Below are positions 1 through 42,367 of a DNA stretch of 42,367 bases, one piece after another. The notes below the pieces were generated by a model. It searched no databases. It had not been told where the DNA came from and saw only the letters and a program-made list of their open reading frames with translations. Position numbers and translations under genes: made by a program. Every line of letters begins with the position of its first letter. The stretch's first letter is position 1. Source of the DNA: a virus; the IMG/VR virus record IMGVR_UViG_3300025684_000024, positions 1 through 42,367 of that record; one strand, given 5' to 3'.

Positions 1-318
1 AGTCAATAGTTGTTTAGATGTTTTTACGGGTTCACACCCATCCTTATCGATCTTAGTTAACCTATTCTCGAACTTATCAAACCTACTGTCAATATGACGA
101 TAGAGATTTTCTATTTGACTATTGAGGTCTTTCACCTCACCATCCACCCTAAGGTGAAATTCTCTTTGATTATTATCTAAATCTAATTGTGTTCCATTTA
201 TTGCTTCCTCGAAACCATTGGAACGTTGTTTAACCTTAAATATACCTACTATAGCATACCCTAATCCGAGCACACCAATTGATGTAAACATACCTAAAAC
301 GAATTCTAAATTTTCCAT
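1..318 (-). CDS. Small membrane-anchored coiled-coil protein (partial)
   Basis: This reverse-strand frame starts with ATG at 318-316 and stays open for 106 codons to the window edge, so the C-terminus is missing. The N-terminus (MENLEFVLGM, residues 1-10) leads into a hydrophobic helix to about residue 24. A charged, heptad-like segment follows (about residues 35-95, with LNSQIENLYRHIDSRFDKFE). That predicts one membrane anchor with a coiled coil on one side. It is divergent from the holin/endolysin cassette, with 149 bases between them. I do not recognise the family. A lysis accessory or membrane tether is possible from position only. Confidence 0.6.
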   Translation of the reverse strand, partial: MENLEFVLGMFTSIGVLGLGYAIVGIFKVKQRSNGFEEAINGTQLDLDNNQREFHLRVDGEVKDLNSQIENLYRHIDSRFDKFENRLTKIDKDGCEPVKTSKQLLT

Positions 319-422
319 AATTTATAGTTTTAATTTAATTTTATGTCAAAGAACGATAGTTTATATAAGTATAAACAAAAAAATTGATATAGTCAATCCT
401 TTGATATTTCAAAATCTTACGA

Positions 423-430
423 TATTTATT
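423..430 (+). promoter_or_regulatory. Late-promoter-like motif TATTTATT
   Basis: TATTTATT lies 37 bases before the holin-candidate start at 468, in the intergenic gap. A TTTG lies 19 bases upstream, so this copy also resembles a Bacteroidetes -33/-7 promoter. It would serve the whole lysis/secretion cassette. Confidence 0.4.
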
Positions 431-467
431 AGTAAGTAAAAATAAAATTAATTAAAATTTAAAAGTT

Positions 468-704
468 ATGGCATTCAAAGACATTTTTAAAGATGAGAAT
501 AATATCAACGAAAAGTCGGTGGTTGGTTTCGCATCATTTGCAATCATGGTAATATTTGCAGTTGCAGATTTATTGACGGGGTACTTTGGTAAGGACCTTG
601 TTATAAACGAATTTATTTATAATTCGTTCGTTGTTATTACTCTTGGATCTTTCGGTATTGCTGAGGTAGGTAAAATCTTTGGGAAAAAAGGTGGAGAACA
701 ATAA
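468..704 (+). CDS. Two-TM small membrane protein, candidate holin
   Basis: The product has 78 residues. A polar N-terminus (about 1-18) is followed by two hydrophobic segments, about residues 19-38 (VVGFASFAIMVIFAVADLL) and about 46-68, and a short basic tail (KIFGKKGGEQ). Small size, two membrane spans, a charged tail and position directly upstream of the endolysin are the usual marks of a holin, which lets the amidase reach the cell wall by opening the inner membrane. No sequence motif defines holins, so the call rests on topology and context. The start follows an A/T-rich leader without a Shine-Dalgarno sequence. It is 25 bases from the next gene and probably co-transcribed with it. Confidence 0.6.
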   Translation: MAFKDIFKDENNINEKSVVGFASFAIMVIFAVADLLTGYFGKDLVINEFIYNSFVVITLGSFGIAEVGKIFGKKGGEQ

Positions 705-729
705 ATTTAAGGTATAATAATTAAAGAAC

Positions 730-1611
730 ATGTTATTAAAAAATGGAGTAAGAGGAAATGAAGTTAAAGATCTACAAGAATACTTGGGTATACATGCAGA
801 TGGGATCTTTGGTAAAGGAACTGAAGAATCTGTTAAAAAATGGCAATCCAATAATGGTTTGGACTCTGACGGTATTGTTGGTCCTGCCACTTGGGATGCT
901 ATGGGTTTGGCTACTACTGACAATTCAGAGAAAATATTCACAACCGAAAATGGATTAATTGTAAATAAACATCACTTACCAGTTGGTGAATATAAAATAG
1001 GTCCAACAAATAAGGAGTACGTTTTTATACATCACACTGCGGGTTGGAATAACCCATATAACTGTATTGATTCTTGGGGTCGAGACAATAGAGGTGCGGT
1101 GGCTACTGAATTCGTATTAGGTGGACAATCCGTTAAAGGGAATGACAACAAATACGATGGTGAAGTTGTACAATCATTTCCTGAGGGGTCATATGGTTGG
1201 CACTTAGGTAAAAATGGATCACAGTACATGCACGAACATTCAGTAGCTATTGAGGTATGTAATTTTGGGTACATTAAAGATGGTAAAACATATGCGGGTA
1301 CAAGAGTTGCGGATGATCAAATAGTTACGTTGTCACAACCATTTAAAGGTTATAAGGATTGGCATAGATATTCTGACAAACAAATTGAGTCACTACATAA
1401 ATGGATTCTTTGGGTATCAGAAAGAGACAGTATTGATGTACGTAAAGGTTTACCTGATCTTATTCGTAAGATAGGTGTATCAGCATTTGAATTTCAAGAT
1501 GATGCTTATTACGGAAGAGTCAAAGGACTATGGACACATACTAATACACGTAAAGATAAATACGATATGTTTCCACAACAGGAACTTATTGATATGTTAT
1601 TAAGTCTCTAA
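730..1611 (+). CDS. Endolysin: peptidoglycan-binding domain plus N-acetylmuramoyl-L-alanine amidase
   Basis: The enzyme is predicted to cleave the amide bond between N-acetylmuramic acid and the stem peptide. Residues 3-60 match a PG_binding_1 repeat (GNEVKDLQEYLG, ADGIFGKGTEESVKKWQ, DGIVGPATWDAM). Residues about 95-285 look like an Amidase_2 domain: IHHTAGW at 100-106 supplies the first zinc-ligand His, HEHSVAIEVCNFG at 168-180 the central strand, and WTHTNTRKDKYDMFP at 268-282 the second His (H270) with a likely Asp ligand (D276 or D279). No signal peptide is visible, so it fits a holin-dependent cytoplasmic endolysin. With 293 residues it is a full-length two-domain enzyme. A cohesin/dockerin-type export cassette follows after 21 bases. 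Confidence 0.88.
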   Translation: MLLKNGVRGNEVKDLQEYLGIHADGIFGKGTEESVKKWQSNNGLDSDGIVGPATWDAMGLATTDNSEKIFTTENGLIVNKHHLPVGEYKIGPTNKEYVFIHHTAGWNNPYNCIDSWGRDNRGAVATEFVLGGQSVKGNDNKYDGEVVQSFPEGSYGWHLGKNGSQYMHEHSVAIEVCNFGYIKDGKTYAGTRVADDQIVTLSQPFKGYKDWHRYSDKQIESLHKWILWVSERDSIDVRKGLPDLIRKIGVSAFEFQDDAYYGRVKGLWTHTNTRKDKYDMFPQQELIDMLLSL

Positions 1612-1632
1612 GTAAACTATATAGGTTGGTGT

Positions 1633-2829
1633 ATGAAAAATTTAATAAGATTTATCGTATTCTCTATTCTGTGCACCAACGCATATGGACAATCCACAAC
1701 TACAGTAAACTTACGTTCACTTAAGACTCACTATGGTGGGAGCCAATCAGGTCAGTACTATTCACAAAATGCTAACAACCATACAGAATTTGATGCAATG
1801 GTTAATCTTGCCGATGCCGGTACTACACTTTATTTAGATACAACTGTAGATATAACAAGTTACGAAGGACCAAGAGGTGGTAATCATACTCCTCAACAAC
1901 TATGGAATCCACCAAGATGGGGTGGAGCCGGTGCTGACAGATATGCAATTATCTATACAGGTTGGTTTAAACCTAACAAAACAGGTACATACGGGTTCAG
2001 AACATTCACCGATGACTCACATGAGTTTATGATTAAAGGTATTGGTAAAACTAATGATATAGTTACTAAATATTATGGTTGGAATACATGGGCTTATGGT
2101 ACGGCAACTTTAGATAAAAATACATGGTATGAGTTTGAATATAGAATTCAAAATTTTGGTGGTATAGGTGCTGCAAATTTTCAATATAAAATACCAAGTA
2201 GTAATACATACAACCAACTTAGTCCTAATCATCCATTTGCAGAATGGACTTCTACAGATCCTAACGCAGTACCTATCACGGCAAGTGGTTATATTAAAGG
2301 TGCAGAAGAACAAGGTATTGCAGGACAAACAGTTTATCTAAAGACACAGAATAAAAATCAAGTTGGTTTTTCATATACAACTCAAGCAACAACAACAACA
2401 GATTCAAATGGGTATTATTCTTTTAATACCACATTAAACTACAACGATTACGATTTTACAATAGATATTAATCCATCATTAGGAACACTCACAACCTCAG
2501 ACATTAATTGGTTTCAAGATAGGTTATTATCTGACACATTCAGTTCAAAGGATTATTGGAGAATGGATGTGAATAATACAGGTTCGTTCTCTGTATCTGA
2601 CATTTATCTAATGCACCAAAGAAGGTTGGGTAACATAACCAGTTTTATTGGTGGAGGACAAGAAATATGGAACACAAATTCCTGGCAAAACCCGACCATT
2701 TGGCCGGCAGTTGCTGCGGATTCAGACGATAAAACAATATACGTTGGTTACGGATCATGGTCTCTATTTGATTTAGCCAATGGAAATCAGACAACATTCT
2801 ATTTATTAAGAGTAGGACATAAAAATTAA
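1633..2829 (+). CDS. Secreted PA14/GLEYA-like protein with dockerin-like module
   Basis: The protein has 398 residues. Residues 1-19 form a signal peptide ending before Gln (NAYG/QS), a typical flavobacterial cleavage context. Residues about 30-190 resemble a PA14/GLEYA beta-sandwich (YTGWFKPNKTGTYGFRTFTDD at 108-128, then a YEFEYR strand), a fold used to bind carbohydrate or ligand. Residues about 215-278 look like an Ig/carboxypeptidase-regulatory-like domain (TDSNGYYSF). Residues 278-335 contain two helix-loop repeats like dockerin type I: LGTLTTSDINWFQDRLL and DVNNTGSFSVSDIYLMHQRRLG. The last 60 residues resemble the C-terminus of the next protein. A secreted, surface-acting role is inferred. 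The target is unknown. Confidence 0.6.
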   Translation: MKNLIRFIVFSILCTNAYGQSTTTVNLRSLKTHYGGSQSGQYYSQNANNHTEFDAMVNLADAGTTLYLDTTVDITSYEGPRGGNHTPQQLWNPPRWGGAGADRYAIIYTGWFKPNKTGTYGFRTFTDDSHEFMIKGIGKTNDIVTKYYGWNTWAYGTATLDKNTWYEFEYRIQNFGGIGAANFQYKIPSSNTYNQLSPNHPFAEWTSTDPNAVPITASGYIKGAEEQGIAGQTVYLKTQNKNQVGFSYTTQATTTTDSNGYYSFNTTLNYNDYDFTIDINPSLGTLTTSDINWFQDRLLSDTFSSKDYWRMDVNNTGSFSVSDIYLMHQRRLGNITSFIGGGQEIWNTNSWQNPTIWPAVAADSDDKTIYVGYGSWSLFDLANGNQTTFYLLRVGHKN

Positions 2830-2846
2830 AAAAATAAAAAAAAACG

Positions 2847-3941
2847 ATGAAACTTAAAAACATTTTTCTAACACTATCTTTGCTAATTGGTACGATGACT
2901 GTCTTCGGGCAGACGACTTCACCTGATGCAACTAAACCTTACATTATCTTTGATTCAACTTATAATTTAGAATCTACATCATCAAGTTCAAACACAACAT
3001 TTGACATTTATTACGATAATACGTCGGGTAATGATGTTAAAGGTATTCAATTCTCTTTCAACTATGATAAAGATGTATTTGATGAACCAACTTTAACGTA
3101 TAACAACACATCAGGACCTATTGGATATTTATCCTATGATGTTGATTCAACAAACGGGGTTGTAAAAGTAGTATGGGTTTATGACGGAGCAACCACCACC
3201 TTCAATATGACTGCTGGTAATATGTTCACAGTAGATATCCCTTTTTTAAATAGTTATACAAACGCATCAGTAAATGATGTAGATTTCACTACTGATCTTA
3301 CCGCTTATTATGTAAAGACCGATGGAACTGATGGTATATTAGGTACCTCAGATAATGGTGGTAACTTTATAGAACCTGCATTTGATTATGTTGCAACTAT
3401 CTTAAATAGTGGAACAAATCCAGCTGAATCTATTCCTGTAATTTTACAAAAATCATCGGATGGTTCTTCTTGGACAGATGTCGATACAAAAACTACTGGA
3501 TCAGATGGGAAGGCAACATTCTCAGAAAATTTAGACCAAGATTATTGGCAGATCAGACTTAAGATTGCAAGTGGATTAGATGCAAGTGCAGCACTATCAA
3601 CTGCAGATGCTAATATGATCGCACAAATTGCTGCGGGAGTACAAACAACGTCAGGTATACAATTTTATACGGGTAATCCAAATCAAACAAATGGTGTAAC
3701 AGCATCAGATTCGTATATGGTATTCGCAAGGTTAGCACAAGGTAACTCAACTTACCCGTCTAACCCAGATGTTTTATTCTTTACTGAAGCACAATATAAT
3801 ACTATTAATGGTTCAAGTTCAGACCAATCAAGTTCTATTCCAGGTCTAACGGAATTTTTATCTCCATTAATTAATAGCACAACTACGGGTAACTTCTATA
3901 TGTTAATATTAGGAGACGCCAACGGAACGGGTTTAAATTAA
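2847..3941 (+). CDS. Secreted cohesin-like plus dockerin-like protein
   Basis: The product has 364 residues with a signal peptide at 1-21 (MTVFG/QTT). Residues about 32-165 are cohesin-like: a hydrophobic strand followed by GIQFSFNYDKDVFDEPTLTY (66-85), the pattern expected of cohesin and related beta-sandwiches. Residues about 178-240 form a second beta domain (IPVILQKSSDGSSW, TTGSDGKATF). Residues 245-300 carry two dockerin-like repeats (LSTADANMIAQIAAG and GVTASDSYMVFARLAQG). The C-terminus (GNFYMLILGDANG) parallels the TFYLLRVG end of the upstream protein, so the two share a C-terminal module. One chain thus has both a cohesin-like and a dockerin-like part and could link others. Remote similarity only; function inferred. 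Confidence 0.55.
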   Translation: MKLKNIFLTLSLLIGTMTVFGQTTSPDATKPYIIFDSTYNLESTSSSSNTTFDIYYDNTSGNDVKGIQFSFNYDKDVFDEPTLTYNNTSGPIGYLSYDVDSTNGVVKVVWVYDGATTTFNMTAGNMFTVDIPFLNSYTNASVNDVDFTTDLTAYYVKTDGTDGILGTSDNGGNFIEPAFDYVATILNSGTNPAESIPVILQKSSDGSSWTDVDTKTTGSDGKATFSENLDQDYWQIRLKIASGLDASAALSTADANMIAQIAAGVQTTSGIQFYTGNPNQTNGVTASDSYMVFARLAQGNSTYPSNPDVLFFTEAQYNTINGSSSDQSSSIPGLTEFLSPLINSTTTGNFYMLILGDANGTGLN

Positions 3942-3942
3942 T

Positions 3943-4680
3943 ATGAGAATATTACTACTAACTTTAGTATTAGTATTCACAACAAGTGTACAGTCTCAGG
4001 TCGTATTTAACGTACCTGAGATCGATGTACCCGTAAGTGATTATATTAACCTACCTGTAGAAATTGAAACTGCGGGTGAGATTGTTGGTAGTCTTGAATT
4101 TGCATTGAACTACGACCCAAACTATTTAGAGTTTGTGTCAATCACCATAACACCTAAAGCACAAGAGTGGTTAACATATACCATGGATTGGGAAGGTGAA
4201 ACCGTTAGATGGGGAGGTTACGACGCTTCCTTTGGTAATTTTACTATAAGTAATACGACAGAATTATTTACGGTGAGGTTTAGGGTTACTAATCAAGATT
4301 GGGATACAATTCCAATTACGATAGGTAGAAAAACTGCCGGTACAGAATTAGGGTGGGATGTTGAGGTTGAAAATACCGATGGGTATGTAAATAAACGATC
4401 GATGCCTTTTAATACCTCACCAACTGACGGTATTTATGGGATTGTTTATCCTGTACCAACAAAAGGTCCAATTACATTTGACCTAACAGTACCAGATAAT
4501 GGATATTATATGATTAGAGTATTGAATTATGGTGGATCAGAATTTCTAAAACAAAGAAAGAAGTTCTTTGCTGGATGGGTACAATTTCAAATGGATTTAT
4601 CCTCATTACCACAAGGTGTTTATTTATTACATATTACCAATGGACAATTTGTCAAAACATTTAAAACAATAAAACAATGA
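3943..4680 (+). CDS. Secreted cohesin-like protein with type IX secretion C-terminal sorting domain
   Basis: The product has 245 residues. The signal peptide is 1-18 (TTSVQS/QVV). Residues about 22-147 are cohesin-like: DYINLPVEIETAGEIVGSLE followed by FALNYDPNYLEFVSIT, the classic cohesin opening strands. Residues about 165-245 match the T9SS sorting tail (Por_Secre_tail/TIGR04183 type): VYPVPTKGPITFDL at the start, LSSLPQGVYLLHITNG (about 219-234) and a basic end KTFKTIKQ. In Bacteroidetes such tails send proteins through the type IX translocon and are then removed or linked to surface lipopolysaccharide. A phage gene with this tail implies use of the host T9SS. It overlaps the next gene by ATGA. 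Confidence 0.7.
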   Translation: MRILLLTLVLVFTTSVQSQVVFNVPEIDVPVSDYINLPVEIETAGEIVGSLEFALNYDPNYLEFVSITITPKAQEWLTYTMDWEGETVRWGGYDASFGNFTISNTTELFTVRFRVTNQDWDTIPITIGRKTAGTELGWDVEVENTDGYVNKRSMPFNTSPTDGIYGIVYPVPTKGPITFDLTVPDNGYYMIRVLNYGGSEFLKQRKKFFAGWVQFQMDLSSLPQGVYLLHITNGQFVKTFKTIKQ

Positions 4681-4937
4681 GTAAGAATAAAGGATTTTTT
4701 TCGGAAATTAAAAACCAAATAGTAACAGGAATTGGATTAGTAATAACAGCAGGATTTGGATTATTAATAGCTAATATGCAGTCTATATTTGAACCTAAAG
4801 AAGAAGTTCAACAGCCACCAATGATAGAACAAACAATTAGTATCCCACCATCAACTAAAGATACAATAGTGATATCTAAGACTATAAAAATAGAACCAGT
4901 TAAACCTAAAAAAGAAGAGGGAGAAATAACATGGTAA
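4677..4937 (+). CDS. Single-TM protein with Pro-rich extracytoplasmic tail
   Basis: The product has 86 residues. A short basic N-terminus (MSKNKGFFSEIKNQ) precedes one membrane helix at about 15-35 (IVTGIGLVITAGFGLLIANM). A polar, Pro-, Glu- and Lys-rich tail of about 50 residues follows (QQPPMIEQTISIPPST, KIEPVKPKKEEGE). The expected topology is N-in, with the tail in the periplasm. The gene overlaps both neighbours by 4-7 bases, so it is translated with the T9SS-tailed protein and the CsgG-like protein. Roles that fit are an inner-membrane partner of the exporter or an i-spanin-like lysis protein. No family is recognised. Confidence 0.6.
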   Translation: MSKNKGFFSEIKNQIVTGIGLVITAGFGLLIANMQSIFEPKEEVQQPPMIEQTISIPPSTKDTIVISKTIKIEPVKPKKEEGEITW

Positions 4938-5635
4938 GAGTTTTATTAATTATATCGATGTTGCTAAGTTTTACCGCTAATGCTCAATTAGGTAAAACGG
5001 AGACAGAAAACTATAAAGGTAAGTTTGAACAAGATGCCGATATCGATGAGGTATCAGATTATATGTTGGACTATCAATTACCTATTCAAGTATTAAACAT
5101 TGGATTCACACCAGAACTATATGAATTTTATCCTGAACTAAGGGAGAATAGAGTAGGATTGGGTGTGAGTAATATTACATTATCTTATTTAGAATGGACC
5201 GATAGATTTTTATTTACAGAGGATAAAGAAGACATTAAACAGAGGATGGTTAAACAACATAAGGCATCGACAAAAGGTATATCATCAAATGATATTAAGG
5301 TTGTTGGTAATGTTGTATTAGCAGAATATTTTGTTTACGTCGAAATATACGATTATTCGGTATCTGAAGAAGAGGAAGTCACAATTGACGGGGTGAAAAC
5401 CGTACTAAAAACCATTATTGGAATGCAAGTAAGATTTGTTAATGCTGAGACTGGTGTTATTTTTACTGGGAGTGGAAGTGGTGAAGCAATAACAATTAAA
5501 AGAACTAAAATTGGTTCTGTGAATAATGTTAAGTTTAACGAATCAACAATCGGTATTGCAACTAAAAAGGCGTTAGAATCTGGAACGGCCCGTATTGTAA
5601 AAAGAATGATTAAACGTGGGATATTTGAAGAATAA
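4931..5635 (+). CDS. CsgG-family curli-secretion-like pore protein
   Basis: The product has 234 residues with a signal peptide at 1-18 (LSFTANA/QLGK). The body has the CsgG/FlgO-like pattern: a DIKVVGNVVLAEYFVYVEIYD strand pair near 117-140, RFVNAETGVIFTGSGSGEA near 173-192 (typical of CsgG strands that describe an energised or activated pool) and a closing helix IGIATKKALESGTARIVKRM. CsgG forms a nine-subunit outer-membrane channel for unfolded curli subunits. Here the usual lipobox Cys of CsgG is absent; Gln occupies the predicted mature N-terminus. Neighbours are an outer-membrane barrel candidate downstream and a one-TM protein upstream. An alternative is another periplasmic protein of the same fold. 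Confidence 0.6.
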   Translation: MVRVLLIISMLLSFTANAQLGKTETENYKGKFEQDADIDEVSDYMLDYQLPIQVLNIGFTPELYEFYPELRENRVGLGVSNITLSYLEWTDRFLFTEDKEDIKQRMVKQHKASTKGISSNDIKVVGNVVLAEYFVYVEIYDYSVSEEEEVTIDGVKTVLKTIIGMQVRFVNAETGVIFTGSGSGEAITIKRTKIGSVNNVKFNESTIGIATKKALESGTARIVKRMIKRGIFEE

Positions 5636-6974
5636 AATAGTAAGTGTACTTTTATTTTTATTACCATTGGTCAGTTATGGTCAGTGGTCTTATACGTTTA
5701 CAGATCCTTGTACTTTAAATCAACAGACAATTCAAATGGGTTCAAGTGATGAGATCGTTTTGAATTATTTTGGTAATGTTCAGACATTTACACAACCAGA
5801 CTTCACTAACGGTACTTTTGATTCATGGATGAGTTTGGTTACTCAGTCTAACTCTTCAAATCCATGTCAAAGTGTTACTCAAATCATTACAAATAATACA
5901 AATGCAATAATAGTTCAAAATACTATTACGGTAATCACAAATATAATGAGTGTTTTAGGTGGTGATATGTTACCACAGGCACTCTCCTCATCAGGAGTTC
6001 CCGTGGCGGAAGCCATCGATAACGCATCTAAAAGTAAAAAGAAGAAGAAGAAGAAAAAGGAAACTAAATCCGATAACCCCAATAATAGTTCCGATAACGA
6101 AAATGGGAGTGAAGATAGTAGTAGTTCCGAACAGTCCAACGGGGAGAGTTCAAATGAAACCAACGGTAGTCAAAGTGGTACTAACGAAAACAGTAGTCAA
6201 GGTAGTACTAACGAAAGTGGTACATCAACAGAAGGTACTACAACAAAAACAGAGGATGAATCAAAAGAAGGTGGATTGGGTATGTCTTTAGCTAATTCTA
6301 TTTCAAATGCGGTTGATGGTGGAGAATCAGATAATAAAAACAGAGGTTCATTAATCGCATCAGGTGATATTGTGGTTATTGATAATCAAGATAACTCAAA
6401 TGGTCGTCAAGTAAAGGTAGTAGGTTCTATTACAAGTGCGAACACAAAAAAGAATAGGGTTCAAGGTGCATTATTTACATATACAACTGTAACTAACGAT
6501 TTTAGTTTGACGTTTTATAAATCATGGATTAACCCAAATAGAACATTTAACTTAGTAGGTGCAAATACTACATTAACTAATTTTAATCAAAATCATTTAA
6601 ACACAACCACTGTTTTAGAATCATTTAAGTTCGGTAAGAAGAAATTTACAGGAATGATTGGTACTAACTTTACAATAGGTAAGTTAGGTAAACGAGAACT
6701 ACAAAATCTATCTGCGGTTAGTGGTGTCCATAGAAACTTTAGAGTAAGTCCAAGGATTACAACATCTGCACTAATATTAGGAGTCTACTCTCCATTCACA
6801 CAATACTATGAAGGTCAATGGTGGGATCCAGGTCTATTGATTGTACCATTTAGTTCTTGGGATATTCAAATTACAAAAACATTTAAATATAACATTAGTT
6901 TTACTGGTGTTTGGCAATCGGGCGGAAACGCATTAAACTATCAAATACTGACTGGTGGTAAAATCAGATTCTAA
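5616..6974 (+). CDS. Outer-membrane beta-barrel candidate with Lys tract and Ser/Asn-rich linker
   Basis: The frame starts at GTG 5616; TTG at 5625 would give the neater signal peptide MKNKIVSVLLFLLPLVSYG/QW. Both starts overlap the CsgG-like gene. Residues about 25-140 are rich in Gln, Asn and Thr. A run of eight Lys follows (about 140-148) and then about 75 residues of Ser/Asn/Gly/Glu repeats. The C-terminal half (from about 240) has alternating amphipathic strands and ends in GGKIRF, with the terminal Phe usual in outer-membrane barrels recognised by BAM. It may be the outer-membrane partner of the CsgG-like protein. No family is recognised, and it is not obviously CsgF or CsgE. Confidence 0.55.
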   Translation: MGYLKNKIVSVLLFLLPLVSYGQWSYTFTDPCTLNQQTIQMGSSDEIVLNYFGNVQTFTQPDFTNGTFDSWMSLVTQSNSSNPCQSVTQIITNNTNAIIVQNTITVITNIMSVLGGDMLPQALSSSGVPVAEAIDNASKSKKKKKKKKETKSDNPNNSSDNENGSEDSSSSEQSNGESSNETNGSQSGTNENSSQGSTNESGTSTEGTTTKTEDESKEGGLGMSLANSISNAVDGGESDNKNRGSLIASGDIVVIDNQDNSNGRQVKVVGSITSANTKKNRVQGALFTYTTVTNDFSLTFYKSWINPNRTFNLVGANTTLTNFNQNHLNTTTVLESFKFGKKKFTGMIGTNFTIGKLGKRELQNLSAVSGVHRNFRVSPRITTSALILGVYSPFTQYYEGQWWDPGLLIVPFSSWDIQITKTFKYNISFTGVWQSGGNALNYQILTGGKIRF

Positions 6975-6976
6975 TT

Positions 6977-7414
6977 ATGAAAAATCTATTAATATTTTTA
7001 TTATTCCCAACTCTCCTATTTTCGCAGGTTGACTGTTATTCAATTAAATCGGTAACCACCGAAATTGAAATGGAGGAAATAAGTAAAAGAAGGATTACGT
7101 TTGGTATCAAACAAATGATGGAGGACATTATCTCAGATAAATACGATTTATGTATGAATGGTAAACCTGTTAATGTTGTTGTTCAATCAATAGAGTCCCC
7201 ACAAACAGGAATTCAAATTGGTCCGTGGACAAAAGTGAGTAAAAAAACAATAGTTACTTTATTAATCTATATGGATGGAAAAGTAACTGAAGTAGAAGGG
7301 AAGTCTAAATCAACGGTGAAGTCCACATTTATAGATTTACAAAACAATGACATACCTTTTAGTGAAACATCGTTTTCATCCGCAATTAAAAAGGCCATTG
7401 AGAAAGGGATATAA
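6977..7414 (+). CDS. Small exported protein, last gene of secretion cassette
   Basis: The product has 145 residues. The signal peptide is about residues 1-16 (LLIFLLFPTLLFS/QV). The mature part mixes helix and strand: a basic helix at about 35-50 (SKRRITFGIKQMMEDI), two strands (KPVNVVVQSIE, TIVTLLIYMDGKV), then EGKSKSTVKSTFIDLQNN and a C-terminal helix ETSFSSAIKKAIEKGI. The strand-strand-helix ending recalls the periplasmic domain of CsgG-type proteins, but I cannot assign a family. It starts two bases after the barrel gene and is followed by a strong terminator, so it closes the transcription unit. Confidence 0.55.
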   Translation: MKNLLIFLLFPTLLFSQVDCYSIKSVTTEIEMEEISKRRITFGIKQMMEDIISDKYDLCMNGKPVNVVVQSIESPQTGIQIGPWTKVSKKTIVTLLIYMDGKVTEVEGKSKSTVKSTFIDLQNNDIPFSETSFSSAIKKAIEKGI

Positions 7415-7450
7415 AAAAATAAAACCCCAACAAGGTTGCTGGGGTTTTTG
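7414..7450. terminator. Bidirectional intrinsic terminator
   Basis: A perfect 9-bp stem pairs AAAACCCCA (7421-7429) with TGGGGTTTT (7440-7448) around a 10-base loop. It ends in T-rich sequence on the + strand and is preceded by an A-rich run that gives a U tract on the - strand. It separates the convergent secretion cassette and clp gene. Confidence 0.8.
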
Positions 7451-7520
7451 GTCTACAGTGGTTTCAACACCACCGATATTAACGTGAAAAACGAAAAGGT
7501 GTATCGGCAAAGATAACCTT
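7432..7520. other. Structured intergenic region, possible RNA element
   Basis: Beyond the terminator, this non-coding stretch holds several complementary segments. AAGGTT (7432-7437) pairs with AACCTT (7515-7520), GTGGT (7458-7462) with ACCAC (7469-7473), and CCGATA (7473-7478) with TATCGG (7502-7507), which would give a closed multibranch shape. The first pairing competes with the terminator loop. It may be a small RNA, a 3-prime UTR element of either convergent gene or chance. Confidence 0.25.
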
Positions 7521-7564
7521 GAATGTATAAATATATATAAAAACCGAAAAAGTCAAGTTTTTAA

Positions 7565-9580
7565 CTAAATAAGGGGGGTATTTTTTAGAATTTCTAAATT
7601 ACCCTCTTTTATTTTTAATATAATACCCATCTCTTTCGTGATATCACCCGTTAAGATATTATCACTAATGAAATCTTCACACAGATTCTGAATAATTCGC
7701 TTTATAGGTCTTGCACCATACTCTTCCTCAGAATTACGTTTTATTATCTCATCAACGACTGTTTTATGAAAAGTAATTTCATAGTTACTCTCCGTAAGTC
7801 TTTCACTTAAAATATTTAATTCAATCTGAACAATTTTCTTTAGTGATTTATCATCTAATTTGTCAAAAACAATTACATCATCAATTCTATTTAGGAATTC
7901 AGGGGTAAATTGATTCTTTAATGACTTTCTAATAATCGAATCTTTAATCTTTTCGTTATTACTATCATCACTAAATCCAATTCCACCACCAAATTCAGAA
8001 ACTTTCTTAGCACCTATATTAGATGTCATGATTATTAGTGTGTTCGTGAAATTAATTTTTCTACCAAACGAATCCGTTAGGTGACCTTCATCTAATATCT
8101 GTAGTAATAGGTTGAAGACATCCTTATGACCTTTTTCTATCTCATCAAATAAGACAACAGAAAATGGGTTGTTCTTAATCTTCTCAGTAAGTTGTCCACC
8201 TTCATCAAATCCAACATAACCAGGAGGGGACCCAATAAGTTTAGAAACGTTGTGTTTCTCCATAAACTCACTCATATCCACCCTAACAATTTTATCAGGA
8301 TCACCAAATAAGGTTTTAGCTAATGTTTTTGCTAAGTGTGTTTTACCAACACCTGTTGATCCTAAAAACATAAATGACCCAATTGGTTTGTTAGAACCTC
8401 TAACACCAACACGGTTCCGTCTAATTGATTTGGAGATGATCTCAACCGCATTATCCTGACCTATAACATTCTTAGATATTGTCTTTTCTAATGATAGAAG
8501 GTTCTTAGTCTCTTTTGTGTCAAGTTTAGTGATTGGGACACCCGTCATCTCGGTTATGATATTATATACATCATCAATAATAACGGGTTTCTTATTTAAC
8601 TTTTGTTCAACACTCCACTTTTTCTTTTCTAACTCTAATTTCTTAATGACCTTTTTCTCATTATCTCTTAGTTCTGCCGCTTTCTCATAATCTTGATTCC
8701 TAACCATTTCTTGTTTATCCAACTTAATTAGATCTGATTGGTTTCTCAGTTTTTCAATAATATCGGGAATTTTCACATTAATTTTCTTTTCGGAACCTAA
8801 TTCATCAAGAATATCTATTGCCTTGTCAGGGAACTGTTTATCGGTAATATATCTTTTAGATAAACTAACGATTGTTTCAATGACATTGTCTTGGTATTCG
8901 ACCATGTGATAATCCTCATAAGAATCTTTTAGGTTTTTAAGAATATCTATTGTTTCATCTATAGTTGGTTCTGTTAGGATGATCTTTTGGAATCGTCTAA
9001 CCAACGCACTATCTTTTTCAATATTCTTCTTATATTCATCAAATGTGGTTGCTCCGATACATTGTATTTCTCCCCTCGCTAATGCAGGTTTAAGAATATT
9101 TGCGGCGTCCATTGATCCTGATGCATTTCCCGCACCGACCATTGTATGAATTTCATCTATGAATACAATTACATTTGGTGCATCTTGTAATTCATTTAAT
9201 ATTGCCTTAATTCTTTCCTCAAACTGACCTCGGTATTTTGTTCCCGCAACTAATGATGTTAAATCGAGGGACATTATACGTTTATCTAAAAGATTAGTTG
9301 GACACGAACCATCATTAATCATAATTGCAAGTTTTTCAACTAACGCGGATTTACCAACCCCCGCATCTCCAACAATAATCGTATTATTCTTCTTTTTCCT
9401 TGAGAGAATTTGAGCAATACGTTTAACTTCTTTATCACGACCGATTATAGGGTCAATTAAACCTTGTTCGGCAAGTTTAATTAAATCTCTTGAAAAATTA
9501 TCTAAAATTGGGGTTGAACTCCCTTTCTTTCCTTTACGTTGTTGTTGAGGTGCTCCCTCTTCAAAAAATTCTACAGACAT
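7565..9580 (-). CDS. clpC-like: ClpC-like AAA+ unfoldase lacking the Clp N-domain
   Basis: This Hsp100 ATPase unfolds proteins for refolding or proteolysis. It has 671 residues and two AAA+ modules. The first has Walker A GDAGVGKS (71-78) and Walker B IDEIH (141-145). The second has GSTGVGKT (407-414), the pore-loop GYVG (454-457), Walker B LFDE (477-480) and arginine-finger region FLNRID. Between them is a short middle domain with a UVR-like NQDYEKAAELRDNEKK (295-310), which points to ClpC rather than ClpB. The usual N-terminal repeat domain of about 140 residues is missing. IGF at 534-536 sits where ClpC and ClpX carry the ClpP-docking loop. It is divergent from the Hsp20 gene. Confidence 0.9.
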   Translation of the reverse strand: MSVEFFEEGAPQQQRKGKKGSSTPILDNFSRDLIKLAEQGLIDPIIGRDKEVKRIAQILSRKKKNNTIIVGDAGVGKSALVEKLAIMINDGSCPTNLLDKRIMSLDLTSLVAGTKYRGQFEERIKAILNELQDAPNVIVFIDEIHTMVGAGNASGSMDAANILKPALARGEIQCIGATTFDEYKKNIEKDSALVRRFQKIILTEPTIDETIDILKNLKDSYEDYHMVEYQDNVIETIVSLSKRYITDKQFPDKAIDILDELGSEKKINVKIPDIIEKLRNQSDLIKLDKQEMVRNQDYEKAAELRDNEKKVIKKLELEKKKWSVEQKLNKKPVIIDDVYNIITEMTGVPITKLDTKETKNLLSLEKTISKNVIGQDNAVEIISKSIRRNRVGVRGSNKPIGSFMFLGSTGVGKTHLAKTLAKTLFGDPDKIVRVDMSEFMEKHNVSKLIGSPPGYVGFDEGGQLTEKIKNNPFSVVLFDEIEKGHKDVFNLLLQILDEGHLTDSFGRKINFTNTLIIMTSNIGAKKVSEFGGGIGFSDDSNNEKIKDSIIRKSLKNQFTPEFLNRIDDVIVFDKLDDKSLKKIVQIELNILSERLTESNYEITFHKTVVDEIIKRNSEEEYGARPIKRIIQNLCEDFISDNILTGDITKEMGIILKIKEGNLEILKNTPLI

Positions 9581-9598
9581 ATATTTTAAGGTTTTATA

Positions 9599-9629
9599 TA
9601 AACATAACGAAAATCATACAAAAAGTCAA
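9599..9629 (-). promoter_or_regulatory. Bacteroidetes-type promoter for clpC-like gene
   Basis: On the reverse strand TTG (9629-9627) is followed after 20 bases by TATGTTTA (9606-9599). This is close to the Bacteroidetes housekeeping consensus TTG-N19/20-TAnnTTTG and ends 19 bases before the ATG. It suggests transcription by unmodified host RNA polymerase, hence an early or middle gene. Confidence 0.45.
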
Positions 9630-9753
9630 ATCTATTTTAAAAAGACATTTAGTCATGATTTTTTATAATATACAGACAAAAAGTCATATATCACGAAATG
9701 GTACTCATATTGTAATAAGAGAATTGATAATAAATAAAAAAAAACGTAAAATT

Positions 9754-10125
9754 ATGTTAGTATTTAAAAATGACCCATTTTTTAAAATGGTAGATAACTT
9801 CTTCGACATTGCTGAAGAAAATGAAACACATGGTCAGGTTATGTGGAATCAAACTTATGATGACAATCAACATATAGTTGAATTTATTGTACCTGGTTTG
9901 AGTAAATCAGACATATCAATAGTTGTGGAGGAAAACCAACTAAAAATTTCACATGAAAAGACGGAAGAGACCTCAAAGTACGTTAATTCATTTGGTAGGG
10001 TATTTGATTTACCCGAAAATGTAGACGATAAGAAGATAACTGCTAAGGTTGAGGATGGTGTTTTACGGGTGTTACTACCAAAAACCAAGAAGAAAAAGTC
10101 ACAAAGAACAATTTCAGTTAATTAA
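9754..10125 (+). CDS. Hsp20/alpha-crystallin small heat-shock protein
   Basis: This is an ATP-independent holdase that binds unfolding proteins. The chosen ATG at 9754 gives 123 residues. The open frame extends upstream to 9490, but that extension is rich in Ile/Lys/Asn codons and runs through the promoter region into the clp gene. The alpha-crystallin domain covers about residues 28-115, with NQHIVEFIVPGLSKSDISIV, the strand VEENQLKISHEK, FGRVFDLPENVDDKKITAK and the hallmark DGVLRVLLPK (A-x-x-x-n-G-v-L pattern). The C-terminal RTISV provides the I/V-x-I/V-like anchor. Pairing with the Clp gene suggests a shared proteostasis role. A hairpin terminator follows. Confidence 0.88.
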   Translation: MLVFKNDPFFKMVDNFFDIAEENETHGQVMWNQTYDDNQHIVEFIVPGLSKSDISIVVEENQLKISHEKTEETSKYVNSFGRVFDLPENVDDKKITAKVEDGVLRVLLPKTKKKKSQRTISVN

Positions 10126-10127
10126 GA

Positions 10128-10150
10128 TAGCCCCCGTAAGGGGGTTTATC
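10128..10150 (+). terminator. Intrinsic terminator after Hsp20 gene
   Basis: CCCCC (10131-10135) and GGGGG (10140-10144) form a tight hairpin with loop GTAA, followed by TTT. It lies three bases past the Hsp20 stop codon. The U tract is short, so efficiency may be moderate. Confidence 0.65.
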
Positions 10151-10160
10151 ATTTCTTAGA

Positions 10161-10168
10161 TATTTATA
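10161..10168 (+). promoter_or_regulatory. Late-promoter-like motif TATTTATA
   Basis: TATTTATA stands 65 bases before the KTSC gene start, just after the Hsp20 terminator. That is the position expected for a new transcription unit. Confidence 0.4.
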
Positions 10169-10233
10169 ATATACATCAGACTGACTTGATTAAATCGTGA
10201 TAAATTGTTATATTAAATTAAAATACAAAAATT

Positions 10234-10476
10234 ATGGCAATACTATCAGAAAAAATCAATGGTAAAGAGATTTTAATTGAAATCGATTCATCTAATTTAA
10301 AGTCTGCATCTTACAATACGGAAGGTGGAACATTAGTCGTCACGTTTAAAAGTGGTGGAAGTTATGAGTATTATAAAGTCCCGTGGGAAGCGTTTACCAA
10401 ATTAAGACTCGCAGAATCACAGGGTAGGTTTTTCAATCTTAGTATTGCAAAGACTTATGAGTTTAAGAAATTATAA
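10234..10476 (+). CDS. KTSC-domain protein
   Basis: The 80-residue product matches the KTSC domain over residues about 18-77. It has SSNLKSASYNTEGGTLVVTF, the G-x-YEYYKVPWEAF strand-turn, and LAESQGRFFNLSIAKTYEF, where the K-T-S-C family shows a conserved small residue plus FN. KTSC domains are small beta folds found alone or at the end of phage and bacterial proteins; one proposal is RNA or nucleotide-related binding, not proven. The stop codon overlaps the ATG of the nucleotidyltransferase gene (TAATG), so the two are probably translated together. Confidence 0.75.
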   Translation: MAILSEKINGKEILIEIDSSNLKSASYNTEGGTLVVTFKSGGSYEYYKVPWEAFTKLRLAESQGRFFNLSIAKTYEFKKL

Positions 10477-11243
10477 TGAAAAACATTCAATTAGTTGATG
10501 AGTTAATCGAAGAGATTGGTAACAATCAAGATATTGTTAAATCATTTGAAATAAGAGATGCACTGTCCACCGACATATTCGGAGAAAAGGATGGTGAATT
10601 TTTTATGCTTGATGAAATCAAAAAAAGATTAATGGTCGTTACTGAAGAATTCATGAATTTTATTGACATTGACTTCTTTGTACATGACATTATATTAACA
10701 GGTTCGTTGGCTAACTACAATTGGTCCAAGTACTCAGACGTTGATTTACACATTCTAATTGATTATAACGAAACAGAGTACAACCTCGACTTATTAAAGA
10801 AATTCTTTGATAGTAAGAGAAGTTTGTGGAATAAACAACATAAGATATTAATAAAAGGGTTCGACTGTGAGATATATGTACAGGATGTTAATGAAAAACA
10901 TTTAGCGTCGGGTATCTATTCTGTCTTAAATGATGAATGGGTGGTTACCCCTGAACGTACAATCCAATCAATTGATAAAGAATTGATTATTAAAAAGTCG
11001 GAGGTATTTGAGGATTTAATCGATGGTATTAAATCATCTTTTGAGAAAGGAGATGATGTTTCTGAAGATATATCTAAGGTTAAAAAGAAATTAAAATCAT
11101 TTAGACAGTGTGGTTTGGACAAAGGTGGTGAATACTCATATGAGAATTTGGCCTTCAAACTTTTAAGGAGAAATGGTTATATAGGGGAGTTGTTGGGAAT
11201 CCAAACTAAACTCACCGATAAGAAATTATCCATAGAACAATAG
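10476..11243 (+). CDS. Nucleotidyltransferase-fold protein
   Basis: The product has 255 residues. LTGSLANYNWSKYSDVDLHIL (about residues 74-94) is the NTP-transferase signature hG[GS]-x9-13-DhD, with the two metal-binding Asp in DVD and a third likely Asp in the FDCEIYVQD strand (about 129-137). The C-terminal half is helical and charged, ending with a Tyr/Leu-rich helix. Such proteins attach nucleotides to RNA, proteins or small molecules. The substrate cannot be read from sequence. Similar stand-alone proteins occur in large T4-like phages of marine bacteria. It follows KTSC by a TAATG overlap. Confidence 0.75.
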   Translation: MKNIQLVDELIEEIGNNQDIVKSFEIRDALSTDIFGEKDGEFFMLDEIKKRLMVVTEEFMNFIDIDFFVHDIILTGSLANYNWSKYSDVDLHILIDYNETEYNLDLLKKFFDSKRSLWNKQHKILIKGFDCEIYVQDVNEKHLASGIYSVLNDEWVVTPERTIQSIDKELIIKKSEVFEDLIDGIKSSFEKGDDVSEDISKVKKKLKSFRQCGLDKGGEYSYENLAFKLLRRNGYIGELLGIQTKLTDKKLSIEQ

Positions 11244-11272
11244 AAAACTAAATATTTTTCCTGTTATTGTTG

Positions 11273-11280
11273 TATTTATA
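11273..11280 (+). promoter_or_regulatory. Late-promoter-like motif TATTTATA
   Basis: TATTTATAATAAAA begins here, 33 bases before the ATG at 11314. The same 14 bases occur on the reverse strand upstream of the gene that starts at 42065. Confidence 0.45.
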
Positions 11281-11313
11281 ATAAAAGAATAAGTTAAAAT
11301 CAAATATATTAAT

Positions 11314-12372
11314 ATGTCAAAACTTAGACCATTGGGTAGTGAAAAATTACCTGTAGATGAAAAATTAAAAAGGATTATGGAAATTGCCAACTATGGTAGA
11401 ACCCCTAAGTCCACAATTAACGAAAACAAATCACACAAAAAAGTGGAATTCCTTATGGAGTCTACCAACGGTATGTATGGTATTGTTAAAGAAGGATCTT
11501 CGTACTATGTACAAAAAGGTATTAACGAATCATCCCTTGATTATATCGGTGGTATGTTCATGAAAGATAAAAATAGGTTTTCGTCTTATTCAACAGCATT
11601 AAAACGATTAGAGCTTATAAGTGGTCAAGAAACACTTAATGAAGCAAAAAAATACGTATTAAAATCTAAAGGTGGTGAATCATCAGCACCTGTTGAAGAT
11701 ATTCCCGCTGAACCAGTTGCTGCAGAACCAGAGATGGACGCACCAATTGATGATGCACCTGTTGAAGGACCTGAAATGGACTCAGTAGATGGTGACGAAC
11801 CAATTGAAGACTTACCAACTGACGATTTAGAAGATGAGGGAGAAGATGGTAAGAAATCTGATTACATGGGAGAGGTTCAAAAGTTCTCAGGAAAATTAGG
11901 TCAAGCATTAAGAGATGTTAAAGACAACATGGAAAGTGATGACATCAAGTATGTTATTAATATGGTTCTTTCTGCTGTCGATTTAGAAGCATTGGACGAA
12001 GATGATAGAGAAGATATTGCTGAAAAGTTTGAATCAAAAGATGATGAAGACTTTGTTGATAATTTTGACGAAGATGGTGAACCAATTGATGGTGAGTCAG
12101 ATGATGAATTTGAAGATGAAGAAATTCCTTCAGATGAAGATACTGAACTTGATGAAATTATGGATAAACTTGAAAGTTTTATCGATACCGACACAATTGT
12201 TGATGAAGATGAGATTGAAGAAGGTGGTGACATAGACATTAGTCAATTTAATGATCTTGGAATGGCAGAAACTGTTTCTGATGTAGATGAGGACGTTGAA
12301 CTTGATTTGGATGAACTTAAAGGTGAAATTAACAAACATGTTGATGCAACTTTGAGTAAATACTTTAAGTAG
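11314..12372 (+). CDS. Highly acidic putative head/core protein
   Basis: The product has 352 residues. Residues 1-125 are mixed charge, with a compact segment GMYGIVKEGSSYYVQKGINE (about 53-72) that resembles a small beta domain. Residues about 130-320 are dominated by Asp and Glu. A helical patch (about 190-235, VINMVLSAVDLEALDEDDRE) and a C-terminal helix (VDATLSKYFK) interrupt the acidic run. Several I/L-N-E tripeptides occur (INENK, INESS, LNEAK), matching the (L/I)-x-E rule of T4 prohead protease sites. A core or internal head protein is the best guess. It heads a tightly packed four-gene unit leading to the terminase. Confidence 0.55.
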   Translation: MSKLRPLGSEKLPVDEKLKRIMEIANYGRTPKSTINENKSHKKVEFLMESTNGMYGIVKEGSSYYVQKGINESSLDYIGGMFMKDKNRFSSYSTALKRLELISGQETLNEAKKYVLKSKGGESSAPVEDIPAEPVAAEPEMDAPIDDAPVEGPEMDSVDGDEPIEDLPTDDLEDEGEDGKKSDYMGEVQKFSGKLGQALRDVKDNMESDDIKYVINMVLSAVDLEALDEDDREDIAEKFESKDDEDFVDNFDEDGEPIDGESDDEFEDEEIPSDEDTELDEIMDKLESFIDTDTIVDEDEIEEGGDIDISQFNDLGMAETVSDVDEDVELDLDELKGEINKHVDATLSKYFK

Positions 12373-12374
12373 AT

Positions 12375-12779
12375 ATGAGATTAATCTATATCAATGAAAT
12401 TGGAGCTGATTATAAAGGTCAGAAACAATATGAATTCATTTTCAGTAGTCAAACAGAATTTGATATAGAGGAATGGTACCATGTACCGGCATCAACATAC
12501 CCCGAATCACTTTCACCCGATTTAGAATATGTGGATTCTGTTGGAGTGTTGAAGAACACCGACATTAACCTCGACCTTATACAAAAATCCGATTACTTCG
12601 GTATTATAGATTCTGTAGATGGTGTTGTGGCCTTAGGGTGGGAAAAGTTTGATTATGAGAGTGAGTTTGAACGTCTCACTTTTTCTTTTGGTGAGAAATA
12701 TGAAAAGGTAACCGAAAAATTAGATGGACGTGGATACAAACTTATAAAAGAAGATTTAAAATTTAAAATGGGGATATGA
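12375..12779 (+). CDS. Conserved-looking phage hypothetical protein
   Basis: The product has 134 residues and begins MRLIYINEIGADYKGQKQYE. A beta strand with an aromatic-rich turn follows (EFIFSSQTEFDIEEWYHVPA), then a middle part naming no motif and a C-terminal segment ERLTFSFGEKYEKVTEKLDGRGY. The YEFIF...W.P pattern and position next to head genes resemble a protein of unknown role in T4-like marine phages, but I cannot name it. It starts two bases after the acidic protein and overlaps the next gene by ATGA. Confidence 0.55.
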   Translation: MRLIYINEIGADYKGQKQYEFIFSSQTEFDIEEWYHVPASTYPESLSPDLEYVDSVGVLKNTDINLDLIQKSDYFGIIDSVDGVVALGWEKFDYESEFERLTFSFGEKYEKVTEKLDGRGYKLIKEDLKFKMGI

Positions 12780-13381
12780 AAAGACCAGAATTAGTAAAAA
12801 AACTTATGAATGAAGGTTTAAGTGAGAAATTACTTTCAAACCTAACAGATAAACAACTAAAAGACCTATCTGAGAGAGTTTTATCGGAAGAAACACTTAA
12901 CATACCTAAAGACGATAAAGCATCAATAGATCAAGCCAAAAAAGGTGGACAAGCATTTGTTACTTACGAAGAAGATTCTGTTGGTGAATTATGTGAAGTG
13001 TGTGAAAAAGAACCATGTCGTTGCGAAACTAACGAAGTGAACGAATGGGTTGAAGGTTTAGTTAAATCTAACTACCACCCTGAAGTAACAACAAAGAAAG
13101 AGATGTATGAAATGATTGGTTCATTATCTGATAGTGCGGATGCATTAGGAGACGCTAAAAGAATGTTTAGTTCAGATGGTAATATAGTTGATGAACAATC
13201 ACCTCAACCATCTGAACCTGATACGGATGCTCCTGTAAGGGAGAAACCAACAACAAAACCAGGTAAACCAAAAAGAGAAAATCCGTTTGAACCAAAACAT
13301 AAACCAAAACCTAAAGCGGTGTTACCAAAACAGCTAAGTTTTGCATCATTAGGTATTGAATTAAAACAAGCCGCGGAATGA
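12776..13381 (+). CDS. Hypothetical protein with Cys knuckle and Pro/Lys-rich tail
   Basis: The product has 201 residues. An N-terminal helical region (MKRPELVKKLMNEGLSEKLL) is followed by a compact CEVCEKEPCRCE at about 78-89, four Cys in a C-x2-C-x4-C-x-C array that could bind zinc. A helical stretch (about 105-140) follows, then a disordered Pro/Lys/Glu-rich segment (about 150-185, KPTTKPGKPKRENPFEPKHK). It overlaps both neighbours by four bases (ATGA), so it belongs to the same translational unit. The family is not recognised. A structural or assembly role is inferred from neighbours only. Confidence 0.5.
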   Translation: MKRPELVKKLMNEGLSEKLLSNLTDKQLKDLSERVLSEETLNIPKDDKASIDQAKKGGQAFVTYEEDSVGELCEVCEKEPCRCETNEVNEWVEGLVKSNYHPEVTTKKEMYEMIGSLSDSADALGDAKRMFSSDGNIVDEQSPQPSEPDTDAPVREKPTTKPGKPKRENPFEPKHKPKPKAVLPKQLSFASLGIELKQAAE

Positions 13382-14697
13382 TTAGTAAAAAATCACTTTT
13401 AGAAACAATTAAAAACATTAAGGAAATGCCAGTAGATTATGGTGACAACCCTGAAAGAATAGAACCAGGTCTTGAGGATAAACTTTCAACACAAGACACA
13501 CCTTATAAAGATAACCCTGCGTTTCCACAAGATACCCCTGATGGGTTACCATCTAATTGGGAAGAGTTATTGGCGTCTAAGAGATTTAAAGACGTTGTGG
13601 AGAAGGTAAAACGATATACGGGGACCGAAGGTAATGTTACCGATCAAGGTACATTCATGTCTCTTGTAGGTACTATGCAACAAATGTTAAATAGTGTTTT
13701 ACAGTTCGAATCAGAACACAAAGAATATTTAGAGAATTTAGCGGTAGAATTAGTCAAGAAAGAAATGGCACTACCTGAAGGATCATTACAATTTGATGCT
13801 AAGTTAGTTGGTATGGGTGAAATTTCACCTGAAGGTTTCCAGCAACAAGGTGAAGAACCAAGTGAAGAAGAAGTACAACAACAATTTGGTGTTGATGCTG
13901 AAGAAGCTGAAGATGATGTGGAAGATTTTATCGACGCATTTGAACAGTTTGATCAAGAGACAGCTAAAAGAAGATTTATAAATGCATTAATTCAAGGATC
14001 ATCCAAAAAAGGACATTACATGTTTGAATTAGTTGCAACGGAATTAGAAGAAAAAAACCCTAACATCCTTACTCAGTATGGTATATTAATGTCAGTAAAC
14101 GATCTTATGTATTGGATACTACCTGATGGTGTTGTACAACAAGGTATGGAAGGTGGAAGTTTTGCGGGTAAAGAAGAGGTTGATACTGAAACAGATCCTC
14201 CAACAGTTAGAGCAACTGCAGTATTTTTTCCAGCATTAATTCACGAACTCATTAAAGGTGTTATGGAAGTTATGGGAACTAAAGGTTTACCTGACGATCC
14301 TCGTGCCGCTGAGATGGTTATGAATTCGACAGATACATTACCATCAGAGATATGGGATTTAAGATTAGGTCCTGTTATTTGGGAAAAATTTAGAGAGTCT
14401 TATCCTGAAAAAATTATGGATGAGGAATTGAAACACATTCAAAATTACTTATTCTCAAGATTCTCATCTTTAGATAATGATGAATTTTTTAAAGTTTCAA
14501 GAGAAATACTGAAAGGAAGTACCTTAGGTAAAGAAATTATAAGTAATATGGTTGATCAGATTATTCAGGATTTACAGAGTGAAGATTATGAAGAGGACCA
14601 ATATAATAGAGAATATGGAGACGATGATGATGATGATGGACTCGGAGGATTCTTAGGGTCATTAGGGATTACATTTTCTCCTGAAGACGATAATTAA
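13378..14697 (+). CDS. Large hypothetical protein, putative structural/assembly
   Basis: The product has 439 residues. The N-terminal 75 residues are polar with several Pro (KDNPAFPQDTPDGLPSNWEE). Helical segments with acidic linkers follow, notably EEVQQQFGVDAEEAEDDVED (about 165-190), a hydrophobic stretch ATAVFFPALIHELIKGVMEV (about 278-297), and an acidic end EYGDDDDDDGLGGFLG. No enzymatic motif is visible. The gene ends 19 bases before a terminator that isolates it from the terminase gene, so it closes the 11314-14697 unit. A head-assembly role is plausible, not shown. Confidence 0.55.
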   Translation: MISKKSLLETIKNIKEMPVDYGDNPERIEPGLEDKLSTQDTPYKDNPAFPQDTPDGLPSNWEELLASKRFKDVVEKVKRYTGTEGNVTDQGTFMSLVGTMQQMLNSVLQFESEHKEYLENLAVELVKKEMALPEGSLQFDAKLVGMGEISPEGFQQQGEEPSEEEVQQQFGVDAEEAEDDVEDFIDAFEQFDQETAKRRFINALIQGSSKKGHYMFELVATELEEKNPNILTQYGILMSVNDLMYWILPDGVVQQGMEGGSFAGKEEVDTETDPPTVRATAVFFPALIHELIKGVMEVMGTKGLPDDPRAAEMVMNSTDTLPSEIWDLRLGPVIWEKFRESYPEKIMDEELKHIQNYLFSRFSSLDNDEFFKVSREILKGSTLGKEIISNMVDQIIQDLQSEDYEEDQYNREYGDDDDDDGLGGFLGSLGITFSPEDDN

Positions 14698-14715
14698 ATA
14701 ACACAAATTATAAGA

Positions 14716-14740
14716 AAGTGGTCAATAGACCACTTTTTTT
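14716..14740 (+). terminator. Intrinsic terminator before terminase gene
   Basis: AAGTGGTC (14716-14723) pairs perfectly with GACCACTT (14728-14735) around loop AATA, followed by a T tract. It separates the upstream unit from the terminase, whose own promoter-like motif begins one base later. Confidence 0.85.
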
Positions 14741-14741
14741 G

Positions 14742-14749
14742 TATTTATT
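14742..14749 (+). promoter_or_regulatory. Late-promoter-like motif TATTTATT at terminase
   Basis: TATTTATTGGATATG places the motif only four bases from the terminase ATG and directly after a terminator. If it acts as a -10 element the transcript would begin at or inside the start codon. Confidence 0.5.
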
Positions 14750-14753
14750 GGAT

Positions 14754-16535
14754 ATGGATAAACAGAAACTCATACAGTTAAAAGAATATGCTAAGATCAT
14801 TAAGGACACTCCTTATGCTCTTAAAACATATTTACAGACATTTGACAATACTCAAAAGAAATATGTGCCATTAGAGTTATTCCCCGATCAAATTGAACTT
14901 ATACATGATTACGATAATTATAACGAAAACATTACACGTAAGTACAGACAAGCGGGTGTATCTACAGTAACCGCGGCTTGGTTATCTAAAAGAATCCAAA
15001 CCGCAAAACCAACTAACCCCGAGAGAATTCTAATTATTGCCAACAAACGTGATACTGCGATTGAGATGGCTAATAAGGTTCGTGGTTTTTTAGATCAATG
15101 GCCCGAATGGATGAATGTTGGATTTTCACCTGATAAAAACTCAGAGAGTCGTTTTAGAATGAATAACGGATGTGAAGTTAAAGCGGTTGCAACCTCAGCG
15201 GATGCACTTCGTGGATACACACCTACCGTGTTGATATTTGATGAAGCCGCGTATATTGATGCTGGTGAAGATTTTTGGGGTGCGTGTATGGCATCGTTAT
15301 CTACGGGTGGTAAGGTTATACTTATTTCAACACCTAACGGTTATGATCCAATATATTATGGAGTATACGACCAAGCACTAAGAAAAATGAATGATTTTAA
15401 AATTACCGATTTAAGGTGGTTTAAAGATCCTCGTTATGCTGGTGACCTTAAATGGTTAAAGGTGGATGATATCATACATTACATGTTAAATAGAGAGCAA
15501 TATGTTGATGAGGATATCACACTTAATGAAGGTTGGGATCGATACGAAGAATTACATGAATTAGGTTACAAACCCTATTCTCATTGGTTTGAGAATATGG
15601 CAAAGAAATTTAAGTACGATAAGAGAAAAATTGCACAGGAATTAGAATGTGATTTCTTAGGTTCGGGTGATGGTGTTATATCAAATACTATACAAGAGAA
15701 GATTAGGAAAACAATGATTACCGAACCAATTGAAAAATATATGCAAGGAACATTGTGGGTTTGGAAAGAACCTGTAATGGGACATCGTTATATTATGGGT
15801 GTTGACGTTTCTCGTGGTGATAGTGCTGATGCATCTTCAATATGTATTATTGATTTTGATGAGGGTGAACAAGTATTAGAATATGTTGGTATGATACCAC
15901 CTGATGATTTAGCGTCTATTGTTTATAAATGGGGAACACTATATAATGCGTTCGTAGCAACTGATATAACAGGTGGTATGGGTATTGCAACATCTCGTAA
16001 ATTACAGGAGTTAGGTTACAAAGACCAATACATTGATGGTGTTAACTCACAAAACAAGTGGGAGTACAATAAAAAGGCGCAGGAGAAGATACCTGGTATC
16101 AGTTTTAATAATAAGAGAACTCAGATTGTTGCAAGTTTTGAAGAGAACTTAAGACATGGTTTTAAAGTAAAATCATCGCGTCTATTAAATGAATTGAATA
16201 CATTTGTTTACGTTAATGGTAGACCTGATCACATGAAAGGTGCACATGATGACGCTATTATGGCGATGTCAATTGCGATGTATGTTGGAGATATTTGTTT
16301 TACACAGTTAAAACGTAACGACACAGCAAACAAAGCAATGTTAGATTCGTGGGTATTTAGTGAAAGGACTTATGATACTCAAAAGTCGTTTTACTCCTAT
16401 GGCACTGCGTTTGACGCGATTGGTTCTATGAGTACTGACCCGTCACCATACCCGATCGGACAGAAAGATGCGAGTAAGGAACAGTACATGGAACATAATT
16501 GGTTATTTGGTAAATCAACATATAGATCAAGATAA
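14754..16535 (+). CDS. 17: Terminase large subunit (T4 gp17-like)
   Basis: This is the packaging motor ATPase and nuclease. ATG 14754 gives 593 residues (T4 gp17 has 610); the longer frame from 14718 would run through the terminator. The ATPase part has an atypical Walker A RKYRQAGVST (62-71), Walker B VLIFDEAA (159-166) with catalytic Glu, and coupling motif STP (192-194). The nuclease part has MGVDVSRGDSADAS with D351, ATDITGG with D404, and HDDAIMAMS with D499/D500, the RNase H-like acidic triad. It pumps DNA into the prohead through the portal encoded by the next gene. Confidence 0.95.
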   Translation: MDKQKLIQLKEYAKIIKDTPYALKTYLQTFDNTQKKYVPLELFPDQIELIHDYDNYNENITRKYRQAGVSTVTAAWLSKRIQTAKPTNPERILIIANKRDTAIEMANKVRGFLDQWPEWMNVGFSPDKNSESRFRMNNGCEVKAVATSADALRGYTPTVLIFDEAAYIDAGEDFWGACMASLSTGGKVILISTPNGYDPIYYGVYDQALRKMNDFKITDLRWFKDPRYAGDLKWLKVDDIIHYMLNREQYVDEDITLNEGWDRYEELHELGYKPYSHWFENMAKKFKYDKRKIAQELECDFLGSGDGVISNTIQEKIRKTMITEPIEKYMQGTLWVWKEPVMGHRYIMGVDVSRGDSADASSICIIDFDEGEQVLEYVGMIPPDDLASIVYKWGTLYNAFVATDITGGMGIATSRKLQELGYKDQYIDGVNSQNKWEYNKKAQEKIPGISFNNKRTQIVASFEENLRHGFKVKSSRLLNELNTFVYVNGRPDHMKGAHDDAIMAMSIAMYVGDICFTQLKRNDTANKAMLDSWVFSERTYDTQKSFYSYGTAFDAIGSMSTDPSPYPIGQKDASKEQYMEHNWLFGKSTYRSR

Positions 16536-16576
16536 CTTTATTTACTAATATATTTTCCTTATATTATAAAGTATAA

Positions 16577-16584
16577 TATTTATT
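16577..16584 (+). promoter_or_regulatory. Late-promoter-like motif TATTTATT at portal gene
   Basis: TATTTATTAATATG puts the motif three bases from the portal ATG. It is the shortest spacing in the set, shared with the 31516 gene. Confidence 0.45.
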
Positions 16585-16587
16585 AAT

Positions 16588-18426
16588 ATGGCAAACAAAA
16601 ACTTAACAGTTTATCAAAGGTTAACAAAGGTGTTCGGATTTCAAAATGATGTCCCTAATCCACCGCAATATCGTTTCGACAAAGATACTCTGTTAAAAAC
16701 AGACAGTAAAGAGGACTACGAAAGAGAGTTACTCCAAGCAAAACAATCAACATACGTTGCCGACAAGTGGGCCAAGATGGACCAATCACTATATAACCAA
16801 TCGGTTTATTACGAACCAAATAGATTGGCCGCATATTATGATTACGAATCAATGGAGTTCACACCTGAGATATCTGCATCGTTAGATATCTATTCTGAAG
16901 AGTCAACAACCCTTTCAGAAAAAGGAGAAATTCTAACAATATACTCCGAATCAAAAAGAGTAAGTAACATCTTAGAAGACTTATTTAAAAACGTACTCGA
17001 CATTAACACAAACTTACAGATGTGGTGTAGAGGAGTTGCCAAGTACGGTGACAACTTCGTATATCTAAAGATTGACCCATCAAAAGGAATCGTTGGATGT
17101 CAACAGTTACCTAACATTGAAATTGAAAGACATGAAGGTGCTGCGTCTCACGTACACAAAGCCGAGACACCTGTAAACATGAAAACACGTGAATTACGTT
17201 TTGCATGGAAAAATAAGGATATGGAATTCCAAGCATGGGAAGTTGCACATTTCAGATTATTAGGTGATGATAGAAAGTTACCATATGGTACATCAATGTT
17301 GGATAAGGTAAGACGTATATGGAAACAACTACTTCTTGCAGAAGATGCGATGTTAATCTATAGAACTTCAAGAGCACCCGAAAGAAGAGTGTTTAAAGTG
17401 TTCGTAGGTAACATGGACGATAAGGATATTGAAGCATATGTACAACGTGTGGCAAACAAATTCAAAAGAGATCAAGTAGTTGATCCTGCGAATGGACAAG
17501 TTGATATGAGATACAACCAAATGGCGGTAGATCAAGATTATTTTATACCTGTAAGGGATCCATCTCAAACAAATCCAATTGAAACATTACCAGGAGCACA
17601 GAACTTAGGTGAGATTGCGGATATTGAGTACATTCAAAAGAAATTATTAGCAGCACTAAGAATACCAAAGGCGTTCTTAGGGTTTGAGGAAATTGTTGGT
17701 GATGGTAAAACATTAGCATTAATGGACATACGTTTTGCAAGGACGATTAATAGAATACAGAAGTCACTTGTTCAAGAGTTAAATAAAATTGCATTAGTAC
17801 ATTTATATCTTTTAGGTTTAGAAGATGAACTTACTAATTTTACATTATCATTAACTAATCCATCCGCACAATCTGATTTATTAAGGATTGAACAATGGAA
17901 AGAGAAGATTACGTTATATAAAGATGCTACTTCTGATCAATCTCAGATTGGTATCCAACCAGTGTCACACACATGGGGTAAGAAGAATATTCTTGGTATG
18001 AGTGATAATGACGTTGTACTTGATTTACAACAACAAAGACTTGAAAGAGCACTTGGTGCTGAATTAGGTATCACACAAAACATTATCAAGAGAACTGGTG
18101 TGTTTGATGAGGTAGATAAGAAGTACGGTATCCCTGAAAAGGATAGACAAGCAATGGACGCTTCAATGACACCTGAGGATGGTGGTGGAGATGATATGGG
18201 TGGAGCTCCTCCTATGGGTGGTGCAGACGCACCTCCAATGGATGATGCACCATTAAGTGAAGACAAGAAAAAAAGTAAATCTACATTAACGGAAAGTAAG
18301 AAATCTAAAATATTGGGTATGTTAGGTGATGAAACAAAAGATTTTGATGATCTTTTTGATATCGATAAGGCTCAACGCAATATTTATGAGGTAGAGAATA
18401 AACTCAATGACATATTAAAAGAATAA
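16588..18426 (+). CDS. 20: Portal protein (T4 gp20-like)
   Basis: It forms the dodecameric ring at the head vertex through which DNA enters and leaves. The product has 612 residues (T4 gp20 has 524). Typical gp20-type segments are seen: PNRLAAYYDYESMEFTPEIS (about 72-91), ALDIY-like SLDIYSEEST, the ring-core LRIPKAFLGFEEIVGDGKT (about 357-375) and the helix ALMDIRFARTINRIQKSLVQ. The C-terminus carries a Gly/Asp/Pro/Met-rich insert (GGGDDMGGAPPMGG) and a Lys/Ser-rich helix. That tail is longer than in T4. It sits two genes before the protease in T4-like order. Confidence 0.93.
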   Translation: MANKNLTVYQRLTKVFGFQNDVPNPPQYRFDKDTLLKTDSKEDYERELLQAKQSTYVADKWAKMDQSLYNQSVYYEPNRLAAYYDYESMEFTPEISASLDIYSEESTTLSEKGEILTIYSESKRVSNILEDLFKNVLDINTNLQMWCRGVAKYGDNFVYLKIDPSKGIVGCQQLPNIEIERHEGAASHVHKAETPVNMKTRELRFAWKNKDMEFQAWEVAHFRLLGDDRKLPYGTSMLDKVRRIWKQLLLAEDAMLIYRTSRAPERRVFKVFVGNMDDKDIEAYVQRVANKFKRDQVVDPANGQVDMRYNQMAVDQDYFIPVRDPSQTNPIETLPGAQNLGEIADIEYIQKKLLAALRIPKAFLGFEEIVGDGKTLALMDIRFARTINRIQKSLVQELNKIALVHLYLLGLEDELTNFTLSLTNPSAQSDLLRIEQWKEKITLYKDATSDQSQIGIQPVSHTWGKKNILGMSDNDVVLDLQQQRLERALGAELGITQNIIKRTGVFDEVDKKYGIPEKDRQAMDASMTPEDGGGDDMGGAPPMGGADAPPMDDAPLSEDKKKSKSTLTESKKSKILGMLGDETKDFDDLFDIDKAQRNIYEVENKLNDILKE

Positions 18427-18428
18427 TT

Positions 18429-19160
18429 ATGACGACATTTGGACATATAAAAAACAAAGTTCTAAACAAACTATCTAACTCTTATGGTAAGGGTGAATTT
18501 AAAACTAACCTGAAGGAACACTTCAAACCAATAATGGAGAATGACATTTTAAAAGAAATGTACTCCCTTTATGAGGAATTAGAAACAAAAACGTTTGACG
18601 ATAAAGAAACTGCACAGTTATATGTGGAAGAACTATCTAAAGTTTTAAAAGAAAGACATTCTGAGGTAAGTACTGTACTTAACCAAATGAACGAATCATT
18701 AATTGATACTAACGTTGAATCAAATAAGTTGTATGAGTCTTTAGATAGACTCTCAACAGAAGATAAGTTAGGTAATATTTCTGAAAAGGTTATTGCTAAA
18801 AAATTCTTGGTTGAACATTTAACAACAAGTAAAGTGTCGGATACTCTAAAAGTAGAAACGGGAGTAAATGAAAGTTTACTAAACTCTGTATTGACAAACA
18901 ACTTCAACATTAGTTTTGATAAAACATTAAGTGAAGAAGATAAAACTAAATTAAAAGGTATACTCTCAATAACTAATGAGGACTTAAATACTAAATTTGG
19001 TGAATTAAAAGAATCAATAAACGGTACTTTAGATTCCTTAGTTGAGTCGGACAATGGATTTACATCTAAGTCTGATGAGGTAAAAAAGGAAATAAACGAA
19101 ATGACACAAACGAAATACAACTTATATCGTTTAGAAGAATTATTAGAGAACTTAAATTAG
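18429..19160 (+). CDS. Helical hypothetical protein after portal
   Basis: The product has 243 residues, almost wholly helical and charged, with heptad-like runs (EMYSLYEELETKTFDDKETA, KVLKERHSEVSTVLNQMNESL). It starts MTTFGHIKNKVLNKLSNSYG. It contains N-E-S tripeptides (MNESL, VNESL) and lacks any enzymatic motif. Being two bases downstream of the portal gene and ahead of the protease, it occupies the place of small head-core genes in T4-like phages. A prohead core role is a positional inference. A long-stem terminator follows. Confidence 0.6.
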   Translation: MTTFGHIKNKVLNKLSNSYGKGEFKTNLKEHFKPIMENDILKEMYSLYEELETKTFDDKETAQLYVEELSKVLKERHSEVSTVLNQMNESLIDTNVESNKLYESLDRLSTEDKLGNISEKVIAKKFLVEHLTTSKVSDTLKVETGVNESLLNSVLTNNFNISFDKTLSEEDKTKLKGILSITNEDLNTKFGELKESINGTLDSLVESDNGFTSKSDEVKKEINEMTQTKYNLYRLEELLENLN

Positions 19161-19191
19161 ATTTCCTTGACGGTTGCTACCTTAGAGGTGT

Positions 19192-19236
19192 AAACCTTCA
19201 CTTTTGAAATATCATAATCAATCGTGGAGGTTTTTT
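19192..19236. terminator. Convergent terminator between head gene and rpsU
   Basis: AAACCTTCAC (19192-19201) pairs with GTGGAGGTTT (19224-19233) with one G-T pair, around a 22-base loop that can itself form TTGA/TCAA. A run of six T follows on the + strand. It can stop the 16588-19160 transcript before it enters the reverse-strand gene. Confidence 0.6.
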
Positions 19237-19423
19237 ATTGCTCCTTATCTTTTATTTTTTGAATATACACCGCCTTTTGTTTTTGTAATCTTTTACTAAC
19301 TGAAGGTTTTATGTGTTGTTTCTTATTCCTAAGTGAATTTAATTGTTTCACATTCTTTACTTTACGACGTAATTTCTTGATCGCTTGATCGATGTTGTTG
19401 TTCGTTACTTTTATTATTAGCAT
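19235..19423 (-). CDS. rpsU: Ribosomal protein bS21, Bacteroidetes type
   Basis: The product has 62 residues. It matches bS21: MLIIKVTNNNIDQAIKKLRRK (the intro strand plus first helix), LNSLRNKKQHIKPSVSKRLQ and KQKAVYIQKIKDKEQ. The KPSV.KR.QK.KA.Y.Q...E ending is the Bacteroidetes form; proteobacterial bS21 differs in its tail. In flavobacterial 30S subunits bS21 helps cover the anti-Shine-Dalgarno sequence. A Tyr in its C-terminal part (here Y53) is reported to contact that RNA. A phage copy could replace the host protein. The upstream sequence (CAAAAT before ATG) has no Shine-Dalgarno, unlike what is described for host rpsU. It is a single gene against the direction of its neighbours. Confidence 0.85.
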   Translation of the reverse strand: MLIIKVTNNNIDQAIKKLRRKVKNVKQLNSLRNKKQHIKPSVSKRLQKQKAVYIQKIKDKEQ

Positions 19424-19519
19424 ATTTTGATATATACATAAATATAATAAAAAAATTTGTTATTCCAAATTTAAATGTGTATATTTTAGTAACACCATAA
19501 ATAAGAATAAACATGTTAA

Positions 19520-19945
19520 ATGAAATTAGGAAGATTTATTCCTTTAGGTACTTACAAAGATGTTAAGATTGGATACGGAACTATAAATCACAAAGATTTA
19601 AAGACTATATATTTAAAATTAAATTCTTGGATCGAACCTGATGAGGAATGTACGGATTACGACGCAGTAGTTAGGTCATCAAGAAATGACATAAAAAGAT
19701 TAATAAGTGGATTGAACAGTGATTCATTCCGACCACAGTCTATTGTTGATTTAGACATTAGAACTAAAGGTATAAAAAAAGAAAAGAGATCGTTTATGAA
19801 TTTAGAATGTACATTATATGTTCTAAAAGACTTATCAATTAAAAGCGACGATCTTAAATTGTATATGAAATCACTTATGGTTGGAATAATCGACGAGTGT
19901 TTAAATAACGATTTATTGTATAATTTTCACAAAAATAAAAAATAA
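19520..19945 (+). CDS. Hypothetical protein before prohead protease
   Basis: The product has 141 residues and begins MKLGRFIPLGTYKDVKIGYG. It appears to be an alpha/beta protein: strands TIYLKLNSWIEPDEEC and SIVDLDIRTKGIKKEKRSFM, then ECTLYVLKDLSIKSDDLKLY and a C-terminal helix. No enzyme or nucleic-acid motif is visible. It stands between divergent rpsU and the protease, 41 bases upstream of the latter, inside the head gene block. A minor head or assembly role is possible from position alone. Confidence 0.5.
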   Translation: MKLGRFIPLGTYKDVKIGYGTINHKDLKTIYLKLNSWIEPDEECTDYDAVVRSSRNDIKRLISGLNSDSFRPQSIVDLDIRTKGIKKEKRSFMNLECTLYVLKDLSIKSDDLKLYMKSLMVGIIDECLNNDLLYNFHKNKK

Positions 19946-19959
19946 CTTCGATACCGATG

Positions 19960-19967
19960 TATTTATA
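19960..19967 (+). promoter_or_regulatory. Late-promoter-like motif TATTTATA
   Basis: TATTTATA lies 19 bases before the prohead protease ATG, in the 41-base gap after the preceding gene. Confidence 0.45.
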
Positions 19968-19986
19968 GTAATAAAACTATTCATAC

Positions 19987-20670
19987 ATGAAAGTATTAGG
20001 TCCAAAAGAAACAGGTACAGGAATCCTCATCGAATACGATGCGGGTTTTGTGTCTCCTGATGAAAATAAAACAGTAATAACAGAAATGAAGGGTGTTGAC
20101 TTCTCAGAAGACATTATTCTTTATGCTGTTCTACAAAAATACGACACTCCAAATAAAAACGGTAGAATATATCCTGAGAAACTTCTCAAACGAGAAATGG
20201 ATAAATATAAGACCGTTATCGAGAAAGGGAGTGCATTAAATGAGTTAAATCACCCATCATCTTCACTTATAGATTTAGATAGAGTATCACACACGATCAC
20301 CGAGACTTGGTGGGACGGTAAGATACTTATGGGAAAAATTAAACTACTTCTTTCACCTGGATGGAAAAAATCAGGTATTGTAAGTACTAAAGGTGACCAA
20401 GCCGCAATGTTACTTATGAATGGAGTGACATTGGGAATATCTTCAAGAGGTGTTGGGTCATTAAAATCAGAAAGAGGACAGAATATAGTACAGGAAGATT
20501 TCGAATTGGTGTGTTTTGACTTAGTGTCGTCACCATCAACACCTGGTGCTTATGTGTTTAACGATCCTTCAGATAGAGAAAAATACGCCGAGAGTATAGA
20601 GGAAAAACCAATAGTGGATGATAGAATGTCGAGATTAATGGGTAAGATGGATACATTTTTAAATAAATAA
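19987..20670 (+). CDS. 21: Prohead core protease (T4 gp21-like)
   Basis: This serine protease matures the T4-type prohead, cutting scaffold and the capsid N-terminus. The product has 227 residues (T4 gp21 has 212). A core fold is seen with YAVLQKYDTPNKNGRIYPEK (47-66), catalytic His in ELNHP (H89) and catalytic Ser in LGISSRGVGS (S152 or S153), the usual order for this herpes-protease-like family. The FELVCFDLVSSPSTPGAYV strand follows. The last about 35 residues form a charged tail. It precedes the acidic scaffold and capsid genes as in T4. Confidence 0.92.
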   Translation: MKVLGPKETGTGILIEYDAGFVSPDENKTVITEMKGVDFSEDIILYAVLQKYDTPNKNGRIYPEKLLKREMDKYKTVIEKGSALNELNHPSSSLIDLDRVSHTITETWWDGKILMGKIKLLLSPGWKKSGIVSTKGDQAAMLLMNGVTLGISSRGVGSLKSERGQNIVQEDFELVCFDLVSSPSTPGAYVFNDPSDREKYAESIEEKPIVDDRMSRLMGKMDTFLNK

Positions 20671-20725
20671 TTCAATTTATTATTGATCAGAACACCATAA
20701 AAGTAATTTTTTCTTAAATAACAAG

Positions 20726-20733
20726 TATTTATT
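20726..20733 (+). promoter_or_regulatory. Late-promoter-like motif TATTTATT
   Basis: TATTTATT lies 20 bases before the scaffold ATG and would drive scaffold and capsid genes, the most abundantly needed products. Confidence 0.45.
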
Positions 20734-20753
20734 AATAAATAAAAAAACAACAA

Positions 20754-22031
20754 ATGAGTAAAAAATCCATTTTAGAACAAGCATTGCTTCAAGTACAAGA
20801 TCTTGAAGAGGCAGTTAAAGCGAACGCAAAAGGTATACTTGCTTCAACCATGAAGGAAGAACTAAACGAATTGCTAAAAGAATCAATGGAAGAAGAAGAG
20901 TCAAATGAAAGTTTGAGTCTTGATAAAGAAGACGAACAAGGTATACCTGAAGTCGCTGCCGAACAATTTGACAGTGAAGATGAGGAAAACGATGACGAAA
21001 CTTCGATAAACAACGAGCCAACGGACGACGAAGATCCTGATTTAGAGGATGAAGTTGAAGATGACGCATTAGACACAGAGGATGATTCTGAAGTGGATGA
21101 TATGTTTGACGCAATTGATTCTGAAGATGAAGAAGAAGACGTTCTTGATATGACCGACGCATCTGACGAAGAAGTTCTTAAGGTATTCAAATCAATGAAA
21201 CCTGAGGATGGAATAGTAGTTAAGAGAGACGGTGATAACGTTGAGCTTGAAGATGGTGACGACGAATACATTATCAAATTAGAAGATGAAGTATCTGACG
21301 AAGTTGCTGATGAAGATCTTGCTGAAGAAGAAGATTGTACCGAAGGGTGTGATGATTCTGAAATCAAAGAAGATGATTCTGAAGAAGACGACGTTGTATA
21401 TGAAATTGACTTAGATGAAAGTGATGACGAAGTTGCTGAAGAAGAAGTTTCTGAAGAAGAAGTTTCTGACGAAGACCTTTCTGAAGAGGAAGAATTTGAG
21501 TTAGAGGTTCCTGAGGAAGACACTCATGAAGGAGAAGTTGACGAAGCGGCAAGAACAAAATCTAACGTACACGGAGACAAAGGTGGTGCTAACAGAGCGG
21601 GTATTAAGTCTAAGACAAAATACAAAGCTGGTTCAGACATCAACGAAGAAGTTAAGACTTTGAGAAAACAAAACGGCGAATATAAAAAGGCGTTAGTTCT
21701 ATTCAAAGACAAACTTAATGAGGTCGCTGTGTTTAATGCTAATTTAGCATACTCAACAAGATTGTTCACTGAACATTCAACTACTCGTAATGAGAAATTA
21801 AATATTTTGAAGAGATTCGATACTGTTGGAACTTTAACAGAATCTAAATCAACCTATAAAACAATTAAGGGTGAGTTAGAGTCGTCTAAGAACGTAACAG
21901 AATCAGTGGTAAACAAGATCACTTCAAATAATCCGACAACGTCTTCATCTCAAGATGTACTTTCAGAGTCAAAAGCATATGAAAGTCCACAATTCTCGAG
22001 AATGAAAGAATTAATGTCAAAAATAAAATAA
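20754..22031 (+). CDS. 22: Prohead scaffold/core protein (T4 gp22-like), extremely acidic
   Basis: The internal core on which the shell assembles is then degraded by the protease. The 425-residue product has a helical N-terminus (MSKKSILEQALLQVQDLEEA), a central region (about 45-265) very rich in Asp/Glu with Ser/Val, and a C-terminal helical region (from about 290) with EVKTLRKQNGEYKKALVLFK, a coiled-coil-like segment, and the end SRMKELMSKIK. Position between protease and capsid, high charge and helical ends fit gp22. It is longer than T4 gp22 (269) because of the acidic insert, which uses repetitive GAA/GAC/GAT codons. Confidence 0.8.
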   Translation: MSKKSILEQALLQVQDLEEAVKANAKGILASTMKEELNELLKESMEEEESNESLSLDKEDEQGIPEVAAEQFDSEDEENDDETSINNEPTDDEDPDLEDEVEDDALDTEDDSEVDDMFDAIDSEDEEEDVLDMTDASDEEVLKVFKSMKPEDGIVVKRDGDNVELEDGDDEYIIKLEDEVSDEVADEDLAEEEDCTEGCDDSEIKEDDSEEDDVVYEIDLDESDDEVAEEEVSEEEVSDEDLSEEEEFELEVPEEDTHEGEVDEAARTKSNVHGDKGGANRAGIKSKTKYKAGSDINEEVKTLRKQNGEYKKALVLFKDKLNEVAVFNANLAYSTRLFTEHSTTRNEKLNILKRFDTVGTLTESKSTYKTIKGELESSKNVTESVVNKITSNNPTTSSSQDVLSESKAYESPQFSRMKELMSKIK

Positions 22032-22059
22032 TAAATTAAACTTAAAAACAAATTTTAAA

Positions 22060-23793
22060 ATGGGAGCATTATTAGAATCAGGTATGGTTGGTAACATTGG
22101 GTTAAAACACCTAAGAGTTATCAAGGAAGATACCATTAAAAAATGGGATGACTTAGGATTTTTAGAAAGTCTTGAAGGTCACCAAAAAGATAACATCGCT
22201 CAGTTATATGAAAACCAAGCGTCTTATTTAATAAACGAAGCTGCTGTATCAGATGCATCAGGTTCATTCGAAACAGTTGTTTTTCCAATTATTCGTAGAG
22301 TATTCTCTAAGTTATTGGCTAACGATATCGTTTCTGTACAAGCTATGAACTTACCAATTGGTAAATTGTTCTACTTTGTACCTAACATCTCTGACAGACA
22401 GAGTCTTGCACATGACGGTGCTGGTTTTGAAGCTGGAGCTCACAGAGCACCATTCAGATCACCAGGACAAACTGTTAACGGAGCTGATCAAGGAAGAAAT
22501 CTTTATGATAGATTCTACGAAGAAGGTGACGGAGCTAATGAAGGTCTATTTGACTACTCTAAAGGTAAAGTTGTTGCTGGTGATGCGACATGTATCGGTG
22601 GTGTAACATTCGCTGACGGAGTTGCAACAACTGCGGCTGAAGTAATTCCAGCGGCTACTACTGTATCTAACGTAGTAATTGCTGTTTCTGGTTTCACATC
22701 TGCTGGAGCTGGTAAATTAGCGGGACCAACAGGAAACGTTATGGATACTGAAGAGTTTTTAGCTTCTTTAGAAGTTTCTTTTGGTGGTAAATCAAAAGGA
22801 ATCAACATTGTAACTCAGAAATACGGAAGTGGTATTGTTGATTACGGTAAGAAATCAGCTGGAGCAACAGGTCTATTTAATGACATTTGTGATGAGAATG
22901 GTATCATTTTCATTCAAGTTGATTTAGAAACTTACGGAGCAACAGGATTTGTACCTTATACGTCTGATGCTGATGGAGTTCAAAACACTGAGTTCACTGT
23001 ATCATACAGAACTTACGAATCTTTAGAATTCGAAGACGAAATCGGAGAAGTATCTTTCGATTTAGAGTCAGTTACTGTATCTGTAACGGAGAGAAAATTA
23101 AGAGCTAGCTGGTCTCCAGAATTAGCACAAGATGTATCTGCTTTCCATAATATCGACGCTGAGGCTGAGTTAACTGCATTGTTATCTGAGCAAATTGCAG
23201 CTGAGGTTGATAGAGAGATCTTAAGAGACTTAAGAAAAGGAGCAGCTTGGAACCTTAAATGGGATTACAATGAGTGGAAATATGGTGGAAACGCTAACTC
23301 AACACTACAAGGGTATACTCAAAAGGATTGGAACCAAACGTTAATTACTAAAATTAACCAATTATCGGCTCAAATCCATAAAACAACACTTAGAGGTGGT
23401 GCTAACTGGATCGTAGTTTCTTCAGAAGTTTCTGCAGTATTCGATGATTTAGAGTACTTCCACGTATCTAACGCTGGTGCTGAACAAGATCAATACAATA
23501 TGGGTATTGAAAAAGTTGGTACTTTAGCTGGACGTTACCAAGTGTTTAGAGATCCTTATTTCCCAGCTGGGAAAATCTTAGTAGGACATAAAGGAAAATC
23601 GTTATTAGATGCTGGATATATCTACGCACCTTACGTACCTTTACAATTAACACCTACAATGTATAACCCGTTCAACTTTACTCCGATAAAGGGTATCATG
23701 ACGAGATATGCTAAGAAGATGGTTAATAACCGTTACTTTGGTGTAATCAACGTAGCAGGTTTACAAACTTTCAGTTTGGATACTTTAAGATAA
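22060..23793 (+). CDS. 23: Major capsid protein (T4 gp23-like)
   Basis: The shell-forming protein has 577 residues (T4 gp23 has 521). The N-terminus MGALLESGMVGNIGLKHLRV and the helix DNIAQLYENQASYLINEAA match gp23-type delta domains. INE (58-60) before AA is the likely maturation cut, similar to I-A-E in T4. The HK97-like body includes FPIIRRVFSKLLANDIVSVQ (75-94) and MNLPIGKLFYFVP (97-109), SWSPELAQDVSAFHNIDAEA (about 349-368), and the C-terminal GVINVAGLQTFSLDTLR. An Ala/Thr/Val-rich insert (about 185-235) is probably an exposed domain. Codon use here is more regular, as expected for a highly expressed gene. Confidence 0.95.
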   Translation: MGALLESGMVGNIGLKHLRVIKEDTIKKWDDLGFLESLEGHQKDNIAQLYENQASYLINEAAVSDASGSFETVVFPIIRRVFSKLLANDIVSVQAMNLPIGKLFYFVPNISDRQSLAHDGAGFEAGAHRAPFRSPGQTVNGADQGRNLYDRFYEEGDGANEGLFDYSKGKVVAGDATCIGGVTFADGVATTAAEVIPAATTVSNVVIAVSGFTSAGAGKLAGPTGNVMDTEEFLASLEVSFGGKSKGINIVTQKYGSGIVDYGKKSAGATGLFNDICDENGIIFIQVDLETYGATGFVPYTSDADGVQNTEFTVSYRTYESLEFEDEIGEVSFDLESVTVSVTERKLRASWSPELAQDVSAFHNIDAEAELTALLSEQIAAEVDREILRDLRKGAAWNLKWDYNEWKYGGNANSTLQGYTQKDWNQTLITKINQLSAQIHKTTLRGGANWIVVSSEVSAVFDDLEYFHVSNAGAEQDQYNMGIEKVGTLAGRYQVFRDPYFPAGKILVGHKGKSLLDAGYIYAPYVPLQLTPTMYNPFNFTPIKGIMTRYAKKMVNNRYFGVINVAGLQTFSLDTLR

Positions 23794-23815
23794 TCTTTAC
23801 GGATTTATTAATACT

Positions 23816-23847
23816 AAAAGGGGGAGACATTGTCTTCCCTTTTTTTT
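23816..23847 (+). terminator. Terminator after major capsid gene
   Basis: AAAAGGGGGAGAC (23816-23828) pairs with GTCTTCCCTTTTT (from 23832) with two wobble pairs around loop ATT, followed by a run of T. It closes the head transcription unit. Confidence 0.85.
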
Positions 23848-23874
23848 ATGCTTTATTTTCTGTATATTCTAACT

Positions 23875-24315
23875 ATGGATTGGACAGACTATTTTATTAA
23901 TATCGCGGAACAAGTAAAGGAGAAGTCTAAGGACATTAATACCAAAATTGGTACAGTTATAGTCGGAAAGGATAAAGAGATCCTCAGTACAGGTTATAAT
24001 TCATTTCCTCGTGGTTTAAATGACGAATTAGATGAGAGACAAGAACGACCTGAGAAATACTTTTGGTTTGAACACTCTGAGAGGAATGCAATCTACAACG
24101 CGGCACGTATTGGTGTATCTTTAAAAGAATCTACAGCATATCTAACCTCAGGATTACCCTGTATGGATTGTGCAAGAGGATTAGTACAATCGGGGGTTGT
24201 AAAAATAGTATGTAAAGAAGTGTGTACTACTAAAAATCAAGGAAAGTGGGAAGAACAACAAAAACGTTCTTTACTTATGCTTTCTGAGTGTGGGGTAGTA
24301 GTCGAGTTTTATTAA
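23875..24315 (+). CDS. Deoxycytidylate (dCMP) deaminase
   Basis: The enzyme converts dCMP to dUMP, feeding dTMP synthesis during phage replication. ATG 23875 is preferred; the frame from 23830 would start inside the capsid terminator. The product has 146 residues. The zinc site is HSERNAI (H67, catalytic E69) and LPCMDCARG (C96, C99). The N-terminus WTDYFINIAEQVKEKSKD and NTKIGTVIVGKDKEILSTGY are typical. Its 3-prime end overlaps the opposing gene by 41 bases, so the two transcripts are antisense there. It teams with the dUTPase at 35735-36409 in this genome. Confidence 0.92.
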   Translation: MDWTDYFINIAEQVKEKSKDINTKIGTVIVGKDKEILSTGYNSFPRGLNDELDERQERPEKYFWFEHSERNAIYNAARIGVSLKESTAYLTSGLPCMDCARGLVQSGVVKIVCKEVCTTKNQGKWEEQQKRSLLMLSECGVVVEFY

Positions 24316-24583
24316 GTTTCTTAACTCTGACTTTTAAATCGTCAGTACCCTTAATAATACGATGGTATTCACCTTCAGGTATGAAAACCTTTAACCCTTC
24401 GTGAATGTCGATGGGTAATTCATCATCCATTTGAAATTTCCAATCACTATCGTGTAAAAACGTTATTTCCCTATCTTCATTATCGAAGTGCCATTTTAAT
24501 TCAGTCTTTTTAGTTGTTTGTGGGAATACCCTAACACTGTGGTCAGAGCTCACGATTTCACGGAATGGGAATTTGTCTTTCAT
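24275..24583 (-). CDS. Small cupin-like hypothetical protein
   Basis: The product has 102 residues. After MKDKFPFREIVSSDHS a beta-rich segment reads TTKKTELKWHFDNEDREITF, then DWKFQMDDELPIDIHEGLKV and FIPEGEYHRIIKGTDDLKVR. The P-E-G-x-Y-H-R-I pattern resembles cupin motif 2 (P-x-G-x-x-H), and KWHFDNEDRE could provide earlier His/Glu. A metal-binding small barrel is therefore possible; substrate unknown. It is the last gene of the long reverse-strand block and runs 41 bases into the dCMP deaminase gene. Its start shares one base with the stop of the next gene (TAATG). Confidence 0.6.
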   Translation of the reverse strand: MKDKFPFREIVSSDHSVRVFPQTTKKTELKWHFDNEDREITFLHDSDWKFQMDDELPIDIHEGLKVFIPEGEYHRIIKGTDDLKVRVKKLNKTRLLPHTQKA

Positions 24584-25089
24584 TAAGATGATTTATTTGT
24601 AAAAATTTTTATTACTGATCTATAAAAATCGACATCGTCGTTTTGTAATTGACCATATACTTTTGGTGTTAATTTAAGTATTTTCTCACCCTCAGTATAT
24701 TCTTCGAATGTATTTGCTATTCTACTTTCCATATAACAGATAGTTGAATACATGGTATAACTTTCAACTTCTATACGAGAATTGTCTTGTGATTCTCTAT
24801 ATGAATAATGACCATCTTCATCTTGATCACTTCTTTCTTCAAAGTCATCCACAAAGTAATCTTCTTCAATATCGTCTTCATGGAGAACATATTTTTCTTT
24901 AGTTTCTTTGTGTTCTACAATTGCACAACCATATCCAGGTTCTCGACCTTTTCTAACTCTATATGGATCATATCCCACAAGATTAAATAAGTCGGTAACA
25001 TCATCTAATTCCGAATTAACGAAACCATCGTGTGTGTCAGGATATTCTGGTGGGTCGTAATAACCCTCTACTAAATCATATAACTTCAT
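24583..25089 (-). CDS. Acidic hypothetical protein
   Basis: The product has 168 residues. An N-terminal segment MKLYDLVEGYYDPPEYPDTH is rich in Tyr and Pro. Then come GREPGYGCAIVEHKETKEKY with beta character and a strongly acidic stretch DDIEEDYFVDDFEERSDQDE. A helical end (CYMESRIANTFEEYTEGEKI, VYGQLQNDDVDFYRSVIKIF) closes it. No motif is recognised. It lies directly against both neighbours (ATG 25089 next to a stop at 25090), so it belongs to the structural operon. Confidence 0.5.
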   Translation of the reverse strand: MKLYDLVEGYYDPPEYPDTHDGFVNSELDDVTDLFNLVGYDPYRVRKGREPGYGCAIVEHKETKEKYVLHEDDIEEDYFVDDFEERSDQDEDGHYSYRESQDNSRIEVESYTMYSTICYMESRIANTFEEYTEGEKILKLTPKVYGQLQNDDVDFYRSVIKIFTNKSS

Positions 25090-25737
25090 TTACCACGGAT
25101 TTGAAGATTTTATTCCTAATGCCTTACGATATCTTGTAATATTACAACTCCAATAACCCGCCTTTGTACGATCTTTCTTTTCACTACACTTATGTCGAGC
25201 CCTAAAAGATTTAGCTGCCGCTTTATCGTTATTCCTTATTCTCATGTTTGGGTCACCAAACGTTACTTTCTTAATAGTACCTTTAGGTGTTTTCACATAT
25301 ACCGCGAATTTTTTAGGACCACTCGGAGTTCTGAAAGGTTTGTTTAACTTAACATTTTTTCCTCTATGTTTTGCTTCTACAAGATATTCTTCTATATTTT
25401 CTAAAAAAGGGATGTCTAAATAAACCTCTTCACCTTCAAATGTCCCCGTTTCACCTAAATCAGTTTCAATAAGATCTAAATCCACACCGGTGAGTTCTAA
25501 GACACCTTCAGTATGTAAACGACGTGATTCATTGTATATACCAAAGAATTCGTTAGAATAGACCCTATAGATGTTTTCTGTGATCGGAATGTTGTTGTCT
25601 AAGTGGTGTTTAAGACCCTCACTTAAATTTATTTGATTTGATTCAGATAAAGACTTTAATTTAGGTGCATTTAAATGAATATTATTAACCAAAAGGTTAT
25701 TGATAACTAAACCAACTATTTTATCTTCGTTTATCAT
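25090..25737 (-). CDS. Phage protein with basic Cys-containing C-terminal domain
   Basis: The start chosen is ATG 25737-25735 (MINEDKIVGL), which overlaps the upstream stop as TAATG; an ATG five codons earlier lies deeper in that gene. The product has 215 residues. The N-terminal 125 are mostly helical. The C-terminal 90 are basic, with GPKKFAVYVKTPKGTIKKVT, FGDPNMRIRNNDKAAAKSFR and ARHKCSEKKDRTKAGYWSCN. This Gly-Pro-Lys-Lys-F...V...FGDP.M...R.RH.C...YWSC module recurs in T4-like phage virion-associated proteins in my recollection (possibly the DUF5872 type). Role unknown; two Cys and one His might bind zinc. Confidence 0.55.
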   Translation of the reverse strand: MINEDKIVGLVINNLLVNNIHLNAPKLKSLSESNQINLSEGLKHHLDNNIPITENIYRVYSNEFFGIYNESRRLHTEGVLELTGVDLDLIETDLGETGTFEGEEVYLDIPFLENIEEYLVEAKHRGKNVKLNKPFRTPSGPKKFAVYVKTPKGTIKKVTFGDPNMRIRNNDKAAAKSFRARHKCSEKKDRTKAGYWSCNITRYRKALGIKSSNPW

Positions 25738-26096
25738 TACTTTTCCACACAATTATTTACTCTCTTACCTGTGTTGTAAGAAATCTTTGTTTTGGGTGAA
25801 CCCACTTTATGAGTATCCCAACATGGATTTTCATCTTCCGCAATCTCACCTTCTTTGTCGTTCATAAAGAAGTCAAGGACTTGGTCCATATTTTCTTTTG
25901 CAACTGAAACGTGATCATCAGCCCAATCATGACCATTTGATAATGTATTATCAATCATTGACTGATCCATCTTTAATAGAATTTCACATTGTCTGTGAAT
26001 CTGTTGTAGATTAGAGAAGAACATGTAATTTCCCGATTTTAGATTGTTCTCTTTTAGAATACTAAGTTCTTTTTTAATGATTTGTCTTAAGTCCAT
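25737..26096 (-). CDS. Small helical hypothetical protein
   Basis: The product has 119 residues. Helical segments include MDLRQIIKKELSILKENNLK and FFSNLQQIHRQCEILLKMDQ, followed by MIDNTLSNGHDWADDHVSVA and ENMDQVLDFFMND. The C-terminal tail is SYNTGKRVNNCVEK. The D-M/I-D-x-x-L-x-NGHDWADDH pattern resembles small proteins of marine T4-like phages, with no known role. It sits 11 bases after the 26108-27481 gene and overlaps the next one. Inclusion in the virion or assembly is a guess. Confidence 0.5.
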   Translation of the reverse strand: MDLRQIIKKELSILKENNLKSGNYMFFSNLQQIHRQCEILLKMDQSMIDNTLSNGHDWADDHVSVAKENMDQVLDFFMNDKEGEIAEDENPCWDTHKVGSPKTKISYNTGKRVNNCVEK

Positions 26097-26107
26097 ATTA
26101 ATAAGTA

Positions 26108-27481
26108 TTATTTTTCTGAGATAATTTCAAATTTTATTACATTTGGGTATGTAATTTCTTCATTATGTTTCACACCTCTTATTTCCAAGTAATATTCTCT
26201 TGGTATTAAGACAGATGTATTTAACATAAAACTATTTTCATTTGTAACGTCAGCGTAGGTCCAATCAAATACATTGACATTTGTACGACCTTCTTTTATG
26301 TATATTTTGTAGAACACTTCATCAAAAAGAATATTTGTTGATTGTGATATTGTTCTAAATATTATACTAACCTTTCTTACATCTCCCGACTGTATTTTTT
26401 CATTTTGTTTAATACCTGAATATTGTACAACGTACTTATTCACCTCTGTTTGATTTTCACCTAAACTGAATTTAGAGGAATATGGTTTAGGTACAAACTT
26501 TTGTGTAATATCAGGAAATACATTGTTTTCAACACCGATCCCTTTCCAAACATCGTAGAAGAATCTTTTACCATCACAAACTAATCCGTCAATTCCGAAG
26601 GTTACAACGTAAACTCCTTTTCTGACTTTCTTAGCGGTTAAACCTGTCAATCCTGAGATGGATGATTTTGTAGAATCTAATATGTCAACTGTTGGTACGT
26701 TATCTAAGTCAAAGAAATTGGTTTCCTTATTTACGTATAAATAAAGATTTTGATTTGTCTTTTCAATGAAGTTATCTCTATCGTCAAGAATCCTATCATC
26801 AAAATAAGTCTCAACATAAGGTTCGAAGAATGTCTGTGTGTATTTACTGAAGAACGCAACGGATTGATCAACTTCTTGAGTTAAATCTTCATACTCAGTA
26901 GCAAACGCAATACCAATACCATAATCCGTATCACCACTAACAATAATACCATTAACATATTCGGTTATATCGGCAACGAGATTCTCATCACCATTGTCAA
27001 ATGTAATAGTATCAATTATTGTGGGATTATTTGAATATATTCCTTCTTGTGACCACGTATCGGCGGTTGTTCGATTAAACCAGTTTGATGGTCGTTTATC
27101 GTAAGTGTCATTACCTGTGGTATAATCATACTCTGAGTCTTCATAATCAAAACCAACACCCTCATCCCAAGATTCTGTTAGTTTAAAAATAATTAATGAG
27201 AATGACGTTGTTCTTTCTCTACCAGTACCTCTTTTAGCACCTAAGAAAGTTTCGTCACCAAAAATGGTATTTGTAAGATGTAGTTTATGTGTTGTGTTAT
27301 TATCAATAACATAATCACCACCAACAACTCTTTCTGTAAGGGAGGTGAAATCAACTTTAAAAATGAACTTAGAAAACCCTGAACCATAAAAAATCTCAGT
27401 TGTTGGATTCTTTGCAGTGTTAGTCTGACTGTTCTTAATTACTGTGTTGTTTTTCTCAAAATATGAACGATAGTATGACAT
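26108..27481 (-). CDS. Putative virion protein with DNRLRE-like beta domain
   Basis: The product has 457 residues, beta-rich. Residues about 40-215 look like a beta-sandwich of the DNRLRE/carbohydrate-binding type: a first strand FSKFIFKVDFTSLTERVVGG, then SFSLIIFKLTESWDEGVGFD with the typical ES/TWDE signature, and a closing region DITEYVNGIIVSGDTDYGIG. The second half has Ig-like strands (GVYVVTFGIDG, RKVSIIFRTIS, EYYLEIRGVKH). A fibre or baseplate-attached adhesion protein is plausible. It has its own promoter-like motif (27500-27507). Confidence 0.55.
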   Translation of the reverse strand: MSYYRSYFEKNNTVIKNSQTNTAKNPTTEIFYGSGFSKFIFKVDFTSLTERVVGGDYVIDNNTTHKLHLTNTIFGDETFLGAKRGTGRERTTSFSLIIFKLTESWDEGVGFDYEDSEYDYTTGNDTYDKRPSNWFNRTTADTWSQEGIYSNNPTIIDTITFDNGDENLVADITEYVNGIIVSGDTDYGIGIAFATEYEDLTQEVDQSVAFFSKYTQTFFEPYVETYFDDRILDDRDNFIEKTNQNLYLYVNKETNFFDLDNVPTVDILDSTKSSISGLTGLTAKKVRKGVYVVTFGIDGLVCDGKRFFYDVWKGIGVENNVFPDITQKFVPKPYSSKFSLGENQTEVNKYVVQYSGIKQNEKIQSGDVRKVSIIFRTISQSTNILFDEVFYKIYIKEGRTNVNVFDWTYADVTNENSFMLNTSVLIPREYYLEIRGVKHNEEITYPNVIKFEIISEK

Positions 27482-27499
27482 CTCTATAAGTATTTCTTA

Positions 27500-27507
27500 T
27501 ATAAATA
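27500..27507 (-). promoter_or_regulatory. Late-promoter-like motif TATTTATA (reverse strand)
   Basis: Read on the reverse strand this is TATTTATA, 18 bases before the ATG at 27481, in the 30-base gap between two structural genes. Confidence 0.4.
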
Positions 27508-27511
27508 TCTG

Positions 27512-29029
27512 TTAGTTTATTCTTATCGACTTATTTAGTATGTCATTTTTCAAAGTATTTCGTAAAACTTCTAATTTTTTCCAATCACCGTACGCTTCTT
27601 TTACCATTGGTTTCGTTGGTTGGTGTGCGTGACCAGCCATAACAACATATAATTGATCTAAAAACGCCAATAGAGTTTCACCACGCACTGTTGCATATGT
27701 GTTAGGTTCTATACGTGTTAAAAGATCTTCTTGAGTGTATTCATAGGTGTCTAACTTATCGAAAGGGACTGTTTTACTTCCTACCTCGTTTGCGTCTGTC
27801 GATAGTAGGTAGATTTTATCAGAAACAAGAGTACCAAATGATTGTTCTGCACTTGAACTAATAGTTTTTAAAACGGTTATTTTCCTTTCCTCACTTTTTG
27901 GTTTTGGTGATGGTTCGGAAATACTCCAAAACAAACCAGAACCTTCAGACACTGATGTGTTACATGATGGTTTAATATTATCTAAAAAATCACTAACAGA
28001 CGGTGTTGAGTTAATTATACTTACCAATGATTGACGTGGACGAAAATAAAACGGATGGATGTATTTTGACCTATCTGTGGTTATCTTAATATCCTTAATC
28101 TTTAATCCATCATCGTGAAGATCACAAAGTGTCTTACGTATTTTGATATATGCTCCTTTCTTAGAATCAACTGTTTGTACAAAAGTTGGTGTCGTTGTTG
28201 TGTTATCTTCATTTATTAAAGTCACACTTTCAATACTTGTTAAATCTGGCGTGTGTGATGATGTAAACACATTAGTTGCAAATGCATCACCAAATACTTC
28301 TCTAACATGATATATGTACCAACTAACTTTAGTTGGATTAGTAACATCATCAAGATCATATTCAATAACGTAGTTAAGTTTGTTTGTTGGTACACTAACT
28401 ACAATTTCTTTTTCTTCTTTAAACTCTTGTTTAGAAGAGAATTTTTTAAGACTTAAGGTTGCTTGTTTTTTACCTCTTAATGGGTGTGTTATTAAGTCAG
28501 ACCTTTCCCTTGCATTTGCAGAATCTTTTGATAGTAGTTTACCACCCCTTAAACTAACTCCGTTCTCAGTAAATAAAACGTCCGAACCGTACTTACCGTA
28601 AATTGCGGAATCCTCATGTTTAGCTAACGAATTTTTAGCATTAGATTTTACATACGTACCATTCCCATTAAAGATATTACCCGTTTGTTTTACTGCAACA
28701 CCAAATGATGTGTTTTCAAGTTGTCCTGAATTACTCTGTGAATTCCAATCGTGTATAGTTGTAAATGGACCAGGTATATATTCTTGGTTCATTAAATCAT
28801 TCTCAAGGTCGTATTGTACTATTTTAATTGTTTGACCTACAGTTGGTATGAAATTTAGATTGTTTGGTAGGAATGGTGAGGCACAAAAAGGATCAAGTGG
28901 TTCCCACTCTTCAAACGCAGCGGCACCTTGTGATGGTGAGGTTTGACTACCTAATACTTTATACCTAACACGACCAATACCTTTTGGATCTATATTGTCC
29001 GTAACAATACCTAAATTAACTAACTTCAT
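27512..29029 (-). CDS. Baseplate hub/spike-type protein with N-terminal OB-like domain
   Basis: The product has 505 residues. MKLVNLGIVTDNIDPKGIGR followed by VRYKVLG and later FIPTVGQTIKIVQYDLEN is the strand pattern of the OB fold at the start of gp5/gpV-type spike or hub proteins, where P-x-G-x-x-R-V-R marks the first turn. A long beta region follows. Near the C-terminus GETLLAFLDQLYVVMAGHAH (about 450-469) resembles the helix seen in baseplate proteins of large phages. A place in the tail baseplate is likely. It overlaps the small coiled-coil gene (ATGA). Confidence 0.55.
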   Translation of the reverse strand: MKLVNLGIVTDNIDPKGIGRVRYKVLGSQTSPSQGAAAFEEWEPLDPFCASPFLPNNLNFIPTVGQTIKIVQYDLENDLMNQEYIPGPFTTIHDWNSQSNSGQLENTSFGVAVKQTGNIFNGNGTYVKSNAKNSLAKHEDSAIYGKYGSDVLFTENGVSLRGGKLLSKDSANARERSDLITHPLRGKKQATLSLKKFSSKQEFKEEKEIVVSVPTNKLNYVIEYDLDDVTNPTKVSWYIYHVREVFGDAFATNVFTSSHTPDLTSIESVTLINEDNTTTTPTFVQTVDSKKGAYIKIRKTLCDLHDDGLKIKDIKITTDRSKYIHPFYFRPRQSLVSIINSTPSVSDFLDNIKPSCNTSVSEGSGLFWSISEPSPKPKSEERKITVLKTISSSAEQSFGTLVSDKIYLLSTDANEVGSKTVPFDKLDTYEYTQEDLLTRIEPNTYATVRGETLLAFLDQLYVVMAGHAHQPTKPMVKEAYGDWKKLEVLRNTLKNDILNKSIRIN

Positions 29030-29229
29030 ACAGTCTTAAATCTTTCGTTTAATTCGTTATTGATTTTATCGTATGCTTCTTCCACCGCATCTAAATGTTT
29101 TGTAAGTGATAATATTAATGTTTTAGTTTTTTCAAACTCATCATTTAAAATTTCCAAACATTCATTTAAATCTTTATTAGATTTAACATCGGGACTCGAT
29201 ACAATTTCTACTAATTTTTCTTTATCCAT
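29026..29229 (-). CDS. Small coiled-coil protein
   Basis: The product has 67 residues, helical throughout: KLVEIVSSPDVKSNKDLNEC, LEILNDEFEKTKTLILSLTK, HLDAVEEAYDKINNEL. It overlaps its neighbours on both sides by one to four bases, so translation is coupled. Similar tiny coiled-coil proteins occur between baseplate genes in T4-like phages; a chaperone or minor structural role is conceivable. Not recognised. Confidence 0.5.
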   Translation of the reverse strand: MDKEKLVEIVSSPDVKSNKDLNECLEILNDEFEKTKTLILSLTKHLDAVEEAYDKINNELNERFKTV

Positions 29230-31133
29230 TAGAATAGTTTTCCTGCTACGCTTATGTAACCCGGCGGTAATGGTACAGGACCAAGAGGTGTCGGTATTAC
29301 TGTAAATTTACTTGCTGCCTTTAAGTATGAATTATTATCTAATTCGTCAGAATTACCTTCAATCACTGATTTAACCAATGACATCATTTCATTTGCTTCA
29401 CCATAGATCGGACCGGTATTTAAACCAAGTGAGGACATTTTTTCTGCAGCATTCATGTATGCCCTATCAGTACTATACCCTGGTAAGATATCAGAAAATG
29501 ATAAAATTATACCGGGAATATTAATTGAAGGACCTCTAAGATTTAATGCACTTGTAATTGCTTGTATTATGGTAGTGAACAACTCAAGACAATTATCGAA
29601 ATTCTTAGCTAAAATCTTTCTAAGAATGGAAATAATTGAAAGTAAGATAGCAATTAATCTCTTATATTTTTTACTTAATATTTTTGCCGCAATCTCAGCA
29701 ACAAACAATAATAGATCTCGTTTGATTAACTTCCAAAATTCTTGTATAAACCTCCAAAATACATCCTTTATTATTTTAAAGAATAATTTAGATAACTTCT
29801 TCATTAGGTCTTTAACATCATCCAAAGTTACATTCTGAACTGCCTTGTATGCAAGAACAATTGGTAATATATATTTTGGGGATATAATACTACCTATAAT
29901 TGCTTTAGGTAGGTTTAATATAAAACCACTAATTAACTCGAGTTGAAATTGTATAGGTGGAACATCACTACCCGAATTTAAGGCTGCGTTAGCCGCCGCA
30001 TTTGCAAGTATTGAATCCGACAACTCACTTAGATTATTTGTTTCCGTTGATAAATACACAAAGTCCTCAAAATTCTCAGTTGATGTGGGAACTTCAAAAT
30101 TGCCACAATCCACAAACTTAAGTACTTTTCTTAACCGAGCGTCTCTATCATCAACATCAATACCTTCTACATCATTAAAATCAAAATAAGACTCCACATC
30201 CGCATCGTTCTCATTAAACATTTTTGATGTTGTTTGTATAAGGTTTGATTCTTCGGGAGACCCACACAATCCAAATAATTTTTCACACAACTCAGTTAGA
30301 AAACCAAGAGCTTCGTCTACGATTGGTGGATTATCACCACCACCCTTTAATGTTAAAAGCATTGTGTTCCTTATAATGTCGTCCATATTTGGACCCTCTA
30401 TACTTGAATAATAATCTTTAGTGAATTCACCCACCCTAAGTGCTGACAAACCTTGTTTAAGTCCCGACACATCGTATTCTTGAGATGCCGTATTCCAATT
30501 TAGATCAAACAGATCGTTACCATTTGTGGCTGAAAACGTATATGGTGATGAAAATGCACCATACAAATCTCGGTTCATTTTAACCTTACCAGTTGAAGGT
30601 GATGGTTGTTCGTACATAATTGTACCCAAATCACTTAAGGGATCAACTTGTAAGACTTCTAAGAAATCAAACTCTTTTGGTGATATAGATACTGTGTCAC
30701 TTGGGAACTCTGTTTCAACACCACAAATACTTGTTTCTGTATTAATAAACAACACTTCTCTTACTGCATCATTTACGATTCTTTTAGAGTCTTTTACTGT
30801 AATACCAGCAGATTCTAATGCGTATTTTTTTAATTTATTTTTTGATACTAATTTATCGTTAGATTCTACTTTAGCATTTGTATCATTTAAGAATGTAGAT
30901 GCAATATCAATTACAGAACTAAAAATATCCCCTTGGTTATCTTTTTTCTTTTTTGAGAACTTACCAAGTAACGCATCTTTTTTAGCTGAGAATTTTTTAC
31001 TTAGATCATCAACTTTAGCGTCAAGGTATAGATCATAAACTTCACCACCATCTACTGGTGTGTCGTTGATTTTTTTAATTACCTCAATTTTGGACTTTAT
31101 CTGGTTCCGTAATTTTTTGATCTTACCACTCAT
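29229..31133 (-). CDS. Large structural protein with hydrophobic helical segment
   Basis: The product has 634 residues. The N-terminal about 110 are basic and helical (KLRNQIKSKIEVIKKINDTP, KKKKDNQ). A mixed region follows. Residues about 400-535 are strongly hydrophobic and helical (LISGFILNLPKAIIGSIISP, LLLFVAEIAAKILSKKYKRL, AILLSIISILRKIL). The end is Pro/Gly-rich (IPTPLGPVPLPPGYISVAG). Phage proteins with such segments include tape measures and hub proteins that pierce membranes. At 634 residues it is short for a T4-like tape measure, so a hub protein is the preferred reading. No motif proves it. Confidence 0.5.
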   Translation of the reverse strand: MSGKIKKLRNQIKSKIEVIKKINDTPVDGGEVYDLYLDAKVDDLSKKFSAKKDALLGKFSKKKKDNQGDIFSSVIDIASTFLNDTNAKVESNDKLVSKNKLKKYALESAGITVKDSKRIVNDAVREVLFINTETSICGVETEFPSDTVSISPKEFDFLEVLQVDPLSDLGTIMYEQPSPSTGKVKMNRDLYGAFSSPYTFSATNGNDLFDLNWNTASQEYDVSGLKQGLSALRVGEFTKDYYSSIEGPNMDDIIRNTMLLTLKGGGDNPPIVDEALGFLTELCEKLFGLCGSPEESNLIQTTSKMFNENDADVESYFDFNDVEGIDVDDRDARLRKVLKFVDCGNFEVPTSTENFEDFVYLSTETNNLSELSDSILANAAANAALNSGSDVPPIQFQLELISGFILNLPKAIIGSIISPKYILPIVLAYKAVQNVTLDDVKDLMKKLSKLFFKIIKDVFWRFIQEFWKLIKRDLLLFVAEIAAKILSKKYKRLIAILLSIISILRKILAKNFDNCLELFTTIIQAITSALNLRGPSINIPGIILSFSDILPGYSTDRAYMNAAEKMSSLGLNTGPIYGEANEMMSLVKSVIEGNSDELDNNSYLKAASKFTVIPTPLGPVPLPPGYISVAGKLF

Positions 31134-31516
31134 TACATCTCGTATTTTTGTGATTCACCACTTGGTTCATCATCTTCTTTCATTAGTTTTTCGAGTAGTT
31201 TTCTATCGTCGTCGGTTAGGTCTAATTTACCACCCCCACCTGACGCAGGATTCGATCCTCCTGATTGTTTTAACAGTGTACTTTGTAATTTTACTAAAGA
31301 AATTTTCTTCTCAGTACAGTCGTTTAAAATCTTTTGTTGCTCTTTAATAACGGGTCCAAGAACACTCATGTCCTCAGCCTCTTTCATAAAACTCAACATC
31401 TTTTTAGTTATTAAACTTGCAGTTTGTTTTTGTTCTACAATATCATTGTAAATTTCCTGCATCAATGCAAGTGCGGAATCGGTGTCTAAAGACAATAAAT
31501 TTTTATTTCTTCTCAT
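31133..31516 (-). CDS. Helical hypothetical protein of baseplate block
   Basis: The product has 127 residues. Helices cover about 10-85 (ALALMQEIYNDIVEQKQTAS, KKMLSFMKEAEDMSVLGPVI), then a Gly-rich linker (GGSNPASGGGGKLDL) leads into a short acidic helix DRKLLEKLMKEDDEPSG. The length and helical character resemble tail-assembly chaperones, but the evidence is weak. It overlaps the downstream gene by one base. A TATTTATT motif lies three bases before its ATG. Confidence 0.5.
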   Translation of the reverse strand: MRRNKNLLSLDTDSALALMQEIYNDIVEQKQTASLITKKMLSFMKEAEDMSVLGPVIKEQQKILNDCTEKKISLVKLQSTLLKQSGGSNPASGGGGKLDLTDDDRKLLEKLMKEDDEPSGESQKYEM

Positions 31517-31519
31517 ACC

Positions 31520-31527
31520 AATAAATA
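31520..31527 (-). promoter_or_regulatory. Late-promoter-like motif TATTTATT (reverse strand)
   Basis: On the reverse strand this reads TATTTATTGGTATG, with the motif three bases from the ATG at 31516. The same arrangement, TATTTATTGGATATG, precedes the terminase on the other strand. Confidence 0.5.
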
Positions 31528-31534
31528 GTTGTTT

Positions 31535-32236
31535 CTAATTATTTATGAAACCGATCTTAAGTACTTCGTAGAGTTTTTTATACTTTTTCATAGCAACTCT
31601 TATCTCTTTAGTACTTAATGATGTCATTTCTCTTAGTGCTAAAAGAATTAAGTTCTTATTAAACTTATTACCTTCTCCAACCTGAAACACTTGTTCGAAA
31701 TTTGAGAAGACCTCAATAAGGGCGTAACCTAACTTTCTTTCGTTGTCGTTAAGTTCCTCTTTTTCAACAAACTCTTCAAGGTCGGTTGTTAGTTTAATAA
31801 CAACTTTTTTATAATCAATAATGTCCTCATCAATTACATAAGATAAATCCGCACGGTCTTCTAATCTTGAAGAAATATCTTCATAAGAAACCGAACGGTT
31901 TTGTTCTTTATGGTCCTTTTGTATTGCACCCATCAAGTAGTTCTTACAGATGGTTCCAAAATAGGAGTATGCCTTATAGTCTTTAGTTGTGTCAAATTTA
32001 TTAATCTTAGTGATTAAAAATGACATTGTATCGGTATGGATTTCTTCAAATTCCATATCTTTTCTATAAAGTTTGTAACGGCGGATTATACTTTCCACCA
32101 TTATTTTGAGAGGTTCTCTTAAATATTCATTGAATATCTTATTTTTTTCATCATCGTCTTCGGATTCTAAGTATCGTACTACCGCTTGTTCTTGGTCCTC
32201 CCCAAAATACATTTTTTGGGTTCTTTTTCTTGGCAT
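31535..32236 (-). CDS. Late-transcription sigma factor (T4 gp55-like)
   Basis: The product has 233 residues. Residues about 35-115 match a reduced sigma-70 region 2: LREPLKIMVESIIRRYKLYR, then ITKINKFDTTKDYKAYSYFG and TICKNYLMGAIQKDHKEQNR, the helix that binds the RNA polymerase clamp and melts the -10 element. A helical C-terminal half (KNLILLALREMTSLSTKEIR) could be a degenerate region 4. T4 gp55 (185 residues) is a similar minimal factor directing late transcription with the sliding clamp. It probably recognises the TATTTATA/T motifs listed here. It is one base from the glycosyltransferase gene upstream. Confidence 0.8.
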   Translation of the reverse strand: MPRKRTQKMYFGEDQEQAVVRYLESEDDDEKNKIFNEYLREPLKIMVESIIRRYKLYRKDMEFEEIHTDTMSFLITKINKFDTTKDYKAYSYFGTICKNYLMGAIQKDHKEQNRSVSYEDISSRLEDRADLSYVIDEDIIDYKKVVIKLTTDLEEFVEKEELNDNERKLGYALIEVFSNFEQVFQVGEGNKFNKNLILLALREMTSLSTKEIRVAMKKYKKLYEVLKIGFINN

Positions 32237-33024
32237 TAGTTATTTTCAACGTAAGCTACATCTCGTTTATTTTTAAAGAAGAATTCTTTTTTTGCTGTAT
32301 CCAACCAAAATGTTGCTTCGTTGGATGCTAACTTACTTTTCTCATCATTTTTATATGACCAAAATAGTGAATCCTCTCTGAAGTTGACGTGTCTATACCC
32401 TATCTGTGGGATTGACATAATCTTAACTCCGTTATGTGTTAATCTTAAAAGAAACTCGTAACTGAAGGTTAGTTTAATATTATCCTTAAACTGTCCATTT
32501 TCTTTTATAACTTCTGTTTTATAAAAACCACCACTCGTTTGGTAGTTCTGATAATCCAAAAGAACTTCATTCTCTAACACACCTTGTGTTTCTGTAAATC
32601 CATAAGCCCATACGGACTCATTTGTTAAATTTAATAACTTACCTTCAGTATCAACATCCTTCACAATTGGTAGGAACACATCAACATCTGAGTGTACCTC
32701 TTTATATTGTAAAAACGGTCTTAACCAATTACCAGTTAATTCGTCATCAATCTCTAAAATTGAAAACCATTCGGTGTCACAATTTTCAATCCCAAGGTTT
32801 ACTTGAGAACAGAATCCTGTGTCACCACTATTTGTTACTATGTTTATATCTAATTTGTCTGACAAACCTTTTGACGTGATGTTTTCAACCACATCTTTAG
32901 GTGCCACAATCACTAATTTAACATCATCAAAAAACTGTTCAACAGACTCAACTGCTTTAGATAACATTTCGTGATATAAATCGTCTAATTTGTGTACGGG
33001 TAGTATTACTGTAATATTCTTCAT
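32236..33024 (-). CDS. Glycosyltransferase family 2-like
   Basis: The product has 262 residues of GT-A type. MKNITVILPVHKLDDLYHEM opens the nucleotide-binding fold. TNSGDTGFCSQVNLGIENCD (about 85-104) is the donor-sugar region. WFSILEIDDELTGNWLRPF supplies a DDE in place of the usual DxD metal site (about 111-116). YQTSGGFYKTEVI resembles the GGF acceptor segment. It should transfer a sugar to an acceptor, which cannot be identified here. It shares a base with each neighbour (a GT-B enzyme upstream and the sigma factor downstream). Confidence 0.8.
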   Translation of the reverse strand: MKNITVILPVHKLDDLYHEMLSKAVESVEQFFDDVKLVIVAPKDVVENITSKGLSDKLDINIVTNSGDTGFCSQVNLGIENCDTEWFSILEIDDELTGNWLRPFLQYKEVHSDVDVFLPIVKDVDTEGKLLNLTNESVWAYGFTETQGVLENEVLLDYQNYQTSGGFYKTEVIKENGQFKDNIKLTFSYEFLLRLTHNGVKIMSIPQIGYRHVNFREDSLFWSYKNDEKSKLASNEATFWLDTAKKEFFFKNKRDVAYVENN

Positions 33025-34094
33025 TATGCTTCTATTTTTGATTTTAAATTAGTTAACCCATTTTCGATTGTTTTAATTCTTGAGTTCTTCAATGAATTAA
33101 ATATTGAAATTACGTTACTATCGATTATATCCGCACTATATGGGATTAATGTTTCAGACATTTTAGACTTAACCTCATCATTGATTGTTACACCCTCTAA
33201 CCATGCCAAAACATAGGTTCCAAGTAGTTCAACAATCTTGTTTAAATCATACGTCCATAGACCATTCTCACTTAACCATTCAGGTTCGGTGGTTGGGATC
33301 TTACCAATTACAGGTACTTGACATTTCATAGATTCAAGTGGAAAAGTCCCAAAGGTTGAATCATCGTCTAACCACACAGAACAAATACACTCTTGTAGTT
33401 GTTTTGCAAATTCCTCGTGAGACATTTGAACCATGTCTTTAAATGTAACCCATCTTAATTGTGGGTATCTTAGATAAAATTCAGAAATAACTCTTCGGTG
33501 TTGTCCTCTATCCCTTGCACTAATTGCAATGAATGGTTTAGTCAACGATTCAGTTGGTTTAAATATGTCACTAATTTTTGGTGGATTAATATAAATGATA
33601 GATTCTGGAAATACTGTCTGTATATATTGTTTAGATGATTTAGTTGTTGTAATTACTTTGTCAAAACCATAGTCACTCCATCTACTACCAACCTGTAAAG
33701 TTTCAAAAATATACTCAGTCTGTTGAACTAACATCACTTTAGTACATTTTACATCTTTCAACTGTTCTAAAACATTGGAATAATATTCAGGTACAACAAT
33801 TACATCGTCAATACCCATTTCAATTTGATCTTCCTTTATTGTAACGATCGGTAGATCTTTATATTTATCTCCCATCCATGATTCAACACCAATGTAAGCC
33901 TTGTCTTCGACTAAGATATGTGCATCAAGACCTTCCTCTCTCAAGGTTAGTACAGTATCGTAAATGTACTTAACCGCCGCTCTTGCATTATTCTTTGTGT
34001 CGTAAGTAAGAAAGTAAATTTTGTATTGGTTATTTTCCAATCTATTGAAAGCACTTTCTAATTTTTCAATATTTTCTTGTATTTGATTACTCAT
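33024..34094 (-). CDS. Glycosyltransferase, GT-B type (GT4-like)
   Basis: The product has 356 residues. After a helical start (MSNQIQENIEKLESAFNRLE), KIYFLTYDTKNNARAAVKYI begins the first Rossmann-like domain. KPFIAISARDRGQHRRVI (about 186-203) begins the second, and CSVWLDDDSTFGTFPLESMK (about 238-257) with CQVPVIG gives the E-x7-E-like nucleotide-sugar site (F-P-L-E-S-M). This is the arrangement of GT4 enzymes. The target may be virion protein, DNA base or host glycan. It overlaps the upstream gene by eight bases and may act with the GT2-like enzyme next to it. Confidence 0.78.
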   Translation of the reverse strand: MSNQIQENIEKLESAFNRLENNQYKIYFLTYDTKNNARAAVKYIYDTVLTLREEGLDAHILVEDKAYIGVESWMGDKYKDLPIVTIKEDQIEMGIDDVIVVPEYYSNVLEQLKDVKCTKVMLVQQTEYIFETLQVGSRWSDYGFDKVITTTKSSKQYIQTVFPESIIYINPPKISDIFKPTESLTKPFIAISARDRGQHRRVISEFYLRYPQLRWVTFKDMVQMSHEEFAKQLQECICSVWLDDDSTFGTFPLESMKCQVPVIGKIPTTEPEWLSENGLWTYDLNKIVELLGTYVLAWLEGVTINDEVKSKMSETLIPYSADIIDSNVISIFNSLKNSRIKTIENGLTNLKSKIEA

Positions 34095-34389
34095 TTTCGT
34101 TTTTTACTAAAATTCCGTAGTTTATTAGGGTGTTAAATGCAATTTTAAATGGTATTGATATATCCGATGCGAGTAAACCCATCATATCATCACCTCCACC
34201 ACCTTCAGTTAATAAAGTATCTATACATTGTTTTACGATGTCGTACTTAAAAACATTTATTGTTTGATCATATCTTGGTATTGAATCCTCTTCCCCCTCT
34301 TTGGGTTCGACAGTCTCAACCTCTAACTCACTCGTCTGAGTAACTTTGTCCAAGTCGATATAATAATATTCTCCGAAGATTTCAACCAT
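34087..34389 (-). CDS. Hypothetical protein overlapping HAD-like gene
   Basis: The product has 100 residues, beginning MVEIFGEYYYIDLDKVTQTS, then an acidic linker and NVFKYDIVKQCIDTLLTEGG followed by ISIPFKIAFNTLINYGILVK. The YYYIDLD-x-V opening and a helical end resemble a conserved small protein of T4-like marine phages. Its first 67 bases overlap the end of the HAD-like gene in another frame, an unusually long same-strand overlap. Role unknown. Confidence 0.55.
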   Translation of the reverse strand: MVEIFGEYYYIDLDKVTQTSELEVETVEPKEGEEDSIPRYDQTINVFKYDIVKQCIDTLLTEGGGGDDMMGLLASDISIPFKIAFNTLINYGILVKNENE

Positions 34390-34973
34390 TTGTTATCTAT
34401 TTCTGTTAAGTTATGTATTTCTAAGGAATTTGTAAAGTGTTGATTGTACTCAGTATTGAACTTAACAACCTTTTTTGACTTAGGACATTGTTCAACCACT
34501 GAATGGTTATCTGTTATCCATACGTCACACTTTTTCCATAAATTCGATATCTCAGATGACATAGTGAATTTTATGTTATTTCCCATAAATCCGTTTCTCG
34601 ATAGAAAGAACAAAGTAGATGCTTTTGATTTACCTAATTCATCCAATCCCACGATTGTTATGTTATGTTCTTTATTGGTATAAATGAAATTATTTAAATC
34701 AAAGAACGTTTTAGCGTATGAAGGAGTTGCATGACCAAATATTTCAACCGCGTAGTCAATAAACGTAAAGTTTTCAAATTCATCTTTAGATTGGAATTTA
34801 TAACTCTCCATTAAATGATTATTCCTTATAGGTTCAATAATATCATATTTATAACCCTTTTCATCCTCAGGTAAATCCTCAGGATCAGAATCTAAATAAT
34901 GATCTTTATAATGATAATCAAACTTTGCAATTGTGTTACGTAAGACTCCGTCTATACTAATGTAAATTTCCAT
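34323..34973 (-). CDS. HAD-like protein with altered nucleophile position
   Basis: The product has 216 residues. MEIYISIDGVLRN aligns with HAD motif I (hhhDxDG), but the nucleophile Asp is Ser6 and only D8 remains. NITIVGLDELGKSKASTLFF (about 105-124) fits motif II/III, with conserved Lys. KCDVWITDNHSVVEQCPKSK (about 148-167) fits motif IV. HAD enzymes dephosphorylate small molecules or nucleic acid ends; this one may be inactive or bind its substrate only. Gene spacing is normal upstream (40 bases) and a 67-base overlap occurs at its end. Confidence 0.6.
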   Translation of the reverse strand: MEIYISIDGVLRNTIAKFDYHYKDHYLDSDPEDLPEDEKGYKYDIIEPIRNNHLMESYKFQSKDEFENFTFIDYAVEIFGHATPSYAKTFFDLNNFIYTNKEHNITIVGLDELGKSKASTLFFLSRNGFMGNNIKFTMSSEISNLWKKCDVWITDNHSVVEQCPKSKKVVKFNTEYNQHFTNSLEIHNLTEIDNKWLKSSENIIISTWTKLLRRVS

Positions 34974-35013
34974 ATACTAAATATAATAATATTGATGTTA
35001 TAAGTAAAGTCTA

Positions 35014-35709
35014 TTATTCGTACCTCTTCAGGATTTTACCAATAATAGGATTCCTTACGATATCTTTATTTGAGAACTCGAACACACCGACATTTTTCAA
35101 ATCTGTTAATCTCTTTTTTGCGTCGTATAAACCACTCTTAGTTTTATCTCTAAATTTATCAGATTGGTCTAAATCCCCCGAAAGGAAGAATTTTGAATTA
35201 TACCCGATACGAGTCAGAAGTAATTTAATTTGTGCTGGTGATGCGTTTTGTGCTTCCTCAAAAACAAGTATAGTGTTATCTACGTTCCAACCTCTCATAT
35301 ATGCAAGTGCTGCAACCTCAATATAACCCTCATCTTTCAATTTCTCTCGTTGTTCCTTACCTATAATTTTATTTAAAAGGTAATACGATGGAAAAATATA
35401 TGGATCAAGTTTTTCTTCAAGTCCACCAGGTAACGAACCTAACTTTTCTTCAGCTTCAACAGCTGGTCTAACGATAAGAATTTTTTCATACTTGTTATCT
35501 TCTTGCCATAGTAAGTCGACCGCTCTTTTCATTGCGATATACGATTTACCTACACCTGCGGGTCCAAAACAAAGAGTTATTTCGTTATTACCGAGAATAT
35601 CCCAATAATCCTTTTGGGAGTCATTAAGAAATTTTTCTCGGGGTTTCTTAAAGATTTCTTTAATCCGATCTTTGTGTGATTTCTTAACTGTTGTATTTCT
35701 TTTCGTCAT
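35014..35709 (-). CDS. phoH: PhoH-like ATPase
   Basis: The product has 231 residues. Walker A is GPAGVGKS (49-56), followed by the PhoH signature VRPAVEAEEKLGSLPG (80-95). Walker B is ILVFEEAQN (147-155), with TRIGYNSKFFLSGDLDQSD (166-184) as sensor. PhoH-family proteins share the ATPase core of superfamily 1 helicases and are common in marine phages; an RNA-related role is suspected, not established. The protein has no N-terminal PIN domain, so it is the short phage type. It sits 25 bases from the dUTPase gene. Confidence 0.92.
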   Translation of the reverse strand: MTKRNTTVKKSHKDRIKEIFKKPREKFLNDSQKDYWDILGNNEITLCFGPAGVGKSYIAMKRAVDLLWQEDNKYEKILIVRPAVEAEEKLGSLPGGLEEKLDPYIFPSYYLLNKIIGKEQREKLKDEGYIEVAALAYMRGWNVDNTILVFEEAQNASPAQIKLLLTRIGYNSKFFLSGDLDQSDKFRDKTKSGLYDAKKRLTDLKNVGVFEFSNKDIVRNPIIGKILKRYE

Positions 35710-35734
35710 TAATAATTTTAATTAATCTTATTCT

Positions 35735-36409
35735 TTATTTTCCTGTTGACCCAAAACCACCATCACCTCTTTCAGTTTCTGATAGGTCGTCACTTAAAAT
35801 GAAATCAATCTTGGGGTAGGGTACTATCATTAATTGACAAATTCTATCACCTACTGAATATATTTCATCAGATTCAGAATTTGAATAGTTAAAGGTTGCC
35901 ATTATTTCACCTCTATACCCACTATCAATAACCCCGACAGAATTTGTTAGGGATAATTTTGTTTTACGTATTGAAGAACGGGGATAAACTAATCCTACGA
36001 AACCTATCGGTATCTCTAACGACACTCCTGTACCATATGTAATTTGATTTTTTTCTTTATCAATATCTACTGTGGTTGCTTGTAAATCAAGACCAGCATC
36101 ACCTGTTTTACTATACTGTGGTACAACAGCATCGGGGTGTATTAACTTAATCTTACACTTTAATGTTGCGTGCATGAATTCATCCTCGGGATTAAACGTA
36201 ATAGTGTCATTATTTGGGACTGTAAAATCACTATTTTTAAATTGTTTACCGATTTCTTCATCGTGTGATAATGAGTCCATTGATAAGTCAGATAGTACTT
36301 TCGCAATTTCATTAATGTATGCGTCGTCTACATTATCTTCATCATGACTCAGTGTTTTTTCAAACCCTTCTAATTTTTTGAGGTATTCCTCTAAACTCTT
36401 CTTATCCAT
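35735..36409 (-). CDS. dut: dUTP diphosphatase (dUTPase), trimeric type, with N-terminal extension
   Basis: The enzyme hydrolyses dUTP to dUMP and PPi, keeping uracil out of DNA and supplying dTMP synthesis. ATG 36409 overlaps the upstream stop (ATGGATAA) and is preferred to 36451. The product has 224 residues. The five motifs are visible: GDAGLDLQA (103-111), PRSSI (143-147), SVGVIDSGYRGEIM (157-170), GDRICQLMI (187-195), and RGDGGFGSTG (214-223). The first about 75 residues are an acidic helical extension beyond the usual 140-150-residue core. It pairs with the dCMP deaminase. Confidence 0.92.
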   Translation of the reverse strand: MDKKSLEEYLKKLEGFEKTLSHDEDNVDDAYINEIAKVLSDLSMDSLSHDEEIGKQFKNSDFTVPNNDTITFNPEDEFMHATLKCKIKLIHPDAVVPQYSKTGDAGLDLQATTVDIDKEKNQITYGTGVSLEIPIGFVGLVYPRSSIRKTKLSLTNSVGVIDSGYRGEIMATFNYSNSESDEIYSVGDRICQLMIVPYPKIDFILSDDLSETERGDGGFGSTGK

Positions 36410-36962
36410 TTTTTTGTTCAAATATTGCCAACTCAAACCCTTGTTTAACAATTTGAGCTAATGGTGTGGAATGATATTTTGATTGTAAATCACCATCTCC
36501 TTTGTCTGAGTTTACAATTGTTTGATATTCCTCTTCACTTAAAGACACTCCGTATTTTGAACAGTAATATGCTGATCTTTCACCGACTTTCATCGATACT
36601 AAATCATCAGAAAACTCATACATTTTACCGAGTTTATTTCTGTGCCACTCACTCTCATTTGGTTTGAATAAAAATACCTTACCAATTTGTGAAAGAATGG
36701 TACACTTAAGAAGACTTGAAATGTCTTGTTGTAACGACTCAGGTAATATACTGTTGACTTTAACAGCGTATTTGGATGCCACAAAAATGTGTTCCAATAA
36801 ACCACCTGGGTAAGCACCATACATATCTAACGAAGTAGATGCGGGTGCTACGAATAAATCTTCACCTAAAAACTCTAAAAGTGGTGTACTTAAAACACCA
36901 TACTTTTCAGAAGTCTCAATAAGTTTCGATTTGTTTTTTTCAATCTGTTCTTTAGATATCAT
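36402..36962 (-). CDS. HD-domain-like protein with altered metal motif
   Basis: The product has 186 residues. YPGGLLEHIFVASKYAVKVN (51-70) matches the first His segment of HD hydrolases. SLLKCTILSQIGKVFLFKPN (83-102) lies where the HD dyad (HDIGK) should be, but reads S-Q-I-G-K. NESEWHRNKLGKMYEF follows. It may therefore be a non-catalytic relative or depend on other ligands. Similar proteins occur in T4-like phages beside nucleotide-metabolism genes. It overlaps the dUTPase gene by eight bases. Confidence 0.6.
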   Translation of the reverse strand: MISKEQIEKNKSKLIETSEKYGVLSTPLLEFLGEDLFVAPASTSLDMYGAYPGGLLEHIFVASKYAVKVNSILPESLQQDISSLLKCTILSQIGKVFLFKPNESEWHRNKLGKMYEFSDDLVSMKVGERSAYYCSKYGVSLSEEEYQTIVNSDKGDGDLQSKYHSTPLAQIVKQGFELAIFEQKNG

Positions 36963-36965
36963 AAC

Positions 36966-37199
36966 TTATCCTTTATAGTATTGTGGTGTAAGTTCTGAAG
37001 TTAGAATACATTCAATTGCCATCTTTGCAATTGACACACTCTGACTTGATCTTGTATCTTCGGAACGATACTTTGTTAATACAATAGTTGCTTCTTCTAT
37101 TGAGTCCGCTTCTACGACGTACTTAACCTTTGTAATTCTTGGGTTACCTTCACGGTCTAATTGTTCCATTTCGTAACCTACTGTTGCTAAATAATGCAT
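36966..37199 (-). CDS. Small DUF4494-like protein
   Basis: The product has 77 residues. The order TVGYEMEQLDREGNPRITKV, KYVVEADSIEEATIVLTKYR resembles the small Bacteroidetes DUF4494 family (strand with modified residue, then V-DA-SF-EAEA helix). The match is partial and from memory. Function unknown. It lies three bases upstream of the HD-like gene and 13 from the glycosyltransferase. Confidence 0.45.
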   Translation of the reverse strand: MHYLATVGYEMEQLDREGNPRITKVKYVVEADSIEEATIVLTKYRSEDTRSSQSVSIAKMAIECILTSELTPQYYKG

Positions 37200-37212
37200 A
37201 ATTTATCTGTTT

Positions 37213-38442
37213 TTAATTAATAATTGATTTAAAAAATTCCACTCTATTTTTAGAAACGGTGGAGAGGGAATATTTGTCTTTCACAGTTTCGTATAATTTT
37301 TCACCTAAATCTGTAACCATGTTAGGGTTGTTGATTAACCTTTTCATCTGTTGATGCCATTGTTTGTGATTTTTATTTGATGACACTAATAGAGAATTAC
37401 CTTTTGGGTTAATTCCACCACCTTTCTCAATTGACGAGATTAGGTCTATAAGGTACGGATTTTCTTCGGATGCAATGATTGCTTTCTTATGAAATCCCGC
37501 CTCAATAACCTTTAGTTGTGATTTATTAACATTAAAGTCTGATTTAACAAGGGGTGCAAGTGAAACATCAAAGTAATTGTAGTTATTTGCGTACTTGTTT
37601 ATATCCATTGTCCATCTTCTAACATATGGTTGGTCTAATTCACCTTCAAAAGATCCCTTAGTGTAGGTTTTAAGGTATGCGTTATATTCGGGTGACAACG
37701 AAGTGTCATTACCTGTAAATAAACTCTCATATCTCGACCATGCAGTTTCGTCAGGACGTATTGGTCGTTCAGTAGTCTCACCAGTGTGTCGATTTAACTC
37801 TCTCATTGTTCCTCTCAAATCAAACCCACATAGAACAAATTGTGCCTTACCCTTAAATTCCCTATGAACTCTCGAAATTCCATCACCCATTAATGATAAA
37901 TCATGTTCGTGTGATGAACCACCTAACCATCCAAAACGAACCATATCAGATTCAAGTGGTTTTGGTTGGAATTGTTTCTCTTCTTCGTTAACTGCGTTGG
38001 GGAATACCATAACATTATCCACACCTAATAATTTTTTTATAGTATCTCTATAAACAGGTGTTGTTGTTGTTATATAATCAGCAAGTCTCAATAGTTCAGA
38101 TCTCTTACGAGCTAATTCATTTTTCTTGAAAGTTTCGTGGTTGGGGTGCCTATGGTCTGTTTTCCAAAAATCATCAGTATCTACAATGACTTTGATCCCG
38201 TTTAACTTTAACCACTTAATCCTTTTCACGTTTTCTTCGTGACTTGTTTTATGTATAAATGAGTGCAATACGACAATGTCGTAGTTTGAAAAGTAATTGT
38301 CCTCGTTAGGTACGTTGAAAACAATATCCACGTGCACGTCTGATGAAAACTTATCTCCAATGTACGTAAATGGATCCAACATTCTAAATTTACCAACCCC
38401 GTGATTATCTGAGGGGATAGCTAATATCCTAATCTTTGACAT
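37213..38442 (-). CDS. Glycosyltransferase, GT-B type (GT4-like)
   Basis: The product has 409 residues. MSKIRILAIPSDNHGVGKFR with G-x-G-K-x-R opens the fold. GIKVIVDTDDFWKTDHRHPN (about 82-101), an IVDTDD pattern, recurs in phage GT4 proteins. RFGWLGGSSHEHDLSLMGDG (about 168-187) starts the second domain. FDVSLAPLVKSDFNVNKSQL followed by KVIEAGFHKKAIIAS (about 303-337) forms the nucleotide-sugar site with Lys and Glu. It is the third glycosyltransferase of the window. Target unknown; DNA or virion modification are both possible. Confidence 0.82.
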   Translation of the reverse strand: MSKIRILAIPSDNHGVGKFRMLDPFTYIGDKFSSDVHVDIVFNVPNEDNYFSNYDIVVLHSFIHKTSHEENVKRIKWLKLNGIKVIVDTDDFWKTDHRHPNHETFKKNELARKRSELLRLADYITTTTPVYRDTIKKLLGVDNVMVFPNAVNEEEKQFQPKPLESDMVRFGWLGGSSHEHDLSLMGDGISRVHREFKGKAQFVLCGFDLRGTMRELNRHTGETTERPIRPDETAWSRYESLFTGNDTSLSPEYNAYLKTYTKGSFEGELDQPYVRRWTMDINKYANNYNYFDVSLAPLVKSDFNVNKSQLKVIEAGFHKKAIIASEENPYLIDLISSIEKGGGINPKGNSLLVSSNKNHKQWHQQMKRLINNPNMVTDLGEKLYETVKDKYSLSTVSKNRVEFFKSIIN

Positions 38443-38496
38443 ATATTAATAGTTATATATCAAAAGATAAAGAAAAAAACTTAGGAAATCAATCCT

Positions 38497-39120
38497 TTAC
38501 TTGGTTTTATTTACTCCTGTGATTTTACCTCTGAAGATGGAATCTCCGACTTTTAGTACGAGATTCTCGTTGATTGACGCTGTTTTAGATGCATTTAAAA
38601 GTAGGTCTAATTTTCTATCTACAATTTCTTCTAAAGTGTCTTTGATTGTTTCTCTTATGATTGAAGCAATATCACCATTCTGTGTTGATGGGGTAATTTG
38701 ATTTTGAATTGTTGGTTGTTGTGGTTGTGCAAGTTGGGTTGATTTAGTTAAACCTTCTTTTTCCATTAGTTTCTTTGCACCATCGAGAAATGACATGTTT
38801 AACGTCGAATCTAAACTAATCGCATCCGCTTGTGGTATTGGGTTATTTATCATCGCTTCTTGTATTGCCTTTGGTAGTTTAGAGTTTCTGATTTTGTCAG
38901 CGTTAACGGGTGTTGAATTTGTACGAGGTGCGCTCGTTTGAGATGAGTTCGTTTGTTGTGGTGTAGTGTCTTTCATGAGGTCTTCAGGTGATGATAAGTA
39001 ACTCTTTGGATCAATATTACCTGTAGTGAAACTATTACCATCAACTTTATTCATTACTTTTTTTGCACTGACCAATTTTCTCATTAAGTCATTCTCGTTA
39101 ATTCTTGCTGGTTCTGCCAT
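38497..39120 (-). CDS. Gln/Thr-rich putative virion protein
   Basis: The product has 207 residues. The N-terminus MAEPARINENDLMRKLVSAK is helical. Residues about 45-80 are low-complexity Thr, Ser, Asn and Gln. A helix (NMSFLDGAKKLMEKEGL, about 108-124) and a Gln/Pro linker (QLAQPQQPTIQNQITPSTQ) precede a C-terminal helix (IASIIRETIKDTLEEIVDRK) and a short beta end VLKVGDSIFRGKITGV. It contains INE tripeptides typical of prohead protease sites. A capsid-internal or tail-neck role is inferred, not shown. Confidence 0.5.
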   Translation of the reverse strand: MAEPARINENDLMRKLVSAKKVMNKVDGNSFTTGNIDPKSYLSSPEDLMKDTTPQQTNSSQTSAPRTNSTPVNADKIRNSKLPKAIQEAMINNPIPQADAISLDSTLNMSFLDGAKKLMEKEGLTKSTQLAQPQQPTIQNQITPSTQNGDIASIIRETIKDTLEEIVDRKLDLLLNASKTASINENLVLKVGDSIFRGKITGVNKTK

Positions 39121-39150
39121 GTGTTCTATTTTATATAGAATATAAGTATA

Positions 39151-39897
39151 TTATTTTGAATTATAAAGTAATTCCTTAATTCTATTAATACTTTCATTCA
39201 AATTATCGTAATTATTATCTTCTTGATCCTCATCGTCATCATTATCGTCAACAATTGGAGGTTCAATACTTGGTGTGTTATTAGGTTCTGGTTCTGGTAG
39301 ATCCGTAGATGTTCTTTGTTGTGTTGGTTCCACTTCAGGTTCCCCTTGTATTGGTTCCACATCAGGTTCTTGAGTTTGTGGTTCTCTTTGTATTGGTTCC
39401 ACTTCAGGTTCCTGAGGTTGTGGTTCTCTTTGTACGGGTTCTTGAGTTTGTGGTTCAGGTGTGGATGACCAATCTGAAGTAACGTAAGTCACAGACATTG
39501 ATTTATCATCACCTTCTTTATAACCTTCTCTTTTTTGGTCAAAGGTTTCTTCATCGTATATTTCTACTTGATTCATTCGTCCAACCATAAAGGTTCTCCA
39601 ATTACCTTTTTGGAATCCTGTTTTTGATTTTGATGGTTGGTCAACCCATGCTCTTACAACCATATTCCCTTTTTTAGATAAACCAAGTGCAACTAATTCC
39701 GCCTTTACTCTTTTACCCGCTTGAACCGTATTTCTTGGTCCATTATAAAAAAACGATACAGGATTTCTTTTTTTAACCGCATTGGCAATAGAACCCGGGC
39801 TTGATGATGAGTTGTTTAAGTACTTAGGTACACCATCTTTGTTTGTTGCAACTTGTTCCCCAAGTAAGAATTTGTATATGTCTTTAAATAATTTCAT
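39151..39897 (-). CDS. WYL-like domain with Pro/Glu-rich repeat tail
   Basis: The product has 248 residues. Residues about 36-120 resemble a WYL-type small barrel: AVKKRNPVSFFYNGPRNTVQ, AELVALGLSKKGNMVVRAWV, and WRTFMVGRMNQVEIYD at the closing strand. WYL domains usually sense nucleotides or nucleic acids in transcription factors, but no HTH is present here. Residues about 150-205 are repeats of EPQTQEP and EVEPIQREP, an extended Pro/Glu/Gln tail. The end is acidic (DNDDDEDQEDNN) with a final helix. Lying in the virion block, it may be a structural use of the barrel. Confidence 0.5.
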   Translation of the reverse strand: MKLFKDIYKFLLGEQVATNKDGVPKYLNNSSSSPGSIANAVKKRNPVSFFYNGPRNTVQAGKRVKAELVALGLSKKGNMVVRAWVDQPSKSKTGFQKGNWRTFMVGRMNQVEIYDEETFDQKREGYKEGDDKSMSVTYVTSDWSSTPEPQTQEPVQREPQPQEPEVEPIQREPQTQEPDVEPIQGEPEVEPTQQRTSTDLPEPEPNNTPSIEPPIVDDNDDDEDQEDNNYDNLNESINRIKELLYNSK

Positions 39898-40838
39898 TAA
39901 AAATCGGGGTATGTTTTAGTTTCAGAAAAGAAATTTCTGTTAACACCGTCAACTCGAGCGTTGATATCCGTTAAACTACCTATTTTACCGTTATTTTCAC
40001 CTTTACCTAACTCATCACCGTCAGACAATGCGTTTTGATGTGTGGAATTATATCCATTACTTTCGTTATAAACGTTTCTTCCTGTGTTATCTGTTCGGGT
40101 GTTGATATCCGTTAAACCACCCACATTTCCTATATTCTCACCTTTACCTAATTCATCACCATCCGACAATGCGTTTTGATGTACCAAACTATATCCGTTT
40201 GAATCATTATATGTGTTTCTATTGGTTAAGTCTGTTCGAGTATTAATATCTGTTAAACTACCAACATTACCGTTGTTTTCACCTTTACCCAGTTCATCAC
40301 CATCAGATAATGCGTTTTCATGAGAAGTACCGTATCCATTCGCCTCAGTATATGTGTTTCTACCTGTATTATCTGTTCGGGTGTTAATATCACTTAATCC
40401 ACCGATTTTACCACTATTCTCACCCTTACCTAATTCATCACCATCCGATAATGCGTTGGGATGACCAACACTATAACCATTATCAGCATTATAAGAGTTT
40501 CTTTTAACGTTTTCTTGTCTTTGGATGTTGTCTGATTTTGTACCGATTTTACCGTTGTTTTCACCTCGACCTAATTCGTCACCATCAGACAGTGCGTTTT
40601 CATGAGATGTACCATATCCATTCGCTTCGGTATATGTGTTTCTACCTAAAACATCTAATCTACTTTGGATATCAATACTACTACCTATTTTTCCATTATT
40701 ATCACCTTTCCCCAATTCGTCACCATCAGATAGTGCGTTGGGATGTGTTGTGTTATAGGATTTAAGACTTTTATATTCATTCCTCGCCAATGCGTCTTCC
40801 CTAAATTTATCAGATATTGATTGTATTTGACTTGCCAT
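39897..40838 (-). CDS. Tandem-repeat protein, six 47-residue units
   Basis: The product has 313 residues: a 19-residue lead (MASQIQSISDKFREDALAR), six units of exactly 47 residues (20-301) and a 12-residue end. Each unit reads about N-x-Y-x-x-x-x-x-Y...H-x-NALSDGDELGKGENNGKIG, then a short T/S-D-I-N-x-R turn. The core NALSDGDELG is identical in all six; the acidic Asp-Gly-Asp loop could bind calcium. No signal peptide. The gene shares one base with the next (39897). A repetitive fibre, sheath-associated or head-decoration protein is plausible. No named family is recognised. Confidence 0.65.
   Translation of the reverse strand: MASQIQSISDKFREDALARNEYKSLKSYNTTHPNALSDGDELGKGDNNGKIGSSIDIQSRLDVLGRNTYTEANGYGTSHENALSDGDELGRGENNGKIGTKSDNIQRQENVKRNSYNADNGYSVGHPNALSDGDELGKGENSGKIGGLSDINTRTDNTGRNTYTEANGYGTSHENALSDGDELGKGENNGNVGSLTDINTRTDLTNRNTYNDSNGYSLVHQNALSDGDELGKGENIGNVGGLTDINTRTDNTGRNVYNESNGYNSTHQNALSDGDELGKGENNGKIGSLTDINARVDGVNRNFFSETKTYPDF
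39936..40781 (-). repeat. Six tandem 141-bp coding repeats
   Basis: The DNA of the repeat protein repeats with a period of 141 bases in frame, six times without insertion or deletion. Units have diverged in synonymous positions (for example several versions of the segment coding SDGDELG), so the array is old rather than a recent duplication. Confidence 0.85.
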
Positions 40839-41329
40839 TATAATAAACCTTTTATTCTTTCTACCTCTTCAAAGATACCAAGTGATGATATTGGAGAGAC
40901 AGAAGTTTTATCAGAATTAGATTTCAACATATTAGTAGGAACACGACTACTTGTCTTTTTTGTGTGTTTCTTTAAAAAACTATTTTGTCTAATATCGTTG
41001 AGTTGACCAATTTCATTTGCTCTCTTTTGAGAATTCTTATTATTCTTAATTAAAGTTCTTTCACCATTTAAATGTGTTTCTCCCCATTGTAACATTAGAT
41101 CACCACCCATAAGTTTAAATTGGATACTATCTTTTAGTTCGGGTTTCTTTAAATCATATATAATTGATTTTAACTGACTGTAACTAACATTTTTGGTTTT
41201 AATTAAACCTTTCGCTCTTTGAACACCCACAACAGATTTGTCCTTCAACGACGTTATCACACCGTGAATGTAATTGAATACGTTATCGGGTAATTTAAAA
41301 ATTCTATTTTGTAGTTTACTGTTACTCAT
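40838..41329 (-). CDS. Basic hypothetical protein of virion block
   Basis: The product has 163 residues with net positive charge. A first region LQNRIFKLPDNVFNYIHGVI is helical, then KTKNVSYSQLKSIIYDLKKP and FKLMGGDLMLQWGETHLNGE. A Lys/Asn-rich middle (TLIKNNKNSQKRANEIG) leads to a Ser/Lys tail. No motif is recognised. It is one base from the repeat protein gene and one base from the next gene, so all three are likely expressed together. The LQWG-x-THLNGERTLIKNN pattern may mark a family known to specialists. Confidence 0.5.
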   Translation of the reverse strand: MSNSKLQNRIFKLPDNVFNYIHGVITSLKDKSVVGVQRAKGLIKTKNVSYSQLKSIIYDLKKPELKDSIQFKLMGGDLMLQWGETHLNGERTLIKNNKNSQKRANEIGQLNDIRQNSFLKKHTKKTSSRVPTNMLKSNSDKTSVSPISSLGIFEEVERIKGLL

Positions 41330-41330
41330 T

Positions 41331-42065
41331 CTAACTTAGATATTCTTTTATGTCGTCAATTGTAAGTTTATGTTTACTGAGTGTCGTTTTCAAAGAACTT
41401 AACTGTCTCTTAATGATTGGGTTAATGTCTTTTTTTTCATTAGTTAAAATTTCATCATCACTATTTTTCTTTGTTAAGACGGTTTCCATATAGTCCCTCA
41501 TGAACTTCTTCGGGTTTTCAACTAATCTAACCTTATCTTCAGGTAATTTTTGATCATATCCCATTTTTTCAAGTCGTATCATCGCATCTTCGTGGGTAAG
41601 TTTTAACTCCTTCGTAAAATGTTCGTATGCTTCCTTAAAATTATCGTCATCACCTAATGTGTCGTCATAACCAAGAGACTTACTCATATCTGACTCTGCC
41701 CAATACCTTAACGATGTGTGAGTTCCATGAACACCATGTGTTCCCATTTGACCAGCATATCCCTTTGCTGTTTGATTAGAGGTTTTTCTTGATGTTATAC
41801 CTTTTGTATTTGCATCACTTGCTTTACCACCTCTTTGAATATTTCCTTTAGCATTAACAATTTCCTCAACATCACCCTCTTCATCTTCTGCAACTTCAGG
41901 TATTTTTTTAAAGTTAGTGTCGTCCGACATTGCGTCGGCCATTTTCTTCCACTTGTCTCTTTCTTTTTTACTTAGACTCTCGTCGTTCGCCTTTGCATAA
42001 AAGAAACGTTGTTGTTTTTTTGAAGTAAATTTCTCTTCAATTACCCCTTTTATAAAATTATTCAT
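41331..42065 (-). CDS. Hypothetical protein, first gene of reverse-strand virion block
   Basis: The start chosen is ATG 42065 (MNNFIKGVIEEKFTSKKQQR); nine upstream codons in the open frame lie over the promoter motif. The product has 244 residues, helical and charged, with SKKQQRFFYAKANDESLSKK (a phage S-K-x-Q-Q-x-F-F pattern), DAMSDDTNFKKIPE, a Gly/His-rich stretch GYAGQMGTHGVHGTHTSLRY and KLTHEDAMIRLEKMGYDQKL. Family not named. It heads the long reverse-strand transcript, with a TATTTATA motif 15 bases upstream. Confidence 0.55.
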   Translation of the reverse strand: MNNFIKGVIEEKFTSKKQQRFFYAKANDESLSKKERDKWKKMADAMSDDTNFKKIPEVAEDEEGDVEEIVNAKGNIQRGGKASDANTKGITSRKTSNQTAKGYAGQMGTHGVHGTHTSLRYWAESDMSKSLGYDDTLGDDDNFKEAYEHFTKELKLTHEDAMIRLEKMGYDQKLPEDKVRLVENPKKFMRDYMETVLTKKNSDDEILTNEKKDINPIIKRQLSSLKTTLSKHKLTIDDIKEYLS

Positions 42066-42080
42066 AGAATATACTTTTAT

Positions 42081-42088
42081 TATAAATA
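42081..42088 (-). promoter_or_regulatory. Late-promoter-like motif TATTTATA (reverse strand)
   Basis: On the reverse strand this reads TATTTATAATAAAAG, 15 bases before the ATG at 42065. It is identical over 15 bases to the copy at 11273 on the other strand. It likely drives the long reverse block. Confidence 0.5.
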
Positions 42089-42105
42089 TCAAATGTTTTG
42101 AAAGA

Positions 42106-42113
42106 TATTTATA
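42106..42113 (+). promoter_or_regulatory. Late-promoter-like motif TATTTATA
   Basis: GATATTTATAAGAATATG places the motif five bases before the ATG at 42119. With the reverse-strand copy at 42081-42088 it forms a divergent pair 17 bases apart. Confidence 0.45.
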
Positions 42114-42118
42114 AGAAT

Positions 42119-42367
42119 ATGAATAGTCAAGATATTTTAAGGAATTTAGGTATAAGTGTGGACATACAACTCGATAGTTCAGAGACTTATGACTATGAAA
42201 TTGCGGGGTTTGATAACGACTACGACCCCAAATTGTTGGATTTTACTAATTCAATAGTATTTGACACGCCTATATTAAACGATTTAACCAATGACGATCC
42301 TACAATAGAAAATATTAAACTTTGTGAGTTTGATAACAGAATTAATGATGTTAATTACATTTATTCA
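42119..42367 (+). CDS. Hypothetical protein (partial, 3-prime end outside window)
   Basis: From ATG 42119 the frame stays open for 83 codons to the window end. The N-terminus MNSQDILRNLGISVDIQLDS is followed by an acidic stretch rich in Asp, Asn and Ile (FDNDYDPKLLDFTNSIVFDT). No motif can be recognised in this fragment. It is divergent from the 41331-42065 gene with 53 bases between the two start codons. Its late-promoter motif suggests a virion or late protein. Confidence 0.55.
   Translation, partial: MNSQDILRNLGISVDIQLDSSETYDYEIAGFDNDYDPKLLDFTNSIVFDTPILNDLTNDDPTIENIKLCEFDNRINDVNYIYS

Follow-up and report, generated by a model that had tools for sequence, protein, structure and literature searches.

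Pelagiphages encode curli (type VIII secretion) gene clusters (PMC7029224, PMC9599517), and for the methylophage Melnitz a CsgGF pore with a role in the timing of lysis has been proposed (PMC9004378). In cryophages, T9SS cargo genes encode type A sorting tails, one together with PA14, and a surface change or superinfection exclusion has been suggested as their role (PMC7468147). The stretch of virus DNA analyzed here (IMG/VR record IMGVR_UViG_3300025684_000024, 42,367 nucleotides; hereafter the window) encodes a cassette of seven genes, O1 to O7 (Table 1). The cassette resembles the pelagiphage and Melnitz systems in placing a phage CsgG-fold gene within a conserved multigene set aimed at the host outer membrane, whereas theirs include CsgF (and in pelagiphages also CsgA/B-type proteins), neither of which is found in the window cassette. 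Moreover, no trace of the CsgG transmembrane hairpins is seen in O5, and the cassette has a putative T9SS-anchored cohesin/dockerin/lectin chain and a separate predicted barrel. With the cryophage genes it shares a phage-borne type A sorting tail and a PA14-like module; those genes, however, are described as variable cargo, and the words "cohesin" and "curli" are absent from the text of PMC7468147.

The predicted layout of O1 to O3 is like that of cellulosome scaffoldins, with a cohesin on the anchor, both modules on the adaptor, and a dockerin on the tip. It differs in a lectin-type tip, a T9SS-tail anchor, a single canonical EF-hand repeat (judged by eye in the dockerin-like segment), and the lack of any enzyme domain found in O1 to O3. 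In the X-dockerin dyads of cellulosomes a module precedes the dockerin, just as the prealbumin-like module of the cassette precedes its dockerin-like segment. PelC/PelB, and likewise those Bacteroidota curli CsgG proteins that are extended at the C-terminus (5 of 13 alignment rows have a long extension, barrel-like by eye), combine a CsgG-like fold with an outer-membrane barrel, but serve cargo unrelated to that of the cassette. The preliminary description knew of single CsgG-like genes in marine phages but not of this combination, and the set is not named among the matches listed in the literature searched, which covered mostly the starts of abstracts and few subscription papers or bioRxiv preprints.

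Table 1. Positions of the cassette genes and neighboring features in the window
Feature	Coordinates	Strand	Basis or description
Small holin-like ORF, 78 aa, hydrophobic	468..704	+	first gene of the co-directional run
Endolysin	730..1611	+	PG_binding_1 4.6e-14 and Amidase_2 2.3e-9 (Pfam); PHROG endolysin
O1, putative tip protein	1633..2829	+	ORF, Pfam, alignment
O2, putative adaptor/shaft	2847..3941	+	ORF, alignment
O3, putative surface anchor	3943..4680	+	Pfam/NCBIfam above cut-off
O4	4677..4937	+	one N-terminal TM segment; polar Pro/Lys/Glu-rich tail with final Trp
O5, CsgG-fold protein (model), putatively periplasmic or outer-membrane-associated, acidic hairpin tip	4931..5635	+	model, Foldseek
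O6	5616..6974	+	alignment, model, weak barrel matches
O7, small CsgG-like putative paralogue of O5	6977..7414	+	signal peptide; hhalign
Terminator-like hairpin	7421..7448	.	directly 3' of O7; 12-bp stem

Conservation of the gene set and its lysis neighborhood

The cassette occupies positions 1633-7414 on the plus strand, immediately 3' of the endolysin gene. Gaps from the ORF at 468 through O7 are 25, 21, 17, 1, -4, -7, -20, and 2 nt. The seven contiguous, partly overlapping genes first described after the endolysin are recovered at the same coordinates. A simple in-house rule finds a hydrophobic, signal peptide- or TM-like N-terminus on 7/7 cassette products as against 2 of the 45 remaining window genes, in agreement with the earlier reading that every product has a signal peptide or TM segment. 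The hairpin after O7 was scored by the tool on the minus strand and may, by eye, be bidirectional; terminator-like sites in positions 1-10300 number 5 against 4.6 expected in shuffles, and sigma-70 promoter-like sites show no excess (50 vs 51.4). PHROGs assigns a function to none of O1 to O7, the best match being O5 to phrog_11084 (unknown function, E 0.0078), and no structural PHROG family is matched.

A search of phage and metagenome contigs for the same gene order, proposed in the preliminary description, shows the set to be conserved in numerous aquatic Bacteroidota phages. Relatives were retrieved as the best 80 of 116, and in two further searches as the best 80 of 290 and the best 80 of 377. 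From 116 loci, a 95% O5 identity cut and the requirement that both flanks of O5 exceed 6 kb leave 43 dereplicated loci (one of them, L082, a MAG contig). Within 6 kb on each side of O5, O2 to O7 are present in 43/43 and O1 in 42/43; when O1 is required as its own ORF, 42/43 retain the gene set, while in the remaining locus, L251, the cassette lacks a separate O1. The genes are co-directional across all 43 loci, in four gene orders, with O1 on the strand of the cassette in 42/42. This co-occurrence does not depend on the anchor gene (34/34, 30/30, and 12/12 loci). O2 and O3 form a single fused gene in 31 of the 43 loci, and the cultured Flavobacterium phage immuto has the cassette genes in the order of the window.

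The ORF at 468 is called holin-like because of its small size, hydrophobicity, and position; Pfam matches neither it nor the one homologue searched (whose best hit, TssN at 0.013, is below cut-off). Its homologues (family c9) occur in 28 of 81 loci, often adjoining the endolysin or the cassette. Of 25 dereplicated long records with a GH19 endolysin, 14 have it no farther than 6 kb from O5 (1.8 expected), while a capsid gene lies that close in 0 of 20 records with a usable match, at a median distance of 79 kb. The counts are similar with a 90% O5 cut (11/19 vs 1.3 expected; capsid 0/17), with no identity cut (20/32; capsid 0/25), or with a hand dereplication since superseded by the 95% cut (17/28 vs 2.2 expected; capsid 0/22). 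Among the 37 long records, four have no GH19 match and dropping the weak partial match of G429 leaves five without a usable one. Weak secondary matches are excluded from these counts, as are weak capsid-like fragments in G417 and G412 (in the latter a 33-residue match about 5 kb from O5, E 4.7e-5). Adjacency to lysis genes is thus frequent but not universal: it is missing in 11 of the 25 long records, and related phages are not independent. In immuto, an annotated holin-endolysin pair is about 29 kb from O5, and about 6 kb separates O7 from a second endolysin in the annotation.

Adhesin-like proteins O1 to O3

O3 consists of a signal peptide, a cohesin domain (aa 22-144), and a T9SS type A sorting domain (aa 168-239). 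Both domains, already noticed in the preliminary description, score above Pfam cut-offs (Cohesin 8.9e-10, Por_Secre_tail 1.3e-7), and a profile search with O3 finds a solved cohesin (E 1.3e-3). With a signal peptide and a C-terminal sorting domain over the curated cut-off, O3 shows the signature of T9SS type A cargo, and it supplies the cohesin module of a cohesin-dockerin system. Tail and cohesin are both present in 11/11 separate O3 proteins, and in 15/15 and 14/15 O2-O3 fusions, respectively.

O2 has a signal peptide, a weak cohesin-like N-terminal domain, a prealbumin-like domain, a dockerin-like segment, and a terminal GDANGTGLN. Pfam detects Cohesin in 1 of 11 separate O2 proteins (E 0.0022), and hhalign of the N-terminal domain against the O3 cohesin gives 24% (E 8.5e-4). 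Dockerin_1 matches 11 of 15 O2-O3 fusions (E<=0.1; best 2.3e-4, slightly below its cut-off) and 3 of 30 O1 homologues, as against 0/11 separate O2 proteins at E<=0.1. Neither O1 nor O2 of the window itself gives a Pfam dockerin match; the dockerin-like modules originally proposed have Pfam support among relatives. Both the cohesin-like assignment in O2 and the dockerin-like one in O1 are weak. The O2 profile matches O1 proteins down to 2e-13, and the two appear to have a C-terminal module in common.

O1 begins with a signal peptide and a PA14-like head (about aa 22-215), followed by a prealbumin/SdrD_B-like domain (aa 218-289), a segment resembling a dockerin EF-hand by eye (about aa 285-335), and a conserved C-terminal segment. 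The PA14-like module named in the preliminary description gives no Pfam match in the window's own O1, though a homologue 71% identical by alignment (L016) comes close to the cut-off (E 5.3e-5, 23.5 bits vs 24) and 2 of 30 other O1 proteins match. Heads among those 30 belong to Lectin_C (19), Laminin_G_3 (5), Ig_7 (4), GEVED (3), and PA14 (2). For example, L009 has a GEVED head where the window O1 is PA14-like, while the O5 proteins of the same pair are 88% identical. By these assignments O1 is a putative swappable lectin-type head on a conserved prealbumin/dockerin-like base. PDB sequence-profile searches yield no E below 0.4 for O2 and none below 0.1 for O1.

Phage virions commonly bear lectin and Ig-type domains, and O1 to O3 might accordingly be ordinary tail or capsid adhesins. 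We consider this very improbable: O1 to O3 have signal peptides, O3 has a T9SS tail, no usable capsid match falls within 6 kb of O5 in the 20 dereplicated records that have one, and in immuto the cassette (10.5-16.4 kb) is remote from the virion genes (about 82-160 kb). O1, the one protein compared with the ORFs of immuto and the window for tail or capsid homology, matches nothing there beyond O1, O2, and O3, leaving the tail fibers unmatched and lending no support to an origin as a copied tail-fiber part. No sign of a virion role, the refutation foreseen in the preliminary description, has come to light.

Putative envelope components O4 to O7

The C-terminal Trp of O4 is conserved in 43/43 dereplicated loci. 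The O5 model (pLDDT 65, moderate) has a CsgG fold: the 16 top-ranked Foldseek hits are without exception CsgG (best E 1.8e-7), and structural comparison (VIA) gives Z 12.2, with 10.0 for PelC. By sequence, hhalign against Bacteroidota CsgG gives 56% (E 1.2e-4); O5 has no CsgG Pfam match by sequence alone and no E below 0.4 in a PDB sequence-profile search. The region aligned to the CsgG transmembrane hairpins is short and acidic in 18/18 sequences (3-5 acidic residues), and an open CsgG-type pore is unsupported for that reason; of the CsgG-like pore in the preliminary description, the fold is supported, whereas a pore formed by O5 itself is not. A lipobox-like motif occurs in 16 of 43 O5 homologues and is absent from the window's own O5.

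O6 has a signal peptide, a small N-terminal domain with two invariant Cys, a disordered low-complexity linker (about 5958-6341), which gives rise to Pfam matches to BUD22 and similar families, and a region (about 6348-6965) predicted to form a 12-strand outer-membrane barrel (pLDDT 57). Matches of the model to known structures are weak and of a generic barrel type (best E 1.3e-3), and a PDB sequence-profile search gives no E below 0.1; the modeled barrel agrees with the outer-membrane barrel candidate of the preliminary description. Homology to the Bacteroidota CsgG extension is not indicated (29% by profile comparison). O7 looks like a paralogue of O5 by sequence comparison (hhalign 51%, E 1.5e-4), and both match a 204-aa CsgG-like protein of locus L084 at 95%. 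Matches of O7 to ribosomal S1 (E 1.4e-3) were set aside because they are confined to a short stretch.

Scanning genome contigs with O5 yields three cellular loci. L082 (254 kb, from a Bacteroidetes MAG) has an entire fused-type cassette. The contig L083 (12.6 kb, from a Flavobacterium MAG) encodes relatives of O4, O5, and O7 along with a two-cohesin protein, a holin-like product, and a GH19-type endolysin; of O6 it has just a fragment at the contig end. The third locus, L084, comes from an Ignavibacteriales MAG and is a CsgG-like operon; its 428-aa barrel-like protein shows no homology to O6. The O5 profile matches 1 of 296 genomes, that of L084 itself; the O6 profile matches 0 of 395, a search that carries little weight because it has no positive control.

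The CsgG fold of O5 and the known curli clusters of pelagiphages (PMC7029224, PMC9599517) could point to a type VIII-like secretion system building an extracellular fiber. O2, with cohesin-like and dockerin-like ends, might chain head to tail as its polymerizing subunit. Against this quite improbable reading, an acidic hairpin in O5 takes the place of the CsgG transmembrane region in the alignment, and Pfam finds no CsgF, CsgE, or CsgA/B in the seven products (a very distant CsgF could escape sequence search). Profile comparisons are also unfavorable: 9.9% for CsgF with O6, whose N-terminal domain looks alike by eye, and 0.7% and 0.2% for O7 with CsgF and CsgE.

Alternatively, O4 could be the spanin-like inner-membrane part of a lysis apparatus, with O5, O7, and O6 as its counterparts in the outer membrane, which would be breached or fused at lysis, and the adhesins as accessories. 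The single TM segment and polar tail of O4, the overlap of its gene with O5, the lipobox-like motif, and the endolysin linkage (in several relative arrangements) all speak for this, and the lysis-timing role proposed for the Melnitz pore is a precedent (PMC9004378). It leaves unexplained, however, the T9SS anchor, the cohesin-dockerin chain, and the exchangeable lectin heads, which are conserved as strictly as O4 to O7. To our knowledge, moreover, known o-spanins are unlike the 234-aa globular fold of O5, and c12, a single-TM coiled-coil gene additional to the cassette in some loci, could be the spanin instead. We regard an outer-membrane lysis apparatus as unlikely.

Proposed surface display on the infected cell

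The T9SS tail and cohesin of O3, the near-total co-occurrence of the genes, the endolysin linkage, and the distance from capsid genes together give good support to a surface-directed cassette beside lysis genes, as the preliminary description had it. The reading we favor, and hold to be slightly better than an even bet, is a display system in which a lectin-tipped chain is raised late on the infected Bacteroidota cell by the host T9SS and a phage envelope assembly of O4 to O7. O3 would pass the outer membrane through the host T9SS, and because it has a sorting tail we infer that the tail fixes it to the surface. Its cohesin would grip the dockerin-like end of O2, and the cohesin-like domain of O2 would likewise grip O1, giving a chain of anchor, adaptor, and tip; in fused O2-O3 loci one polypeptide would serve as both anchor and adaptor. 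O1 would supply the exchangeable lectin-type head. Since O1 and O2 have Sec signals, which alone would lead to the periplasm, and no T9SS tail was detected on either, the phage-made assembly probably exports both, with O4 in the inner membrane, O5 and O7 periplasmic or on the outer membrane, and the O6 barrel in the outer membrane. Expression would probably be late, together with the lysis genes.

The likeliest benefit would be that the lectin head covers surface glycans and thereby hinders other phages, and also the progeny of the infecting phage, from attaching to the dying cell or its debris; alternatively, the infected cell may be tethered to particles or neighbors. Superinfection block, aggregation, particle capture, and opening of the outer membrane, roles raised in the preliminary description, would all be equally compatible with the results. 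A bolder and rather doubtful version would make the cassette a virus-made organelle of a new category. Here a trans-envelope O4-O7 machine (inner-membrane tether, two CsgG-fold components, and outer-membrane barrel), together with the host T9SS, would erect the cohesin-dockerin chain with its exchangeable lectin tip when the cell lyses. The coat formed on the dying cell and its debris would then save progeny from being lost to them and shut rivals out.

If surface display is correct, phages of very abundant aquatic Bacteroidota would use a self-contained, modular adhesin system to remodel the surface of their hosts, combining host type IX secretion with a cellulosome-like cohesin-dockerin assembly. 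This would offer a concrete, testable reason for the presence of phage CsgG-like genes near lysis genes, and the cultured phage immuto, which has a laboratory host, permits such testing.

Gene content and genome position of the cassette

In a 42,367-base virus record whose head genes are T4-like (PHROG matches to terminase, portal, head protease and major head protein), a holin-like ORF, an amidase endolysin and the genes O1 to O7 form one co-directional run with no intergenic gap above 25 nt and overlaps at several junctions, including the contiguous block of seven that the preliminary description had reported. The export signals claimed for its products also hold up, a hydrophobic export-type N-terminus occurring in 7 of 7 cassette products vs 2 of 45 other window genes under the same simple rule. 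Terminator-like hairpins number 5, against 4.6 expected from shuffles, so for the hairpin that follows O7 position alone is telling.

Coordinates of features in the window and in homologous loci (neighbour families c7, c8, c11 and c31 are counted among the best 80 of 116 IMG/VR relatives plus immuto)
Feature	Coordinates	Strand	Remarks
Holin-like ORF	468-704	+
Endolysin	730-1611	+	amidase
O1	1633-2829	+	proposed tip
O2	2847-3941	+	proposed adaptor
O3	3943-4680	+	proposed surface anchor
O4	4677-4937	+	single-TM
O5	4931-5635	+	CsgG-like
O6	5616-6974	+	proposed barrel; lysine run; low-complexity linker of highly variable length among homologues; 385-736 aa among complete homologues
O7	6977-7414	+	CsgG-like
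Hairpin	7421-7448		terminator-like; between O7 end and convergent ClpB-like gene
ClpB-like AAA ATPase (by eye)	within 7565-10125	-	671 aa; adjoins cassette; retained in nearest relatives L002-L005, L019
Small heat-shock-like protein (by eye)	end of ORF 9490-10125		near cassette
Repeat protein	39897-40838	-	313 aa; tandem 141-base (47-aa) period over 39960-40746; includes NALSDGDELGKGENNGKIG; PHROG search, no match at E<=1e-4
Family c7	L028:12718-13170		31/81 loci; signal peptide, ~150 aa, HExxH motif (VHESLHLY); weak SprT-like match (6e-4, under cut-off); by sequence, possibly an exported zinc protease
Family c11	L001:5205-5783		17/81 loci; DNA/RNA non-specific endonuclease (Endonuclease_NS, 1.1e-25), signal-like N-terminus; in many, adjoins or falls inside cassette
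Family c8	L029:8229-8591, L083:7905-8477		29/81 loci; 115-196 aa membrane protein among or beside O4, O5, O6; no clear Pfam family
Family c31	L031:8018-9001		8/81 loci; Ala-rich, apolipoprotein-like, 327 aa, immediately upstream of O5; no Pfam match
Ignavibacteriales MAG operon	L084:8977-16413		two CsgG-like proteins; then (by eye) 825-aa CsgG-like/transglutaminase-like protein, adenylate cyclase with membrane part, 428-aa barrel-like protein

Searches based on O5 gave 116 IMG/VR relatives, of which the best 80, together with the record of immuto (a cultured Flavobacterium phage with the cassette in the window's order), make 81 loci; one of these, L021, duplicates immuto. O6 is present in 81, O4 in 79, O3 in 78, O2 in 77, O1 in 74 and O7 in 73, the next commonest neighbour family reaches 33, and many of the loci missing a cassette gene terminate within the cassette. 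Further anchors avoid selection by O5: the fusion (O2 and O3 as one polypeptide) and O6, with the best 80 matches each, and O2. Among the matches listed for the first two, the whole set occurs in 34 of 34 (fusion) and 30 of 30 (O6) loci new to those searches and extending at least 6 kb either side of the anchor, as it does in 12 of 12 for O2, although these locus sets share contigs and their O1 counts could reflect a module common to O2. Dereplication at 95% O5 identity (6 kb either side of O5, O1 required as its own ORF) leaves 42 IMG/VR contigs and one MAG contig, L082; O2 to O7 occur in 43/43 and O1 in 42/43. The gene order also recurs in other contigs, 12 having the window's 1-2-3-4-5-6-7, and the others fused-4-5-6-1-7 (22), fused-4-5-6-7-1 (8) or fused-4-5-6-7 (1), always with all cassette genes on one strand. 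O4 ends in Trp in 43/43. Matches to O5 or the fusion among 50,697 phage records come from immuto isolates only (4 records), whose annotations call the cassette genes hypothetical, cohesin and lectin proteins.

The proposed position beside lysis genes, seen in the window, was followed through 37 records of at least 100 kb by mapping O5 together with the major capsid gene and GH19 endolysins. With 95% O5 dereplication, 14 of 25 records with a full match have an endolysin within 6 kb of O5, vs 1.8 expected under uniform placement; a count of 14 was reached in 0 of 100,000 simulations, a certainty that is overstated because related phages are not independent. A 90% cut gives 11/19 (1.3 expected). 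The capsid gene is never this close (0/20; median distance 79 kb). Counting against the lysis link are the other 11 of the 25, immuto among them, with its GH19 endolysin and holin ~29 kb away and another annotated endolysin ~6 kb from O7. Despite the relatedness of the phages, layouts differ: the endolysin lies downstream in some, upstream or inverted in others, and elsewhere a holin-like gene separates O4 from O5. In 23 of 38 dereplicated loci of the retrieved set, a holin-like gene or an endolysin gene lies no more than 3 kb away.

Proposed anchor, adaptor and variable tip

The cohesin module and T9SS sorting tail described earlier are both found in O3, above curated cut-offs (the sorting domain is type A), and both are retained in 11/11 homologues. 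The dockerin-like modules fare unevenly: Pfam finds dockerin in 0 of 11 separate O2 proteins, but Dockerin_1 in 11 of 15 O2-O3 fusions (E up to 0.1), along with the sorting tail in 15 and cohesin in 14. The cohesin-like domain of O2 is weakly supported, with a Pfam match in 1/11 and 24% vs the O3 cohesin. The fusion of O2 with O3 in 31 of the 43 dereplicated loci argues that the two work together.

O1 combines a prealbumin/SdrD_B-like domain with a dockerin-like segment, an end that it shares with O2, whose profile matches O1 proteins down to 2e-13. The O1 head in the window is PA14-like in appearance, yet Pfam detects PA14 not there but in the homologue L016 (5.3e-5; 71% identical in alignment A5). 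Across 30 O1 proteins, the Pfam head families are C-type lectin (19), LamG (5), Ig_7 (4), GEVED (3) and PA14 (2); the heads of L022 and L029, checked singly, have no recognised domain. L009 shares 88% O5 identity with the window, yet has GEVED in place of the PA14-like head. In several O1 proteins the head is inserted, by eye, within the prealbumin-like domain. As read from these sequences, the O1 pattern is that of a changeable binding module on a conserved mount.

Putative envelope proteins

Of the proposed CsgG-like pore, the fold is supported for O5 at model level and the pore is not supported. The model (pLDDT 65) retrieves CsgG at Foldseek ranks 1-16, E. coli CsgG first (best E 1.8e-7), though with TM-scores of only 0.4-0.5, and at VIA ranks 1-8 (Z 12.2; PelC 10.0); hhalign to Bacteroidota CsgG gives 56%, E 1.2e-4. 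The stretch opposite the first CsgG transmembrane hairpin reads YDYSVSEEEEVTIDG, with 3-5 acidic positions in all 18 sequences compared, and that opposite the second is shortened (by eye); on these grounds we do not adopt the reading that O5 forms a pore of the CsgG type.

hhalign pairs O7 with O5 at 51% (E 1.5e-4). By sequence, O7 matches neither CsgE nor CsgF. In L084, a MAG contig from the O5 scan, a 204-aa CsgG-like protein beside a cellular O5 homologue reaches 95% in alignments with O5 and with O7; the operon there is a possible cellular source of the two. O6, previously named as an outer-membrane barrel candidate, does model as a 12-strand barrel after a small N-terminal domain and a disordered linker, its structural matches being generic barrels only.

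Relation to known systems and proposed function

Phage curli clusters (PMC7029224, PMC9599517, PMC9004378) have the CsgG fold in common with the cassette, and for one a lysis link was proposed; they have CsgF, plus fibre subunits in pelagiphages, neither of which was found in the cassette. Cryophage is described as carrying T9SS cargo genes, one with PA14 (PMC7468147). The combination, unfamiliar in the preliminary description, was likewise not found described in the literature searched (titles and abstract openings, with few subscription papers or bioRxiv preprints covered). The cassette is best regarded as a variant of phage-encoded surface-directed cassettes, itself new; that it is a categorically new machine seems to us rather unlikely.

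On the likeliest reading, O3 would be exported by the host T9SS and then anchored at the surface, and O2 and O1 would attach to it through cohesin-dockerin contacts, on a module logic in which cohesin only would mark the anchor (O3), both modules the adaptor (O2) and dockerin only the tip (O1). O4 to O7 would cross the envelope, probably moving O1 and O2 outward or holding the assembly. A lectin tip could then contact glycans of the cell itself, its debris, neighbours or particles. What the analysis establishes is the gene content, the domains, the folds at model level and the genomic linkage; the remainder of this scheme is inferred. The lysis link and the swappable heads lead us to favor a benefit in which the cassette would mask the dying cell and its debris, although the sequence data are just as compatible with aggregation or attachment.
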